NCBI GenBank assembly: GCA_011321845.1
Contig: DROQ01000042.1
Coordinates: 1 to 58,976 of the forward strand
Source: Planctomycetota bacterium
GTDB taxonomy: Bacteria > Planctomycetota > UBA1135 > GCA-002748355
DNA: 58,976 nucleotides
Direction of reading: 5' to 3'
Every line of letters starts with the position of its first letter. Positions within the stretch are counted from its first letter, which is position 1. Positions 1-58,976 of this stretch are shown one piece after another. A program made the translations under genes and the position numbers. The notes below the pieces were generated by a model. That model made no database searches. It was not told where the DNA came from and saw only the letters and a program-made list of their open reading frames with translations.

Positions 1-1590
1 CTCTCCGACCCACTCCCTGAGTCCGGGATGCAAGGAGAAAGAGGAGCGACGCCCTCTTTCTCCGGGCGCAACAGTCCAGGGCGCCAACTACGCCTTTCCC
101 AGGGGACAGAAGGAGGCGGCAATACTCAGGCTGCCCCCCCGCGCATCTTGCTGCGAGGACGCCTCATGGGAATGGACAAGGGGCTCGGACCTCTAGGCAA
201 TCTCTCCCTCAGGATCCATCTGGACGGAAAGGAATACAGGATTCGAACCGGGAAGGACGGAAGATTCGAACTCCGGGCCGGGGAAACACCCGGATGGACC
301 TCCCTCCTCATGGAACTCCCCCGGGAAGAATACTTTTTCCCCTTGGCTGGAATCGATTGGGTGGATGGCCCTGCCTATCTCGCTCCCCTCCTCGCCAAGG
401 CTCGGACCGGCCAAGAGCTTCGTCTCCCCCTTCTCCCCTGGGCCGAGGTCCGCGTCCGTCTCGAGGGACCGCGGGGCCTTCCCCTGGAACAGGCGAAACT
501 CTTCGTCCGCCCCCAGGCAAGCCCCGCCTCCCTGGGAAAAGAAGCATACCGCCTCCCAGGCCGGCATGGTATCCAGGACCCGCCCCTCGGGCCGGGTATC
601 GGACAGACCCTGGCCCCAGGCCTTTTTCTCTGCCCAAAACTTCCCCCCCGCCTTCCTCTCCATCTCCTCGTCCTCTCCGCCGGAGGCTTGAGGGCGGAAA
701 CGGTCCTCCCCAACCTTTCTCCCGGGCAACGCTATGAAACGACCTTGCGCCTGCTTCCCAGCACACCTCCACCTGTGAAAAGGCTTTGGGTGGTAGACAG
801 GAGAGGGAGGCCGATCTCGGGAGCCAAGGTTTGGCTCTACGACCAGGAAGAACGTTCCTTCGGGAGGCTCCTTCCTAAGCCATCCAAGGGGTACCCCTTT
901 TCACCACCTGGAGGTGGGGGGCGCATCCGGGCCTGGGCGCCCGGGTACTTTCCGGGGGAACTGCCCTTCAGCAAGGGAAGGGACCTCCCCCCGAAACTCC
1001 AGCTCCAACTCAGGAGAGGGGGGAGGACCCTGAGGATCCAAGTCCAGAAAGGGGGGAAACCCCAGGAGGGTGTTCCACTCCATCTACGGGAACTCGGCGA
1101 CAAGCCCTGGGCTCTCACATGGACTCTGGTCACCGATCCAAGAGGGATCGCGGCCCTCAGGGGACTCGAGGCCCCCTCCGGCCTTCTTCTCTTTTTCGGT
1201 AGCCGAGGAAGCCTGGACTTCGGTCTGGGGGAGAACCTAGTCCCGGACCCACCTCTCCTCGAAATCCAATCCTTGGATCATGTCCCCAGGATTGCCATCG
1301 AACAGGGTGCAAGGATCAAGGGAATCATCCGTGGGTTTCGAGGAGACCCCAGGGACCTCTCCCTGCAAGCCGTTTTTTCCGGATCCCACACCAAGGGGCC
1401 CTGGCGTCACCCGCTTTTCAACATTCCCCTCCGTGGACAAACAAGCAAGAAGGGTTTCAGCTTCTTCCAACAGGGGCTGCCAAGAGGGGAGTACCGTCTC
1501 CGATACCGAGGCCTTGACCTGGCCCGTTTCAACCTCAGGCCGGGAGAATCCCGGCTCGACCTGCGTTTCTCAATCAAGCAAGCCAAATGA
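1..1590 (+). CDS. Carboxypeptidase-regulatory-like repeat protein, 5' end cut by window edge
   Basis: The frame is open from base 1, so the N-terminus probably lies outside the window. The first ATG is at 28, and what follows is low-complexity and lacks a signal peptide. From about residue 40 of that ATG form, the protein alternates beta-rich segments like carboxypeptidase regulatory (transthyretin-like) folds. Examples are 'GPLGNLSLRIHLDGKEYRIR' with 'GKDGRFELRAGE', and 'DRRGRPISGAKVWLYD'. Such modules are common in large secreted or surface proteins and usually have a structural or adhesive role; no catalytic motif is visible. The stop overlaps the convergent gene at 1570-2328 by 21 nt. Function beyond a surface or secreted structural role is unknown. 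Confidence 0.7.
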   Translation, partial: LSDPLPESGMQGERGATPSFSGRNSPGRQLRLSQGTEGGGNTQAAPPRILLRGRLMGMDKGLGPLGNLSLRIHLDGKEYRIRTGKDGRFELRAGETPGWTSLLMELPREEYFFPLAGIDWVDGPAYLAPLLAKARTGQELRLPLLPWAEVRVRLEGPRGLPLEQAKLFVRPQASPASLGKEAYRLPGRHGIQDPPLGPGIGQTLAPGLFLCPKLPPRLPLHLLVLSAGGLRAETVLPNLSPGQRYETTLRLLPSTPPPVKRLWVVDRRGRPISGAKVWLYDQEERSFGRLLPKPSKGYPFSPPGGGGRIRAWAPGYFPGELPFSKGRDLPPKLQLQLRRGGRTLRIQVQKGGKPQEGVPLHLRELGDKPWALTWTLVTDPRGIAALRGLEAPSGLLLFFGSRGSLDFGLGENLVPDPPLLEIQSLDHVPRIAIEQGARIKGIIRGFRGDPRDLSLQAVFSGSHTKGPWRHPLFNIPLRGQTSKKGFSFFQQGLPRGEYRLRYRGLDLARFNLRPGESRLDLRFSIKQAK

Positions 1591-2328
1591 GAAGCTTTGC
1601 GTCAGAAAGAGGACCTCGGTAAACCAGTCTTCGAAGACCTTGGCGTCCTCCAGGGCCAGACTCATCAGAGTCGGTCGGTCCGAGCGCAGGGGGAGGAAGG
1701 GGGGATACCCATGCGCCATCAAGAATTGGCCCGTAGCCAGGAGGGCCAAGACAGCGTTCTCACTCTCAAACGGGCTCAGCCGAAGGAACTGCCGGCACAG
1801 GGCGGCCCCCTGGAGGACCGGATGTTTCCCCTTAAAATCGGAATAAGGGGCGAGATAGGCGTTCCCCTCCCGAAAACGTGCCAGGAGCCTAGGGAGGAGC
1901 ACCGGCCGGGGAGCCTCGAAGCCGTGTGGAAGGTCCCAGGCTCTCCCCTTGCGGAGACCGAGGATCCGATCCGGCAGTCCCTTCACAAGTCGTCTATAGT
2001 CCAGAAGCAAACTGGGTCCTGTTGGAAGAACCTTGCGCTCGGCGCGCTCTTCGACGAGGTCCAGGAGGAGATTCAGATTCCGGATCAAACCGAATTCGCG
2101 ATGTTGCGGGAGGAAGCGGCCTGGTTTTCCCTGGAGGACCGCCTCCACATCCTGCTGGCTCAGACACCAGCCCCGCGCCCCCATCAGGGCTTGGATCCAT
2201 CGATTCCGGCGAACCTGGTGGGCCATCCAGGGATCTTGTCCCCGAGGGCGTTCGATCGCTCGCTGGGCGAGCCCCAAATCGAGGGCTCCCAAGGGACCGA
2301 TTTCTGTAATCCAGCCTTCCATTCTCAT
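1570..2328 (-). CDS. Degenerate Fic-fold protein, probably catalytically inactive
   Basis: A 252-aa protein with no signal peptide. Its second half follows the Fic/DOC layout: a segment with 'YRRLVKGLPD' and 'GLRKGRAW' (compare the family's 'GxfR' region), 'FEAPRPVLLPRLL', then 'HPVLQGAALCRQFLRL', and finally 'SPFESENAVLALL' at residues 185-197 followed by 'MAHGYPP'. Active Fic AMP-transferases carry HPFxxGNGRxxR at this place. Here the catalytic His is Ser185, and of the GNGR phosphate-binding residues only Asn191 remains. The N-terminal (S/T)xxxE(G/N) inhibitory motif is also not recognisable. I infer a Fic-derived protein that has lost AMPylation and may act as a binding scaffold. The ATG at 2328 lacks a strong ribosome-binding site; an ATG two codons in is possible. 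The family call is by pattern only. Confidence 0.6.
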   Translation of the reverse strand: MRMEGWITEIGPLGALDLGLAQRAIERPRGQDPWMAHQVRRNRWIQALMGARGWCLSQQDVEAVLQGKPGRFLPQHREFGLIRNLNLLLDLVEERAERKVLPTGPSLLLDYRRLVKGLPDRILGLRKGRAWDLPHGFEAPRPVLLPRLLARFREGNAYLAPYSDFKGKHPVLQGAALCRQFLRLSPFESENAVLALLATGQFLMAHGYPPFLPLRSDRPTLMSLALEDAKVFEDWFTEVLFLTQSFSFGLLD

Positions 2329-2462
2329 ATTCCAAGGAAAGAATACTCCATTCCCAGAATCAGTCAGATTTCGAGATCATGGAGAACCCGGGTCGGCTCC
2401 CGGCAGCATGCTGAGGCCCCCGTCCCAAGGATAAAATAGGAGGGATCCCCTCCTCCAAAATC

Positions 2463-4988
2463 ATGGCAAACCAAGAGCAGCTCCCCCCGACACAGGTCCC
2501 CCCGAAGAAAAAATCCAGGGTATTCAAGACCCTCCTCTATCTCTTCGTGACCTGCCTGGTCCTCATCACCATCACCATCATCCTGATCCCCTACGCCCTC
2601 TCCTCCGAGAAATCCAGGGAATGGATCCGTGGGAGTATGGAGGAAGAGCTGGGTGTCCCCGTAGAACTGCAACAACTGGACTTCAGTTGGGGAAAAGGCT
2701 TCCTCCTCAAGGGCCTGGCCATTCATCAGCCGGAGGGGTTCGGAAAGGACAGGGCGATCTCGGTAGGCGAGGTCCATGCGGACCTCTCGTTCAAGGCATT
2801 GGCCGGGATGAACCTGGACCTCCAAGTGCAAATCCTGGATCCAAAGATCCATATCGTTGTGAACAAGCAGGGGAAGTCCAACATCGAGGCCCTCTTCCCA
2901 CCGCCGGCCTCCACAGCAAACAAAGGTCACAAGGTGACCGTCACCTACCCACCTGGGAGAAAGGATAGGGGACTGAGGTTCTCTCTTTTTCCCAAGGACA
3001 CTCAGAACGAGTTGAAAAGGGTCAAGCTCCAATTCGCCATCCGCCGAGCCGAGATCCAAATCCAAGACCGGCAGGCCGGGTTGGAGCGCACCCTCTCGGA
3101 TCTGGAGGTTCGAGTGGGCAATGGAGGCTATGGAGACCCCATTCGCATCTCCCTGGAAACCAAGATCCTCAACGAAAAAAAGGAAGAAGTCGGAAGCTTT
3201 GGGTTCACCGGCGAGGCTCCCATCCTCCCCGACCTGCCCATCCAATTGACGATGCGCAACTCCAACTTCGACCTTGCCACCCTCAAGGGCAGCATCGACA
3301 GCATGCTGGAGAGCCCCTTCAGCTCCTTCGAGGGGTCCCTGGATGGAAACCTAGGGGTTTATCTGCACCAGAACGACGGGGAGTTGGTCAAGGTCCGCTT
3401 GAACGGCGACATGGCGATCAAAAACCTCAAGATCGCCGAAGGGCCTCTGGGGAAGGGCAAGGGGATCTCCATCCCCAGCGGTGTCATCCGCCCCAGATTG
3501 GAGATCGACCCCGCGGACAAGAGCCTCTCGGCCGAGGGGACGATGGCCGATTTGGGTTTCCTTCAGATCCAGTCCCTGCCCGAACTCCCGGCCCGCGCGC
3601 TCTTGGGCAAAGAAAAAGACCTGGGGAGCGCGATCGGCCTGCAAATCACCATTGATCTCGACCAGCTCGCAGGTCAAAAAGGTCTGCTCCCCCAGGGTTC
3701 ATGGAACGGCAAAATCATCACTTCCCTCGCCGCCTTTCTTGCACCGGGCTGGGAAGAAGCCAAAACCCTTCCTCTCAGGCTGGAGGTCCGGGGGGAGCAG
3801 CTCAAGATCCGGGGGCCTTTCCTGCCCGAGGGGTGGACCCCTCCTCGGACCTTCGTCCTGGAAGGGGAGAGCCAGTACAACTGGGGCAGTCCCGAAAACT
3901 CTTGTCAGCTTCGTGCGAGCGCGGAAGGACTGGGGCTCCTGGCCAAGTGTCAGCTCCATAAGGAAGGGGAATTCTCCGGGGAAATGGAAACACACTTCGA
4001 AACAGAGCGCTCCAAAGCCCTCTGGAAACCCCTCGTCCCCCAAGGCATGGAACTCAAGGGGATCGGGCGCTGGGCTGGAGTCTTCCATGGGAAGATGGGA
4101 CCAGACTTGTTGAAATCCCTGGAGGTCCAAGGAGTCCTCTCCGCTCCCCGGCTGAACTACCTGGGGAACGACCTCGAGCCTCTCCGCCAGAAAATCGAAC
4201 TCAAGGATGGCGAGTTGGCCCTGTCCCCCCAGGAGGCCTCCAAACTCAATGGAGGGAAATTCAGTTTCAGCGCAAGCGCCCCCATCGGCTCAGAAGACAA
4301 ACCCGTTTCCTTCAAGCTGGGCTGGTTGGGGGGCAAGGCGGGCGGGGGGGTGATCCCTGTCCTGCGCTACGCCTTTCCTCTGCTCGCGGGGATTCCCCTG
4401 GACGATCTGAGCAAGATTTCGGGGGTGGACTTTTCTTCCATCGCCTCCATCCAGCTGGAAGGCAAAGGTCCTCTCCCCAAAAACGCCATGGACCTGAATC
4501 GATGGAATGGGAAGGGTAGCATCCACTTGAGCAAAGGCGGCTTTCAACCCAGCAAACAGCTCCAGGGTTTACTCAAACTCCTCGGACAAAAGAGTCGAAT
4601 CACCTTCAACGACGCGGTCGCCAAGTTCGAGATCAAAGACGGCAAGCTTGCAACCCATGATCTCAAAATCGGTGGGAAGGATGGGATCATCCTCCTGAAG
4701 GGGTGGACAAGCCTTGGAGGCACCCTCAACTACCAAATCGACTTGACGGACATCTTCAAGAAAAGCAAGAGGGGCCGGCAGATCCTCAAAGCTCGGGGCG
4801 ACAAACCGATCCAGGTGCAGATGACCGGCTCGCTGACCTCCCCTACCCTGCAGGCGGAGAATTTCGTCCAGAAGTTTCTCGAGGAAGGTCTCCAGAACGC
4901 CGCAAGGGGTTTTCTCCAAGGGCTCGGTAGGGGGAAATCTCCCGGCAAAGCGCTCAAGGATCTCCTGAAAGGATTGAAACGCAGATAA
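2463..4988 (+). CDS. AsmA-like inner-membrane-anchored protein
   Basis: An 841-aa protein with a short cytoplasmic N-terminus, one transmembrane helix at about residues 21-45 ('LLYLFVTCLVLITITIILIP') and a long periplasmic beta-rich region. The N-terminal pattern after the helix ('WIRGSMEEELGVPVELQQL', then 'AISVGEVHADLSF') and the C-terminal part ('GKGSIHLSKGGF', 'GIILLKGWTSLGGTLNYQ') match the AsmA/TamB-like superfamily. Those proteins are large periplasmic bridges linked to envelope lipid transport or outer-membrane homeostasis. The ATG is 13 nt upstream-linked to the next gene, which suggests co-transcription. An AGGAGG lies unusually far upstream (19 nt) inside a small hairpin. The assignment is from architecture; the substrate is unknown. 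Confidence 0.7.
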   Translation: MANQEQLPPTQVPPKKKSRVFKTLLYLFVTCLVLITITIILIPYALSSEKSREWIRGSMEEELGVPVELQQLDFSWGKGFLLKGLAIHQPEGFGKDRAISVGEVHADLSFKALAGMNLDLQVQILDPKIHIVVNKQGKSNIEALFPPPASTANKGHKVTVTYPPGRKDRGLRFSLFPKDTQNELKRVKLQFAIRRAEIQIQDRQAGLERTLSDLEVRVGNGGYGDPIRISLETKILNEKKEEVGSFGFTGEAPILPDLPIQLTMRNSNFDLATLKGSIDSMLESPFSSFEGSLDGNLGVYLHQNDGELVKVRLNGDMAIKNLKIAEGPLGKGKGISIPSGVIRPRLEIDPADKSLSAEGTMADLGFLQIQSLPELPARALLGKEKDLGSAIGLQITIDLDQLAGQKGLLPQGSWNGKIITSLAAFLAPGWEEAKTLPLRLEVRGEQLKIRGPFLPEGWTPPRTFVLEGESQYNWGSPENSCQLRASAEGLGLLAKCQLHKEGEFSGEMETHFETERSKALWKPLVPQGMELKGIGRWAGVFHGKMGPDLLKSLEVQGVLSAPRLNYLGNDLEPLRQKIELKDGELALSPQEASKLNGGKFSFSASAPIGSEDKPVSFKLGWLGGKAGGGVIPVLRYAFPLLAGIPLDDLSKISGVDFSSIASIQLEGKGPLPKNAMDLNRWNGKGSIHLSKGGFQPSKQLQGLLKLLGQKSRITFNDAVAKFEIKDGKLATHDLKIGGKDGIILLKGWTSLGGTLNYQIDLTDIFKKSKRGRQILKARGDKPIQVQMTGSLTSPTLQAENFVQKFLEEGLQNAARGFLQGLGRGKSPGKALKDLLKGLKRR

Positions 4989-5004
4989 GGCGCGGAGGTG
5001 GTTG

Positions 5005-7134
5005 ATGCTTTGCTCTCTCCTCTTGCCCCCCCTGATGGGGGCATCCCTCCTCCTACCGCAACAAAAAGGGTCCGCAGGCTGGAAGGCCGAAGTGCTCAAG
5101 ACTCTGGCCAAGTCAGGACTCCATGAAAAGGACCTGGGATACCGCCCCAAAAGCTGGTGGACGGCTTTTCCCAGAATGGAGCAGACTCCGTTCCTCCTCC
5201 CTCACTTCCGGGAGCTTTTTGCAAGCCCTCTGGATCTCCCCTTCTTCACAAGAGGTTTCGGCAAGGCCATCGAGCGTTTCCTTCCTCCCCAGGATCCGTC
5301 TTCCACAAAAAAACCGGGAGGCCGCCTGCGCCGCCTCCTCTACTACCTCGCGGTGGACCGGATGATCACGGGCTTTCGCACCTATTCGTCCAACCTCTTC
5401 CCTGAAACCCGCAGGGAGGATCCGCTCTTCCACGCCCTCCTCGAGGTGCAGCGCAGGGGAGGACAACCGACCCGGCTCATCAGCTTCGGCAAGGAAGCCG
5501 ACTACCCCAATCTTCGAAAGCGCCTCAAGAAGGATCTGGCAAAGCTCCCAACCCCCTTGCGCCTCCCCTTGGCCCGTCTGATTCTGAACAGTCTCGACGC
5601 CCGGACCTGGGTCCAAAAGGCCCTGCGTAACGTCCCCAGGGGTTTGGCCTCCAGGATTCAAGCTCTGAACAACCTTGGTGAGAGCCAGGGGGATGGGAAC
5701 GGTTTCTTCCCCGAGCTCGAGGACAGCTGGAAGCTGCTCGACTTCCACTCCATGGCCTACGCAGGGTTCAAGGCCTGCGACGCCCTGGAGCTTGCGGAGT
5801 CCGAGCTGATCCTGGCAATGAACAAGTTGGATCCGGGGCAAAAGGCGGCTCTTCGCCATTTCGGCTTTCGCTGGAACTCCCCCCTCGGTCCCATCCTGAT
5901 CTCGGGCACAGACAAAGACACCCACCGCGTTCCCCACCCCTTTCTGGCTGTGGATCTAGGAGGAGACGACCAATGGCTCGCCTCGGTCGCGGCGGCCGGC
6001 CCGGAACGCCCCCTCAGCCTGCTCTTGGACCTGGGTGGAGCAGACAGGTACTCCTGCGATGAAAACCAGGGACCGAGTCAGGGGGTGGGCATTCTTGGTG
6101 TGGGAATCCTCATGGACTCCCAGGGCGACGACCATTACCAAATCGATTCCATGGGCCAGGGCTTTGGTCGGTTGGGGATCGGCATCCTCGCGGACCGACG
6201 AGGAAAGGACCGGTACCAAGCGCGCTTTTCCGCCCAGGGGGCGGGAGTGCTCGGGATCGGGCTTTGTCTCGACGGCGCGGGAAATGACAGCTACCGCCTC
6301 TTCTCGGATGGGCAGGGGATGGGCTTGTTGGGTGGCATCGGGGTCTTGGGAGACGCGGGAGGGAACGATGAGTACTACGCCGAGCCCAGCGCGGAGAAAA
6401 CCGGAAGGGGAGATTACCATTCCAAGGGCGGAGTCTCCGTCAGCTTCGCCCAGGGCGCAGGAGGGGGACGCCGGGGCGATGGGAGTGACGGACACAGCTA
6501 CGCGGGCGGACTGGGGGCCCTCCTGGATCTAAGCGGCGATGACCATTACAAAGCGGGCAATTTCTCCCTGGGGATCGGCTATTGGTTCGGCACCGGCCTG
6601 GTCTGGGACGGAGGGGGCGACGACGTCTACGAATCCTGCTACTTCACCCAAGCTTCGGGAGCACACTTCGCCCTCGGCGTCCTGGTGGACGAAGCGGGCA
6701 ATGACAAGCACCGACTGGTCGGGACCTCAGGCGCGGGGATCGCCTTTGGCTGGGACCTGGTCTGCGCCCTCCTGCTCGACGTGGAAGGGGACGACAGCTA
6801 CGAGGCCAAGATCATTTCCCTCGGCAGCGCCGAGGTCCGCTCCAACGCCTTCCTGATCGACTTGAAGGGAAAGGACCGCTACATCTTTGGAGTCAAGAAA
6901 TCCCCCATCGGCTTAGGGGGAGTGGACAAGAGGAAAGAATATGGGGAGGTCCGCTTCTTCGCCCCTTACAACGGCCTGGTCTCCCAGGTCGGGCTCTTCC
7001 TGGACCTGGAAGGGAAGGACCAATACCTCAAGCAAAAGCCCAAGGACAGCCCCTTCCCCAAACGGGGAAACGGAGTCTTCCTCCAGGGTGGGAACCCCAA
7101 GACCCGCAACTATGCTCTCTTCGACGACCGCTAG
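5005..7134 (+). CDS. Secreted G-[DNK]-D-x-Y repeat (solenoid-like) protein
   Basis: The start is placed at ATG 5005 because GGAGG lies 6 nt upstream; a TTG directly before it is in the same frame. The 709-aa product begins with a short hydrophobic signal-like segment. The first ~290 residues are alpha-helical with no recognised family. From about residue 310 there are at least ten repeats of roughly 26-30 residues, each containing a G-[DNK]-D-x-Y/H element (GADRY, GDDHY, GKDRY, GNDSY, GNDEY, GDDVY, GDDSY and others) followed by a Gly-rich strand such as 'GxLGIGxLxD'. This periodicity suggests a beta-solenoid with regularly placed acidic residues, perhaps metal-binding. It lies 16 nt after the AsmA-like gene and is probably in its operon. 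Function is unknown. Confidence 0.7.
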   Translation: MLCSLLLPPLMGASLLLPQQKGSAGWKAEVLKTLAKSGLHEKDLGYRPKSWWTAFPRMEQTPFLLPHFRELFASPLDLPFFTRGFGKAIERFLPPQDPSSTKKPGGRLRRLLYYLAVDRMITGFRTYSSNLFPETRREDPLFHALLEVQRRGGQPTRLISFGKEADYPNLRKRLKKDLAKLPTPLRLPLARLILNSLDARTWVQKALRNVPRGLASRIQALNNLGESQGDGNGFFPELEDSWKLLDFHSMAYAGFKACDALELAESELILAMNKLDPGQKAALRHFGFRWNSPLGPILISGTDKDTHRVPHPFLAVDLGGDDQWLASVAAAGPERPLSLLLDLGGADRYSCDENQGPSQGVGILGVGILMDSQGDDHYQIDSMGQGFGRLGIGILADRRGKDRYQARFSAQGAGVLGIGLCLDGAGNDSYRLFSDGQGMGLLGGIGVLGDAGGNDEYYAEPSAEKTGRGDYHSKGGVSVSFAQGAGGGRRGDGSDGHSYAGGLGALLDLSGDDHYKAGNFSLGIGYWFGTGLVWDGGGDDVYESCYFTQASGAHFALGVLVDEAGNDKHRLVGTSGAGIAFGWDLVCALLLDVEGDDSYEAKIISLGSAEVRSNAFLIDLKGKDRYIFGVKKSPIGLGGVDKRKEYGEVRFFAPYNGLVSQVGLFLDLEGKDQYLKQKPKDSPFPKRGNGVFLQGGNPKTRNYALFDDR

Positions 7135-7173
7135 AAGACCTTGGGGCCTTGCACCCAGCTTTGGTGCCTGGAA

Positions 7174-8037
7174 CTACAAAAGGCGGTACCGTTCGGGGAG
7201 GATAGCGTCCAACCGACGCTTGACCTCGTCGGGAACCAGCTCCGGCGGGGTCATCAGAGAATGCTCCAGGATGTTCGCATAGGGCGTCTCCGGGGAACCC
7301 GGGATCTTGGCGGCAAGATTTCTCACAACCGTCTTGGCGGTCTCAACATTCTTCCGCAGGACTTCGAGGACCGAGCTGACATCCACATCCTCTTCCTCTT
7401 CGTGCCAGCAGTCATAATCTGTGGCGAGGGCCAGGGTCGAGTAACTCATGCCCGCCTCCCGAGCGAGCTTGGCCTCTTGGAGGTTGGTCATGCCGATCAC
7501 CGTCACCCCCCAGCTCCGGTAGAGCAGAGATTCCGCTCGTGTAGAGAACTGGGGTCCCTCCATGCACAGATAGGTTCCCCCTCGATGCACCTTGGCCCCC
7601 GATTCTTGCGCGGCTTCATAAACCATCTCGGCCAATACAGCGCAGATGGGATCGGCAAAGTGCACATGTCCCACCAACCCATCCCCGAAAAAGGTGTCGG
7701 GACGATGCCGGGTCCGGTCGATGAACTGGTCCACCACCACCAGATCCCCCGGAACAATGTCCTCCCTCATGCTCCCCACCGCGGAGATCGCAAGGATGGC
7801 GTCCACCCCAAGCATCTTCATTGCATAGAGATTCGCCCGAAAGGGAAGCTCATTGGGTAGGAGGCGGTGCCCGGGACCATGGCGGGGAAGGAAGACTAGC
7901 TCCGTTTCTCCGATGCGCCCTTCCACCAAAGGACCGGAGGGAGGTCCAAAGGGCGTCTCCATTTCTCTTGTCTGGGCCTCGGCGAGGCCTTCGATCTCAT
8001 AGAGTCCGCTTCCACCGATCACACCGAGCTTTTTCAT
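7174..8037 (-). CDS. mtnP: S-methyl-5'-thioadenosine phosphorylase
   Basis: This cytosolic enzyme cleaves methylthioadenosine with phosphate to adenine and methylthioribose-1-phosphate, the first step of methionine salvage from polyamine synthesis. The 287-aa length is normal for the family. Visible family features include the N-terminal phosphate-binding 'IGGSGLYEI', 'FLPRHGPGHRLLPNELPFRAN', 'ILAISAVGSM', 'YLCMEGPQFSTRAES' and the C-terminal 'LATDYDCWHEEEE'. The last is typical of MTAP rather than purine nucleoside phosphorylase. It is transcribed divergently from tdh-kbl across about 180 bp and converges on the repeat protein. A purine phosphorylase with broader specificity is the main alternative. 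Confidence 0.92.
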   Translation of the reverse strand: MKKLGVIGGSGLYEIEGLAEAQTREMETPFGPPSGPLVEGRIGETELVFLPRHGPGHRLLPNELPFRANLYAMKMLGVDAILAISAVGSMREDIVPGDLVVVDQFIDRTRHRPDTFFGDGLVGHVHFADPICAVLAEMVYEAAQESGAKVHRGGTYLCMEGPQFSTRAESLLYRSWGVTVIGMTNLQEAKLAREAGMSYSTLALATDYDCWHEEEEDVDVSSVLEVLRKNVETAKTVVRNLAAKIPGSPETPYANILEHSLMTPPELVPDEVKRRLDAILPERYRLL

Positions 8038-8218
8038 GGCCTTCCCTGCTTCGAGTTGAAAAGGGGCCGTTTTAGCGAGGTATCCGCGACAATGAAAGCC
8101 AGTCTGACCGTTGCCCCCGACCCTTCAAGCTGCCAGAATCGCTCCCCGTTTTCGGTAGGGAGAGCTGCATGGATCAACTCACAGGCCGAAACCAGTGCCT
8201 GGAACAGGAGAAGTCCGG

Positions 8219-9307
8219 ATGAAAGGGATCGAGGTCTATGACATAGGGAAATGGAGGTTCCGGGAAGACCTCGAGGTTCCGGAGCCCCAAAAGGGGGAAG
8301 CGCGGATCAAGGTCCTCGCCGCCGGAATCTGCGGAACGGATATCCACATCAACAACGGCGACCCCAGCCTCACCCATCTGCTCCGCATCCCTTTTATCCT
8401 GGGGCATGAATTCTGTGGATTGGTGGACCGGCTCGGCCCGGAGACGGAAGGACCCGAGACGGGAACCTATGTCTCCGCCGAAATGCACGAGTGGTGTGGG
8501 GATTGCCCCGCCTGTCTCTCGGGAGCCTTCCACGCTTGCCAAAATACCAAGATCCATGGATTGAACCTGGACGGCTGCTTCGCCGAGTATGTTGTTGTTC
8601 CCGTCCGCAACCTCGTCCTCCTCCCCAAAGATCTACCCGTTAAGGCCGGAGCCATCCTCGACCCTTTGGGGAACGCGGTCCACACCGCCCTCAAGGTCCC
8701 CCCCAAGGACAAGAACGTCGCTGTCATTGGATACGGCCCCATCGGAGCCATGTCGGTGGAGGTCCTCCTTTTCGAAGGGGCAAAAAACATTTGGATCACC
8801 GATGTCAACCCCAAGGCCCTCGAGCGGGCCAGGTCATGGGTCCAAAAGAAAGGTTGCCAAGACCGGGTTCGTGTCCTTTCCACCGCAGGAACCGAGCGAG
8901 AGAAGACGATCCAATCCATCCTCGAGGATTCCCAGGGAGGAGTGGATGTGGTCTTGGAGATCTCCGGACACCCCAACGGGATCAACGATGGGCTCAAAAT
9001 CGTGCGAGCGGCCGGAGACTACGTCCAGTTGGGCCTCCCGAGCGGAGAAGTCACCATCCATGACTTCGGCCCCAACATCGTTTTCAAGGGGATCCGCATC
9101 CACGCCATCATCGGGAGAGAGGTCTTTGCCACCTGGGAAAAGATGTTGGAACTCCACCAACGTGGATTTGACATCGCCGGGATGGTCACCGGCGAATATC
9201 CCATTGAAGAATTTGGAACGGCGCTGAATCGTTTCATCGAGGGAGAAGAACAAAAAGTGGTCCTCAGGATGAGTGGCACCGAAGAGCGGGATTCCAAGAA
9301 AGGCTAG
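8219..9307 (+). CDS. tdh: L-threonine 3-dehydrogenase
   Basis: A zinc-dependent medium-chain dehydrogenase that oxidises L-threonine to 2-amino-3-ketobutyrate with NAD+. The start is ATG 8219, which has AGGAG 8 nt upstream; an upstream in-frame GTG at 8195 is less likely. The 362-aa product has catalytic zinc ligands C38, H63 and E64 ('GICGTDIHI', 'LGHEFCG') and structural zinc cysteines C93, C96, C99 and C107. The Rossmann motif is '[12 protein letters not shown]'. The next gene, kbl, starts 9 nt after the stop, so the two form a threonine-to-glycine operon in which the unstable ketobutyrate is passed straight on. Other MDR dehydrogenases are the alternative, but the neighbour makes Tdh very likely. 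Confidence 0.93.
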
Positions 9308-9315
9308 GTGAAGAA

Positions 9316-10506
9316 ATGTACGAGAACACGAAAAAGCGTTTGGTCAAGGAACTCGAGGAAATCCGCGAGGCGGGACTCTTCAAGGAGGAGCGGATCATCC
9401 AAGGCCCCCAAGGAGCTGAAATCCGAGTTCCCCAGGGCGAAGTCCTCAACTTTTGCGCGAACAACTACCTGGGCCTCTCCAACAATGAAAACCTGAAGAA
9501 AGCGGCCATGAAAGGGATCGAGGAATTCGGCTTCGGCCTCTCCTCGGTTCGCTTCATTTGCGGCACCCAGAGCATCCACAAGGAATTGGAGGCCAAGATC
9601 TCCCGTTTCCTCCAGACCGAGGACACCATCCTTTACACCTCCTGCTTCGACGCCAATGGAGGGCTCTTCGAGACCCTCCTGGGTCCGGAGGATGCCATCA
9701 TCTCGGACGCGTTGAACCATGCCTCCATCATCGACGGCATCCGCCTCTGCAAGGCCAAACGATTTCGCTACGAGCACAACGACCTGGATGATCTCGAGCG
9801 CTGCCTCAAGGAAGCTTCGGACTCGCGCACACGCATGATCGCCACCGATGGAGTGTTCTCGATGGACGGAGATGTCGCCCCCCTCCGGGAGATCTGTGAC
9901 CTGGCGGAAAAATACGATGCCCTGGTCATGGTGGATGACTCCCACGCCACGGGTTTTTTCGGACCCACAGGACGTGGAAGCATCGAATATTGCGGAGTCA
10001 TGGACCGCGTGGATGTCGTGACTTCGACCCTGGGGAAGGCCCTTGGGGGAGCGAGCGGGGGGTTCACCTCGGGAAAAAAGGAGATCGTGGCCCTGCTGCG
10101 CCAACGCTCAAGGCCCTATCTCTTCAGCAACAGCCTCCCCCCCGCCCTCGTCTGCGCGGGAATCGCCTGCCTGGATCTCCTCTCCTCCACGACCGAGCTT
10201 CGCGATCGGCTCGAACGGAACACGCAATGGTTCCGTGAAAACATCCAAAAAGTGGGATTCAAAATCCGCCCGGGAGACCACCCCATTGTTCCGATCATGC
10301 TGGGAGACGCCCGGGTTGCGACAACCATGGCCGACAAACTCCTGGAGGAAGGGATCTATGTCATCGGATTCTCCTTCCCGGTTGTCCCCAAAGGCAAGGC
10401 CCGCATCCGGGTCCAAATCAGTGCGGCTCATACCCAAGCCCAATTGGAAAAAGTTGTTTCCGCCTTTGAAAAAGTCGGCAATGCCATGGGGGTTTTAGAA
10501 AAATAG
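9316..10506 (+). CDS. kbl: 2-amino-3-ketobutyrate CoA ligase (glycine C-acetyltransferase)
   Basis: A PLP-dependent alpha-oxoamine synthase. It splits 2-amino-3-ketobutyrate with CoA into glycine and acetyl-CoA, completing threonine breakdown. The 396-aa length matches the family (about 398). Motifs are '[13 protein letters not shown]', '[13 protein letters not shown]', '[15 protein letters not shown]' and the Schiff-base lysine K241 in '[14 protein letters not shown]'. A ribosome-binding site AGGTGA lies just before the ATG and overlaps the end of tdh, consistent with translational coupling. The downstream 256-bp gap holds inverted repeats but no T-rich terminator. Confidence 0.95.
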
Positions 10507-10512
10507 GAACCC

Positions 10513-10762
10513 TCGTTTCCCCTCCCTCCTTCCGCTTTGGGTAGATGAAAGAAACGAGAAGAGAGGAAGCTGTGGAAAATTCCTGGCAGGGGAATTTTAC
10601 TCCCCACTCCCCTTGAGGGATTGGTATACTTTTCCACTCATTCCTTTTGGGCCTCTCTGTCTCCCCGACATCCTTTCGGGGCAGGGTCTTCCGGCCCAGA
10701 ACGTGTCATTTCCTTTTTTCCTTTTTCTTTTCTTTCCCTCTCCAATCGCAAAGGAGTCCCCA
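10513..10762 (+). promoter_or_regulatory. Leader region of first subtilase with candidate extended -10 and inverted repeat
   Basis: There is no gene in this stretch. CTCGTTTC (10512-10519) and GAAACGAG (10551-10558) can pair across a 31-nt loop. AAAATTCC (10576-10583) and GGAATTTT (10591-10598) form a perfect 8-bp inverted repeat with a 7-nt spacer. An extended -10-like TGGTATACT follows at 10622-10630. AAGGAG at 10751-10756 is the ribosome-binding site for the protease ATG at 10763. The promoter call is a guess from one hexamer. Confidence 0.3.
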
Positions 10763-13372
10763 ATGCGTAAATGGTCTTTGACCGTATTCTCGGGCGCATC
10801 CCTTTTATTGGGATCCGTCCTTCCTTCCCAGGGCCAACCGATCGGTCCTATGCCTTCTGATGGAACTGCCACGACCGCTTCGCGGGCATTGGAAGTCCAT
10901 GGGCTTCCAGGCGCCATCAAGGGAACGGAGCGCTGGATCGTTCACTTCAAGAGCCGCAACTTCGATCTCCGGGAATTCCGGAAGGCTGTCCAGTCCAACG
11001 ACGCCGCCAAAGTTTCGGCGGTTGTTCGCGATCTGGAAGCAAAGGTCAAGGCCGACCAGGCCGCCTTTGAAAAAGCCGTCGAGGCCATGGGTGGTGAGAT
11101 GGTCGCCCAGTGGTGGCTGATCAACGGCTGCGCCATCGACATCCCCCCGTCCAAGCTCGCCGAGCTTCGCAAGATGGACAATGTCGAATTCATCGAGCCT
11201 GACCGGGAAACCAATCCTCAAATCAAGACCGCGACCAACGCCAGGAACCACAATGCGGACGCCCTCCAGGCCCGCGGGATCCGTGGATTGGGTGTCACGA
11301 CCGCGATCATGGACACCGGACAGGATGAGAAGATGGGCTCGACCAACCGCCCCCACATCACCTACTACACAGACGGCAACCTCACCAAGCCTTCCCGCCT
11401 GATCGCCAACAAAAAGATCGGCGCCATGCCCGCTGACGATGTTCATGGGCACGGGACGGGCGTGGCGAGCATCGCCGCCGGCGCCAAATGGCGTACTTCG
11501 ACGGCCGACCACGGCCACGCCTATGGAGCCAAGATCGCCGGGTACTCCATCGCCAACAACACGAGGGGAAGCTCGTCCTACACCACGATGACCACCGCCT
11601 GGCAGACGATCGCCGCCGACAAGGTCCGGCTCGGTATTGTCACCGCCAACAACTCCTACTCCGGCAGCCCCAGTCCCCTGAACTCCGTTCAGAAGGCCCT
11701 GGACGCCGCCGTCCTGAACGCCGACATCCTCGTCTGCACCGCCGCCGGAAACAGCGGAAGCAGCACTAGGGTCAGCCAGGTCAACCTGAATGGCCTTTCC
11801 GTCGGCGCGGTCAACGAGAACGTCAAGACCCTGGCTTCCTTCTCCTCGCGCGGCCCCTTCACGGGCGACCGGCAGGTCTTCCCCGACATCGTCGCCAATG
11901 GTGTCTCCACCAACATGGCCCGCAGGAACCTCGAGACCTCGGACTATGTCGCCAGCGGAACTTCCATGGCCTCGCCCCAGGTTTGCGGCGCCGCCACGGT
12001 GATCCGAGCCGCCAACAAGAGCATGAAGGCCGATGAAACCAAGGCCGTCCTCCTCGCTTCCGTCGAAGCGCTCGCCGGAAGGACTGGGGTCAACCAGGTC
12101 AATGGCTATGGGACGGGATACCTCCGGGACGACATCGCCTACGCAACCGCGACCAGCGCGAACAACCATGGCCGCGGCACGCTCACCAAGGCCAGCCCCG
12201 TCTTTAAGCGGGTGATCATTGTCCAAAAGGGCAGGACCTACCAGGTGGCCATTGCGTGGAACCGGCTCAATGTCAACTCCACCACCTACTCCAACCTCAA
12301 CCTCCGGGTCCTCCAGGGAACCACCGTCCTCGGTTCCTCCTCGACCCCCAAGAACACCGAAGAGTTCGTCCGCTTCGCCGCTCCCGCAACCGGACCGGTG
12401 ATCATCGAAGTCAGGGCCGCCAGCCTGGCAGCGACCTCCCAGCCCTTCGGCTGGGCCTACGCCCAGGTCAACGCCAAGATTCCGGGCTCCTACACCGTCT
12501 TCGGTATCGGCTGCAAGGGAACCGGCACCGGGCCCAAATTCTGCGCCAGCCTCAACCCCAACGCCACGGGCAACACCACGACCAGCTGGGCCCAAAACCG
12601 CTGGTTCGTCCATCAGGTCAAGGCCAACTCCAACCTCGTGGTCACCGGATTCGACTTCCTCTGCCGGAGCTTGAGAAGCGCGCAGAACGTCCAGTCCGTT
12701 CTCTTCCTGGCGGCTTCCAACGGCAAGCCGGCAGCCAGCCCGGCCAGGACCGGCATCCTCAAGGTGGGGACAACCTCCAAGTTCTACCGGACGACCTTCT
12801 CCACCCCCATCACCATCGCCGCAGGTAAGGTCTTCTACATCGGGTACAAGACTCCCGCGAACTACAACTTCAAGCCCGAAGCAGGAGCCGGAGCAACGCT
12901 CAAGGGGACCTATTACTGGAACGGCCCGAACTGGAGCGGCCCCTGGTCCCACAGGAAGTTCGCCTGGAAGGTCAACTGCGCCGGCGGTTCTTCCGGAGCC
13001 ATCCCCTTCCTCTCCAACACCGGAGTCCCCACGCTCGGCCAGACCTTCAAGGTCAATCTCACCAGCGCGAGGAAGAACACCGCCGCTGTCCTGATTTTCG
13101 GGACCTCCAAGACCAAGTGGATTGGCCTGAACCTTCCCCTGGACCTCACCTTCCTCGGGGCCAAGGGTTGCTTCCTCCGGGCCTCCATGGACCTCTTCCT
13201 GGTTGGAACGGCAGTGGGCTCCTCGGGATCCTCCTCCATCACGGTTGGCATCCCCAACCTGACTTCCCTGATGGGTGTCCAGTTCCACAACCAGTACTTC
13301 GTCGTCGATCCGCCCGCAAACAGCTTCGGGCTGGTCTTCACCAACGGCGGAACCGGCAAGATCGGGAACTGA
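10763..13372 (+). CDS. Secreted subtilisin-like (S8) serine protease with lineage C-terminal domain
   Basis: ATG 10763 is chosen because AAGGAG lies 6 nt upstream and the product opens with a clear signal peptide (residues 1-24, 'MRKWSLTVFSGASLLLGSVL'). The 869-aa protein then has an I9-like propeptide region (about 50-150, starting 'GTERWIVHFKSRNFDL'). The S8 catalytic domain follows, with D184 ('AIMDTG'), H230 ('GHGTGVASIAAG'), oxyanion N330 ('AAGNSGSS') and S401 ('SGTSMASPQ'). A beta-sandwich P-like region comes next, then a Cys-containing module, and a C-terminal ~120-residue domain with 'LPLDLTFLGAKGC'. It is the first of three paralogues in the window. A strong terminator follows at 13421. 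It likely degrades external protein; the substrate is unknown. Confidence 0.93.
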   Translation: MRKWSLTVFSGASLLLGSVLPSQGQPIGPMPSDGTATTASRALEVHGLPGAIKGTERWIVHFKSRNFDLREFRKAVQSNDAAKVSAVVRDLEAKVKADQAAFEKAVEAMGGEMVAQWWLINGCAIDIPPSKLAELRKMDNVEFIEPDRETNPQIKTATNARNHNADALQARGIRGLGVTTAIMDTGQDEKMGSTNRPHITYYTDGNLTKPSRLIANKKIGAMPADDVHGHGTGVASIAAGAKWRTSTADHGHAYGAKIAGYSIANNTRGSSSYTTMTTAWQTIAADKVRLGIVTANNSYSGSPSPLNSVQKALDAAVLNADILVCTAAGNSGSSTRVSQVNLNGLSVGAVNENVKTLASFSSRGPFTGDRQVFPDIVANGVSTNMARRNLETSDYVASGTSMASPQVCGAATVIRAANKSMKADETKAVLLASVEALAGRTGVNQVNGYGTGYLRDDIAYATATSANNHGRGTLTKASPVFKRVIIVQKGRTYQVAIAWNRLNVNSTTYSNLNLRVLQGTTVLGSSSTPKNTEEFVRFAAPATGPVIIEVRAASLAATSQPFGWAYAQVNAKIPGSYTVFGIGCKGTGTGPKFCASLNPNATGNTTTSWAQNRWFVHQVKANSNLVVTGFDFLCRSLRSAQNVQSVLFLAASNGKPAASPARTGILKVGTTSKFYRTTFSTPITIAAGKVFYIGYKTPANYNFKPEAGAGATLKGTYYWNGPNWSGPWSHRKFAWKVNCAGGSSGAIPFLSNTGVPTLGQTFKVNLTSARKNTAAVLIFGTSKTKWIGLNLPLDLTFLGAKGCFLRASMDLFLVGTAVGSSGSSSITVGIPNLTSLMGVQFHNQYFVVDPPANSFGLVFTNGGTGKIGN

Positions 13373-13420
13373 GTTTCCCGCAAAGCTTTGAAGGTGGGAG
13401 TCTTTCCCTCCTTCAATGAA

Positions 13421-13453
13421 AAGGAGTGGGCCAATGCCCACTCCTTTTTTTTT
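13421..13453 (+). terminator. Rho-independent terminator after first subtilase
   Basis: AAGGAGTGGGC pairs perfectly with GCCCACTCCTT around a CAAT loop, followed by a run of nine Ts (13445-13453). It lies 48 nt after the protease stop and 40 nt before the msrP-like ATG. Confidence 0.9.
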
Positions 13454-13492
13454 CGGTTAGGATCTCTACCTTCCCTCGGAGCAAGAGACGCA

Positions 13493-14482
13493 ATGCACTA
13501 CATCCCCCCCAGGCCGGAATGGCAGGGCAGAGCCCAAGACATCACCGATGAGCAGATCTGGATGAACCGGAGGACCTGGCTCCGCTGGGCCGGACACAGC
13601 CTCTTGGGAGGGGCCCTTCTGGGAAACCTGGAATCTCCTCTCCTGGCTCAGCAGGGAAAAAAGGCGGCGTCCCCCGGGACCCGACCAAGTTCCAGGCCCC
13701 GAACCCGAACCCAAACCCCGTGGAAGAACCCCAAATTCCGGAACGCAGGACGCCCCCTCTCCAAGGAGGAACTGGTCACGACCTGGAACAATTTTTATGA
13801 GTTTTCCCTGCAGAAGGGGGAGGTCCACAAGCTTGTCCAACCCTTCAAGACATCCCCTTGGGCGGTCGAGATCAAAGGACTTCTCAAAAAACCCGGCACC
13901 TATGGAGTCGATGACCTCCAAAAACTGGTCCGCCCCGAAGAGAGGATCTACCGCTTCCGCTGCGTCGAGGCCTGGGCGATGACCGTGCCATGGATCGGAA
14001 TCCCTCTGGGACAGCTTTGTAAAAAGCTGGGCGTCTCGGACAAAGCCCGATACGTCCGCTTCGTCTCCTTTCAACGCCCCAAAGAAGCTCCAGGATTCAA
14101 GGCCTACCCCCACTACCCCTGGCCCTACCATGAGGCCCTGAGAATGGACGAGGCAATGAACGAACTCACCCTCTTGGGGACAGGCATCTATGGAAAGCCT
14201 CTCCCCAAACAAAACGGTGCCCCCATTCGCCTGATCGTCCCCTGGAAATACGGCTTGAAAAACATCAAAAGCATCGTTCGGATCGAATTCCTGGCCAAGC
14301 GCCCCGACACCTTTTGGCATGAGGCCGTCCCCCACGAATACTCCTGGCTTTCCAATGTGGACCCCAGGGTCCCCCATCCCCGTTGGTCCCAAGCCACCGA
14401 AAGGCTGCTGGGCAGTGACCGAAAGGTCCAAACTCTGCCTTTCAATGGATACGGAACCTTTGTTGCAAAACTCTATCAATAG
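13493..14482 (+). CDS. msrP: MsrP/YedY-like molybdopterin-dependent reductase catalytic subunit
   Basis: A periplasmic molybdoenzyme. MsrP reduces methionine sulfoxide in damaged envelope proteins, taking electrons from the haem membrane partner MsrQ. The start is ATG 13493, because upstream codons in this frame run into the terminator of the previous gene. The 329-aa protein has a Tat signal ('NRRTWLRWAGHSLLGGALLG', residues 25-44), and the Mo-ligand cysteine is C157 in 'RFRCVEAWAMTVPW'. Further family blocks are 'RYVRFVSF', 'YPWPYHEALRMDEAM', 'QNGAPIRLIVPWKYGLKN' and the C-terminal 'NVDPRVPHPRWSQATER'. No msrQ is next to it, so the partner must be elsewhere or different. The family assignment is firm; the exact substrate is inferred. 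Confidence 0.88.
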   Translation: MHYIPPRPEWQGRAQDITDEQIWMNRRTWLRWAGHSLLGGALLGNLESPLLAQQGKKAASPGTRPSSRPRTRTQTPWKNPKFRNAGRPLSKEELVTTWNNFYEFSLQKGEVHKLVQPFKTSPWAVEIKGLLKKPGTYGVDDLQKLVRPEERIYRFRCVEAWAMTVPWIGIPLGQLCKKLGVSDKARYVRFVSFQRPKEAPGFKAYPHYPWPYHEALRMDEAMNELTLLGTGIYGKPLPKQNGAPIRLIVPWKYGLKNIKSIVRIEFLAKRPDTFWHEAVPHEYSWLSNVDPRVPHPRWSQATERLLGSDRKVQTLPFNGYGTFVAKLYQ

Positions 14483-14489
14483 ACACCTG

Positions 14490-14880
14490 TACCTGGGACC
14501 ATGGATCCGGGGGAAAGGCATCGCAGTGGCTGTGATCCCGGGGACGAAAATCTGGAAGAATGCCTGGGGCGACCTCATCTTCCTGAACATGGGGCAGAGA
14601 TCGCATTGGCTGTGATTCCAGGGACGAGGATCCTGAAAAACGCCTGGCGCGACCTCATCCTCCCGGACATGGGGAAGACATCGCAAGGGCGGTAATTCCA
14701 GGAACGGGGATCCTGAAAAACGCCTGGGGCGACCTCATCCTCCCGGACATGGGGCAGGCATCGCAAGGGCGGTAATTCCAGGAACGGGGATCCTGAAAAA
14801 CGCCTGGCGCGACCTCATCTTCCTGGACATGGGGCAGGCATCGCAAAGGCGGTGATTCCGGGGAAGAGGAACCTGGGCAC
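14490..14880. repeat. 80-bp tandem repeat array, about five copies
   Basis: The marker 'TCGCA' recurs at 14521, 14601, 14681, 14761 and 14841, an exact 80-bp period. Copies share 'TGATTCC/TAATTCC...GGATCCTGAAAAACGCCTGG', 'CGACCTCATC' and 'GACATGGGGCAG'. The third and fourth copies are almost identical, and the outer ones have drifted. The edges are marked by related ACCTGGG...CCATG...GGATC segments (14491 and 14871). Because 80 is not a multiple of 3, the array is unlikely to be coding. It fills most of the 542-bp gap between the msrP-like gene and the UGA-containing gene; the rest of that gap shows nothing recognisable. Confidence 0.9.
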
Positions 14881-15010
14881 CATGCGATGGATCAGGAAAG
14901 ATGAACCATCAAAAAACGGGGGGACTCCTTGCTCCCCTTCCCTGGATCGACGAAACTGGAACATTGAGGGGGGCATGCCTCCCTACCCCTCGTTCCCCGA
15001 ACTCCTCTGA

Positions 15011-15016
15011 AAAGGA
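15011..15016 (+). promoter_or_regulatory. Ribosome-binding site that fixes the start of the UGA-containing gene
   Basis: AAAGGA lies 8 nt before ATG 15025, which opens a classical signal peptide. This supports translation starting upstream of the in-frame UGA rather than at the GTG at 15199. Confidence 0.6.
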
Positions 15017-15024
15017 TCCCCACG

Positions 15025-16014
15025 ATGTGGAAACACCTTCTTAAGCTTGGTGCCCTCGCAGTCGCCCTGGCCTTCATGGGCGCGCCTGCCGGGGCGGTCC
15101 CGCAATGATGCGGAGGCGGAGCCTCTGCACCTCCCTCCTCCGGCGGTGGAGCCGGCGGCGGCGCCGGTGGCGGCCGATCGGGAGGAGGCGGCAGAGGAGT
15201 GGCGTCCAGTTGGACCCGCCTGGAAACGAGCAAAAAACGCCTGCAAATCCGTTGGGACTATCCCGTTCCCATCGGGGAAGAGGTCCTGGACCTAAAAAGC
15301 GTTCTCAAGGAGATCCGAGGAAGGGATCCTCGGCCCTTGATCGTCCTCAGGGACTGCGACTCCTGCAAAGGGAAGGACGACGCCCTGCTCAGCAGGACCC
15401 TCGGGAACGAAAAAACCCTCCTCCTCACCCAATGGTTCCACTGCATCAAACTGGACCGCAGAGTCTTGGAAAAGAGCCACCCCTACCACATCCTCTTCTC
15501 AGGAGAGAAGCCCCCCCACCTTTTCCTCATGAGCTGGGATGGTTCCATTCGGATGGACCTGAATGGCAAACAATCCCAAAAGAAGCTCTGGATGAGTATG
15601 CGAAAAGTCCTGAAGGCCGACTACAAAAAGGATGCCCTGGTCGCCGCCCGCAATTGGCTGCGTATTCTGGACCGCTTCGATATTTTCGATTCCCAGGAAA
15701 AGAATCTCTCCACCCAACTCGACCGACTTCTGGGAAAAAAGGGCAAGGCGAAAAAGATCAAAGCCCTTGAGGCAAAGCTCGCCAAACTGAAAAAGGAGCG
15801 AGAAGCGGCCTTCAAAAAAGAACAGGACCTCATCAACCTGGTTCTCAAACACGCACCCAAGAAGAGGACCGTCGCTGACTTCGATGCCGAATCCGCTGAC
15901 GAGGTCAAGGCCTCGGGGGGAGGAGGCCTGTTGGATAAGATCCGCAAGGGAAAAGGCGAAGCCAAGAACGCTTCCGGAACCAAACCCAAGGGCGCTCTCG
16001 GAACGGGGCACTAA
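15025..16014 (+). CDS. Secreted thioredoxin-like protein with in-frame UGA (candidate selenoprotein or interrupted gene)
   Basis: From ATG 15025 the frame encodes a signal peptide (27 codons, 'MWKHLLKLGALAVALAFMGA', ending PAGAVPQ). Codon 28 is TGA (15106-15108), then TGC (Cys) and a Gly/Ala/Ser/Pro-rich linker. About 300 further codons run in the same frame to the stop at 16012-16014. The downstream part is thioredoxin-like: a strand 'RPLIVLRDCDSC', a later 'QWFHCIKLD', 'PPHLFLMSWDGS' resembling the cis-Pro strand, and a C-terminal coiled coil of about 50 residues. If UGA were decoded as selenocysteine, the mature N-terminus would carry a Sec-Cys pair on a flexible tail. Alternatives are a sequencing error, a nonsense mutation, or restart at GTG 15199, which would give a 271-aa protein without export signal. 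UGA serves as a normal stop in other genes here. Confidence 0.6.
15109..15129 (+). promoter_or_regulatory. Hairpin immediately after the in-frame UGA
   Basis: TGCGGAGGC (15109-15117) pairs with GCCTCTGCA (15121-15129) along nine base pairs, one of them G-U, closing a GGA triloop. It begins at the first base after the UGA codon. Bacterial SECIS elements also lie directly 3' of UGA with a G at the loop start, but their loop is usually 16-37 nt away; here it is 9 nt. A second small hairpin, CTCC/GGAG with loop GGCGGT (15138-15151), would be in the usual range. GC-rich DNA forms such stems easily, so the role is uncertain. Confidence 0.4.
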
Positions 16015-16035
16015 AGGGGCTCTTCCCTTCGAGAA

Positions 16036-16095
16036 GGAAACGCCCCCGGAGTGGAGGAATCCCTTTCCGCGCCGGGGGCGTTTCCCTCGGTTTTT
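16036..16095 (+). terminator. Rho-independent terminator after the UGA-containing gene
   Basis: GGAAACGCCCCCGG (16036-16049) pairs perfectly with CCGGGGGCGTTTCC (16072-16085) across a 22-nt loop, followed by TTTTT at 16091-16095. Its position 21 nt after the stop shows that the long downstream frame is treated as a transcription unit. Confidence 0.8.
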
Positions 16096-16101
16096 CTCGG
16101 C

Positions 16102-16899
16102 TTAGAGCAGCACCCAGAACAAGATCCCCCCCAGCAAAAAACGGTAGAGGACGAAGGGCAACATTCCCATTCGTTCCACCAAGGCCATGAAAGCCGCAAT
16201 GCATGCATAAGCGCTCAGAGCCGAAACAAGGACACCGAGAGCCATCATTCCGAGGGGCAGGGGAGTCCTGGATTTCCAGATGTCCCAACCCAGGGCCATA
16301 CCAGCCAGAAAAATGGTAGGGATCGAAAGCAGGAAACTGAAACGGGCCGAAGCGACGCGATCGAAACCCAGGAAGAGAGCCCCTGTCATGGTGGCTCCGG
16401 ACCGGGAAGTTCCGGGAATCATGGCAAAGACCTGGGCGACCCCGATCCAAAACGCATCCCAAAGGCGAAGTTCGGAGAGTTTGCGTTCACCCGGCCGAAG
16501 ATCCGAGATCCAGAGTAGAATTCCGAAAAAGATCGTGGCGGCGGCAATGACCCAATCCTGGCGCAGATGTTCCCCCACCCAATCCTTGGCAAAGACGCCC
16601 ACTACGCAAATCGGGAGGGTCCCCAGGATGAGCCCAATGGCCAGGCGCCCCTCGGCTTCGTCTCTCGCCCCCTTGAGATACCGGAGACCCGCCCCGCTGA
16701 GCCGAAGCAACTCGGAGCGAAAAAAGAGGATGACCGCCAGGAGCGTCCCTACATGGACCGCCACATCGAAATCGGGACCCTGGTCCGGCCAACCCAGGAA
16801 ATGGGGAAAAAGAATCAGATGTGCGGAGCTGGAGATCGGCAAGAACTCCGTCAAACCCTGCACCAGCGCAAGCACAACTGCTTGAACCCAGTCGACCAT
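16102..16899 (-). CDS. uppP: Undecaprenyl-diphosphatase
   Basis: An integral membrane phosphatase that recycles undecaprenyl pyrophosphate to the monophosphate carrier for peptidoglycan and other envelope polymers; its overproduction gives bacitracin resistance. The start is ATG 16899 with GGAGG just upstream, giving 265 aa, the usual length. Diagnostic motifs are the N-terminal 'GLTEFLPISSSAHL' and the later 'MIPGTSRSGATM', which together form the active site, with about eight hydrophobic helices. It is divergent from the second subtilase and convergent with the UGA-containing gene. Confidence 0.95.
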   Translation of the reverse strand: MVDWVQAVVLALVQGLTEFLPISSSAHLILFPHFLGWPDQGPDFDVAVHVGTLLAVILFFRSELLRLSGAGLRYLKGARDEAEGRLAIGLILGTLPICVVGVFAKDWVGEHLRQDWVIAAATIFFGILLWISDLRPGERKLSELRLWDAFWIGVAQVFAMIPGTSRSGATMTGALFLGFDRVASARFSFLLSIPTIFLAGMALGWDIWKSRTPLPLGMMALGVLVSALSAYACIAAFMALVERMGMLPFVLYRFLLGGILFWVLL

Positions 16900-17073
16900 C
16901 CATTCCTCCAATCTTTGCCCCCCTAAGGGAGCGATCCGCCCGCTTACTTCATCCTCCGGGTTATGGCTATCGGCCCACAATCAAGGGAACCTTTGTACCC
17001 TTTGAACCGTAAGTCACAAAAGCAAACTCTTTTCCACGTTCACTCGGATCCTCCCCAGCCCCAAGGCCCACCA

Positions 17074-19830
17074 ATGGCGCTTCTCAGCCTTCTTCTTCTC
17101 ACACTCTCTCCTCTCCAGAATCCAACCCAAGCGGGAATCCCTTCCAGGCTGCGGTTCCAGGCGGCCCCCTCGGTCCATGGAATCCCGGGGACGGAGAGGG
17201 GCCACGAACGTTGGCTCGTGGTCTTCAAACAACGCTCCTTTGATCTGCGCGCTTTTCGGCTGGCTGTCCAAAAAAAGGACAGCGAAGAAGTGGAAAAAGA
17301 AGTCCAGTCCTTGAGGAAGAAGGCTCTCAGGGATCAGAGCGCCTTTGCCCGCTTTCTCGAAGAGAAGCTCGAGGGGAAGGTCCTTGCACATTTTTGGCTG
17401 GTCAACGCCTGCTCCGTGGAGATCCCCGGATCGATGCTCGGTCGCCTCCGCTCCCATCCCCGAGTCGCTTATATCCACCCGGACCAGATCGTCACCCCTG
17501 TCTTCATCAAGAACTCCACCAACGCAAGGAACCATGCGGTAGACGCCTTGCACCTCAAGGGCATCAAAGGGGCGGGAGCCACGATCGCGATCATGGATAC
17601 AGGATTGGACCTGGACATGAATGGCTCAGGAAGGCCCCATGCGACCTTCTACATCCAAGGGAACCCAAAAAACCGGATGGGAGGAGGCATCAAGGGATCC
17701 CGGCTTCTTGCCGCCAAAGCCATCGGCAAGATGATCGCGGACGACGTGAACAACCATGGGACGGCCGTGGCGGGAATCGCCGCGGGGGAAAAGTGGAACA
17801 GCAACAACAACAGCGATCGTGGACACGCACCTCTCGCTGGGATCGTCAGCTATTCGATCGCAAATGATCGCTCGGGATCCACGGATTTGACAACCATCAC
17901 CAAGGCCTGGCAAGCCATCGCGGCCGACGCCGTCAAATACAAGATCGCCGTAGTCAACAATTCCTATTCCGGCAGCCCAGACCCGACCAATGTCTCCCAG
18001 ATGGCCTTGGACGCCGCTGCCTGGAATGCAGGAGTTCTCCCCGTCTGCGCAGCCGGAAACGGGGGAGCCAGCACAGGAGGAAGCCAATCCGTCGCCAACG
18101 GGCTTGCGGTGGGAGCGACCTCCGCCGACTCCAAACAGGTCGCGGCCTTCTCCTCGAGAGGCCCCCTCTTCGGAGATACGAAACGTTTCTACCCCGACAT
18201 CTGCGCGATCGGTGTCTCCCTGGTCCAACCCCTCCGGGACAACGAAGCTAGCCAATGGATTGCCTCCGGGACTTCCATGGCCGCTCCACAGGTCAGCGGC
18301 GCCGCGACCCTTTTCCGATCCATCCAACCCAGGGCTTCCTTCCTCCTCACCAAGGCAGCGCTCCTGGCAAGCACCGAGGACATCAGCCAGCGGAACGTGG
18401 TCCCCCCCTTCCATGACCGGAACGCCTTCGGCCTCGGATTTCTGCGGGATGACCATCTTCTTCGTCTTGCAAAAGGCGGAGGATTGCTGAAAGACAGCGC
18501 ACTCACTCGGGCCGCCACTTCGGCCCGATTCAACTTCATGGTGACCAAAGGAAGATACTACGCGGCCTGTGTCGCCTGGCCACGAACCAATCTACGTTCC
18601 AAGGCCTGGAGTGATCTCTCCCTCGAAGTGAAAATGGGGACCAAGGTCCTGGGCTCGGGGGACAGCCCGAGGAACCTGTATGAAAAGGTTTCTTTCCGCG
18701 CCCCCTCCACCGGAACCGTCCAGATCTTCGTGCGGGGAAAGAGCCTGGACTCTTCGCCTGTCCCCTTCGGTCTCGCTCTCCTCGAAATGCCCCCACCCTT
18801 TGTGGCTGGTGGAGCAACCCCCTTTGGAGCCGGGTGCAAAGGATCGGGAATCCTCCCCAACCTTGGAAACATCCTCCCCCGAGGATACGGAAACCGCTTT
18901 GGCGGGACGGCCGACACCATTCCCATAGGGTTCAAAACCCTCCGGTACCAACAGGTCTTCGCCCTATCGCAAACGCCCAAAGATTTTACGACATCGGGGT
19001 TGGCATTCCGCCACGACGACAAGATCTTCGCCCCCCTCTCCAAGGAATGGATCGAGATCACCATCAAACTCGGTTACGCAGCGACCAGCCCGAAAACGAT
19101 CAGTCGCAGCTTCGCCGTGAACCAATTCGGACCTCAGTCCACCCTCGTCGCAAGGAGGAGAGTCAACCTCCCAAGCATCAAAGGACGCAACCCCTCGCCT
19201 TCCAACTTTCTCCTGCAGATCCCCTTCGACCGTAGCTTTCTCTATCAGAGCTCGCGAAAAAAGGGGTTATTGCTCGACCTTACCAAGCACACCCAGTCCA
19301 AGAGCCTCCTGAGCTTTTACACCGACTCGATCTTCGATCGGAAGACCTTCCCCACTTCCAGGGTTTTCAGCATCCGTCCCCAGGACAGAATGGGGTTTAC
19401 GACTCTGGGTTATGGGAGCGTCGTTGCGTTTATGAAACAGGGTACTTCGGGGGCAGTCCCCATTCTCGAGAACGAAGGAGCGCCCGAAATTGGCAGGAGC
19501 TATGACCTGAGCCTGTCACGAGCAAACAGCAACTCGCCGGCGGTTTTTTTCTTGGGAAACTCGAAAACGAAATTCCAGACGATCACCCTCCCCTTGGATT
19601 TGAGCCCCTTGGGCATGACCGGATGCAAACTGCACACAAACATCCTTTGGGTCCAGGGGATTCGCACAGACTTCAAAGGGAATGGAATCTTAAGGACCAC
19701 CCTCCCGAACCTTCGCAGCCTCATTGGAGTCCGCCTCTACCACCAGGCAGCCATCTATGACCCACCCGGAAATCCATTCGGGCTTGTACTCAGCAACGCG
19801 CTGCAAGTTCTCGTCGGAGGGCAGCCCTAA
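17074..19830 (+). CDS. Secreted subtilisin-like (S8) serine protease, second paralogue
   Basis: ATG 17074 has AAGG 7 nt upstream and opens a signal peptide ('MALLSLLLLTLSPLQNPTQA'). The 918-aa protein has a propeptide ('ERWLVVFKQRSFDLRAF', from about 46) and the S8 triad D175 ('AIMDTGLD'), H228 ('NHGTAVAGIAAG') and S401 ('SGTSMAAPQ'), with oxyanion N329. After the catalytic domain come a beta-sandwich region, a long unique region of about 200 residues absent from the first protease, and the shared C-terminal domain ('LPLDLSPLGMTGC'). It matches the third protease in length and in the extra region, so these two are the closer pair. No obvious terminator separates them. Confidence 0.92.
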   Translation: MALLSLLLLTLSPLQNPTQAGIPSRLRFQAAPSVHGIPGTERGHERWLVVFKQRSFDLRAFRLAVQKKDSEEVEKEVQSLRKKALRDQSAFARFLEEKLEGKVLAHFWLVNACSVEIPGSMLGRLRSHPRVAYIHPDQIVTPVFIKNSTNARNHAVDALHLKGIKGAGATIAIMDTGLDLDMNGSGRPHATFYIQGNPKNRMGGGIKGSRLLAAKAIGKMIADDVNNHGTAVAGIAAGEKWNSNNNSDRGHAPLAGIVSYSIANDRSGSTDLTTITKAWQAIAADAVKYKIAVVNNSYSGSPDPTNVSQMALDAAAWNAGVLPVCAAGNGGASTGGSQSVANGLAVGATSADSKQVAAFSSRGPLFGDTKRFYPDICAIGVSLVQPLRDNEASQWIASGTSMAAPQVSGAATLFRSIQPRASFLLTKAALLASTEDISQRNVVPPFHDRNAFGLGFLRDDHLLRLAKGGGLLKDSALTRAATSARFNFMVTKGRYYAACVAWPRTNLRSKAWSDLSLEVKMGTKVLGSGDSPRNLYEKVSFRAPSTGTVQIFVRGKSLDSSPVPFGLALLEMPPPFVAGGATPFGAGCKGSGILPNLGNILPRGYGNRFGGTADTIPIGFKTLRYQQVFALSQTPKDFTTSGLAFRHDDKIFAPLSKEWIEITIKLGYAATSPKTISRSFAVNQFGPQSTLVARRRVNLPSIKGRNPSPSNFLLQIPFDRSFLYQSSRKKGLLLDLTKHTQSKSLLSFYTDSIFDRKTFPTSRVFSIRPQDRMGFTTLGYGSVVAFMKQGTSGAVPILENEGAPEIGRSYDLSLSRANSNSPAVFFLGNSKTKFQTITLPLDLSPLGMTGCKLHTNILWVQGIRTDFKGNGILRTTLPNLRSLIGVRLYHQAAIYDPPGNPFGLVLSNALQVLVGGQP

Positions 19831-19923
19831 ATCCAAACGAAGAAGACCGCCCCCCTATCCAGGACGGAGTTTTCGGAGTGGAGGCGAAGCGGAGCAGGCG
19901 CAAACCGCGGGCAAGAAGGCGCA

Positions 19924-19942
19924 TGTCGGAATTATTCCGACA
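19924..19942. promoter_or_regulatory. Near-perfect palindrome upstream of third subtilase
   Basis: TGTCGGAATTATTCCGACA is an 8-bp inverted repeat with a TTA centre, 83 nt before the ATG of the third protease. No T-run follows, so it is more like an operator than a terminator. No equivalent copy is seen in front of the other two proteases. Confidence 0.35.
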
Positions 19943-20024
19943 AAGCATTCCCCCTCTCCCTCGGGGCCAAGGGTATCATGATCCCTTGCCCCTTTCCGAG
20001 AGGACCCCCTTTTTGGAGGATTTC

Positions 20025-22781
20025 ATGTTCATCGGATCCACTCTCCTTTTTTCCCTTCTTCTTTTCCCCTCCGCTCTTCCACCCCAAGAGACAGCCCCAC
20101 CCATCGGACCGGTCGCGATCCCCGCCAAACAGGCCCACGGACTCCCCGGCAGACTCCCTGGGACAGAACGTTGGCTGGTTGTCTTCAAGAACCGAAGCTT
20201 CGATTTGAGTGAGTTTCGTGCCGCCGTCAAGACAGGGGACCCTGTCCTCGTAGACAAGATCGTCAAAAAGCTCGAAACCAGAGTCCGCGAGGACCAAAAA
20301 GCATTCGCGACCTTCGTGGAAAACAAGCTACACGGGGATGTGGTAGCCCAGTTCTGGCTCGTCAACGCTTGTTCGGTCGAAGTTCCCTTCAAGAACCTTC
20401 GAGCGATCCAAACCCATCCCAATGTGGCCTACATCCATCCCGACCAGGAGGTTCGGCCGGTCATCCTTACCGCCACCAATTCCAAGAACCACTCGGCCGA
20501 CTCGGTCCAAGCCCTCGGGATCAAGGGAAAAGGAGTCTCGGTAGCCATCATGGACACAGGATGCGATGTGAACATGAACGGGTCGGGTCGTCCCCATTCC
20601 ACTTTTTATGTCAATGGTGACATCAACAACAAGACCGGAGGCGGAATCAGTGGGTCGCGCCTCCTCGCAGCCAAGGCCCTGGGGAAAATGGGAGCGGACG
20701 ATGTCCACAACCATGGAACCGCGGTAGCGGGAATCGCGGCCGGAGAGAAGTGGAACAAAAAATCCAACAGTGACCGTGGACACGCCCCCTTGGCCGGAAT
20801 CGTGAGCTACTCCATCGCCAACAGTCGGGGAGGGAGTTCGGACTTCACGACCATCTCCAAGGCCTGGCAAGCCATCGCCGCTGACGCGGTCAAATATAAA
20901 ATCGTCGCCGCCAACAACTCGTATTCCGGGAGCCCGGATCCCACCAATGTCTCCCAGATGGCCTTGGACGCGGCAGCTTTGAACGCGGGGGTTCTCCCCG
21001 TCTGCGCCGCCGGCAATTCGGGTTCCAGCACTCGGGTCAGCCAGTCGGTCGCGAATGGCCTGGCCGTCGGGGCGACAGTCAAAGACACAAGAGCGATGGC
21101 CTCATTCTCCTCCCGGGGTCCTCTTAGCGGAGATCCGCAGCGATTCTATCCGGATCTCTGCGCAGTGGGTGTCAACCTGGTGCAGCCCCTGCGGGACGTC
21201 GAAGGCAGCCAGTGGATCGCTTCCGGGACGTCGATGGCTTCTCCGGAAGTCTGCGGGGCCGCAGCCCTCTTCCGCTCCGTGAATACCAAAGCCTCCAACC
21301 TCCTGACCAAGGCGGCCATCCTCACGACGACCGAGGATGTGAGCAAAAAGAACCCCAATCCTCCCTACAACACTCGAAACGCTTACGGCGTCGGATTCCT
21401 CCGGGACGACAAACTCATCAGCCTGGCTCAAGGCAACGGCCTCTTGAAGGAAGGAGTCATGACTCCGACTTCCAAGGTCTTCTCCTACACCTTCATCGCG
21501 AAGAAAGGGAAGGCTTATGCCGCTACCGTCACATGGCATCGCTCCAAGCTCAAGGTCAAGACCTGGAGCGATCTCAAACTTGAAGCAAAGAGTGGCAGCA
21601 AGGTCCTCGCCATAAGCGATACTCCCCGCAACCTCTACGAAAAAGTCGTGTTCCTTGCCCAGCAGACCGGGCCGATCACCCTCGTAGTCACAGGCAAGTC
21701 TTTGGATGCGGCCAAGGTCCCCTTCGCCCTCGCAGAGGCCGAGACCCCCGCTCCCTTCATCGATGGCGCTGTCACGGTGTTCGGAAAGGGCTGCCCCGGG
21801 ACCGCAAAACTTCCTCTGACCGTCCCCAATACCTATATCAATAAGTTCGGAGGGAGCACCGACAGTATGCCCCTGGGCTTTTTGAACCACCATCTCATGG
21901 AGATCTTCGACGCCTCCAGGACCCCAAGCAATTTCACCGCCACAGCCCTGAGATTCCGGGGCACGACCATCTGGAGGGCGGCAAAGAATTACTGGGTCGA
22001 GCTGGAGGTCAAGATGGGGCTGTCAAAGAACTCTCCGGCCCTGATCTCTTCGAACTTTGCCGCCAACATCGACGGCAGCCTTGTGACGGTCATCAAAAAG
22101 CGGAAAATCAATCTCCCCGATGTCACAGGGCCCAATTCCTCTCCCTTTGTCTGGGGAGTGAGGATCCCTCTCGATCAGCCTTACACGCATACCGCCAAGG
22201 CCGGGAAACATCTTCTCGTGGATTTCGTCCGTTCCAACTCTTCAGCGGGCAGTTTCCCCGCCGATTACTTCTCGGACGCTGCCAACGACAAGACCGGCAA
22301 ATCTCTTTCGAGAGTCTGGGCTCTTTCCCTGACCGCAACCTCCGGATCTACGGATGTCGGCTATGGGACCATCCTTGGCTTTGACACGACGGGGGCCCCG
22401 AACATCTCCCCCGAACTCTCGAGCAAGTCCTCCCCGGAGATCGGACTTCCTCTCAAACTCGACTTCGCCCTCGCGAGAAGCCAGGCTCCCGTCATCCTCG
22501 CGATGAGCCTTTCCAACAGCAAGTGGAACGGCGTCCCCCTTCCTCTCGATCTGGGTCCTTTCGGGGCGAAGGGCTGTAAACTTCTTGTGGGCCTTGACCT
22601 CACCTTCGTGACCGCGGCGAGCAAAACGGGATCGGGCTCCTTCACCTTTCCCGTTCCCAAGGACAGGAGTTTGATCCAACTCAACACCTACTTCCAAAGC
22701 CTCGTCCTGGATCCCGGGGCGAACAACCTGGGCTTATCCTTCACCAACGGACTCAACGCCCGGTTCGGGGGACAGCCATAA
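20025..22781 (+). CDS. Secreted subtilisin-like (S8) serine protease, third paralogue
   Basis: The start is ATG 20025, with TGGAGGA 4 nt upstream and a signal peptide ('MFIGSTLLFSLLLFPSALPP'). The product is 918 aa, the same length as its upstream neighbour, and close to it along the whole chain. The propeptide starts near 'GTERWLVVFKNRSFDL'. The catalytic residues are D177 ('AIMDTGCD'), H230 ('NHGTAVAGIAAG') and S403 ('SGTSMASPE'), with oxyanion N331. A C-terminal Cys-containing module ('FGKGCPGT') leads to the shared terminal domain ('LPLDLGPFGAKGC'). The tandem arrangement points to local duplication followed by divergence. All three copies keep the full triad, so all are likely active. 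Confidence 0.92.
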   Translation: MFIGSTLLFSLLLFPSALPPQETAPPIGPVAIPAKQAHGLPGRLPGTERWLVVFKNRSFDLSEFRAAVKTGDPVLVDKIVKKLETRVREDQKAFATFVENKLHGDVVAQFWLVNACSVEVPFKNLRAIQTHPNVAYIHPDQEVRPVILTATNSKNHSADSVQALGIKGKGVSVAIMDTGCDVNMNGSGRPHSTFYVNGDINNKTGGGISGSRLLAAKALGKMGADDVHNHGTAVAGIAAGEKWNKKSNSDRGHAPLAGIVSYSIANSRGGSSDFTTISKAWQAIAADAVKYKIVAANNSYSGSPDPTNVSQMALDAAALNAGVLPVCAAGNSGSSTRVSQSVANGLAVGATVKDTRAMASFSSRGPLSGDPQRFYPDLCAVGVNLVQPLRDVEGSQWIASGTSMASPEVCGAAALFRSVNTKASNLLTKAAILTTTEDVSKKNPNPPYNTRNAYGVGFLRDDKLISLAQGNGLLKEGVMTPTSKVFSYTFIAKKGKAYAATVTWHRSKLKVKTWSDLKLEAKSGSKVLAISDTPRNLYEKVVFLAQQTGPITLVVTGKSLDAAKVPFALAEAETPAPFIDGAVTVFGKGCPGTAKLPLTVPNTYINKFGGSTDSMPLGFLNHHLMEIFDASRTPSNFTATALRFRGTTIWRAAKNYWVELEVKMGLSKNSPALISSNFAANIDGSLVTVIKKRKINLPDVTGPNSSPFVWGVRIPLDQPYTHTAKAGKHLLVDFVRSNSSAGSFPADYFSDAANDKTGKSLSRVWALSLTATSGSTDVGYGTILGFDTTGAPNISPELSSKSSPEIGLPLKLDFALARSQAPVILAMSLSNSKWNGVPLPLDLGPFGAKGCKLLVGLDLTFVTAASKTGSGSFTFPVPKDRSLIQLNTYFQSLVLDPGANNLGLSFTNGLNARFGGQP

Positions 22782-22802
22782 CAGCACAGTTTTCCCCTGA
22801 AA

Positions 22803-22844
22803 AAGAACCCGTGGAAACTCCGTTTTCACGGGTTCTTTTTTTTC
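22803..22844 (+). terminator. Rho-independent terminator after third subtilase
   Basis: AAAGAACCCGTGGAAA pairs with TTTTCACGGGTTCTTT (one G-U) around a CTCCG loop and continues into a T-run up to 22844. It starts 22 nt after the protease stop. Confidence 0.9.
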
Positions 22845-22896
22845 TCGAAGGAACCCTGCAGTATCCTTTCCGCTCCGAACTTTTCAGGAGTCTCTG

Positions 22897-25362
22897 ATGC
22901 AATTGCGATCCTTCCATCTTCTTTCCCTCGCTTGTCTGCTGGGTGGGACCCTCCAGGCCCAACTCCCGGGCACCAAGAGCAGTGGAGAGATCCTCCTCTC
23001 CAACGGCTGGAGCCTCCATCCGGAAGGCAAGCAGTTCTCTCTCCCGGCCGACCTACCCATCCGAACGGCTCTCCACCCAAATCTCCCCCTGGTCGCTATC
23101 CAACATGCCGGAAACCGCGCACACAAAGTCGTACTCTTCGATTGGAAAAAACAATCCATCCTCTGTGAGCATGACATCCCCAAGAGCTGGAGTGGGATGA
23201 CTTTTTCGAGAGATGGAAAGACCCTGTTCGTCAGCGGAGGAGTGGATGACCGTATCTACCAACTCGAGTTGGCAAGGAGAAAGAACCGGACCCTGCTCCG
23301 AAGGGGAAAGAACATCGACGTCGGAGCCCCCAAAGTCCTCGATCTCCCCAGCGGGATTTGCGCGACTCCAGATGGCGGACTCCTGGTTCCGCTCCAGAGA
23401 AGCGACCTCCTCCTCAGGTTGAATGCAAAAGGAGAAACACTCTTTCGCAGCAATCTTCCCAAGAGATCCTTCCCCTTCGAATGTGCCTATTCCACGAAAG
23501 AGGGGGTGGTGTATGTCTCCCTCTGGGGACGCTCCCAAGTTCTTGCCATGGATGGAAAAACCGGGAAAAAACTCAAGAGTTTCCCCACAGGACAACACCC
23601 ATCCGCCATGGTTCTCGACCAAGGGGGAGAGAGACTCTTTGTCTCCAACGGAAACGAAAACAGCGTCACTGTCATCGACCTCAAGAACCAAAAGATCCTT
23701 CAAACACTCCATTCGGCCCTGTTTCCGGACGCCCCTCCCGGATCCACCCCCAACAGCCTCTCCCTTGGGCCCAAGGGCAAGCTCCTCCTGGTTGCGAACG
23801 CGGACAACAACAACCTCGCGGTTTTCGACGTATCGGAGCGTGGAGAAGGCCGCAACTTGGGCTTCATCCCAGTAGGTTGGTATCCCACCAGCGTTCAATT
23901 CCTGGATGGGGCCAAGAAGATCCTTGTCGCAAACGGGAAGGGCTCCAAGGGAAGCCGGGCCAACCCCGGTGAACCGGGATCCAAACAAGGTCTCCGCTTT
24001 TCTCGGGACAACTATTCCGGCTCCATGTTCCTTGGATCTCTGTCCCTCATGGATTTCCCCAGCCCAAAACGCCTAGGCCTCCTCTCCAAGCGTGCCTACC
24101 AATGCTCTCCCCTCCAGGGGAGGGAGCGAAAGGGTGTCCAGCGTCCCAAGGACTCTCCCATCCCCCTGAAGCCGGGAGGAAAGAGTCCGATCCGCTACTG
24201 TGTCTACATCATCAAGGAGAACCGCACCTACGACCAGGTTCTGGGTGACCTGAAGAAAGGGAACGGCGACCCCAGACTCTGCCTCTTCCCTCGAGCGGTG
24301 ACTCCCAACCACCACGCTCTCGCCGAAGAGTTCGTTCTCCTGGACAATTTTTACGTCGAGGCCGAAGTCTCCGCCGATGGGCACGAGTGGACGATGGGAG
24401 CTTATGCTTCGGATTTCGTGGAACGCACCTGGCCGGTCACTTACGGAGGCAAGGGCAGCACCCGGCTTGGAGGCGGAAAACGTGGAAGCCTCGGCTATCC
24501 TGCAGAAGGCAACTTCGAGATCGCCATCCCTAAAAACGGTTATCTCTTCGACGCCGCCAAGCGGGCGGGGATCAGCTATCGCAGCTACGGAGAGTTTGTC
24601 AGCAACCCGAATCAAGGCAAACCGGGGAAGCCGCGGATCCCGGCTCTCGTTGGGCATTGCGACCCCCATTACCCCTCCTTTACCATGCGCGTCTCGGATC
24701 AGGCACGGGCCGATCGCTTCCTGCAAGAGTTAAAGGGTTTCGTGAAGAGGGACGAACTCCCCCGCCTCCTGGTTCTCCGCCTTCCAAACGACCACACCTC
24801 CGGGACCCGGCCTGGGGTACCAACCCCCCGCGCCTTTGTGGCGGACAATGATCTTGCCCTCGGACGCATCATTGAAGCTCTCTCCAGGACCCGGTTTTGG
24901 AAAGAGATGGCGATCTTTGTGGTCGAAGACGACGCACAGAACGGGCATGACCATGTGGATGCTCACCGCACAGTTGCCCTCCTGGCGGGCCCCTTTGTCA
25001 AACGAGGGGTGGCGATCCACAACATGTATTCGACCAGCTCCATGCTACGCACCATGGAGCTGATCCTGGGGCTGGAGCCTCTGAGCCAGTTCGACGCCGC
25101 TGCCTTGCCGATGTACGCCTGCTTCACAAGCCAGCCGGATTACAGGCCTTTTTCCAAGCGCGAGGCGACCTGGCCCCTGGACGAGGTCAACGCCAAAAAC
25201 GCCTACGGTGGAAAGCGCTCCGAGAAAATGAACTTCGACCGCGAGGACGCTATCGATGATTTAGCGCTCAATGAAATCCTATGGAAGTCCATCAAGGGCG
25301 TGCACAGCCCCAACCCGGCACCTGTGCACGCCGCTTTCGTTCGCAAATGGGATGAGGATTAA
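22897..25362 (+). CDS. Secreted beta-propeller plus phosphoesterase (alkaline phosphatase superfamily) protein
   Basis: An 821-aa protein with a signal peptide ('MQLRSFHLLSLACLLGGTLQ') and AGGAG 6 nt before the ATG. Residues of about 50-340 form YVTN/SMP30-like propeller blades ('SGMTFSRDGKTLFVSGG', 'GERLFVSNGNENSVTVIDL', 'KGKLLLVANADNNNLAVFD'). From about 430 comes a phosphoesterase domain (PF04185 type): 'YIIKENRTYDQVLGD', 'NFYVEAEVSADGHEWTMGA', 'LPNDHTSGTRPGV' and 'VVEDDAQNGHDHVDAHRT', which carry the likely metal ligands. This propeller-phosphoesterase combination is known as a bifunctional YVTN repeat/alkaline phosphatase family. It probably releases phosphate from organic esters outside the cytoplasm; the exact substrate is not visible. 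Confidence 0.85.
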   Translation: MQLRSFHLLSLACLLGGTLQAQLPGTKSSGEILLSNGWSLHPEGKQFSLPADLPIRTALHPNLPLVAIQHAGNRAHKVVLFDWKKQSILCEHDIPKSWSGMTFSRDGKTLFVSGGVDDRIYQLELARRKNRTLLRRGKNIDVGAPKVLDLPSGICATPDGGLLVPLQRSDLLLRLNAKGETLFRSNLPKRSFPFECAYSTKEGVVYVSLWGRSQVLAMDGKTGKKLKSFPTGQHPSAMVLDQGGERLFVSNGNENSVTVIDLKNQKILQTLHSALFPDAPPGSTPNSLSLGPKGKLLLVANADNNNLAVFDVSERGEGRNLGFIPVGWYPTSVQFLDGAKKILVANGKGSKGSRANPGEPGSKQGLRFSRDNYSGSMFLGSLSLMDFPSPKRLGLLSKRAYQCSPLQGRERKGVQRPKDSPIPLKPGGKSPIRYCVYIIKENRTYDQVLGDLKKGNGDPRLCLFPRAVTPNHHALAEEFVLLDNFYVEAEVSADGHEWTMGAYASDFVERTWPVTYGGKGSTRLGGGKRGSLGYPAEGNFEIAIPKNGYLFDAAKRAGISYRSYGEFVSNPNQGKPGKPRIPALVGHCDPHYPSFTMRVSDQARADRFLQELKGFVKRDELPRLLVLRLPNDHTSGTRPGVPTPRAFVADNDLALGRIIEALSRTRFWKEMAIFVVEDDAQNGHDHVDAHRTVALLAGPFVKRGVAIHNMYSTSSMLRTMELILGLEPLSQFDAAALPMYACFTSQPDYRPFSKREATWPLDEVNAKNAYGGKRSEKMNFDREDAIDDLALNEILWKSIKGVHSPNPAPVHAAFVRKWDED

Positions 25363-25379
25363 GGCCCCTGGTTCCTCAG

Positions 25380-27086
25380 TCAGCGAGCGATACTGGAGAG
25401 CCCATTGGTCATGAGACCATTTCCGGAATTCGCCGCAGGAGCCACGACATAGGCCTGGAAGAAGAGGGGGAGACCCGCCAATCTTGGATCGTTGGGAAGG
25501 GGAAGCGGGAGAGCGGCTACTCCATTGAGATCAGCGGCAAAGCCCAGGGTAATGAGAACGTCCTGGTGCAAAAAGCACCCCGTCAGGCCCAAAGGATAGA
25601 GGGGTAGGGGAAGAGCCAGGCCTCCAAGGTTTTGATCATTCACCCCCGCAAGGAGAACAGCCGGGGCCTTAGGTGGAAAGGCATAGAAGCTGAGGGGGAT
25701 CTTGCCCCCCAGGGTAGGAGCGCCATTGGCTGCGGCGATGGGTGATTTGTACTTGCCCCCATCACAGCCTGCGCCATGCAAGACCATGGACCCGGTGACG
25801 GGACCGAGGAACAGTGTTCGTCCTCCCGCGAGAGGACCGATGGAACTTTGGTCGCTGATGAGGGCGTGGAGCCCACCTCCCTGCATGGTCGGACGATAGC
25901 CGGCGATCCAGGAGAACTGCTTGGTGCGCCCCGTCCGCAACTTGACCTTGGGCAAAATCGCGACGGGCAGGAGAATGCGTTGATAGAGTTTTGAATAGCT
26001 CTCGGACTTGAGGGAGAACAGGACAGTCACCTTCCCCGTCAAGGTCGCCGCCAAACTGTAGTGGTAGGAGCTTACATTTCCTCCCAGGCCAAAAGTATCC
26101 GTGCTTACAAGGAAATCCTTGGAGAAGGCCCCTGCCCCCCGCTTCAGATAAGCAGCTCGGATCTCGCTGACCTTGGGAGTTTTACTGGGCTCATTCCGGA
26201 CATAGAGCACCCAGATGTCGCCGGTTTTAGGATCCACAGCGAGATGGTTCCGGTTCCCATGAAACCGCCCCTTGGCTCCCGGGGGGACCGGGACCATGAT
26301 CTCCGGCCCAAAAGCGCTCTTGGACAAATCGAAGGAACGATAGGCTGTCCCATAACCTCCTGTGTTCACGCGGTAGGCCATGTGGAGCTTGTCGTCAAAG
26401 GGACTGTAATGGAGATCGCAACCCACACCATAGGTCGTGGCGTTGATCCGATGGGGTTTGCTCCAACCCTGTCCCTTGTTCCAGACGAGGTAGGAATTCC
26501 AAGAGCCAGGGGTTCCAATGGATCCCTTGGGGGCGACATAGCGGTTCCCAAAGGAAATGAAGATTTCGCCATCGGGACTCACCTCTATGTCCGGGTCATA
26601 GTATTGTTCCCGGTCGCTTCCCGCGGCCTGAATCAAGCTGTCCTTTGTCCCAAGCCAGCTCCCTTTTCCTGTGTCGAAGACTCCGTAATAGATGCTGGAG
26701 AGATACTTCCCCGGCCGACTGGGATTCTTTTTTCCGTCGTAGCCACTCCAGACGATGTGCAGCCGTTTTCCTCGAGGACCAGTGACCAGGGACCCGTAGG
26801 TCTCGCCCTGGGTCCGGGCCTCGCTCACCTTTTTCCAGGTTTTGCCTCCATCCGATGAAGAATGAAGCAGAAGGTGGTAATCCTTGCTCGGGTCGGCGGT
26901 TTTTTTGTCATTCCAAAAACTCAAAGCCCAGAGCCGCCCATCGCTTGTGACAACCAGGCCCTTGCGGTTGGACAACATCCCCCTCGCGATCTGGTTGGGT
27001 GCGGCGTTGAAAATGATGGAGTCTTGTGCAAAGGCGACCCCCCCAAGAAGGGGAAGGCTCAAGAGTAAGATGGCTTTGTTTTTCAT
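25380..27086 (-). CDS. Secreted Asp-box (BNR/sialidase-like) protein with lineage C-terminal domain
   Basis: A 568-aa product with a signal peptide ('MKNKAILLLSLPLLGGVAFA'); AGGAG lies 6 nt before ATG 27086. The body resembles a six-bladed sialidase-type propeller: the Asp-box 'SSDGGKTWKKV' (about 75-85), 'GPRGKRLHIVWSG' and 'DPDIEVSPDGEIFISFGNR'. The catalytic Arg triad and Tyr/Glu pair of true sialidases are not clearly recognisable, so the propeller may bind rather than cut. The last ~110 residues ('GAPTLGGKIPLSFYAF', 'LPLPLYPLGLTGCFL') are the same C-terminal module as in the three subtilases. It converges tail to tail on the phosphoesterase gene with 17 bp between. Confidence 0.75.
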   Translation of the reverse strand: MKNKAILLLSLPLLGGVAFAQDSIIFNAAPNQIARGMLSNRKGLVVTSDGRLWALSFWNDKKTADPSKDYHLLLHSSSDGGKTWKKVSEARTQGETYGSLVTGPRGKRLHIVWSGYDGKKNPSRPGKYLSSIYYGVFDTGKGSWLGTKDSLIQAAGSDREQYYDPDIEVSPDGEIFISFGNRYVAPKGSIGTPGSWNSYLVWNKGQGWSKPHRINATTYGVGCDLHYSPFDDKLHMAYRVNTGGYGTAYRSFDLSKSAFGPEIMVPVPPGAKGRFHGNRNHLAVDPKTGDIWVLYVRNEPSKTPKVSEIRAAYLKRGAGAFSKDFLVSTDTFGLGGNVSSYHYSLAATLTGKVTVLFSLKSESYSKLYQRILLPVAILPKVKLRTGRTKQFSWIAGYRPTMQGGGLHALISDQSSIGPLAGGRTLFLGPVTGSMVLHGAGCDGGKYKSPIAAANGAPTLGGKIPLSFYAFPPKAPAVLLAGVNDQNLGGLALPLPLYPLGLTGCFLHQDVLITLGFAADLNGVAALPLPLPNDPRLAGLPLFFQAYVVAPAANSGNGLMTNGLSSIAR

Positions 27087-27231
27087 GGGGAACTCCTATT
27101 GGTCCGAAGCTTTTGAAAGAAGAGGCACTCAGTTAACCACGGGAAAGGGTTTTTCGGAAGATCCCCGGGAAGATGGGCTGGGAAAGCAAGGGAAGGATGC
27201 CCGGACCGATGGGCTCGCGAGGGAAAAAAAC

Positions 27232-27309
<78 letters not shown>

Positions 27310-27372
27310 ACAAGAAGGCGAAGAAATTAGGGGCCTTGGGAGGCCAAGTCAACCATAAGCAGAAATCCCTAC

Positions 27373-28419
27373 TCAAGAACTCCCTCTTTCCTCCCCATCC
27401 CCACCCTTCTCCTCTCGAAGGAGACGGGTCATCAGGGAACGAACGGCCTCCTGGGGAGCCTTGCCCTGGAACAGGACCTCGTAAACTTCGCATGAAATCG
27501 GCATTTCCACTCCCAACTCGGGGATGCGCTCTCGGATGGATTTGCAGGTCCAGACGCCTTCCGAGACCTTTTTGGTCGAGGCGAGAACCTGCTCGAGGCT
27601 TTCTCCCCGACCAATTCGTTCGCCCAAGGCCCGGTTCCTGCCATGGGGGCTCACCCCGGTGGTAATCAAATCCCCCATACCTGCGAGACCGTAAAAGGTC
27701 TCCCAGCGCGCCCCGAGGGCGACCCCGAGAACCGCCATCTCATGCAGCCCTCGGGTCAGGAGAGCGGCCTTGGCGTTATCCCCAAGTTCCAGCCCGTCCG
27801 CGATGCCGGCCGCAATGGCAACGATGTTCTTCAGTGCTCCACCCAGCTCCACTCCCAAGGGGTCCGGGTTTCGGTAGAGGCGAAACAAGGGACCCGAGAG
27901 GAGTTCCTGGATCTGGGGAAGACGCTCCTCCTCCTTGCCCGCCACCACGAGCGAGGCAGGCTTGCCCTGGACAACTTCCTCGGCGTGGCAGGGCCCGGAG
28001 AGAGCGAAGAGAGAAGGCTTGGGTCCCAGAACCTCCTCCAGGATCTCCGTAGGAAGCTTTCCAGTCCCGATCTCCATCCCTTTGGCACAGGAGACCACAG
28101 GCGCCCCTTCGGGGAAATCCGACTTGAGCGAGGCCCCGACCTCTCTCATGTGCTGGGTCGGGACCGCGAAGAGGACCAGGTCGGCGCCCTCGAGGACCTG
28201 GCGGGCCTCTGAACTGATGATCAACCCATCGGGGAGGATCGCAGTGGGAAGGTAGCGTGGGTTCTTGCGACTCTCCGCCACCTGCTGGGTGTAGAGGGGA
28301 TCATGGCCCCAAAGGGAGACCTCATGTCCCAAGCGATGGGCATGGATGGCCAAGGCCGTCCCGAAACCCCCGTTGCCTAAAACACAGATCTTGGCGCTGC
28401 TCTTCACCCCTTTCCTCAC
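27373..28419 (-). CDS. gpsA: Glycerol-3-phosphate dehydrogenase [NAD(P)+]
   Basis: Reduces dihydroxyacetone phosphate to sn-glycerol-3-phosphate for phospholipid synthesis. The 348-aa protein starts with GTG 28419, which forms a GTGA overlap with the stop of plsY. It has the N-terminal Rossmann motif 'CVLGNGGFGTALA', 'VSCAKGMEIGT', 'ALSGPCHAEEV', 'ELGGALKNIVAIAAGIADGL' with the catalytic Lys, and 'GLAGMGDLITTG'. The plsY-gpsA pair makes glycerol-3-phosphate and acylates it, so the two act in sequence at the membrane. Confidence 0.95.
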   Translation of the reverse strand: MRKGVKSSAKICVLGNGGFGTALAIHAHRLGHEVSLWGHDPLYTQQVAESRKNPRYLPTAILPDGLIISSEARQVLEGADLVLFAVPTQHMREVGASLKSDFPEGAPVVSCAKGMEIGTGKLPTEILEEVLGPKPSLFALSGPCHAEEVVQGKPASLVVAGKEEERLPQIQELLSGPLFRLYRNPDPLGVELGGALKNIVAIAAGIADGLELGDNAKAALLTRGLHEMAVLGVALGARWETFYGLAGMGDLITTGVSPHGRNRALGERIGRGESLEQVLASTKKVSEGVWTCKSIRERIPELGVEMPISCEVYEVLFQGKAPQEAVRSLMTRLLREEKGGDGEERGSS

Positions 28420-29024
28420 GCTCTCCTGGCTGCCAGGAGTTTCCTCAAATTACTTCGGTGGGTCCAAAAGAGAAATAGGGCAAGAAACAGACCCAAGGAA
28501 GTCAGGGGAAGTCGCTCGCCAAAGGCCCGGGTAGGATCTTCGAAGATGATGCCCAGGGCCAGCCCCAGACCCAGAGCGAGGGAGCCCAGGGCGACCACGC
28601 GAGTGATTCCGAAGACGACGAAAAAGGCCAAGATCCCCACCAAAAAAGCGGGCCAGTCCAGGGCCAGCAGCACTCCGCTGGTCGTCGCCACCCCCTTTCC
28701 GCCCTTGAATCCCAAGAAAGGGGAGAAGCAATGTCCGAGGATGGCCACCAGCCCCACCAGAACCCTCGCTCCCAGCGGAGACCCGGGGGCAAGGAAGAAG
28801 AGGGTCGGGACCAAGCCCTTGGAGGCGTCCAAGAGATAGATCAGGACAAAGACCGGGAGCCTGGCCTTCTCTCCAAATGCCCGGGAGGCGTTGGTCGCTC
28901 CGATGTTTCCCGAGCCGACCTTCCGCAGGTCCTGGCCCGTGAGGATCCGCACGAGAAGGAGCCCAAAGGGGATGGAACCAAGAAGGAAGGCGAGAGGGAG
29001 GGCGACGCCGAGAGGAAGGGCCAT
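28416..29024 (-). CDS. plsY: Glycerol-3-phosphate acyltransferase PlsY
   Basis: A membrane acyltransferase that moves an acyl group from acyl phosphate to glycerol-3-phosphate, giving lysophosphatidate. The 202-aa length is typical. It is very hydrophobic, with about five helices, and carries the three known motifs: 'GSIPFGLLL', 'LRKVGSGNIGATNASRAFG' and 'GHCFSPFLGFKGGKGVATTSG'. It is translationally coupled to gpsA by a GTGA overlap and is divergent from the hydantoinase-like gene over only 43 bp. Confidence 0.95.
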   Translation of the reverse strand: MALPLGVALPLAFLLGSIPFGLLLVRILTGQDLRKVGSGNIGATNASRAFGEKARLPVFVLIYLLDASKGLVPTLFFLAPGSPLGARVLVGLVAILGHCFSPFLGFKGGKGVATTSGVLLALDWPAFLVGILAFFVVFGITRVVALGSLALGLGLALGIIFEDPTRAFGERLPLTSLGLFLALFLFWTHRSNLRKLLAARRA

Positions 29025-29067
29025 GCCCGGGATTGTAATCTGGGAGAAGGTTCACGAAAGTACAGCT

Positions 29068-31059
29068 ATGGGAAAGACCCCAAAAAGAAGGAAAACCATC
29101 GCGGTGGACACCGGAGGGACCTTCACCGACATCGTCGTCCTCGAACCCCTCCCTCACTCCGAAGCCCCCAAGGGGGACCGACCTCCCTGGAGGATTCGCT
29201 CCATCAAGGTCCTCTCCACCCCCGAGGACCCAAGCAAGGCCATCCTCGAAGGGCTCCGCCTCCTGGATGCCCAAGGCGAGGGGGCCCTCCTTCATGGGAG
29301 TACCGTCGGCCTCAACGCCCTGTTGACGGGGAACCAGGGGAGGGTCGTCCTCGTCACCAACGAAGGCTTCGAAGACATCCTGGAGATCGGACGCCAAACC
29401 CGCCCCCACCTCTACGCCCTCCATGTAGGCCCTCGCCAAGTCCTAGTCCCTCGTGATCGCAGACTCGGCATCCCCGAACGCCGCCTCCCCGACGGCCGCC
29501 ACCCAAAAAAGATGGACAGGAGGGACACCCATTCCTTGCTGACCCGGATCCGGGAGCTTCGCCCCGATGCGATCGCCGTATGCCTTCTTCACAGCTACGC
29601 CTTTCCCCAGGACGAAAAGCGGATCGCGAAGGCCCTCGCCCCCTTGGGCCTTCCCATCACCTGCTCCACCGACCTCCTGCACCGGCACCGGGAGTTCGAG
29701 CGCTTCCAGACGGCCGTGGCCAACGCGAGCCTGATCCCAGTGATGGGTCCCTATCTCCAGTCTCTCTCCACCCAGGTCCAACCCCGCGAAGTCTTTCTCG
29801 CTCGGAATGAAGGCGGACTGAGCCCTATCGCCGAAGCGCTTCAGCGGCCCATCCATTTCGTCCTCTCCGGTCCCGCGGGAGGGGCCACCGCTGCCCGCGC
29901 CTGGGCGGAGGCCTGCGGCTATCAGACAGCCCTGGGCTTCGACATGGGTGGCACCTCGGCCGATGTAGCCCTCTGCGGAGGACCCACCGAGATCGAAGAC
30001 GAAACCCAGATCGGCCCCTTCCGCCTTGCCCTCCCATCCACCCCCATCACAACGGTCGGTTGCGGGGGCGGAAGCATTCTGCACATCGACGAGGGAGGCG
30101 CCCTCCGGGTCGGTCCCGAATCGGCAGGTGCTTCACCGGGTCCTGCCTGCTATGGCAAAGGGGACCTCCCCACCCTCACAGATGCCCACCTGATTCTGGG
30201 AAGGCTCCCTCCCTCCCTGTTAGGAGGCCGCTTCCCTCTCGACAGGGAGAGAGCCGAAAAAGCCCTCCAAAACCTCGCAAGGCGCCTAGGCACATCCCTC
30301 CAAGGCACCTGCGAAGCGGCCCTCGAAATCGCCGATCTCCAGATGGCCCGCCCCCTCCGGCGCTTTTCCGTCGGCAGGGGCCTGGACCCCGCCAAACTCG
30401 TCCTCGTCGCTTTCGGCGGGGCGGGGGGCCTCCACGCCTGCCGCTTGGCCAGGCTGGTCGGGATCCCCACCGTCCTCGTCCCGGATCGGGCCGGCGTCCT
30501 CTCCGCCGAAGGCATGCTCATGATGCCGGAAATCCGCGAGAGGGACGCAGCCCTCTCCCTGCTCCTGGAAGGTGAGGGGGAAGCCCGCGCCCTGGCCAAG
30601 GCCAGGGCCCTCCTCGAAACCCTCCTGGAAAACGCCCCAAAGGAAGCCCGAGGCGAGGCCTTCCTCTCCCTCCGTTACTTGGGGAGTGATACCGAGCTAT
30701 GGATCGCCGCGCGACCCGGCCTCGAAAAAAGGTTCCAGCAGAGGTTCCAAAGCCGTTTCGGGTTCTCCCAGAACTTGGGGGTGGAATGCCTGCGGGTCCG
30801 GGCGCGAATCGAACTCTTCCCTTCCCAAAGAGAAGAGCGGTGGAAAAACGTTCTGAATGGAGATTGCTCCGGCCCTCCCAGCCATGCGATCCCCCCAGGT
30901 TCGGACACAAGGTATTACCATCCCGGTGAGATTGGAGACCAACCCATCCCCGGCCCCTTCCTCATCCTCTCCGCCCATTCCACCATCGTGGTCGAAGAAG
31001 GTTGGAGTGCCCATCGCCGGCCCAATGGATGCTTTGTCCTGCACACAAAAGGAGCGTAA
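29068..31059 (+). CDS. Hydantoinase A / 5-oxoprolinase family protein
   Basis: A 663-aa ATP-dependent amidohydrolase-family protein of the ASKHA fold. The start at ATG 29068 is chosen because 'TIAVDTGGTFTDIVV' follows soon after, as in family members; the ribosome-binding site is weak. Other blocks are 'LLHGSTVGLNALLTGNQGRV', 'LSGPAGGATAARAW', 'ALGFDMGGTSADVALC', 'VGCGGGSILHIDEGGALRVG' and 'AFGGAGGLHACRLA'. Such proteins open hydantoins, 5-oxoproline or related cyclic amides, or carboxylate acetone and acetophenone, often with a HyuB partner. No HyuB lies in the window, so the substrate cannot be stated. Confidence 0.88.
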   Translation: MGKTPKRRKTIAVDTGGTFTDIVVLEPLPHSEAPKGDRPPWRIRSIKVLSTPEDPSKAILEGLRLLDAQGEGALLHGSTVGLNALLTGNQGRVVLVTNEGFEDILEIGRQTRPHLYALHVGPRQVLVPRDRRLGIPERRLPDGRHPKKMDRRDTHSLLTRIRELRPDAIAVCLLHSYAFPQDEKRIAKALAPLGLPITCSTDLLHRHREFERFQTAVANASLIPVMGPYLQSLSTQVQPREVFLARNEGGLSPIAEALQRPIHFVLSGPAGGATAARAWAEACGYQTALGFDMGGTSADVALCGGPTEIEDETQIGPFRLALPSTPITTVGCGGGSILHIDEGGALRVGPESAGASPGPACYGKGDLPTLTDAHLILGRLPPSLLGGRFPLDRERAEKALQNLARRLGTSLQGTCEAALEIADLQMARPLRRFSVGRGLDPAKLVLVAFGGAGGLHACRLARLVGIPTVLVPDRAGVLSAEGMLMMPEIRERDAALSLLLEGEGEARALAKARALLETLLENAPKEARGEAFLSLRYLGSDTELWIAARPGLEKRFQQRFQSRFGFSQNLGVECLRVRARIELFPSQREERWKNVLNGDCSGPPSHAIPPGSDTRYYHPGEIGDQPIPGPFLILSAHSTIVVEEGWSAHRRPNGCFVLHTKGA

Positions 31060-31076
31060 TGCCCCCTCTTTGAGAA

Positions 31077-33728
31077 TCACCAATCCCTTTCCCAAGTATC
31101 CGTGCTCAGAGGGGAGCGTCCGAGTTTTTTGCAAAGCTGCCGCGCCTCCTCCAGGACCTTTTTGGCAAGCTCAGGTTTTCCCAAATACTTGTAGGCCACA
31201 CTCTTCTGGCCCATGAGCCAGAGACCCAAGCGGGGCGACTCGGTCCGCCCCACCAGAGCGAGTCCTCGTTGCGCCTCCTCGAGGACAGCCCGATACTTCC
31301 GCTTCCTGAAAAGCAAGCGAGCTTGGGCCTCGTGAAAAAAGATGCGCGAAGAGAGATCCACGGCTCCCTCCTGGAGGAAAAAAGGACGAATCTCTTTGAG
31401 GAGACTCTCAGCGCGAGCATCTTCCCCTATCCCCATAAGGCACCAGGATGCCCGAAGGATAAACCGCATCTGATCCACATTGCCGACACAATCCGATTCA
31501 CGGTAATCCCGGAGCAATTCCAGCAACTCCCTCTTCCCTTCTGCTTTGAATCCGTTTGCGATCAGATTTCGGCAAAGGGTTTGCCGAAAGGCGAGAGTCA
31601 TGGCATGGCGCTTTCCATAGAGCTTTGTCCCCAACTCCACGGCAAGCTTGGTTTTTTCCAGGGGGACCTTCCCCTCAGGAAAAAAATCCGCCAAAGCTCC
31701 CTCCATCGCGAGGAGTTGCACCATCTCCTCGCTCTGGTCTCCGAAGACAGATTTGCAAAAGGGTTCCAGGCGCTCGAGGAGGACAAGAGACTCCTGTTTC
31801 TTGCCGATCATGGCCAAGGCTTTGGCTTTGATCCGCAAGAATCGATACCTTTCCTTGGCGGGGACCTCTTGGGGGTTGTGGTCCAGATAGGCCTGGCCAC
31901 GCTGCAACAAGTCCGGGACCTCTTCGAACTTCCCCTGTCCCAGGGAAAGTTGCAACAGGTCGCGAAGGAGCCGCAGAAAATAAACTCCTCCTCCAGGGCT
32001 CTGTTCGATTTGAAAAAGCCGGTCCCGAAGGAGGCCCTGAGCTTCTGCAGGTCTTCCTCGAGCAATCAACAACTCAGCCAGCTCCTCCTTGCTCTGGCAA
32101 ACAGGCCCCGATGCTTCCGGGAACAAAGCCAAGCGCATGGACAGAGCTTCGCGATGCAAGGGTTCGCTCTGCGCGAAATGCCCCATCGCATGATGAAGGA
32201 AGGCGAGGTCCCGCAGGCTCTGGGCGAGTTCCACATGGGGTCTTCCCCCAAACAACGCCCTTCGAAGCTGCAAGGCTCTCTCAAGCTGGGGAAGAGCCTT
32301 TTTGTGCATTCCGATCTTGGTGTAATGCCTGCCCAGCATCGCCCGAAGCCGTGCCTCCTGCTCCGGCTGGATCTCCCCCTTCCCCACTTCTTTGTTCAAA
32401 GCCTCGGAAACTCCCCTGAGCACTCCCGCCATCACCTTGGCCCTGCCGTTCCGCCCCCCAGGGCCAAGGTTCTCGATGGCATCGGCAGTAATCTGCAAGC
32501 TCCGCTCCAGGCCATCGGCCCGCTCCTTGGCCCGCCTCTCCCCCACCATGGAGAGAAAGGAAAACCCACCCAGGACCAGGGAAACCAGAACCAACGAAGC
32601 CCAAAAGAGAACCTTTCTTCGGTTACGGAGGATGTATTTCCCCAAAAAATCACCCAGCGAAGGGGAAAGAGCCTGGACCGGGTATCCATCCAAATAGGCG
32701 CGAAGATCCTGGAGCAAGACGGCGGCTCCGGTGTAACGGTCCTTGGGATCCAGAGACATGCACTTGAGAATGATCGCTTCCAGATCCCTTGAAAAGGTTC
32801 TCTTCAACCTTCGGGGAGGGAGAAAGGATCCATCCCGGATCTTCTGGACCATCTCTCTGCGCCCCCCCTCAAGGTATTCAATGGGACGCTGGCCCAAAAG
32901 AAGTTCATAGAGGATGAACCCTAGCTGGTACACATCCGTCTCGGTGCCCAGGTCCTGCACAACTCCTTCCAACTGTTCAGGAGCCAGGTAAGGGAAGGTC
33001 CCGGTAACCCTTTGATGAGGATCCTCTCCATCCCCCAAGACTTGAATATCCCCATCCAACCCCATGTGTTGCAACTTGGAGAGCCCGAAATCCAAGAGCT
33101 TCACCTTGCCCTCTTCATTCACCAGGACGTTGCTCGGTTTGAGATCCAGGTGCTGGATGCCCTTGGATTGGATGTAAGCGACGGCCTCCACCAATTGCAG
33201 AAAGAGATCCAGGATCTCTTTTTCCCCTAAGCGCTTTTCACGAATGAATTGGCGGAGGTTCTTCCCCTCCACGTATTCAACCGCCAGAAAGGTGAACCTC
33301 TGCTCGAAGTATCCCGCTCGGTAGAGGGTGGTGATGTTGGGATGCATCAGGCGCGACAAGGCCTTCATCTCCCGCTGCAGGGCTTTTTCCCGACTCTCGG
33401 AGCCCTCCCCCTCGAAGCGAGAGATTTTCAGGGCGACCTTGCGGCCGGTCCTTTCTTCGATCGCTTCGAAAACAAGCCCCATCCCCCCGGTCCCGATCTT
33501 CCTTTGGATCACATACCCATCGATCCTCTTGCCAGGTTGAAGCGTCTCCACCGGCCGAAAGTCTGGATGAAGGACCCGAAAGAGAGTCTCCTCCCGATCC
33601 TCCGTCTCCGAAAGAAGCTCCCCAATGGCCTCCTCTTTCCCTTTTCTGAATTGCCCCATCGCAGCGTCAAAACGCTCAGCGAAAGCCTCCGGATCCTCCG
33701 AAGGAAGTTCCTCCTTGCGCTTTTCCAT
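31077..33728 (-). CDS. Membrane Ser/Thr protein kinase with TPR-like output domain
   Basis: An 883-aa protein. The kinase domain (about 70-345) has the glycine loop 'IGTGGMGLVFEA', K101 ('VALKIS'), 'HLDLKPSN' with catalytic D195, DFG at 213-215 and APE at 249-251. The Arg before the catalytic Asp is Leu, making it a non-RD kinase, often active without activation-loop phosphorylation. One transmembrane helix lies at about 373-395, followed by about 480 residues of helical TPR-like repeats. Its ATG overlaps the stop of the ECF sigma gene (ATGA), so the two are translated together. By analogy with ECF-kinase pairs it probably controls that sigma factor; this is inferred. Confidence 0.9.
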   Translation of the reverse strand: MEKRKEELPSEDPEAFAERFDAAMGQFRKGKEEAIGELLSETEDREETLFRVLHPDFRPVETLQPGKRIDGYVIQRKIGTGGMGLVFEAIEERTGRKVALKISRFEGEGSESREKALQREMKALSRLMHPNITTLYRAGYFEQRFTFLAVEYVEGKNLRQFIREKRLGEKEILDLFLQLVEAVAYIQSKGIQHLDLKPSNVLVNEEGKVKLLDFGLSKLQHMGLDGDIQVLGDGEDPHQRVTGTFPYLAPEQLEGVVQDLGTETDVYQLGFILYELLLGQRPIEYLEGGRREMVQKIRDGSFLPPRRLKRTFSRDLEAIILKCMSLDPKDRYTGAAVLLQDLRAYLDGYPVQALSPSLGDFLGKYILRNRRKVLFWASLVLVSLVLGGFSFLSMVGERRAKERADGLERSLQITADAIENLGPGGRNGRAKVMAGVLRGVSEALNKEVGKGEIQPEQEARLRAMLGRHYTKIGMHKKALPQLERALQLRRALFGGRPHVELAQSLRDLAFLHHAMGHFAQSEPLHREALSMRLALFPEASGPVCQSKEELAELLIARGRPAEAQGLLRDRLFQIEQSPGGGVYFLRLLRDLLQLSLGQGKFEEVPDLLQRGQAYLDHNPQEVPAKERYRFLRIKAKALAMIGKKQESLVLLERLEPFCKSVFGDQSEEMVQLLAMEGALADFFPEGKVPLEKTKLAVELGTKLYGKRHAMTLAFRQTLCRNLIANGFKAEGKRELLELLRDYRESDCVGNVDQMRFILRASWCLMGIGEDARAESLLKEIRPFFLQEGAVDLSSRIFFHEAQARLLFRKRKYRAVLEEAQRGLALVGRTESPRLGLWLMGQKSVAYKYLGKPELAKKVLEEARQLCKKLGRSPLSTDTWERDW

Positions 33729-34351
33729 CAGCTCATCCGCTCCCTCTGCCTTCTCCAGAGCTTCTTGAGATTCCGAACCCCTCTCAAAACGAGCATGGCG
33801 GCAGCGGACCTCTTGAGGTCCAAGGCCTCCCCGATTTCCTTGCTGTCCAAGCCATCGATAAAGGCCATCAAGACCGCTTCTCTTTGCCTCTCGGGCAACT
33901 CCGAAACTTGTTCCACCAACAGTTCGAACAGCTCCGCCCGTGCGACCCGCGAGGAAGGACCCGTCATCGAATCCTGGAGCGCCGTGAAAAAATCCCCGCT
34001 GGATCCAAAGGAATTCGACTGGGGGGAAAGGGACGAAAGACTCCTCCCAGCCGATCTCGCACCGACCCTTCTGTAATGATCCTTCACCTTATGGCGGACG
34101 ATACCCGACAAATAGGCGAAAAAACTGGAAGCGCCTTCACCCTCAAAACGGGAAAGGGCGGGAATCAGCGCAACCTGCACTTCCTGAATAAGGTCCTCCA
34201 CCTCCATCCAGTCCACAGGAACCGGCCCCAAACGGCAGCGGATCATTCCCTCGAGGCGGGGGCGTATCTCCGCCATCAGGGATTCGATGGCAGCCGAATC
34301 ACCTTGGCAGGCTTGAGAGAGGAGTAAGGAAATACCTTGATTCACGGGCAT
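33728..34351 (-). CDS. ECF-type RNA polymerase sigma factor
   Basis: A 207-aa sigma-70 family member lacking regions 1 and 3. Region 2 covers about 45-95 ('EVEDLIQEVQVALIPALSRF', 'FFAYLSGIVRHKVKDHYRR') and region 4 about 145-200 ('LPERQREAVLMAFIDGLDSK', 'EIGEALDLKRSAAAMLVLRG'). The linker is Ser-rich and could be a phosphorylation target of the neighbouring kinase. No anti-sigma factor gene is present; the kinase takes its usual place in the operon. Confidence 0.9.
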   Translation of the reverse strand: MPVNQGISLLLSQACQGDSAAIESLMAEIRPRLEGMIRCRLGPVPVDWMEVEDLIQEVQVALIPALSRFEGEGASSFFAYLSGIVRHKVKDHYRRVGARSAGRSLSSLSPQSNSFGSSGDFFTALQDSMTGPSSRVARAELFELLVEQVSELPERQREAVLMAFIDGLDSKEIGEALDLKRSAAAMLVLRGVRNLKKLWRRQRERMS

Positions 34352-34391
34352 GAGGGATTGTCTCCGGGCGGAGAAATCCGGTCAAGCCGTA

Positions 34392-36386
34392 TCAGTCATT
34401 TCTTTTTTCGGGAGGAAAGACCCGGAGGAGAACCACCCCATGGCGAGGAACAGAGGTCGAAAAACTTCCCTTGCCAAAGCCGGGGCCATCCATGGCAAGG
34501 TCCTTTTGACGCCAGAGATCCCTGCACCTGGAGGGAGCCTCCCAACCCAAGAGCTGGAAGGGAAGAGTCACCCTCCCCTCCACCTCGTCCCGGTTGAACA
34601 ACCCGACTGCTTGGCTCCCGTCCTCCATCTTCTTGGCCCAGATCTCCTGGCCCCCCTTCTTCCAGAGGCGCTTCGCCTGGTTTCCCAGAGGATCCTGGTT
34701 GACCTCCAGAACTTCGTCATTGGTCAGAAGGTTCAGAGTGAAGGGGTCCATGTCCGAGAGGTCGTTCCCCAACAGGAGAGGAGCGGAGAGCAGGCACCAG
34801 AGAGACATATGGGAGTACTGCTCATTCGGCGTCAATCGACTGGGGTGGAGGCGGGGTCCCCAACCCACCTTCCCTAGCACCAGCATATCCGGATCGTTCC
34901 AATGCCCCGGCCCCGCGTAATCCGCCCATCGGTGCTGCCCAAAGCCAATCGACGAGACACTCCCCCAAGTGTCCACAATATCCCCCGTGGTCCGCCAACA
35001 GTTCCCCCCGACTTCCTCGCCCCACTCCCAGACCCGGGCCAACCCATATTGGCAAATGCTGAAAACGATGTCCCGCTTTTGGCGACGCAAGATTCCCCCC
35101 ATGAGCCGGTAGGGTTTTTGGTGCAGCTCCAGATCCATGGTCTTGTAGAGGGACCGATAGCCGCAGAGATCGTATTTCAAGTAATCGAAGCCCCAATCGG
35201 CGAAGCGCTTGGCATCCGCCTCCTCATGCCCGTAGGCCCCCTCGAAACCCGCGCAGGTATAGGGTCCGGGAGAAGTATAGAGGCCCGCCTTGAGGCCAAG
35301 GCTGTGGATATAGTCGGTCAGGGCCTTCATGTCGGGAAAGCGTTTGTTGGAAAGGATCCGCCCCTTCTTGTCACGCCTCGCTCCTCCAAGGACCGGATCC
35401 TTAGAATCCAGCTTGACCATCCAGCAGTCATCGATATTGATGTACTGCCAACCGTGGTCCGCCAACCCCGACTCCACCATCGCCTTTGCGCTGGCCCGGA
35501 TCTTGTTGTCATCCACAGAGGTTGCCCAGCAATTCCATGAGTTCCAACCCATGGGCGGAGTCAGGGCGATTTTGTCCCCGACCACCAGGCGAAATCCCCG
35601 TTGGTGGGATCCCAACTTGTTCTCCGCCTTGAAGAGCAGGTTGTAGGTTCCCCGCTTGTCCAGTCGGCCTCTCAGGATCCCGGTCTCTGGATCCAACTCG
35701 AGCCCCGCGGGAAGGTTCGCTACCGAGAAGGTCATGGGACGATTTCCCGTCGCCGGGATCCGATAGAGGAGGGGAGAGCCCGGTCGAACCCCAAAAATCC
35801 TTGGGCCACGAATCCTGGGCTCGGGGCCGGGGGGAGGTGTCAGGATGACGGCCTCTTCCCGGGGGAAGGGTTTCGGTTTCGGGGGCTCCCCGGCGTAGAG
35901 GAAATAGGGGTCCCCCCAATCCGCGTGGTCGTAATCGATCCCATCGCTCCCTGGCATGGCAAGCAAAAGCAGCTCCCTGACTCCCTGAAGCGGGAGGTCG
36001 ACTTCCACAGCCTCATCCCCCCCTCGCAGGAGTTTCGTCCGGAAAAGCTCTTTTCCGTCCCCCAGGAAGCGAAAAAAGACACTGCCCCGCTTCCCCACCT
36101 CCGAATCGACTCCGACCCAAGCCCGAAAACGCAGGGCCTTCCCGTCCAACTCTATGCGAAAAACCCCTGCCGCGTGGCTCCCCAGCCCATGCTTGAAGGC
36201 CTTGGAGCCGATCCTGAGCGGATGACCATCCACGGACTTCCCGATCTGGACGTTCCCCCAGTCCTGGCGCAGGGAAGAGAGGTCCATGTCCTCGAGCCGC
36301 AGCTTTTTTTGCTTGGGAGCCTTCCCTTGAACCCCGAGCTGGGAGAAAAAGAAAACAAGGGCCAAGGTCCCGAAGCAAGCAAACAT
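34392..36386 (-). CDS. Secreted GH27 alpha-galactosidase with NPCBM domain
   Basis: A 664-aa protein with an N-terminal signal peptide. It has an NPCBM-type carbohydrate-binding domain (about 28-165: 'DLSSLRQDWGNVQIGKSV', 'HGLGSHAAGVFRIEL'), a putative Ig-like module (about 192-270) and a GH27 catalytic barrel starting at 'LTPPMGWNSWNCW' (276-288). The nucleophile is D406 in 'YLKYDLCGY' and the acid/base is D498 in 'GHWNDPDMLVLG'. It hydrolyses terminal alpha-galactosides, or possibly alpha-N-acetylgalactosaminides, of extracellular polysaccharide. It is 50 nt downstream of the ETF-quinone oxidoreductase gene but unrelated to it. Confidence 0.92.
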   Translation of the reverse strand: MFACFGTLALVFFFSQLGVQGKAPKQKKLRLEDMDLSSLRQDWGNVQIGKSVDGHPLRIGSKAFKHGLGSHAAGVFRIELDGKALRFRAWVGVDSEVGKRGSVFFRFLGDGKELFRTKLLRGGDEAVEVDLPLQGVRELLLLAMPGSDGIDYDHADWGDPYFLYAGEPPKPKPFPREEAVILTPPPGPEPRIRGPRIFGVRPGSPLLYRIPATGNRPMTFSVANLPAGLELDPETGILRGRLDKRGTYNLLFKAENKLGSHQRGFRLVVGDKIALTPPMGWNSWNCWATSVDDNKIRASAKAMVESGLADHGWQYINIDDCWMVKLDSKDPVLGGARRDKKGRILSNKRFPDMKALTDYIHSLGLKAGLYTSPGPYTCAGFEGAYGHEEADAKRFADWGFDYLKYDLCGYRSLYKTMDLELHQKPYRLMGGILRRQKRDIVFSICQYGLARVWEWGEEVGGNCWRTTGDIVDTWGSVSSIGFGQHRWADYAGPGHWNDPDMLVLGKVGWGPRLHPSRLTPNEQYSHMSLWCLLSAPLLLGNDLSDMDPFTLNLLTNDEVLEVNQDPLGNQAKRLWKKGGQEIWAKKMEDGSQAVGLFNRDEVEGRVTLPFQLLGWEAPSRCRDLWRQKDLAMDGPGFGKGSFSTSVPRHGVVLLRVFPPEKRND

Positions 36387-36436
36387 AAGCGGCCTTCTCT
36401 CGCGTCTATGAGGTCATGAAACTGAGGGAGTACTCT

Positions 36437-38152
36437 CTATAGGAGATGGTACCCAGGTCCACCTCCACCTTCGGGAGTCACCCAATTGATGATCTGATAA
36501 GGATCGACGATGTCGCAGGTTTTGCAGTGCACGCAATTGCTCGGATTGAGCTGCAGGCGCCCCTTGCCCTCCTCCTCCACCCATTCATAGACTTGGGCCG
36601 GGCAAAAGAAACGACAAGGATTTCCATACTCTTGTGTGCATTTGCTCGCGCAGACATCGGGCTCCAGGATTTGGAGGTGGCAGGGCTGGTCCTCCTCATG
36701 GATCGTTCCCGACCGGAAGACATCGGTAACCTTATCGAAGGTCAAGGTCCCCAGCTCCGGAAGCTTGGGAGGCTCGGGGAGCTTGCGACCGTTCAGTTTT
36801 TCCTTGGTCGCGTAATCCGGTTTGGAAGGGAGACCATCCCGCCAGAGAGTCCCCTTCCCCCCAAAGAGGGTCACAAAGGCAGCGTTGATCATCCCAGCGG
36901 TGCGACCCTTCTCGAAACCCTGGTGGAAATTGCGCGTGGCATAGAGTTCGGTCTTGGCCCAGCCCTTGTCAAAGCGCTCCTGAAACCCGGAGAGGTTTTC
37001 GGCGGAAAGAATCTCGGAGGGATTCCCGGAAGCTTGCTCTTTTTTCAAGGCCTCGAAGATGGTCTCCGCGGCGAGCCTGCCGCTGTGGAAGGCGAGATGG
37101 ATCCCCTTGAGGCGCATGTTGTTCATGAACCCGCCGTTGTCCCCCACGAGAAGGAATCCGTCGCCATACAGTTTCGGCATGGAGAAGAACCCTCCGGCCG
37201 GAAGAGACTTGGCCCCGTAGTCGAGCATTTCCCCTCCCTCGAGGACAGCCCTCACCTTGGGGTGGGTCTTGAACAGCTGGAAATAGCGGTGTGGATCCGT
37301 CGAAGGATCCTTGTAGTCCAGGCTGGTGACGAAACCGACCGAGACCAGGCGCCCCCCACCGGGTCCATCCCCCATCCCATAAACCCAACCCCCGCCGGTC
37401 ACCGTCTTGGGATGGGGCCAGCCCATGGCGTGCAAAACAAAGCCTGACTCGAAGCGATCCTTGGGAACCTCCCAGACCTCCTTGACTCCCGTCTCGTAGT
37501 TCTGCGGATTCCGCCCATCGAGGGAGAGCTTTTGGATCAGCCCCTTGGTCAGAGAGCCCCGGCTGCCTTCGGCGAACACCGTGACCTTGCCCTGGACGAT
37601 GCCACCAGGCTCATAGTTGGCCTTGGGTTTGCCCTCCTTGTCCAAGCCTGCGTCCGCGAGCTGCACACCCTTGACCTTGTTCCCCTCATAGACGATCTCC
37701 CTCCCGGGGAAGCCAGGAAAGATCGCCACACCCTTCTCCTCGACCTTCTCCCCGAACCAGCGGATGAGCTTGTTCAGCGAAACCACATAGCAGCCATGGT
37801 TTCTGAGAGAGGGAGGAGTGAAGGGCAACTTTTTGCCTCCCCCCTCTTTGAAGTTCCAAACCTCGTCCCCGCTGACCTCGGCCTCGATCGGAGCGCCCTG
37901 CTCCTTCCAATCGGGCATGATCTCGGCGATGCCCTTGGGATCCATGACCGCACCGGAGAAGATGTGGGCCCCCACCTCCTTCCCCTTCTCGAGGACCACA
38001 ATTTCGGGCTCCAGGCTCCCCCCTTCCCCCTTGGCATTGTGTGCCTCACAAAGGCTTTGCAGATGGTAGGCGGTTGCCAGGCCGGCAGGCCCCGCTCCCA
38101 CGATGACCACATCGAATTCCATCACTTCGCGATCGACCAACACATCCTCCAT
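36437..38152 (-). CDS. Electron transfer flavoprotein-ubiquinone oxidoreductase
   Basis: Passes electrons from ETF, reduced by acyl-CoA dehydrogenases, to the quinone pool at the membrane. The 571-aa protein (ATG 38152; a TTG three codons upstream or ATG 38122 are alternatives) has an FAD motif 'VVIVGAGPAGLATAYHL'. It also has the family block 'GAHIFSGAVMDPKGI' and a C-terminal ferredoxin-like part with cysteines in 'CASKCTQEYGNPCRFFCPA' and 'NCVHCKTCDI', which bind the 4Fe-4S cluster. An acyl-CoA dehydrogenase and an enoyl-CoA hydratase elsewhere in the window fit with a role in beta-oxidation. No etfAB genes are nearby. Confidence 0.93.
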   Translation of the reverse strand: MEDVLVDREVMEFDVVIVGAGPAGLATAYHLQSLCEAHNAKGEGGSLEPEIVVLEKGKEVGAHIFSGAVMDPKGIAEIMPDWKEQGAPIEAEVSGDEVWNFKEGGGKKLPFTPPSLRNHGCYVVSLNKLIRWFGEKVEEKGVAIFPGFPGREIVYEGNKVKGVQLADAGLDKEGKPKANYEPGGIVQGKVTVFAEGSRGSLTKGLIQKLSLDGRNPQNYETGVKEVWEVPKDRFESGFVLHAMGWPHPKTVTGGGWVYGMGDGPGGGRLVSVGFVTSLDYKDPSTDPHRYFQLFKTHPKVRAVLEGGEMLDYGAKSLPAGGFFSMPKLYGDGFLLVGDNGGFMNNMRLKGIHLAFHSGRLAAETIFEALKKEQASGNPSEILSAENLSGFQERFDKGWAKTELYATRNFHQGFEKGRTAGMINAAFVTLFGGKGTLWRDGLPSKPDYATKEKLNGRKLPEPPKLPELGTLTFDKVTDVFRSGTIHEEDQPCHLQILEPDVCASKCTQEYGNPCRFFCPAQVYEWVEEEGKGRLQLNPSNCVHCKTCDIVDPYQIINWVTPEGGGGPGYHLL

Positions 38153-38300
38153 GGATCTCAAAACTCGATTCGGCTGGAGAGCTTAGCCTGGATGGATGGA
38201 TAGATCACGAATCCTGCAGGGGAGAGTGGGGCCGGCGCTTGGAAATGGCCGAGAATGCTGTAAAAGGGTTACCTGCAAATCCGGAGCGAGGAAGCTGGAC

Positions 38301-38819
38301 ATGTCCGACGAAAGCATCGAGATGTTTCAAGGGAGCGGCGCGGCCCACGTAAAGGACGCGAAAGCGGCCTTTTTCACGACCCGGGTGGACGCCCTGATCA
38401 ACTGGGCCCGGAAAAACAGTCTCTGGCCCATGCCCATGGGCCTGTCCTGTTGCGCGATCGAGATGATGGCCATGGTCGGACCCCGCTATGACATGGCCCG
38501 TTTCGGCGCAGAAGCCATGCGATTCTCCCCCCGCCAGGCGGACCTGATGATCGTCGCGGGGACCGTCACCTGGAAGATGGCGCCCGCCGTGCGCACCGTT
38601 TACGAGATGATGCCGGACCCCAAGTGGGTCATCGCCATGGGAGCATGCTCCTCCTCGGGGGGGATGTACGACAACTACGCTGTGGTCCAGGGGGTGGACT
38701 CCATCCTCCCGGTCGATATCTACGTCCCGGGCTGCCCACCCAGACCGGATGCCGTCATCGACGCGCTGATGAAAATTCAGAAGAAAATCGAGAAAGAATC
38801 CTGGTTGAAAAACACATAG
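38301..38819 (+). CDS. nuoB: NADH-quinone oxidoreductase subunit B
   Basis: The 172-aa subunit carrying cluster N2, the last iron-sulfur centre before quinone in complex I. The start is ATG 38301 with GAGGAAG 6 nt upstream. The ligands are C50 and C51 ('[10 protein letters not shown]'), C116 ('[13 protein letters not shown]') and C145 ('VPGCPPRPD'); '[10 protein letters not shown]' and '[12 protein letters not shown]' are also typical. It stands alone, with no nuoA, nuoC or nuoD next to it, and is divergent from the ETF-quinone oxidoreductase over about 150 bp. A hairpin CCTCTCC/GGAGAGG lies just after the stop (38824-38845). Confidence 0.92.
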
Positions 38820-39081
38820 CCCCCCTCTCCAACCCATAGGAGAGGAGAAAAGCTAAGCAACTTCTTCCAAAAAGTTTAGGGACAAGGGAGGCCTTTCTCC
38901 AGCCGAAGAGAACGGGGTGGATTTCCCGGATCGTCCCATTTTTGAGAACGCTCACGCCCCTTCCCTGGCGTTACTTTTTTTCGTCTCGTCCTATTAAAGA
39001 GTGCGGTTCAACGCCTCGATCCGACCGAGGCCTTGCGCGAACCTGGCCGGAACAATTGGGAATCAACATAGAGGAGGAGAC
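38820..39081. other. Intergenic region without a recognisable gene
   Basis: 262 bp between nuoB and the DUF2203-like gene. It contains the small hairpin after nuoB and otherwise no convincing coding frame, RNA or promoter. The end carries GAGGAGG, the ribosome-binding site of the next gene. Confidence 0.5.
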
Positions 39082-39477
39082 ATGGTACATCGAAGGTCTA
39101 TCCAGGAAGCGGAAACCCTGATGCCCCTCCTCCAGGCAATCGCCCTCGAGATCAAGGATCGACGCCTCTCCATCTCCAAGCTTCGCAAACTGAAAAACGA
39201 CCTGAGCCTCAAGGCCTCCCGGATCTCCCCCGAGGGCTTCCAGAGTTCGCTGGCCGAGATCGACAAGAAGCTCGAGATCCACCAGCGGGGATTGGACAAT
39301 GCCATCGCGGAGCTGAGGGCTCTCGGCCTGAGCCTCCACTCCATCCAGCCGATCATCATCCATATCCCCGGCCTCCATCAGGGCGAGAAGGTCGTTTTCT
39401 GCTGGGAAGAGCGCTTCCACGTCCTTGAGGACCCCCAGCTCTCCGACACAATGCAGGCCCTGGATTCGGTGGAATAA
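39082..39477 (+). CDS. DUF2203-like protein
   Basis: A 131-aa cytosolic protein. ATG 39082 is preceded by GAGGAGG. The N-terminal half begins '[20 protein letters not shown]', followed by a helical hairpin. The C-terminal half ends in '[19 protein letters not shown]'. This resembles DUF2203, whose members end with a 'vDFP...GR.V.lCW' block, here with some drift. The family has no known function. It sits 121 nt before malate dehydrogenase in the same direction. Confidence 0.6.
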
Positions 39478-39598
39478 GGTCTACCAGGCTTCTCGGGGAC
39501 CCGGATCGGGGGATGGGTCAAGAAGCCCTCCCCAGCTTCTTGCAATCATGGGTCTTTGCGTCAGGATGCAGCTTTTGGTCATCCTAGGAGAAAGCCAA

Positions 39599-40582
39599 AT
39601 GACAAGCCCAAAAGTCGTCGCGATCACTGGCGGAGCCGGACAGATCGGTTACAGCATTCTTCCACGCATCGCAGCGGGTGAGGTCTTTGGACCGGACACT
39701 CCGGTCATCCTGAAACTCCTCGAGATTCCCGTGGCTCTCGAGGCCCTGGAGGGGGTCGGCATGGAACTCGAAGATTGCGCCTTCCCTCTTCTAAAGGAGA
39801 TCGTTTGCACGGATGATCCCGAGGTCGCCTTCAAGGACTGTGACCTGATCTATCTCATCGGATCCAAGCCCCGTGGGCCGGGAATGGAACGAAACGACCT
39901 GATTCGGGAGAACGGTCCCATTTTCACGGGCCAGGGAGCAGCGATCGACAAAGTGGCGAAAAAAACGGTCAAGACCCTTGTGGTGGGCAATCCTTGCAAC
40001 ACCAATTGCTTGATCGCGATGAACCATGCCCCCTCCATCCCGGACGAAAATTTCAGCGCGATGACCCAGCTCGATCACAATCGGGCCATTGCCCAGCTCG
40101 CGGTTCGGGCCGGAACCCATTTCAACGAAGTGAAAAACCCCATCATCTGGGGAAACCACTCCAACACCCAGTTCCCGGACTGGACTCATGCCTCGATTCA
40201 GGGCGAGCCAGCGGCGGCCAAGATCGGAGATGAGGCCTGGTTCAAGGAGGTTTTCATTCCCACCGTCCAGGAGCGAGGCAAGGCCATCATCCAGGCGCGG
40301 GGAAAATCTTCGGCCCTCTCGGCCGCCAACGCGGCCATCGATCACGCCCATTACCTGTTCAATGGGACGCCGGAGGGAACTTGGACCAGCATGGCCGTCA
40401 AATCCGATGGATCCTACGGGGTCCCAGAAGGCCTCATCTGCTCCTTCCCTGTCACCTGCAAGGGCGACGGGAGCTGGGAAATCGTCCAGGGCCTGGAGTT
40501 CTCCGAGTTCGGAAGAGAAAAATTCGACATCTCGATCCAGGAGCTCGAAAAGGAACGCGAGGCCGTCAAGGATCTCCTATAG
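39599..40582 (+). CDS. mdh: Malate dehydrogenase
   Basis: The 327-aa LDH/MDH-family enzyme of the type found in many bacteria with about 327-residue MDH; it interconverts malate and oxaloacetate with NAD+ in the TCA cycle. The start is ATG 39599 with AGGAG 8 nt upstream. It has the dinucleotide motif '[14 protein letters not shown]', '[14 protein letters not shown]' with substrate-binding arginines, '[12 protein letters not shown]', '[12 protein letters not shown]', and the catalytic His in '[13 protein letters not shown]'. Confidence 0.95.
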
Positions 40583-40619
40583 GGAGGCATGGAATAGGTG
40601 CCCGGGTTATTGTGGGGGA

Positions 40620-43073
40620 ATGATCGTATTCCCCCTCCTCTTGTCGTTTTGCCTCCAGGCCCCCACCACAACAACCAGGCTTCCTGAACCCCGAACCTTC
40701 TTCGGTTTCGAGCCCGGCACGGACGGAAGGCTCTTCTCCTATGAGAAGAGCCTCGCGTATTTCCGGGAACTCGCCCGCAAGAGCCCCAGGTTACAACTGG
40801 AGATCCTGGGAAAGACCTCGGAGGGAAGGCCTCTCGGAATGGCCTTGATCTCCTCTCGAAAGAACCTGGCGCAGCTCCCCGCAATCCTCGAGGACATGGC
40901 CCGGGTCGCCGACCCAAGGAAACTCCGGGAGGGAGACGAGGCCCGGATTCTGGCGAGCAGCCCCTCCCTCGTTTTCATCAGCATGTCCATGCACGCCATC
41001 GAGGTAGGTGGGAGCCAATACGCCCCCCTCCTGGCCCATGAACTCTTGAGCCGAAAGGACCCCGAGGCGCAGGCCATCCGGAACCATGTCGTTGTCGCCC
41101 TTCTTCCCAGCACCAACCCCGATGGAATGACCATGATCCACAAATGGTTCCTTCAGAGGCAGGCTGGGAAAGAGCCCAGGCCCCGTGCCCCCTTGCCTTA
41201 CCTCTACCAGCGCTACGCAGGCCATGACAACAACCGGGACTGGTTCCAACTCAACCTCCAAGAGAGCCGGCTGATCACCAGGCAGCTTTATCACAGGCTC
41301 TATCCCCAAGTCCTCCTGGACATGCATCAGATGGGTGGGAAGGGCCCTCGATTCTTCGTCCCTCCCTACGCGGATCCGGTCAATCCCAACCTCGACCCCA
41401 TCCTCACCCAAGCCCTCAATCTCCTCGGGACACGCATGGCCCACGACATGACCCTGGAAGGATTCAAAGGAGTAGTCACGGGAACCACCTTCGACAATTG
41501 GTGGAACGGCGGCAATCGCAACGTTCCCTTCCGACACAACATCCTCGGAATCCTCACCGAATGTTCCAGCGCCAACCTCGCCGATCCGGTCCAGGTGTCC
41601 CCGAAAAACTTGCGGGGGATGGGCGTTCGTCTCCCCCAATATCGGGCTCAAGAGAACTTTCCCGCACCCTGGGAAGGCGGGACTTGGGGACTCTCCGACA
41701 TCATCCGCTATGACCGGACCGCTGCCTGGTCCCTCCTCCGCCATCTCTCCCGAAACCGAAGGGAGTACCTCTCCCGCAAAATCCTTCTGGGGCGCCGGGC
41801 GCTCCAGGCAGGGGAGCGGGAAGAGCCGGCAGGCTTCGCCCTCCCCAACCGACCCGGGCGGGAGGCCGCCCAGATGCGACTCGTGGCCCTTCTCCAAGCT
41901 CTTGGAATCGAAGTTCACGCCCTGACCGCCCCCCTCGCCCTCTCCAAGAACCGGAGCATCCCGGCGGGTTCCTGGTATGTTCCCTGCGCACAGCCCTACA
42001 GGGCCATGCTCAAAGACCTCCTCGAACCCCAGTCCTACCCCCGCATCCTGGACGCCCCCAAAGGGCGCCCCATTCGCCCCTATGACGCAGCAGGATGGAC
42101 CCTCCCTCTCCAATACCGACTCCCCTGCCTAGCCATCCCCCAAAAACTCGCTCCTCAAAGTATCCCCACCCCCCACCTCCCCCTCCGAATGGACCCAACG
42201 GCCTACCTCGACCCCAAGCTGGAAACAGGCTCCTTCGCAGACCACGCCAGCCTCGCCCATGCCATAAAGCGGCTCCGGGCGGGAAAGAGAGTTCAGCTCA
42301 GAGGGGAGGTCCTCTTTTTTCATACGGTTCCCAAAACAGACGCCACCGAAAGTCGGCCACTCTCCTTGCTCAAGGTCGGCCTTTTCGGGCTCTGGGAGGA
42401 CGGCCGCGCAGCCACGATGGACGCCGGGTGGACCAAACTCGTCCTGGACACCCATCACGTCCCCTACCTCCCCATCCCCCCGAACCTCCCCCCCAAAGCC
42501 CTCCAAACCGCCCTCAACAAAATTCAGGTCCTTCTTCTCCCCAGCACAAGCCGCAGTCGACTCCTCCATGGGCTCTCCCCCAAACGTCAGCTCAAACCCT
42601 ATGCAGGCGGAATCGGAACCCAGGGGCTGTCCCTCCTTCGAGCCTTCGTGCAGAAGGGAGGCCGAGTTCTCGCTTGGGGAAAAGCCGTGGACGCAATCCT
42701 CCCCTTCGAAGGCAAAGATGTCCGCAACCTGCTCCGGGACCACAAGGAATTCTACGCTCCCGGGTCCTTGCTCAGCGTTCGCAGGGTCCCCTCCCAGGAC
42801 CTTCTGTTCGGACGGGGGTTCGAGCGGGAGTTTCCCGTTTATCAACGGGATCGAGTCGCCCTGGCAGGCAAAGACCTCATCCCCATCCTCAGCTACAAAC
42901 AGCGCCCCCTTCTCTCCGGATATCTCGAAGGAGGAGAAACAATCGAAGGCAAAACCGCCCTCGGGCTCGTCAAGGACCAAGCAGGAGAATGGATCCTCAT
43001 GGGCTTTCGCCCCCAAAACCGGGGGCAGACCCTGGGGACCTTCCCCCTCCTCCTGCAAGCACTCATGAGGTAG
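40620..43073 (+). CDS. Secreted M14-family zinc carboxypeptidase-like protein
   Basis: An 817-aa protein with a short hydrophobic signal segment from ATG 40620. The upstream part of the frame overlaps mdh and is not used. Zinc ligands appear as H125 and E128 ('SMHAIEVGGSQ') and H236 ('LLDMHQMG'). The substrate-binding 'NPDG', 'NNRDW' and a likely catalytic Glu, E314 ('GILTECSSANL'), are also present. The C-terminal ~450 residues are a poorly conserved region of a kind seen in other large planctomycete and Bacteroidetes M14 proteins. It likely trims peptides outside the cytoplasm and complements the three subtilases. Confidence 0.82.
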   Translation: MIVFPLLLSFCLQAPTTTTRLPEPRTFFGFEPGTDGRLFSYEKSLAYFRELARKSPRLQLEILGKTSEGRPLGMALISSRKNLAQLPAILEDMARVADPRKLREGDEARILASSPSLVFISMSMHAIEVGGSQYAPLLAHELLSRKDPEAQAIRNHVVVALLPSTNPDGMTMIHKWFLQRQAGKEPRPRAPLPYLYQRYAGHDNNRDWFQLNLQESRLITRQLYHRLYPQVLLDMHQMGGKGPRFFVPPYADPVNPNLDPILTQALNLLGTRMAHDMTLEGFKGVVTGTTFDNWWNGGNRNVPFRHNILGILTECSSANLADPVQVSPKNLRGMGVRLPQYRAQENFPAPWEGGTWGLSDIIRYDRTAAWSLLRHLSRNRREYLSRKILLGRRALQAGEREEPAGFALPNRPGREAAQMRLVALLQALGIEVHALTAPLALSKNRSIPAGSWYVPCAQPYRAMLKDLLEPQSYPRILDAPKGRPIRPYDAAGWTLPLQYRLPCLAIPQKLAPQSIPTPHLPLRMDPTAYLDPKLETGSFADHASLAHAIKRLRAGKRVQLRGEVLFFHTVPKTDATESRPLSLLKVGLFGLWEDGRAATMDAGWTKLVLDTHHVPYLPIPPNLPPKALQTALNKIQVLLLPSTSRSRLLHGLSPKRQLKPYAGGIGTQGLSLLRAFVQKGGRVLAWGKAVDAILPFEGKDVRNLLRDHKEFYAPGSLLSVRRVPSQDLLFGRGFEREFPVYQRDRVALAGKDLIPILSYKQRPLLSGYLEGGETIEGKTALGLVKDQAGEWILMGFRPQNRGQTLGTFPLLLQALMR

Positions 43074-43082
43074 CCCGAAGGG

Positions 43083-43877
43083 CTATTCACCCCGAAACTC
43101 GGGCTTGCGTTTCTCCAAAAAGGCGCGCATCCCTTCTTTCATATCCTCTGTGGAGGAAATCATTCCAAAGAGGTCCGCCTCCAAGGAAACCCCATCCTCC
43201 AAGGCCATTTCCGTTCCTCTTCGGACCGCTTCCTTTGCGATCGAGACCGCGAGTGGCCCGTTTTTCAAAATCTTCCTGGCCGTTTTCTTGGCTTCTTCAA
43301 GCAGATCCTCGGGAGGGAAGACACGGTTCACCAGTCCGATCCGGAGCGCCTCCTCGGCATCGATCTTTTCTCCTGTCAGGATCATCTCGAGGCCGTGCCC
43401 GTACCCTACAAGTCGTGGCAGCCTCTGCGTCCCTCCATAACCGGGGATGATCCCCAGCCCCACTTCGGGGAGCCCGAAAACCGCATTGCTCGAGGCATAG
43501 CGAAAATCGCATGCCAAGGCCAACTCCAGGCCACCTCCCAGGGCGAAACCATTGACGGCCGCGATCACAGGCTTGGGTCCGGCCTCGATGAGGCTCATGC
43601 AATCCTGCCCCAGGTGGCTGTTCAATCGTCCATCCAGAACCCCCTGCTCGGCGAGCATGGAAATATCCGCGCCGGCGACAAAGGACTTCTCCCCCGCTCC
43701 GGTCAAAATGATGACCCCGACCTCTTCCTCCACAAAACATCCGGTGAACGCCTCGCTCAGCTCATCCAAGGTCTCGTTGTCGAGGGCGTTCAATTTGGAA
43801 GGACGATGGATCGTCAGGATGGCGATCCCGTCCTCCACCGAAACTAAGAGGTTCTTCCATTCTTCCGCCTGGTTCAT
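43083..43877 (-). CDS. Enoyl-CoA hydratase/isomerase family protein
   Basis: A 264-aa crotonase-fold enzyme. Its ATG 43877 overlaps the stop of the upstream cyclophilin gene (ATGA), so the two are translationally coupled. The oxyanion-hole blocks are 'FVAGADISML' and 'NGFALGGGLELALACDF'; the two acid residues are E in 'GGLELA' and E in 'GLPEVGLGIIPGYGGTQRLP'. It most resembles 3-hydroxybutyryl-CoA dehydratase/enoyl-CoA hydratase, adding water to trans-2-enoyl-CoA in beta-oxidation. The neighbouring genes are functionally unrelated. Confidence 0.9.
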   Translation of the reverse strand: MNQAEEWKNLLVSVEDGIAILTIHRPSKLNALDNETLDELSEAFTGCFVEEEVGVIILTGAGEKSFVAGADISMLAEQGVLDGRLNSHLGQDCMSLIEAGPKPVIAAVNGFALGGGLELALACDFRYASSNAVFGLPEVGLGIIPGYGGTQRLPRLVGYGHGLEMILTGEKIDAEEALRIGLVNRVFPPEDLLEEAKKTARKILKNGPLAVSIAKEAVRRGTEMALEDGVSLEADLFGMISSTEDMKEGMRAFLEKRKPEFRGE

Positions 43878-44464
43878 TCCACATTCTCCTCGGGGGATCC
43901 AGTGCCCTCCGGGCTTTCTTCGGTAGAGCCTTCCCCCTCGGACTCTCCCTCTTCCCAAACAAAGATTTTTACGGATTTGATCTCGACAGGCTCGACAGGT
44001 TTGCTCCGCTCCCCCCCCGGTCCAAAAGTCGTCTCCACCGAAGCAAGGGAGTCCAGGGTCTCATAACCTTCTACGAGCTTGCCAAAGGCGGTGTACTTCC
44101 CATCGAGGCTGGGAACACTCGGGGCGTGCACAATAAAGAATTGGCTCCCAGCCGAGTCGGGATCCGCCTTGCGCGCCATGGAGAGGACTCCCCTGTCATG
44201 AGGCGCGTCGTTGAATTCCGCCGGAATGGTGTAACCGGGACCGCCGGTCCCGGTCCCCTCGGGGCACCCCCCTTGGATCATGAAATCCTTCACAATCCTG
44301 TGGAAGGTCAACCCGTCGTAATACCCCTCCTGCGCCAGCTTGCAAAAGTTGCGCACAGTCAGAGGGGCTTTTTCGGCGAAAAAGCGGAGCTTCATGCTCC
44401 CATGCTCTGTTTCAATCTCAGCCCCGAGGCTCCTCAGGTCCACTTGCTCCAAATCAATGCTCAT
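43874..44464 (-). CDS. Cyclophilin-type peptidyl-prolyl isomerase, cytosolic
   Basis: A 196-aa protein with no signal peptide; GAGGAG lies 5 nt before ATG 44464. Cyclophilin motifs are 'FHRIVKDFMIQGGCPEGTG', 'SMARKADPDSAGSQFFIVH' and 'LDGKYTAFGKLVEG'. The last ~35 residues are acidic and low-complexity. It catalyses cis-trans isomerisation of prolyl bonds. It follows the secreted isomerase by 9 nt; the two form a tandem pair downstream of bamA. Confidence 0.92.
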   Translation of the reverse strand: MSIDLEQVDLRSLGAEIETEHGSMKLRFFAEKAPLTVRNFCKLAQEGYYDGLTFHRIVKDFMIQGGCPEGTGTGGPGYTIPAEFNDAPHDRGVLSMARKADPDSAGSQFFIVHAPSVPSLDGKYTAFGKLVEGYETLDSLASVETTFGPGGERSKPVEPVEIKSVKIFVWEEGESEGEGSTEESPEGTGSPEENVE

Positions 44465-44473
44465 CGACTCTCC

Positions 44474-45460
44474 TCACTTCCATACGGGCAGGACAACAGT
44501 TCGCAGGACCACAACGTCCTTGGTAGGCCTTGTTTTTTGTCCCCCGCGATTGAACCCCAGTGGGACCTTGCAAATCCGGTCCAAGGTATCCAAGCCCTCC
44601 TCGAGTTTGCCGAAGGCCGTGTATTTCCCGTCGAGATGGGGAGCGGCAGCGTGGCAGATGAAGAACTGGCTCCCTGCCGAATTCGGATCCGCGCTCCGAG
44701 CCATGGAGATGACCCCGCGGACATGTTTGAGATCGTTGAACTCGGCGTCGATCTTGTAACCGGGATCCCCCATGCCGTCATCATCAGGGTTGTCATTCTT
44801 GGAGTTCGGATCTCCTCCCTGGATCATGAAGCCGGGGATCACTCTGTGGAACTTGGTCTTGTCGTAGAAATGCTGCAATGAGAGCTTGACGAAATTTTCG
44901 ACCGTCTTGGGCGCTTTGTCCGGCCGAAAGGAGAGGACCATCGTCCCAAAATTCGTCACAAGGGCGACCTTGGTCCTGGACAAATCCAGCTTTCCGAGGT
45001 CTTCGGGACGAGGTTCGCGGACGACCCGGAACTTGGTCAGGGCAGCCGGCTCTCCCGGGATGCTCAGCTCGCAATTCAAGATCGCGCCGGGCTCCACCTT
45101 GGTCGAAAGTTTCGTGGAGAGCTTCTTGGACAAGGTCTCGCTCCGGATCGGTAGAGACACTTCCAGCTTGGTTCCCGCCACCAAAGGGACACCCTTTTGA
45201 TGGCCTCCTTCGGACGCATCCCCCAGCAGACCCAGGTCCTTGCCATTCACCTTCAACCTGAAGCTCATGCCCGTAAACCAACCCTGAGGGACGCTGCATT
45301 TACGCAGAGCGCTCAACGAGAGTTTCACCTGAACAGGCTCACCGAAACGCACATAGCTTTCTGCGGAGAGGGAGACCTTGTAGGGAGAGTTGGAAGCGAC
45401 CTCAGCCTGAGAGGCAAGGGGAACCGAGAGAGCGACGAGGGGAAGTAAGCTAAGGATCAT
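44474..45460 (-). CDS. Cyclophilin-type peptidyl-prolyl isomerase, exported
   Basis: A 328-aa protein with a signal peptide ('MILSLLPLVALSVPLASQAE'). A ~140-residue N-terminal beta-rich domain has no recognised family. The C-terminal cyclophilin domain (about 160-328) has 'FHRVIPGFMIQGGDP', 'SMARSADPNSAGSQFFICH' and 'LDGKYTAFGKLEEG'. It lies 24 nt downstream of bamA in the same direction, so it probably assists folding of outer-membrane or periplasmic proteins. Confidence 0.92.
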   Translation of the reverse strand: MILSLLPLVALSVPLASQAEVASNSPYKVSLSAESYVRFGEPVQVKLSLSALRKCSVPQGWFTGMSFRLKVNGKDLGLLGDASEGGHQKGVPLVAGTKLEVSLPIRSETLSKKLSTKLSTKVEPGAILNCELSIPGEPAALTKFRVVREPRPEDLGKLDLSRTKVALVTNFGTMVLSFRPDKAPKTVENFVKLSLQHFYDKTKFHRVIPGFMIQGGDPNSKNDNPDDDGMGDPGYKIDAEFNDLKHVRGVISMARSADPNSAGSQFFICHAAAPHLDGKYTAFGKLEEGLDTLDRICKVPLGFNRGGQKTRPTKDVVVLRTVVLPVWK

Positions 45461-45484
45461 GTGCTGTCCCTCCTGCGAAAAGGA

Positions 45485-48007
45485 TCAGAAACGAATACTG
45501 AAATGGAAGAACCGAAGGTCATCGGTGGACTCTCGGAGAATGGGGAAGCCGAAATCGAAGCGAATGGGGAGCCCCCCAATCCCCGGAACGATGAGTTTGA
45601 ATCCAAAACCCGTGGAAAGACGGAGCTGCTGGAAAATAGGATCACTGAAATCATTCCCCAGCATCCCCGCGTCCAAAAAGACCAGCCCACGGATAATCTC
45701 TGTTTCCCGGAATTGACCTTGCATCCGAGTCGAAAAGAGCGGAAACCCATACTCAATGGAGCCAAGATAGCGCATTTCCCCGAAGGTGGGATTGCCAAAT
45801 TGCATGGGGCCTGCCTTTCTTGGGGCGAAGCCCCGGAGGGTCGTCTGCCCCCCCATGGAAAACCTTTCGGTCAGGAAGAGATCCTGGTCCTCTCCCAATC
45901 CATGGCCCACATCGAACTGGTTGCGGATCTCCAGGACATGCGCCCGCTCCTTGGAATCTCTCGCGATGGGGATGTATACCCGGCCATTGATTCCGGCCTT
46001 CCAGAAATGGGCCTCCCCACCCAAAGAGTCAGGAGCGATCTCCCCGTATGCCCCCATCCTGAAACCACTCGTGGGCCGAATCCTCCGATCCAGATTCCGG
46101 AGATTGAACCCGAGCTTGAGTGAGCGGATCGTCTCCTTGCCCTCCGCGTCCCAAACGATCGCCGGGGCGTTTCCATCGATCCGATAGGTCCGAACCCGGT
46201 CCTCGCGAAGCCGAAGAGAGATCCCTGCGTCTCTCCCCAGCCTTCGTTCGAGTCCAACCTGTCCTCCGAAGGTGTCCGTGAAATAGCTGTCCCAAACCCG
46301 AAGCAGCCGGTAGCCCTGGAGGTTCAGGCCGGTTGTATCGAAATGCTGGGAGAACAAATCCGGCTCAAAAAAGGAGACCCGGAATTGGCTCTGCTCGATT
46401 CCAGGAGTCAAATCCAGGTTGAAGGTCTGCCCCGCGCCGTGAAACGCTTCGTTGTTCAGAATTTGGGAAAACCATGAAATCGGATTGATTCCCCGGGGAG
46501 GTTTTTTCCAGTCGAAGTTCCGCTTTCGGTACGTCACATTGCCGAAGAAACCATTCTGGGAAGAGACCCCGAATCCCCAGAGGATCTGACCGGTTGTCCC
46601 CTCTTCCACCTTGACCTCCAGGTCCAGCTTGTCTTCTTCCCCCGGGACGGGAACCAGGTTCACGAGGACCCCTTGCTTTCCTGCATCCTGATCCCCGAAA
46701 TAGCGGAGAGAATTGAGCCTGTTTTCACTTTTCTCCAGCTCCACCATGTCCAAGGTCTCGCCGGGAAACACCGAGATCTCCCGTCGAATGACAAAATCCC
46801 GGGTAAACCGATTCCCCCGAATCTTCACATTGCGGAGGGTCTTCTTTTTCCCCTCGCGCACTCTGTACGTCACAGCGATCTCATGCTTCTTCGGGTCCAC
46901 GACCTCCTGTGGTTCGAGGACTTCAAAAGCGCTTCCCCTGTCCAAAGTGGGGAATCGCTGGATATTGGGGAAACCTCGCCGCCCATAGAAATCAGCAATC
47001 GCCGCCTTATCCCGATCCAGGAGGTCGGTGGTAAGGATGTCCCCTTTTTTCAGCTTCAACTTGGCGAGAAGCTGTTCTTTGGGAAACAGGGGTTTCTTCT
47101 CCCCCACCGGGGGAATCTGCTTGATATCCACCTTGGAGACCCGATAGAGAGGCCCTTCAAAGACCCGAACCACGATGGAGACCCCCGTGAAGTTGTCAAT
47201 GAAGTCCAAGCGTTCCAAGCTCACAAGAGCGTCCCGGTAACCCCGGCTGTGATAGAAATTCCTCACACGGTCCAGGTCCTCCTCCAGGACCTTGCGAGAA
47301 TAGATCGCATCCGAGAAAAAGCCCGTAGTGGACTGAAAGCCCGAAGACCCGAGGATGTTCCAAACCCAGCCCAATGCGACCCAATCGGGGAAATGCGTGT
47401 TCCCACGGATGTCGATCTTTCGGACTTTGACACGGGGACCCTCATCGACAATGAACAGGATCCGGTCCTTCTCGGAGTCCGGCTGCACGCGAATTTTTAT
47501 AAAGGGGTAGCCCTCCTTCTTGTATTGGGTCTCCAGGGTCCGTGCCAGGTTGTTGGCACTCATCATCGTCTGGGACTCCCCCTCTCTCAGGTCCAGGAGG
47601 TTACGAACCCTCTCCTCGGTAAACCGCACCAGACCCCGAAAGGCGACCTTCCTGTAGGTAGGGAACTCGTGGATGACAACCAGGACCTCCACGCCCCCGG
47701 GGACCTCCTTGACCTTGAACTGTCCTCGCACCTTGAACCGCCGCCAAAGAAGGGTCAGGTCTTCGCGAACAATCCGAGGATTGAGTCTTCCTCCCTTCTT
47801 CGTCCCCAAGACATGAAGGAGAACTTCGGGAGGGAGACTCCGGGCACCGGAAATCTCCACCTTGAGAATCTTCTTTCCATCCGCCGGGTCCCTGTCCGTC
47901 GGAGTGCCGGCCCCTTGGACGGATCCCGCCCCACGGGGAGCCCCCCCTTGAGCGGGGAGGGAGGAGCCGAAGAGGATGAGCAGCGAAAGAAAGGCTCCTT
48001 GGATCAA
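45485..48007 (-). CDS. bamA: Outer-membrane protein assembly factor BamA
   Basis: An 840-aa Omp85 protein that inserts beta-barrels into the outer membrane. Translation probably starts at TTG 48007, which overlaps the dnaB stop as TTGA and has GGAG 8 nt upstream; a signal peptide follows ('MIQGAFLSLLILFGSSLPAQ'). Residues of about 45-420 are POTRA repeats ('VSKVDIKQIP', 'RNVKIRGNRFTRDFVIRREI'). The C-terminal half is a 16-strand barrel, ending in aromatic 'FHFSIRF', the usual recognition signal. Its presence means the organism has an outer membrane. Coupling to dnaB is unusual. Confidence 0.92.
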   Translation of the reverse strand: MIQGAFLSLLILFGSSLPAQGGAPRGAGSVQGAGTPTDRDPADGKKILKVEISGARSLPPEVLLHVLGTKKGGRLNPRIVREDLTLLWRRFKVRGQFKVKEVPGGVEVLVVIHEFPTYRKVAFRGLVRFTEERVRNLLDLREGESQTMMSANNLARTLETQYKKEGYPFIKIRVQPDSEKDRILFIVDEGPRVKVRKIDIRGNTHFPDWVALGWVWNILGSSGFQSTTGFFSDAIYSRKVLEEDLDRVRNFYHSRGYRDALVSLERLDFIDNFTGVSIVVRVFEGPLYRVSKVDIKQIPPVGEKKPLFPKEQLLAKLKLKKGDILTTDLLDRDKAAIADFYGRRGFPNIQRFPTLDRGSAFEVLEPQEVVDPKKHEIAVTYRVREGKKKTLRNVKIRGNRFTRDFVIRREISVFPGETLDMVELEKSENRLNSLRYFGDQDAGKQGVLVNLVPVPGEEDKLDLEVKVEEGTTGQILWGFGVSSQNGFFGNVTYRKRNFDWKKPPRGINPISWFSQILNNEAFHGAGQTFNLDLTPGIEQSQFRVSFFEPDLFSQHFDTTGLNLQGYRLLRVWDSYFTDTFGGQVGLERRLGRDAGISLRLREDRVRTYRIDGNAPAIVWDAEGKETIRSLKLGFNLRNLDRRIRPTSGFRMGAYGEIAPDSLGGEAHFWKAGINGRVYIPIARDSKERAHVLEIRNQFDVGHGLGEDQDLFLTERFSMGGQTTLRGFAPRKAGPMQFGNPTFGEMRYLGSIEYGFPLFSTRMQGQFRETEIIRGLVFLDAGMLGNDFSDPIFQQLRLSTGFGFKLIVPGIGGLPIRFDFGFPILRESTDDLRFFHFSIRF

Positions 48008-49356
48008 TGCACAGGCTCCGACTGGGCCAAAAAGCTTTCAAAACGCATGTAATCCCGGAAGAAGCGCAGCTTCACCGTCCCTGTCGGGCCATTTCGCTGC
48101 TTCGCCAGGATCAGTTCCGCGAGGCCCCTCAACTCCTCGTTCTCCGGTTTGTAATACTCCTCTCGATGCAACATCATGATGACGTCAGCATCTTGTTCGA
48201 TCGCCCCCGACTCGCGCAGGTCCGACATGCGCGGCCTGTGATTGTCCCGTTGCTCCACTCCTCGATTCAACTGAGAGAGAGCGACCACTGGGATCTCCAG
48301 CTCCTTTGCCAGACCCTTGAGGGATCGACTGATCAATGAAATCTCTTGCTGGCGGCTCTCCACCCTGGTCCCTGCGTGAAGAAGCTGCAAGTAGTCGATC
48401 ACGATCAGTTTGATGTCCTCCTTTTGGCGCAGGCGCCTCGCCTTGGACCTCAAGTTCAGGAGAGTGAGGGCGGGCGTGTCATCGATAAAGACCTTGCGCT
48501 TGTAGAAATCTCCCGCCGCCTCTTGGAGCCTCGCTTGCTCCGCCTGTGAAATGAACCCCCGCCTCATTTTGTGTGCGTCCACCTGGGCGGCCGCACAGAG
48601 CATGTTCTGGGTCACCTGGGTCGAGGTCATTTCGAGGCTGAAGAACACTGCCCCATTCCCCTTGGCCGAGGACCTCTCGATCAGGTTGAGGGCGAAGGAA
48701 GTCTTCCCCATCGAAGGCCTGGCCGCGATGATGATCAGTTCCCCGGGCTGCAAGCCACTGGTGTACTCATCCAAGTCGTGAAAACCCGTCGGGACCCCGG
48801 TGGGCGCATCCCCCCTGTTTCGGTAGGACTCGATCCTCTTGTAGGTCTCCCAGATCAAGTCTTCCATGGGCTGGGGCTCACCAACTTCGCGGTCCCTGGC
48901 GATTTCGAGAATGCGTGCTTCCGCCTCGTCGAGGAGGTCCGTCGGCTCTTCCGCCGCCTTGTAAGCCTTCTGGGCGATCTCGGTGGCGATTTCGATCAAC
49001 TTGCGGAGGACCGATTTGCTCCGAATGATTTCGGCGTGATGGTGGGCGTTGGCAGCGGTAGGAGCGAATTCGACAAGAGTATAGAGATATCCTCTCGTCC
49101 CCGCCTGCTCCAAGACCCCCTGTTTCTCCAACTGATCCCCCACGGTCACGGGGTCCAATTGTTTGTGGTTGTCGTAGAGTTCCCGGATCGCCCGGAAAAT
49201 ATGCTGGTGGGCCTGGAGGTAGAAGTCTTGGGGATCCAGAATCTGGAGAAGGTCCACACAAGTATCCTCGTGTATGAACATCGAGGAGAGCACGCTCTTC
49301 TCCGCCTCGAGGTTGTGTGGCACAGCCCGCGGCTCTTCTGGCCCACTACCCGTCAT
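48004..49356 (-). CDS. dnaB: Replicative DNA helicase DnaB
   Basis: A hexameric helicase that unwinds the replication fork. The start is taken at ATG 49356, preceded by GGAGGG; a TTG five codons earlier is in frame. The 450-aa length is normal. The N-terminal domain begins 'PHNLEAEKSVLSSMFI'. The RecA core has Walker A 'ARPSMGKTSFALN', 'FSLEMTSTQ', Walker B 'LIVIDYLQLL' and the arginine-finger block 'LSQLNRGVEQR'. It follows rplI, as in the widely conserved rpsF-rpsR-rplI-dnaB cluster. Confidence 0.96.
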   Translation of the reverse strand: MTGSGPEEPRAVPHNLEAEKSVLSSMFIHEDTCVDLLQILDPQDFYLQAHQHIFRAIRELYDNHKQLDPVTVGDQLEKQGVLEQAGTRGYLYTLVEFAPTAANAHHHAEIIRSKSVLRKLIEIATEIAQKAYKAAEEPTDLLDEAEARILEIARDREVGEPQPMEDLIWETYKRIESYRNRGDAPTGVPTGFHDLDEYTSGLQPGELIIIAARPSMGKTSFALNLIERSSAKGNGAVFFSLEMTSTQVTQNMLCAAAQVDAHKMRRGFISQAEQARLQEAAGDFYKRKVFIDDTPALTLLNLRSKARRLRQKEDIKLIVIDYLQLLHAGTRVESRQQEISLISRSLKGLAKELEIPVVALSQLNRGVEQRDNHRPRMSDLRESGAIEQDADVIMMLHREEYYKPENEELRGLAELILAKQRNGPTGTVKLRFFRDYMRFESFLAQSEPVH

Positions 49357-49385
49357 CGTCCCTCCATCCAAAGGATCATGTAGAA

Positions 49386-49408
49386 GAGGGGAAGCTTAAC
49401 TTCCCCTC
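49386..49408 (-). promoter_or_regulatory. Perfect 9-bp hairpin in the rplI-dnaB gap
   Basis: GAGGGGAAG pairs with CTTCCCCTC around a 5-nt loop, 30 nt upstream of the dnaB ATG. A pyrimidine stretch but no real T-run follows on the minus strand, so it could be a weak attenuator or an mRNA processing or stability element. A second GC stem (CCGGCG/CGCCGG, 49453-49479) lies between it and the rplI stop. Confidence 0.4.
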
Positions 49409-49495
49409 CGATCCATGTCATCCATCGGGATGATTCCTCCTGGAACCCAGTCCCGGCGAGGGACAGCCTCCCCCGCCGGAAAGGGGACGGGAGGG

Positions 49496-49966
49496 TCAAT
49501 CCGCCGCTTTCACGACCCAAATGCGGGCCTGGACCGTCACATCGCCATAGACATGAATGGGAACTTCGAATTGCCCCACTTCTTTGATGTGCTCCTCGAG
49601 GCGCACATTGGAGGCGAGGATCTCCAAGCCTGCCTCCTTCATCGCGTCGGCAATCATCTGGTTGGTCACCGAACCATAGAGCTTGCCATCGGGTCCCACC
49701 TTCATCTCCAATGTGATGTTGGTCTGGGGGATCCTCTCGGCAAGATCCTTCAAGCTCTCCTCCCGGGCGGCTTCCATCTCCGCCATTTTCTTTTCCCTGG
49801 CCGCCAGCGCGGCGAGAGTCGAGGCATCGGGAACAGCGGCAATCCCCATCGGAAGGAGATAATTACGGGCATAACCGGGACGAACCCGCACGGTTTCGCC
49901 CGTCTTCCCCAGGTTCTTGACGTCCTGCATCAAAAGGACCTGCATATCACTCGCTTTCTTGCTCAT
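49496..49966 (-). CDS. rplI: 50S ribosomal protein bL9
   Basis: A 156-aa ribosomal protein. The N-terminal globular part has 'MQVLLMQDVKNLGKTGETVR' and 'GYARNYLLPMGIAA'; then come a long helix and the C-terminal domain ('TLEMKVGPDGKLYGSVT'). AAGGAAGGG precedes the ATG. It lies 18 nt after rpsR. Confidence 0.96.
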   Translation of the reverse strand: MSKKASDMQVLLMQDVKNLGKTGETVRVRPGYARNYLLPMGIAAVPDASTLAALAAREKKMAEMEAAREESLKDLAERIPQTNITLEMKVGPDGKLYGSVTNQMIADAMKEAGLEILASNVRLEEHIKEVGQFEVPIHVYGDVTVQARIWVVKAAD

Positions 49967-49984
49967 CGTAAACCCTTCCTTTCC

Positions 49985-50212
49985 CTAGGAGGTGTAGGGG
50001 ATCAATGCGAGAAAACGAGCACGCTTGATCGCACGCTTGAGCTTCCTCTGGTCTTTCCCCGAAAAGCCCGTCCGCTTGCGAGGATAAATACGAAATTGGG
50101 GACTCATCAAGCTCGTAAGGTAGGGAATGTTCTTGTAATCCAGTTCCCCATCCGGCTTCACATTGCTCGCGTCCGCGCCAAAACGCCGAAACTTTTTATT
50201 TCCATATGCCAT
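49985..50212 (-). CDS. rpsR: 30S ribosomal protein bS18
   Basis: A 75-aa basic protein with the family core 'LDYKNIPYLTSLMS', 'RKRTGFSGKDQRKLKRAIKR' and 'ARFLALIPYTS'. It binds 16S rRNA together with bS6, whose gene is 19 nt upstream. Confidence 0.96.
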   Translation of the reverse strand: MAYGNKKFRRFGADASNVKPDGELDYKNIPYLTSLMSPQFRIYPRKRTGFSGKDQRKLKRAIKRARFLALIPYTS

Positions 50213-50231
50213 GGTTCAACTCCTTGTTCCT

Positions 50232-50765
50232 TTATTCGCTCTTTTCATCGCTTTCGGGGGTGGTGGAAGAGGACTCTTCCGTCCCATCGGCCTCGAGGGG
50301 GGCGGCGGCCTCCGCGACGATCTCTTCGACAGCCACCGCCTCTACGACCTCCTCGACCACCACTTCCTCCTGGTCCACGGCCTCTTCGACAGCATCCACC
50401 TTGGAGGCCCCGCTTCCCTCGGAGTCCGAGGAAGCTTCCACCTGGAATTCCTTCTCGGGTTCAAAGGCCTCGGCGGGAACCTCCTCCACCCTCAGGATCA
50501 AATGCCTCAGGATGGGCTCCGAGAGCTTCAGGTCGAAGTTCATTTTGGCCAGACTCTCAGGAGGAGCCTTGAAGTAGGCAAGGTAATAGGTCGCCCTGCG
50601 CTGCTTCTTGATCTCATAGGCGAGCTTCCGCTCATCCCAGCGTTTGGCGACGATGATCTCGGCCCCATGTTTTTTGAGGACCCCGTCCACCTTTTCCTTG
50701 AGGCCATCCCAGCCCTTCTTTACCTCCCGGTTGTCCAGGAGGAGCATCGCTTCGTACGTATTCAT
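50232..50765 (-). CDS. rpsF: 30S ribosomal protein bS6 with long acidic tail
   Basis: A 177-aa protein. The first ~95 residues are the bS6 fold ('MNTYEAMLLLDNREV', 'KLAYEIKKQRRATYYLAYF', 'LSEPILRHLILRVE'). The remaining ~75 residues are a low-complexity Glu/Val/Ala/Ser tail, longer than the modest acidic tails of most homologues. No ssb gene follows, although many bacteria have rpsF-ssb-rpsR. Confidence 0.94.
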   Translation of the reverse strand: MNTYEAMLLLDNREVKKGWDGLKEKVDGVLKKHGAEIIVAKRWDERKLAYEIKKQRRATYYLAYFKAPPESLAKMNFDLKLSEPILRHLILRVEEVPAEAFEPEKEFQVEASSDSEGSGASKVDAVEEAVDQEEVVVEEVVEAVAVEEIVAEAAAPLEADGTEESSSTTPESDEKSE

Positions 50766-50956
50766 CTAATTCACGGCTCCTTGGTCCAAGGTTGCGGAGA
50801 ACGTGTTTCGTCCGCCAGCCTCGCTCGAAAGTTCAGACTCGAAAAATCAAAAAAAAAACAAATGTCCAGACAGTTCGAACCCAAAGACCTCACCGCCTTC
50901 CCTCCGACCAGGGGTTCGATGGACGAACCGGGTGGATCAACCGGAAAACCCGGCCG

Positions 50957-51616
50957 CTAGAGGGAAAAACCGTTGAAGCGCGTCATCAACTCGGGAAGGG
51001 ACTCACCCTTCATCCAGGCCAGGCAGCAATCGACGGATGCCTGGAGAACGGGAGCGAGGAGTTCCCTTTCGGATTCCTCGAAGCGGCCCAGAACGAAATC
51101 AGGATCCGCCATCCTTCCGGAGTCGAGATCTGAGCGACCAATCCCGATTCTCAATCGGGGGAAGCCTTCGGAACCCAGGCAGGCGACAAGGGATTTGATC
51201 CCATTGTGTCCTCCCGGGCTACCCCCCGGCCGCAGACGAATGCGCCCCAAGGGTAGGTTCAGGTCGTCATAGACTACAAAGATCGATTCCGGCGCCAACT
51301 CGAGACGCCGAGCGAGAGCGGCCACCGCCACCCCGCTGAGATTCATATAAGTCATTGGTTTGAGGAGAAGGATCCCATCCCCTCGGCTCTCCTCGCCCAG
51401 CATGGCGGGGGTCACCTCCGCGACGCGCCCTTTGACCCGCCCCGAAAAACCATCTTTCCGGCTGAGCCTACGCCAAGAGGCCCCCAGTCGCTCCGCGACC
51501 AGATCCAACACCTCAAAGCCCAGGTTATGCCGGGTACCCACATACTCCTCACCCGGATTCCCGAGCCCGACAAGAATGCGGACCCCGGACTCGGAAAAGG
51601 AATTCAGGCCGAGCAT
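50957..51616 (-). CDS. pth: Peptidyl-tRNA hydrolase
   Basis: A 219-aa hydrolase that frees tRNA from prematurely released peptidyl-tRNA. It has 'RILVGLGNPGEEYVGTRHNL' with the catalytic His, 'LLLKPMTYMNLSG', 'VVYDDLNLPLGRIRLRPGGS' and 'GHNGIKSL'. AGG-rich sequence precedes ATG 51616. It sits between rplY and rpsF, as in many bacteria. The 190-bp gap to rpsF contains a run of As (50847-50859) and a GGTTCG/CGAACC stem (50913-50929). Confidence 0.95.
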   Translation of the reverse strand: MLGLNSFSESGVRILVGLGNPGEEYVGTRHNLGFEVLDLVAERLGASWRRLSRKDGFSGRVKGRVAEVTPAMLGEESRGDGILLLKPMTYMNLSGVAVAALARRLELAPESIFVVYDDLNLPLGRIRLRPGGSPGGHNGIKSLVACLGSEGFPRLRIGIGRSDLDSGRMADPDFVLGRFEESERELLAPVLQASVDCCLAWMKGESLPELMTRFNGFSL

Positions 51617-51700
51617 CCTAGCCTCTCAGAGCGGAGAAGCAAAGGCCCCATCCCCAGCTTTCCCTGCAGGGGCCAAAGCCTACTCCTCCCGCTTCAAGAA

Positions 51701-52330
51701 TCAGCCCTCCGAGGGAGCTTCGCCTTCACCCTCGGCTTCGGCAGCGCCCTCAGGCTCCTCGACCGTTTCCTTGCGGACCTTTTTCACCCGGACCTGGCAG
51801 ACAATCTCTTCTGGATCCACGAGGGTCTTCACCCCTTCCCCGAGGGGGAGGTCCTTGACCCGGATGGAATCCCCGACGTCCAGATCGTTGACCACCAACC
51901 TCAGGAGTTCGGGGAGGTCCTTGGGAAGACATTCCACCTCGATCTCCTGGATGGGAGCGTCAAAGGCCCCGTCCTTGGAGAGGCCGACCGGCGTCCCCAC
52001 GAACTGGATCTGGACCGTCGACCTCATGGGCTCATCGAGGGCGATCCGGATGAAATCCGCGTGAAGGATCCGGTCCTCCAGTTCGTCCCATTGAAGGTCC
52101 TTGAGAAAGGTCTCCTCCTTGCTGCCGTCATCCAGCTTCAGCTCGAAAACCTTGTGGCGGCTCCAAACATGGGAAGTGAAACTCTTCTCATCGAGAGCGA
52201 GATTCCTCCCCTCTTTCGACCTTCCATAAACAACCGCGGGGATATAGCCGGCGGCCCGGAGAAGGCGGTTCTGCCGCTTCCCAAGCTGGTTCTCACCCCG
52301 GAGTTTTGCTTCAAGATTCGCAATCTTCAT
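51701..52330 (-). CDS. rplY: 50S ribosomal protein bL25, CTC form
   Basis: A 209-aa two-domain form (TL5/CTC type) that binds 5S rRNA. The N-terminal domain has 'RLLRAAGYIPAVVYGRSKEG' and 'FLKDLQWDELEDRILHADFI'. The C-terminal domain has 'VGDSIRVKDLPLGEGVKTLV' and a short acidic tail ('EPEGAAEAEGEGEAPSEG'). It is located between prs and pth, its usual place. Confidence 0.95.
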   Translation of the reverse strand: MKIANLEAKLRGENQLGKRQNRLLRAAGYIPAVVYGRSKEGRNLALDEKSFTSHVWSRHKVFELKLDDGSKEETFLKDLQWDELEDRILHADFIRIALDEPMRSTVQIQFVGTPVGLSKDGAFDAPIQEIEVECLPKDLPELLRLVVNDLDVGDSIRVKDLPLGEGVKTLVDPEEIVCQVRVKKVRKETVEEPEGAAEAEGEGEAPSEG

Positions 52331-52419
52331 CGATAAAACCTCTTTACCTCATACCCAATATCAAACGTTTTCATGCACCCACCATCGCGGGCCCGGACCT
52401 GGAGCCTGGGGGGTTCGGT

Positions 52420-53370
52420 TCATCCCAGACTATCGAAGAGCCGGCTTACAGATTCACTCTTGTGTATGCTCTCGATCGCCTTTGCGAGCATCGGAGCAAG
52501 ACTGACGCTCTTCAGTTTCTTTGGACTCCTATCCCCTGGGATGGGGATGCTATCCGAAAAAAAGATTCCGTCCACCGGGGCGTTGTCGAGCCGCTCGACC
52601 GCCGGACCACAAAGAACCCCATGGGTCGCCGCAAGGAAGACGCTCTTGGCCCCATGGGCCTTCACGATCCGGGCAGCGTCCGTGATGGATCCGCCGGTGG
52701 AGACCATGTCATCGACCACCAGGGCGTTTTTGCCCTCGACCTCTCCGACCAGGTTTTCGACATGGGTCTCCGACCCGGAAACCCGACGTTTGTCGATGAT
52801 CGCCAAACTCGCACCCAAGGCCTTGGAGTAGGCCCGCACCAGCTTGACCCCACCCACATCGGGAGAAACAACCACCAGGTTGTCCCCGAGAACATCTTTG
52901 AGGGGAGGAAGAAAGGCCGGACGGGCGTAGAGATGATCCACGGGAATGTCGAAGAAGCCTTGGATCTGCGCCGCGTGCAAATCCACGGTCAAAACACGAT
53001 CGGCTCCCGCCTCGGTAATCAGGTTGGCGGCGAGCTTGGCGGTAATGGGAACACGGCCTTCGTCCTTCCGGTCCTTGCGCGCATACCCAAAATAGGGGAG
53101 CACCGCCGTGATCCGATCCGCCGAGGCCCGCCTCAGGCAATCGATCATGATCAGAAGTTCCATGAGATTCTCATTGACCGGTGGACAGGTCGGCTGCACG
53201 ACGAAGCAGTCGGCCCCCCGGACATCGCAAAGAACCTTGACGTCGATTTCGCCATCGGGAAAACGACCGACCGCCGCCTCGCCAAGCTCCAAGCCCATCG
53301 CTTCCGTGATCGCCTGAGCGAGGACGGGATGAGCGTTGCCGGAAAATACCCTCAACCTGTGGAAGGTCAT
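52420..53370 (-). CDS. prs: Ribose-phosphate pyrophosphokinase
   Basis: Makes PRPP from ribose-5-phosphate and ATP for nucleotide, His and Trp synthesis. The 316-aa length is standard. It has 'GRFPDGEIDVKV', 'LPYFGYARKDRKDEGRVPIT', 'VDLHAAQIQGFF', 'VSPDVGGVKLVRAY' and the PRPP loop 'ALVVDDMVSTGGSITDAA'. The ATG overlaps the glmU stop (ATGA). Confidence 0.96.
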   Translation of the reverse strand: MTFHRLRVFSGNAHPVLAQAITEAMGLELGEAAVGRFPDGEIDVKVLCDVRGADCFVVQPTCPPVNENLMELLIMIDCLRRASADRITAVLPYFGYARKDRKDEGRVPITAKLAANLITEAGADRVLTVDLHAAQIQGFFDIPVDHLYARPAFLPPLKDVLGDNLVVVSPDVGGVKLVRAYSKALGASLAIIDKRRVSGSETHVENLVGEVEGKNALVVDDMVSTGGSITDAARIVKAHGAKSVFLAATHGVLCGPAVERLDNAPVDGIFFSDSIPIPGDRSPKKLKSVSLAPMLAKAIESIHKSESVSRLFDSLG

Positions 53371-54704
53371 CCTTCCTTCCCTCCTTCCTCGCGGCGCTTG
53401 AGAAATTTCGCGGGAACCCCCACGTAGATCTCGCCAGCGCCTATGTTGCTGTTTCGCTTGATCAAAGCCCCTGCCCCCGTCAGCGCCCCATCCCCCACCT
53501 TGGCGGGAGCGACAAGGATCGTCCCGGAGCCGATAAAGGCCCGGTCACCAATCTCCGTCGGATGCTTGTGAACGCCGTCGTAGTTGGCAGTAATCGTTCC
53601 CGCCCCAATGTTCGTCTTTTTTCCGATCCTGGCGTCTCCAAGGTAAGTGAGGTGCTTGGCCTTGGAACCTTGTCCGAGAACCGACTTTTTCATTTCGACA
53701 AAGTTTCCGACCTCGGCCCTGTCCTCCAGCTCCGCCCCCACCCGGAGATGGCTGAAAGGCCCGACTTCGCAGTCCTCCCCGACCTTGACCCCGTTGCGCA
53801 TGACCACGAAGGGGAGCACCCTGGTTCCCCGCCCGATCTGCACGTCCTTTTCGATCACCGCGGTAGCAGGATCTTCGATGAGAACCCCGTTGGCCATGTG
53901 CTCTTCCAGAATCCTCTCCTGGAGGACCCACCGCGCCTGGGCCAACTGGCTCAGGTCATTGATCCCCAGCACCTCGTCCGGATCCTCGGTCATGATGGGA
54001 AGAACGGCTTCGCCCTCCTGAACGAGCATCTCGAAAACATCGGTCAGGTAGTACTCCCCCTGCTTGTTCTGGTTTTTCAACTTAGGGAGGCTCGCCCTGA
54101 GGGCATCGGAGCGAAACGCACAGAACCCCGTGTTGACCTCTTGGATCTCCAGTTCCTCCGGGCTGCAGTCCTTGGCCTCGCGGATCGCAGCAAAGGTCCC
54201 ATCCTCTGCCCTCAGAATCCGCCCCAGGCTTCCGGGAACCAGCTCCTCCGAAGTCAGGAGAGTCGCAGCAGGCCGCCCCACCTCAGGAATCTCGCATTCC
54301 ACCCCCCGGACCAGGGCTTCCAGAGTCTCGACCGTAATCAGAGGTGAGTCGCCATAGAGGACGAGGACGGTCCCATCGAAGGCGCCTTCCGCGTCCAAAG
54401 CCTCGAGCGCCACCTGCATCGCGTGTCCCGTCCCCTTGGGTTCCCCCTGGTCCACCACCAGGCAGCCCATCCTGTCGAAGCGTGCCCCCAAAGACGCCTG
54501 GACCCGCTCAATCCCGTGATGCAAGACCACGACCGAGCGATCCGCTTGGAGCGCCTCCAGCACATCGAGCACATAGTCCAGCATCGGGGCGCCGCAGAGG
54601 GGAAGAAGCACCTTGGGGAGCTTTTGCTTGGTGCGTGTCCCCTTGCCAGCGGCCAGAACGATGACAGCGAGCTTGTCTACAGGATTGTTTCTACGTTGTG
54701 CCAC
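53367..54704 (-). CDS. glmU: Bifunctional GlmU: glucosamine-1-phosphate acetyltransferase / UDP-GlcNAc pyrophosphorylase
   Basis: Makes UDP-GlcNAc for peptidoglycan and lipopolysaccharide. The N-terminal pyrophosphorylase has 'VIVLAAGKGTRTKQKLPKVL' and 'VLYGDSPLI'. The C-terminal left-handed helix has hexapeptide repeats, 'VGNFVEMKKSVLGQGSKAKH' and 'NIGAGTITANYDGVHKHPT'. The start is uncertain: GTG 54704 gives a compact 445-aa protein, and TTG 54749 is the alternative. It is translationally coupled to prs. Confidence 0.93.
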   Translation of the reverse strand: MAQRRNNPVDKLAVIVLAAGKGTRTKQKLPKVLLPLCGAPMLDYVLDVLEALQADRSVVVLHHGIERVQASLGARFDRMGCLVVDQGEPKGTGHAMQVALEALDAEGAFDGTVLVLYGDSPLITVETLEALVRGVECEIPEVGRPAATLLTSEELVPGSLGRILRAEDGTFAAIREAKDCSPEELEIQEVNTGFCAFRSDALRASLPKLKNQNKQGEYYLTDVFEMLVQEGEAVLPIMTEDPDEVLGINDLSQLAQARWVLQERILEEHMANGVLIEDPATAVIEKDVQIGRGTRVLPFVVMRNGVKVGEDCEVGPFSHLRVGAELEDRAEVGNFVEMKKSVLGQGSKAKHLTYLGDARIGKKTNIGAGTITANYDGVHKHPTEIGDRAFIGSGTILVAPAKVGDGALTGAGALIKRNSNIGAGEIYVGVPAKFLKRREEGGKEG

Positions 54705-54804
54705 GATAGGGACCAGGACCTTCCCCCCCCTGAAAGGAGGGCAAACCAATGGGGAAAATGGGCAAAAGTTCTACCAGAACGAGCCGGCCAGTTCCAGGGA
54801 TCCG

Positions 54805-55953
54805 CTAGAATTGGGCCAAAACCCCCCTGGCGATCACCAGGCGCTGGATTTCGCTGGTCCCCTCGTAGATCCGGTTGACCCGGGCGTCCCGGTACATGCG
54901 CTCCACGGGGTATTCCTTGCTGTACCCCATCCCCCCGTGGATCTGCACTGCCCGGTCCACCACCCGATCCAGCGCTTCGGAGCAAAAGAGCTTGACCATG
55001 GCCGACTCCTGGGAAAAAGGCATCCCCTGGTCGCACATCCAGGCCGCCCGGTAAACCATGGACTCCATGGCATAAATATCCGTGGCCATGTCCGCCAACA
55101 TCGTCTGGATCGCCTGCTGTTTGGCGATCGGCTTGCCGAAAGCGATCCGCTCACTTGCATACCGGGCAGAGACCGCCAAAGCCTCCTTGGCCGCCCCGAG
55201 GCAGTTGGCCCCCAAGGTCAAACGCCCACGGTCCAAAGTCCCCATCGCCACGGGGAATCCTCTCCCCACTTCTCCCAGTCGATTCTTGTCCGGAACCCGC
55301 ACCCCATCAAAATGCAGCTCCACAGTGGAAGAGCCGCACTGCCCCATTTTCTCCTCCCGCTTTCCGGCCCGAAAACCCTCCATCCCCTTTTCCACCACAA
55401 AGGCAGAGATCCCCCCGCGCGTTCCCTTTTCCCGGTCATTGGCCGCAAAGGTCACGATCAGATCCGCAACATCCCCGTTGGTGATCCAGATCTTGGAGCC
55501 ATTGAGAACCCAATCCTCCCCATCCCTCTCGGCGGTGGTCCGCATGGCGCCGGCGTCCGAACCGGCGTCCGCCTCCGTCAGGGCATAGCAAGCCAGAAGT
55601 TCCCCGGTCACCATTTTGGGCAAATAGCGCTGCTTGAGTTCCTCAGACCCATAGAGAAGGATGGCGTTCCCCCCGATGGACATATGCCCCCCGCAAAACA
55701 CCGCCGTGGAGAAACATCCCCGGGTGATCTCCTCCATGAAGATGCAGAGCCCCATTTCTCCCAGGCCTGAGCCCCCATATTCCTCAGGAACGTGGATCCC
55801 AAGGAAACCCAGCTCCTTGATCTGCTCGATGATCTCGGGGGGAATCCTGTGCTCCTGATCAATTTGAGCAGCTCTCGGTTTTAATTCCCTCTCGGTCCAG
55901 TCCCGAACCATCTCCCGCAGCATCTGCTGCTCTTCATTCCAGGAAAAATCCAT
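54805..55953 (-). CDS. Acyl-CoA dehydrogenase
   Basis: A 382-aa FAD enzyme that introduces the 2,3-double bond of acyl-CoA and donates electrons to ETF. It has 'CYALTEADAGSDAGAMRTTA', 'LNGSKIWITNGDVADL', 'GRGFPVAMGTLDRGRLTLGA' and 'QIHGGMGYSKEYPVERMYRD'. The catalytic base is E364 in 'YEGTSEIQR'. GAGG precedes ATG 55953. It pairs functionally with the ETF-quinone oxidoreductase and enoyl-CoA hydratase in this window. The short-chain/butyryl-CoA type is most likely. Confidence 0.95.
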   Translation of the reverse strand: MDFSWNEEQQMLREMVRDWTERELKPRAAQIDQEHRIPPEIIEQIKELGFLGIHVPEEYGGSGLGEMGLCIFMEEITRGCFSTAVFCGGHMSIGGNAILLYGSEELKQRYLPKMVTGELLACYALTEADAGSDAGAMRTTAERDGEDWVLNGSKIWITNGDVADLIVTFAANDREKGTRGGISAFVVEKGMEGFRAGKREEKMGQCGSSTVELHFDGVRVPDKNRLGEVGRGFPVAMGTLDRGRLTLGANCLGAAKEALAVSARYASERIAFGKPIAKQQAIQTMLADMATDIYAMESMVYRAAWMCDQGMPFSQESAMVKLFCSEALDRVVDRAVQIHGGMGYSKEYPVERMYRDARVNRIYEGTSEIQRLVIARGVLAQF

Positions 55954-56165
55954 CGCATCCTCACAAGCTGATAAGGCCAGGTCAACGGACAGGAAGTCTG
56001 GCCCAAGCCCTCCCCAAGATCCAGCCTGGAATCCCCCTTCCAGGGCAAACTCGAGGGTCCTCCCAGGGAGGATTCAACTCCAAACCGCCCCTGGGCCGAT
56101 GGAAAAGGGGATGGCAGCCATGGGCATCCTTCATTGCTGCCCCCCGAAACCCCAGGTCCTAAAAA

Positions 56166-56972
56166 ATGTTCAGGATCCTCATCCTAGATAACCACACTGA
56201 GCAGCTTGAACCCCTTAGCAAAGAGCTAGAGAACTGGCCCGGTCTCTCGATCGCCTATCTCCAGTCCTACATCCATGCCATCGATCTCATCGAGCTGAGC
56301 CCTCCCGACCTGCTCATTTCCGCCTTCGAATGCGAAAGGGTCAACGCCTTTGAGTTCATCTGGGAGATGAAGAGGAGATTCGGAGAAGTTCCCGAAACCC
56401 TGTTCTATCTCCCGGAGGGTTGCCATCTCGGAGGAGAGATCTTCAAAACCTTGGACCTGGACCTCTGTTTCATCCAGGAAGACAGGGACAAGGTCTTCCA
56501 AATGATCCAAAACAGGATGGATCGAAAGAAAAGAGCCCTCCCCCCTGAAGGATTCTCCTTTTCCCGAGTCGAACCCCAGATCCTTCTCGCCATGGCCAGC
56601 GGCCTGGATGTCCAAGTGCAAATCCATGGACCCGAAGGACCCCAGGGAGAAATCCTGGTATCCCAAGGGGGGATTTGGTCCGCCCGCGACGCCGAGGGAA
56701 GTGGTCCCGAGGCCTTCCTCAGGCTGCTGGACAGGGGAGAGATCGCAGCCTGCTCCCTGATCGACAAGGAACTCATGGGCCCCTATGAGTTCGAACAGGA
56801 AGAGGACGAAGACGCCCAGGAACTCATCGACCGGGGAATCGACGCCATTCTATCCAAGGAGCTGGAGGAGGCCGCAACCCTGTTCCTGAGGGCGGCGAAA
56901 CTCGCTCCCGACAACCCTCTTGTCAAAGCGAACCTCGACCGCCTCCAGTCCATGGGCATCCTCCCCATGTAA
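56166..56972 (+). CDS. Pseudo-receiver / PATAN-like / TPR-like protein
   Basis: A 268-aa cytosolic protein. Residues 1-105 fold like a response-regulator receiver ('FRILILDNHTEQLEPLSKEL', 'PPDLLISAFECERVNAFEFI'), but the phosphate-accepting Asp is replaced (Ala53 or Ser52), and one of the two N-terminal acidic residues is Asn9. Residues of about 135-205 resemble a DUF4388/PATAN domain ('GEILVSQGGIWSARDAEGSG', 'FLRLLDRGEIAA'). The C-terminus is one TPR-like hairpin ('ATLFLRAAKLAPDNPLVKAN'). PATAN proteins act in signalling and motility control in other bacteria. Phosphorylation-independent interaction is likely. Confidence 0.6.
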   Translation: MFRILILDNHTEQLEPLSKELENWPGLSIAYLQSYIHAIDLIELSPPDLLISAFECERVNAFEFIWEMKRRFGEVPETLFYLPEGCHLGGEIFKTLDLDLCFIQEDRDKVFQMIQNRMDRKKRALPPEGFSFSRVEPQILLAMASGLDVQVQIHGPEGPQGEILVSQGGIWSARDAEGSGPEAFLRLLDRGEIAACSLIDKELMGPYEFEQEEDEDAQELIDRGIDAILSKELEEAATLFLRAAKLAPDNPLVKANLDRLQSMGILPM

Positions 56973-57094
56973 TGCCGGCCCAATTTTCGTCGCCCAAGGA
57001 ATCGACCCTTAAACGTCTGTCGGACGTACCCACCCAACCTTTGCCCTCCTCTTCCCCTCCCACGAGTGCGCTCCCTTTCTCCGCCCGGCTCGAT

Positions 57095-57148
57095 GGCCGG
57101 TTGAGTGGTCAGCCCGACAGACTCCTTAGCGGCACCACTAAACCGGCC
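57095..57148. other. Large hairpin in the gap before the sigma factor gene
   Basis: GGCCGGTTGAGTGGT (57095-57109) pairs with ACCACTAAACCGGCC (57134-57148), 14 of 15 positions, around a 24-nt loop. No T-run follows on either strand. It lies in the 231-bp gap between two convergent genes and may be an RNA element or a bidirectional stop. A second small stem, TTCGCC/GGCGAA, straddles the stop of the sigma gene. Confidence 0.45.
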
Positions 57149-57203
57149 CCATGAAACCAGGCACCTGTAGCCGCCCCCCAGAAACCAACCCCATGTTCGC
57201 CAA

Positions 57204-58448
57204 CTAACAGGCGAAGGACTGAAGGCGTTTTTTCATCCTCGGCAGTTTCATGCGCTTGAGGGCCGCCTCCTGGAGCTGGCGCACGCGCTCGGCGCTCACC
57301 TTGAGGATCTCCCCGATCTCGATCAGGGTTTTGGGGCTTTTCCCATCCAGGCCGTAGCGCAGGTTGAGAATCAGGCGCTCACGTTCGGGGAGCTCCTGGA
57401 GAACCTCGTCGAGCCGATCCCGAAGAGGAATGTCCACGACACGATCTTCCACCGGAAGGATCCGTTCATCCTCGATCAGGTCTCCCACCCGGCCACCTTC
57501 CTCATCATTGATTTTGGCGTCCAGGGAGACCGCGAAGCGCTTGGTTTCCAGAAGTTTCTCGACCCGCTCCGTCGGGATCCCCAGCTTTTCCCCCAGCTCT
57601 TGGGCCGAGAGAGGCCGCCCACGACTCTGCATGGCCGTCTTCTGAAGATCCTTGATCTTTTTCAACTGCTTCTGGACCCAAACGGGGACCCGCACTGTCC
57701 GAACATTGTTGTAGAGGATCTTGAGGAAGGCCTGGTTGACCCAATACTCTGCGTAGGTCTTGAATCGGACGGACCGCCTCCAGTCAAAACCTTCGATGGC
57801 CTGGAAGAGGCTCATGTTGCCCTCTTGGATCAGATCGGCGGTATCGATCCCCAAGTTCCGATAACGGTGAACCGCCCGCATGACAATGTACAGGGTGCCC
57901 CGGATCCAAGCGTCCCGGAGAACAGCCATTTCCCGAAGCCTCGCCTCCGCCCTCTGGATCTGAGCCAGGCGCTTTTCGCTCCTGGTCGGGGGAAGGGCCG
58001 GCAGACGCCCCTTGGTGATCGCCGCCTTTCTCTTCTCGGCGGGGAGCTTGAGGGGGTTCAAAGCCGCTTCCGCCCTCATGACCAAAAATTCATAGCGTTT
58101 CCCCATGCGGAACTCGCCCACCCGATTCAGGCGAGGAAGCTTGTGGAGCTCCTGCTCGTAGGGCGCCACCCCATCCCGGCGCAGGGAGTTCTGTTGATGA
58201 TAGGGAGGGTCGTAGCTGTCCTTTTCCTTGGGGTGGTCCGGGGACAGGGGCTTGATGGCGATTTTGAGCCTGTCCAGTTTCCGCATGAGTTTTTTCGACT
58301 CACTGGGGAAGCAAAAGGCTCCTCCATCCAGGAACTCGTCGAGATCCCGCCAGTCCAGGGCCATGCCCGCCTTCAAACTCCGCAGTTTCGCGGAGAAACT
58401 CCCGTTGCAACAGCCTCCGGGCACCGAACCATTTTCGCTTTTTTTCAT
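57204..58448 (-). CDS. RNA polymerase sigma-70 family factor (RpoD-like)
   Basis: A 414-aa sigma factor. Region 2 covers 'GIDTADLIQEGNMSLFQAIE' and 'SVRFKTYAEYWVNQAFLKIL'. Region 3 follows ('RTVRVPVWVQKQLKKIKDLQ'), then region 4 ('LPERERLILNLRYGLDGKSP', 'EIGEILKVSAERVRQLQEAA'). Region 1.2 is present ('GVAPYEQELHKLPRLN'), but the first ~85 residues match nothing known and hold a Cys pair. The YAEYWVNQAF block differs from the housekeeping 'FSTYATWWIRQAI', so it is more likely an alternative (group 2 or 3) factor than the main RpoD. GAGG lies 7 nt before ATG 58448. Confidence 0.85.
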   Translation of the reverse strand: MKKSENGSVPGGCCNGSFSAKLRSLKAGMALDWRDLDEFLDGGAFCFPSESKKLMRKLDRLKIAIKPLSPDHPKEKDSYDPPYHQQNSLRRDGVAPYEQELHKLPRLNRVGEFRMGKRYEFLVMRAEAALNPLKLPAEKRKAAITKGRLPALPPTRSEKRLAQIQRAEARLREMAVLRDAWIRGTLYIVMRAVHRYRNLGIDTADLIQEGNMSLFQAIEGFDWRRSVRFKTYAEYWVNQAFLKILYNNVRTVRVPVWVQKQLKKIKDLQKTAMQSRGRPLSAQELGEKLGIPTERVEKLLETKRFAVSLDAKINDEEGGRVGDLIEDERILPVEDRVVDIPLRDRLDEVLQELPERERLILNLRYGLDGKSPKTLIEIGEILKVSAERVRQLQEAALKRMKLPRMKKRLQSFAC

Positions 58449-58976
58449 TCTTTCGCCTCGCCCTTTGCCCCCATTCCAAGTCTTTCTTTCCAGGTCTTCA
58501 CTTCCAGGCTTTCATGGGCCGTTTCCAGCCCATGGGAACGAACTTGAGGGGGAACCGTTCCCCTGAAAAAGCAAAATTGTCAGCCAGCCCATTCCAGACG
58601 GGAACCTTCCTCATCCGGCACTGTCAAACTGACAGAAAAACGCGTTTTCAAAGGGGTTTGGGTCTAGGTATCTCAAATCCTGGGCCAAAGACAGCCATGG
58701 TGGAGAGAACACGGAAAGACTCGGAACATTTCCAAATCAAGCCCAATTTCCCCAATGGGCTCCATCCCCAAGCACCGATGGCCTCTCAAGTCCCGATCCC
58801 CCACCAAGCCTTATTCGCCCAAACTTGTTGGGTTGCCCCCGTGCTGCCGATGGCCCCCCAGTCCCACTCCTCCCACAAGCCCCCTCGCAAAACCCGGTCC
58901 CCCAAAAGCCCCTCTCTTTGGAATCATCAGGAACCTTGGAAACCTTGGGCGGGATCCAGGACACGCTCAAGGAGAC
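58449..58976. other. 528-bp region without a gene, upstream of the sigma factor
   Basis: No convincing coding frame. Two palindromes are visible: GGGGAAC-C-GTTCCCC (58549-58563) and CTGTCA-AAC-TGACAG (58621-58635). The second overlaps a TTGACA-like sequence on the minus strand, but no matching -10 is seen. GGGAAC recurs several times between 58530 and 58605. Beyond that nothing is recognisable. Confidence 0.5.

Follow-up and report, generated by a model that had tools for sequence, protein, structure and literature searches.

The window analyzed here is a stretch of 58,976 nucleotides from a Planctomycetota MAG (G000; 4.16 Mb, 268 contigs, 92.6% complete). Its forward strand carries a gene (15025-16014) in which an in-frame UGA directly follows the signal peptide. 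The ATG start codon at 15025 lies 8 nt downstream of a ribosome-binding site (AAAGGA, 15011-15016) and opens a signal peptide of 27 codons (MWKHLLKLGALAVALAFMGAPAGAVPQ, 15025-15105), whose end, ...GAPAGA-VPQ, is of the kind also found in relatives. The UGA follows as codon 28 (15106-15108), putatively read as selenocysteine (Sec) on the basis of the UGA/Cys variation in relatives and the Sec machinery of the genome. It is followed by TGC, which encodes Cys29, the second residue of a putative Sec-Cys dyad (15109-15111), and by 300 in-frame codons up to the TAA stop (16012-16014). Behind the gene lies a probable terminator (16039-16098), an inverted repeat (16039-16049 and 16072-16082, 16039-16082 in all) with a subsequent T run. 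The coordinates given in a preliminary description of this locus, from the ribosome-binding site to the approximately 300 codons behind the UGA, were all correct, and the terminator reported there is present.

Readthrough of the UGA gives a 329-residue protein composed of the signal peptide, Sec28, Cys29, a Gly-rich arm (residues 30-60, 15112-15204), a core with a CDSC motif (residues 61-200, 15205-15624), and a helical C-terminus with a helical hairpin predicted as a coiled coil (residues 204-270, 15634-15834). The CDSC motif (CxxC; Cys111-Cys114, 15355-15366) has counterparts in 119 of 133 relatives and is nearly invariant in alignments. With cleavage placed at the AxA site in GAPAGA-VPQ, the mature protein would have Sec at about its fourth position. 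On inspection, endings such as AVPQU, LPGU, and SGGU fit no lipobox, and the idea that the first Cys/Sec belongs to one was dropped.

The upstream neighbor encodes the catalytic subunit of MsrP, a periplasmic methionine sulfoxide reductase (13388-14482, forward strand), and a convergent uppP lies on the other side. The MsrP-like gene is possibly a functional neighbor of the selenoprotein gene; co-transcription of the two is doubtful because a 540-bp gap with a tandem array (14519-14875; ~4.5 copies of an 80-bp unit, 87% matches) intervenes. Three large genes with a subtilase domain (Peptidase_S8; 10613-13372, 16963-19830, and 19878-22781) flank the selenoprotein gene, two of them with an Inhibitor_I9-like stretch, and Peptidase_S8-related genes were also observed near the relatives L217 and L220. 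An exported protein of ~410 residues is encoded directly downstream and on the same strand in 40 of the 64 relatives with enough sequence (including L221, L223, L224, L225, L226, L227, L234, and L235); the window gene itself does not adjoin such a gene. This protein has no Pfam or PDB match and contains a conserved LPxWxxEGLAHWYARRxDP-like stretch. One member weakly resembles Peptidase_MA_2 (E 0.13), and the protein possibly has a degenerate peptidase-MA fold.

The preliminary description had counted the lack of sel genes in the window against Sec. None is indeed present there, which is no argument against Sec because they are located on other contigs of G000. selA (C47:4518-5864), selB (on C34), and tRNA-Sec (on C254) all scored above the cut-off, and ARAGORN also calls the tRNA-SeC. 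selD (L236, C47:3469-4389) adjoins selA and is a selenoprotein gene too: it has a single in-frame TGA, at GCAGUAAK, and a hairpin loop at about +21 of this UGA. SelA, SelB, SelD, and tRNA-Sec, the equipment by which a selenoprotein-producing organism is recognized, are thus all encoded in this genome. Within the order, selA was found in 142 of 154 genomes, and co-occurrence of the UGA form with selA was uninformative as a test because nearly every genome has selA. Elsewhere in the phylum, selA was found in 26 of the 29 genomes with distant or f47 members; the lack of a selA match in the remaining three (G232, G353, and G296) proves nothing because all are incomplete drafts.

Relatives of the window gene are present in 104 of the 154 genomes of the order, and the site was counted, from parsed tables plus inspection, in 133 distinct genes that were retrieved and parsed. 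UGA occupies the end of the signal peptide in 112 of these, as UGA-UGA (Sec-Sec) in 66, UGA-Cys (Sec-Cys) in 34, Cys-UGA in 5, and a single UGA without adjacent Cys in 7; the position of Cys29 would accordingly be Sec in 66 relatives and is Cys in 34. The site is Cys-only, typically AQCPP, in 16 genes, has neither UGA nor Cys in 4, and is truncated in 1. Trp was found at the UGA position in none of the 133 genes, so the comparison of homologues proposed in the preliminary description came out on the side of Sec, with UGA kept or replaced by Cys. On a quick tree of the core, UGA-bearing and Cys-only forms must have replaced one another at least 5 times, and UGA-UGA and UGA-Cys at least 10 times; such exchange of Sec and Cys among homologues is one of the marks of a selenoprotein. 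The UGA gene L082 (AQU) nests within Cys-only genes on the tree. In G151, this gene neighbors a paralog with AQC, an apparent recent Cys/Sec exchange. Examples of the tandem UGA are L031, L061, and L089; a single SECIS-type hairpin lies 3' of the second UGA in the 66 relatives with this form. A single-protein search of genome contigs matched the sister genome alone, and a plasmid search gave no match to the family.

The published bSECIS model places the loop 16-37 nt after the UGA (PMC13188914). Its rules are satisfied by 82 of the 112 UGA genes (73%), compared with 21% in synonymous-codon shuffles of the same genes, 12% in a control window further along the arm, and 0 of 11 Cys-only homologues; for the family as a whole, the loop therefore lies where the model expects it. 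Loop starts concentrate at +18 to +22, and AGTT (an AGUU loop) is rare except at precisely +18 or +21, where 47 genes have it. Around this loop, covariation is seen across 37 distinct stems. Pairing at pairs 2-7 amounts to 85% vs. 65% in shuffles, of which 0 of 1000 reached the observed value; the shuffles do not remove the relatedness of the sequences, but slid registers, which retain it, give 45-64%. The SECIS-type hairpin anticipated in the preliminary description is thus present in the family as a covarying one. Folding energy of the whole segment around the site was rejected as a SECIS test, since MFE z-scores fail to separate the site from the control in this GC-rich arm, whereas positioned hairpins do separate them.

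In the window gene, a candidate SECIS with atypically short spacing directly follows the UGA, namely a 9-bp hairpin with one G-U (TGCGGAGGC-GGA-GCCTCTGCA, 15109-15129, forward strand; -14.3 kcal/mol). It folds as previously described; taken by itself, its energy is ordinary for such a composition (z -1.2). The GGA loop starts at +9 nt, short of the 16-37 nt range of the model; that the loop is nearer to the UGA than in usual SECIS elements, as had been remarked, holds for the window gene and for those most closely related to it. An identical arrangement is found in the same-genus relative, and the loop lies at +12 in L025 and L026. The only hairpin of the window gene that conforms to the model is a weak SECIS-like alternative within the published spacing (15142-15157, forward strand; loop GGTGGA at +36, 5 bp, -9.3 kcal/mol), and no hairpin beyond those of shuffles was found 16-24 nt after the UGA. 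All 7 hairpin codons (7/7) are identical between the two same-genus genes, compared with 46% of comparable codons elsewhere (p 0.0046, valid only for the hairpin stretch as specified beforehand). Because these codons are unchanged, the hairpin at 15109-15129 is probably the functional element, with unusual spacing. An identical run of 8 codons across the UGA was rejected as exceptional, since 2913 of 10000 shuffles match it when it is placed anywhere.

AlphaFold2 modeling of the window protein with 78 relatives gave a pLDDT of 81, with the core and the helical hairpin confident and the arm disordered (pLDDT <50 over most of residues 30-57), consistent with a flexible arm; the core alone gave a pLDDT of 84. 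Thioredoxin-fold proteins were the best Foldseek class in both searches (3fk8 disulfide isomerase, ERp18 [1sen], DsbD gamma, and AGR2). The best match was 3fk8 (prob 0.98, E 0.008), with no better fold match and modest E-values throughout, and it was also the sole, weak sequence match (E 0.18). The earlier assignment as thioredoxin-like is therefore borne out by the predicted structure, which supports a thioredoxin-like core of the DsbD-gamma/ERp18/AGR2 type, but not by any sequence model, as no thioredoxin model matched the family in Pfam or among the NCBIfam matches listed.

Phylum-wide relatives were gathered by single-protein search. Members in another class (f47) have SQUCP, GQUCP, and AQUCP at the site, and the families f15, f21, f27, f63, and f71 have a Sec/Cys element directly after the signal peptide (GGUCGGGG, AGUCPRS, CGUGGG, GGCUGRSS, GACUGAS, and AQCUGRG) with a core that lacks the CxxC. 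Two distant genes sampled (L203 and L208) have neither. Within the order, R-[EDQ]-C-x-x-C is absent from 14 of the 133 genes, 8 of which retain UGA-Cys or UGA. Because Sec/Cys is retained in homologues that lost the CxxC, the Sec/Cys element, and not the CxxC, would be the functional center. The same retention makes the putative Sec arm the best-conserved part of the family.

An alternative reading of the UGA invokes a sequencing error, a pseudogene, or insertion of Trp by readthrough or a changed genetic code. The assembly is indeed a fragmented MAG, and the SECIS spacing of the window gene is atypical. However, the same UGA is shared with an independently assembled genome of the same genus and with 110 other genes, Trp never occupies the site, and comparison with the same-genus relative indicates purifying selection 3' of the UGA (dN 0.086, synonymous sites near saturation), an in-frame UGA with conserved coding sequence behind it being itself a mark of a selenoprotein gene. 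Within the window, TGA also serves as an ordinary stop, ending 9 of 24 long ORFs, and therefore a changed code is not implied. We regard error, pseudogene, and Trp as extremely improbable here, and for the family this explanation is refuted. The Sec interpretation made in the preliminary description is supported by the machinery, the UGA/Cys exchange, and the covariation of the family SECIS. Judging from this evidence, we have hardly any doubt that the family is decoded with Sec and very little doubt that the window gene contains it. The comparative evidence shows, at the level of predicted proteins, Sec decoding, N-terminal placement, and interchange of Sec-Sec, Sec-Cys, Cys-Sec, and Cys in the family. 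Putting the recycling step described below aside, the account of an exported Sec dyad as a whole is highly probable. It is also fairly probable that the family is phylum-wide and exported in Planctomycetota with a Sec-Sec/Sec-Cys dyad at the mature N-terminus as its ancestral and best-conserved feature, that UGA-UGA, present in half the genes, is decoded under one SECIS, and that the clade of the window gene uses a SECIS loop at ~9-12 nt.

SelB, selenocysteinyl-tRNA, and the hairpin 3' of the UGA would insert Sec at codon 28, and signal peptidase would cut near AGA-VPQ, leaving Sec-Cys no more than about four residues from the N-terminus of the mature protein. The dyad would then sit on the flexible Gly-rich arm, ahead of the DsbD-gamma-like thioredoxin domain with its CxxC and the C-terminal helical hairpin, and, in the periplasm or cell envelope, may be the reactive center of the protein. 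It could attack an oxidized thiol, a peroxide, or another electrophile to form a selenenylsulfide or diselenide, which the CxxC of the protein's own thioredoxin domain, or a partner protein in members without CxxC, would re-reduce. On balance, we slightly favor such a redox relay, in which the DsbD-gamma-like CxxC domain regenerates the Sec dyad at the N-terminus. Its main rival is that the dyad binds a soft metal or metalloid (Hg, Cu, Cd, or As) in the envelope, with the thioredoxin-like domain as a scaffold or release device and not a recycler. A free N-terminus with Sec and Cys side by side as ligands is suited to this, the dyad is retained where the CxxC was lost, and several known CU selenoproteins are metal-linked (PMC13188914). 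On the other hand, the CxxC is kept in 119 of 133 genes, the conserved neighbors observed are no metal-resistance genes, and 7 genes have one Sec without an adjacent Cys, so that we consider metal binding rather unlikely. The UGA might also act as a selenium switch or sensor, with the full protein made with selenium and a 27-residue signal peptide without it; a stop at codon 28 yields nothing functional, and so early a UGA is all-or-none. An early UGA would have the same effect in any selenoprotein, however, no regulatory element was found at the window gene, and Cys-only homologues have no UGA, which makes such a role improbable.

Selenoproteins are missed by gene callers because the UGA looks like a stop, and here an exported family was hidden in >100 genomes. 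For most members, annotation would begin at an internal start codon and lose both the signal peptide and the putative active center. With UGA-UGA present in 66 genes, the way in which SelB and a single SECIS hairpin serve two successive Sec codons becomes testable, and the clade of the window gene offers a test of the minimum distance between hairpin and UGA.

A 2026 review tabulated 119 selenoprotein families with their motifs (PMC13188914). None of these has an adjacent Sec-Sec (UU) motif, and none is described directly after a signal peptide; the terms "signal peptide" and "secreted" are absent from the text (PMC13188914). In the known CU, UxxC, and UxxU selenoproteins, as in the Planctomycetota family, Sec shares a redox motif with Cys or with another Sec, but neither an adjacent UU nor a site right behind the signal peptide is listed for them. 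The VPGUxxT family (NF041383, OS_HP5; PMC13188914) is also thioredoxin-like, and the VPGU in its name is close to the endings LPGUUT and VPGU seen in some members here; it is set apart by its model and its description, which lists a single Sec instead of a Sec-Sec/Sec-Cys dyad. The NF041383 model did not match any of 10 members with E-values up to 10 admitted and was not among the matches listed for 78 members (25 of 75 families). No NCBIfam selenoprotein model was above the curated cut-off among those listed matches, and none matched the 10 members at E up to 10. The preliminary description knew of no described selenoprotein family with this arrangement; no Pfam model, no selenoprotein model among the NCBIfam matches listed, and none of the 119 reviewed families corresponds to it. 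We found no description of the family in the open-license literature; it may have been described earlier elsewhere.

DsbD gamma, ERp18/AGR2, and 3fk8 are alike in predicted core fold and CxxC position, while the Planctomycetota family adds the N-terminal Sec arm and the C-terminal helical hairpin and has no significant sequence similarity to them. Mammalian thioredoxin reductase carries a C-terminal Gly-Cys-Sec-Gly arm, a flexible segment that sets a Sec-Cys pair next to a dithiol center. The protein described here would work in a like manner, but its arm is N-terminal, it is exported, and it is no flavoprotein; we do not claim homology. Because no UU motif is present among the 119 families (PMC13188914) and NF041383 is unmatched, this is a new selenoprotein family within a known kind, the selenoproteins, with an unusual placement of Sec and a tandem UGA.
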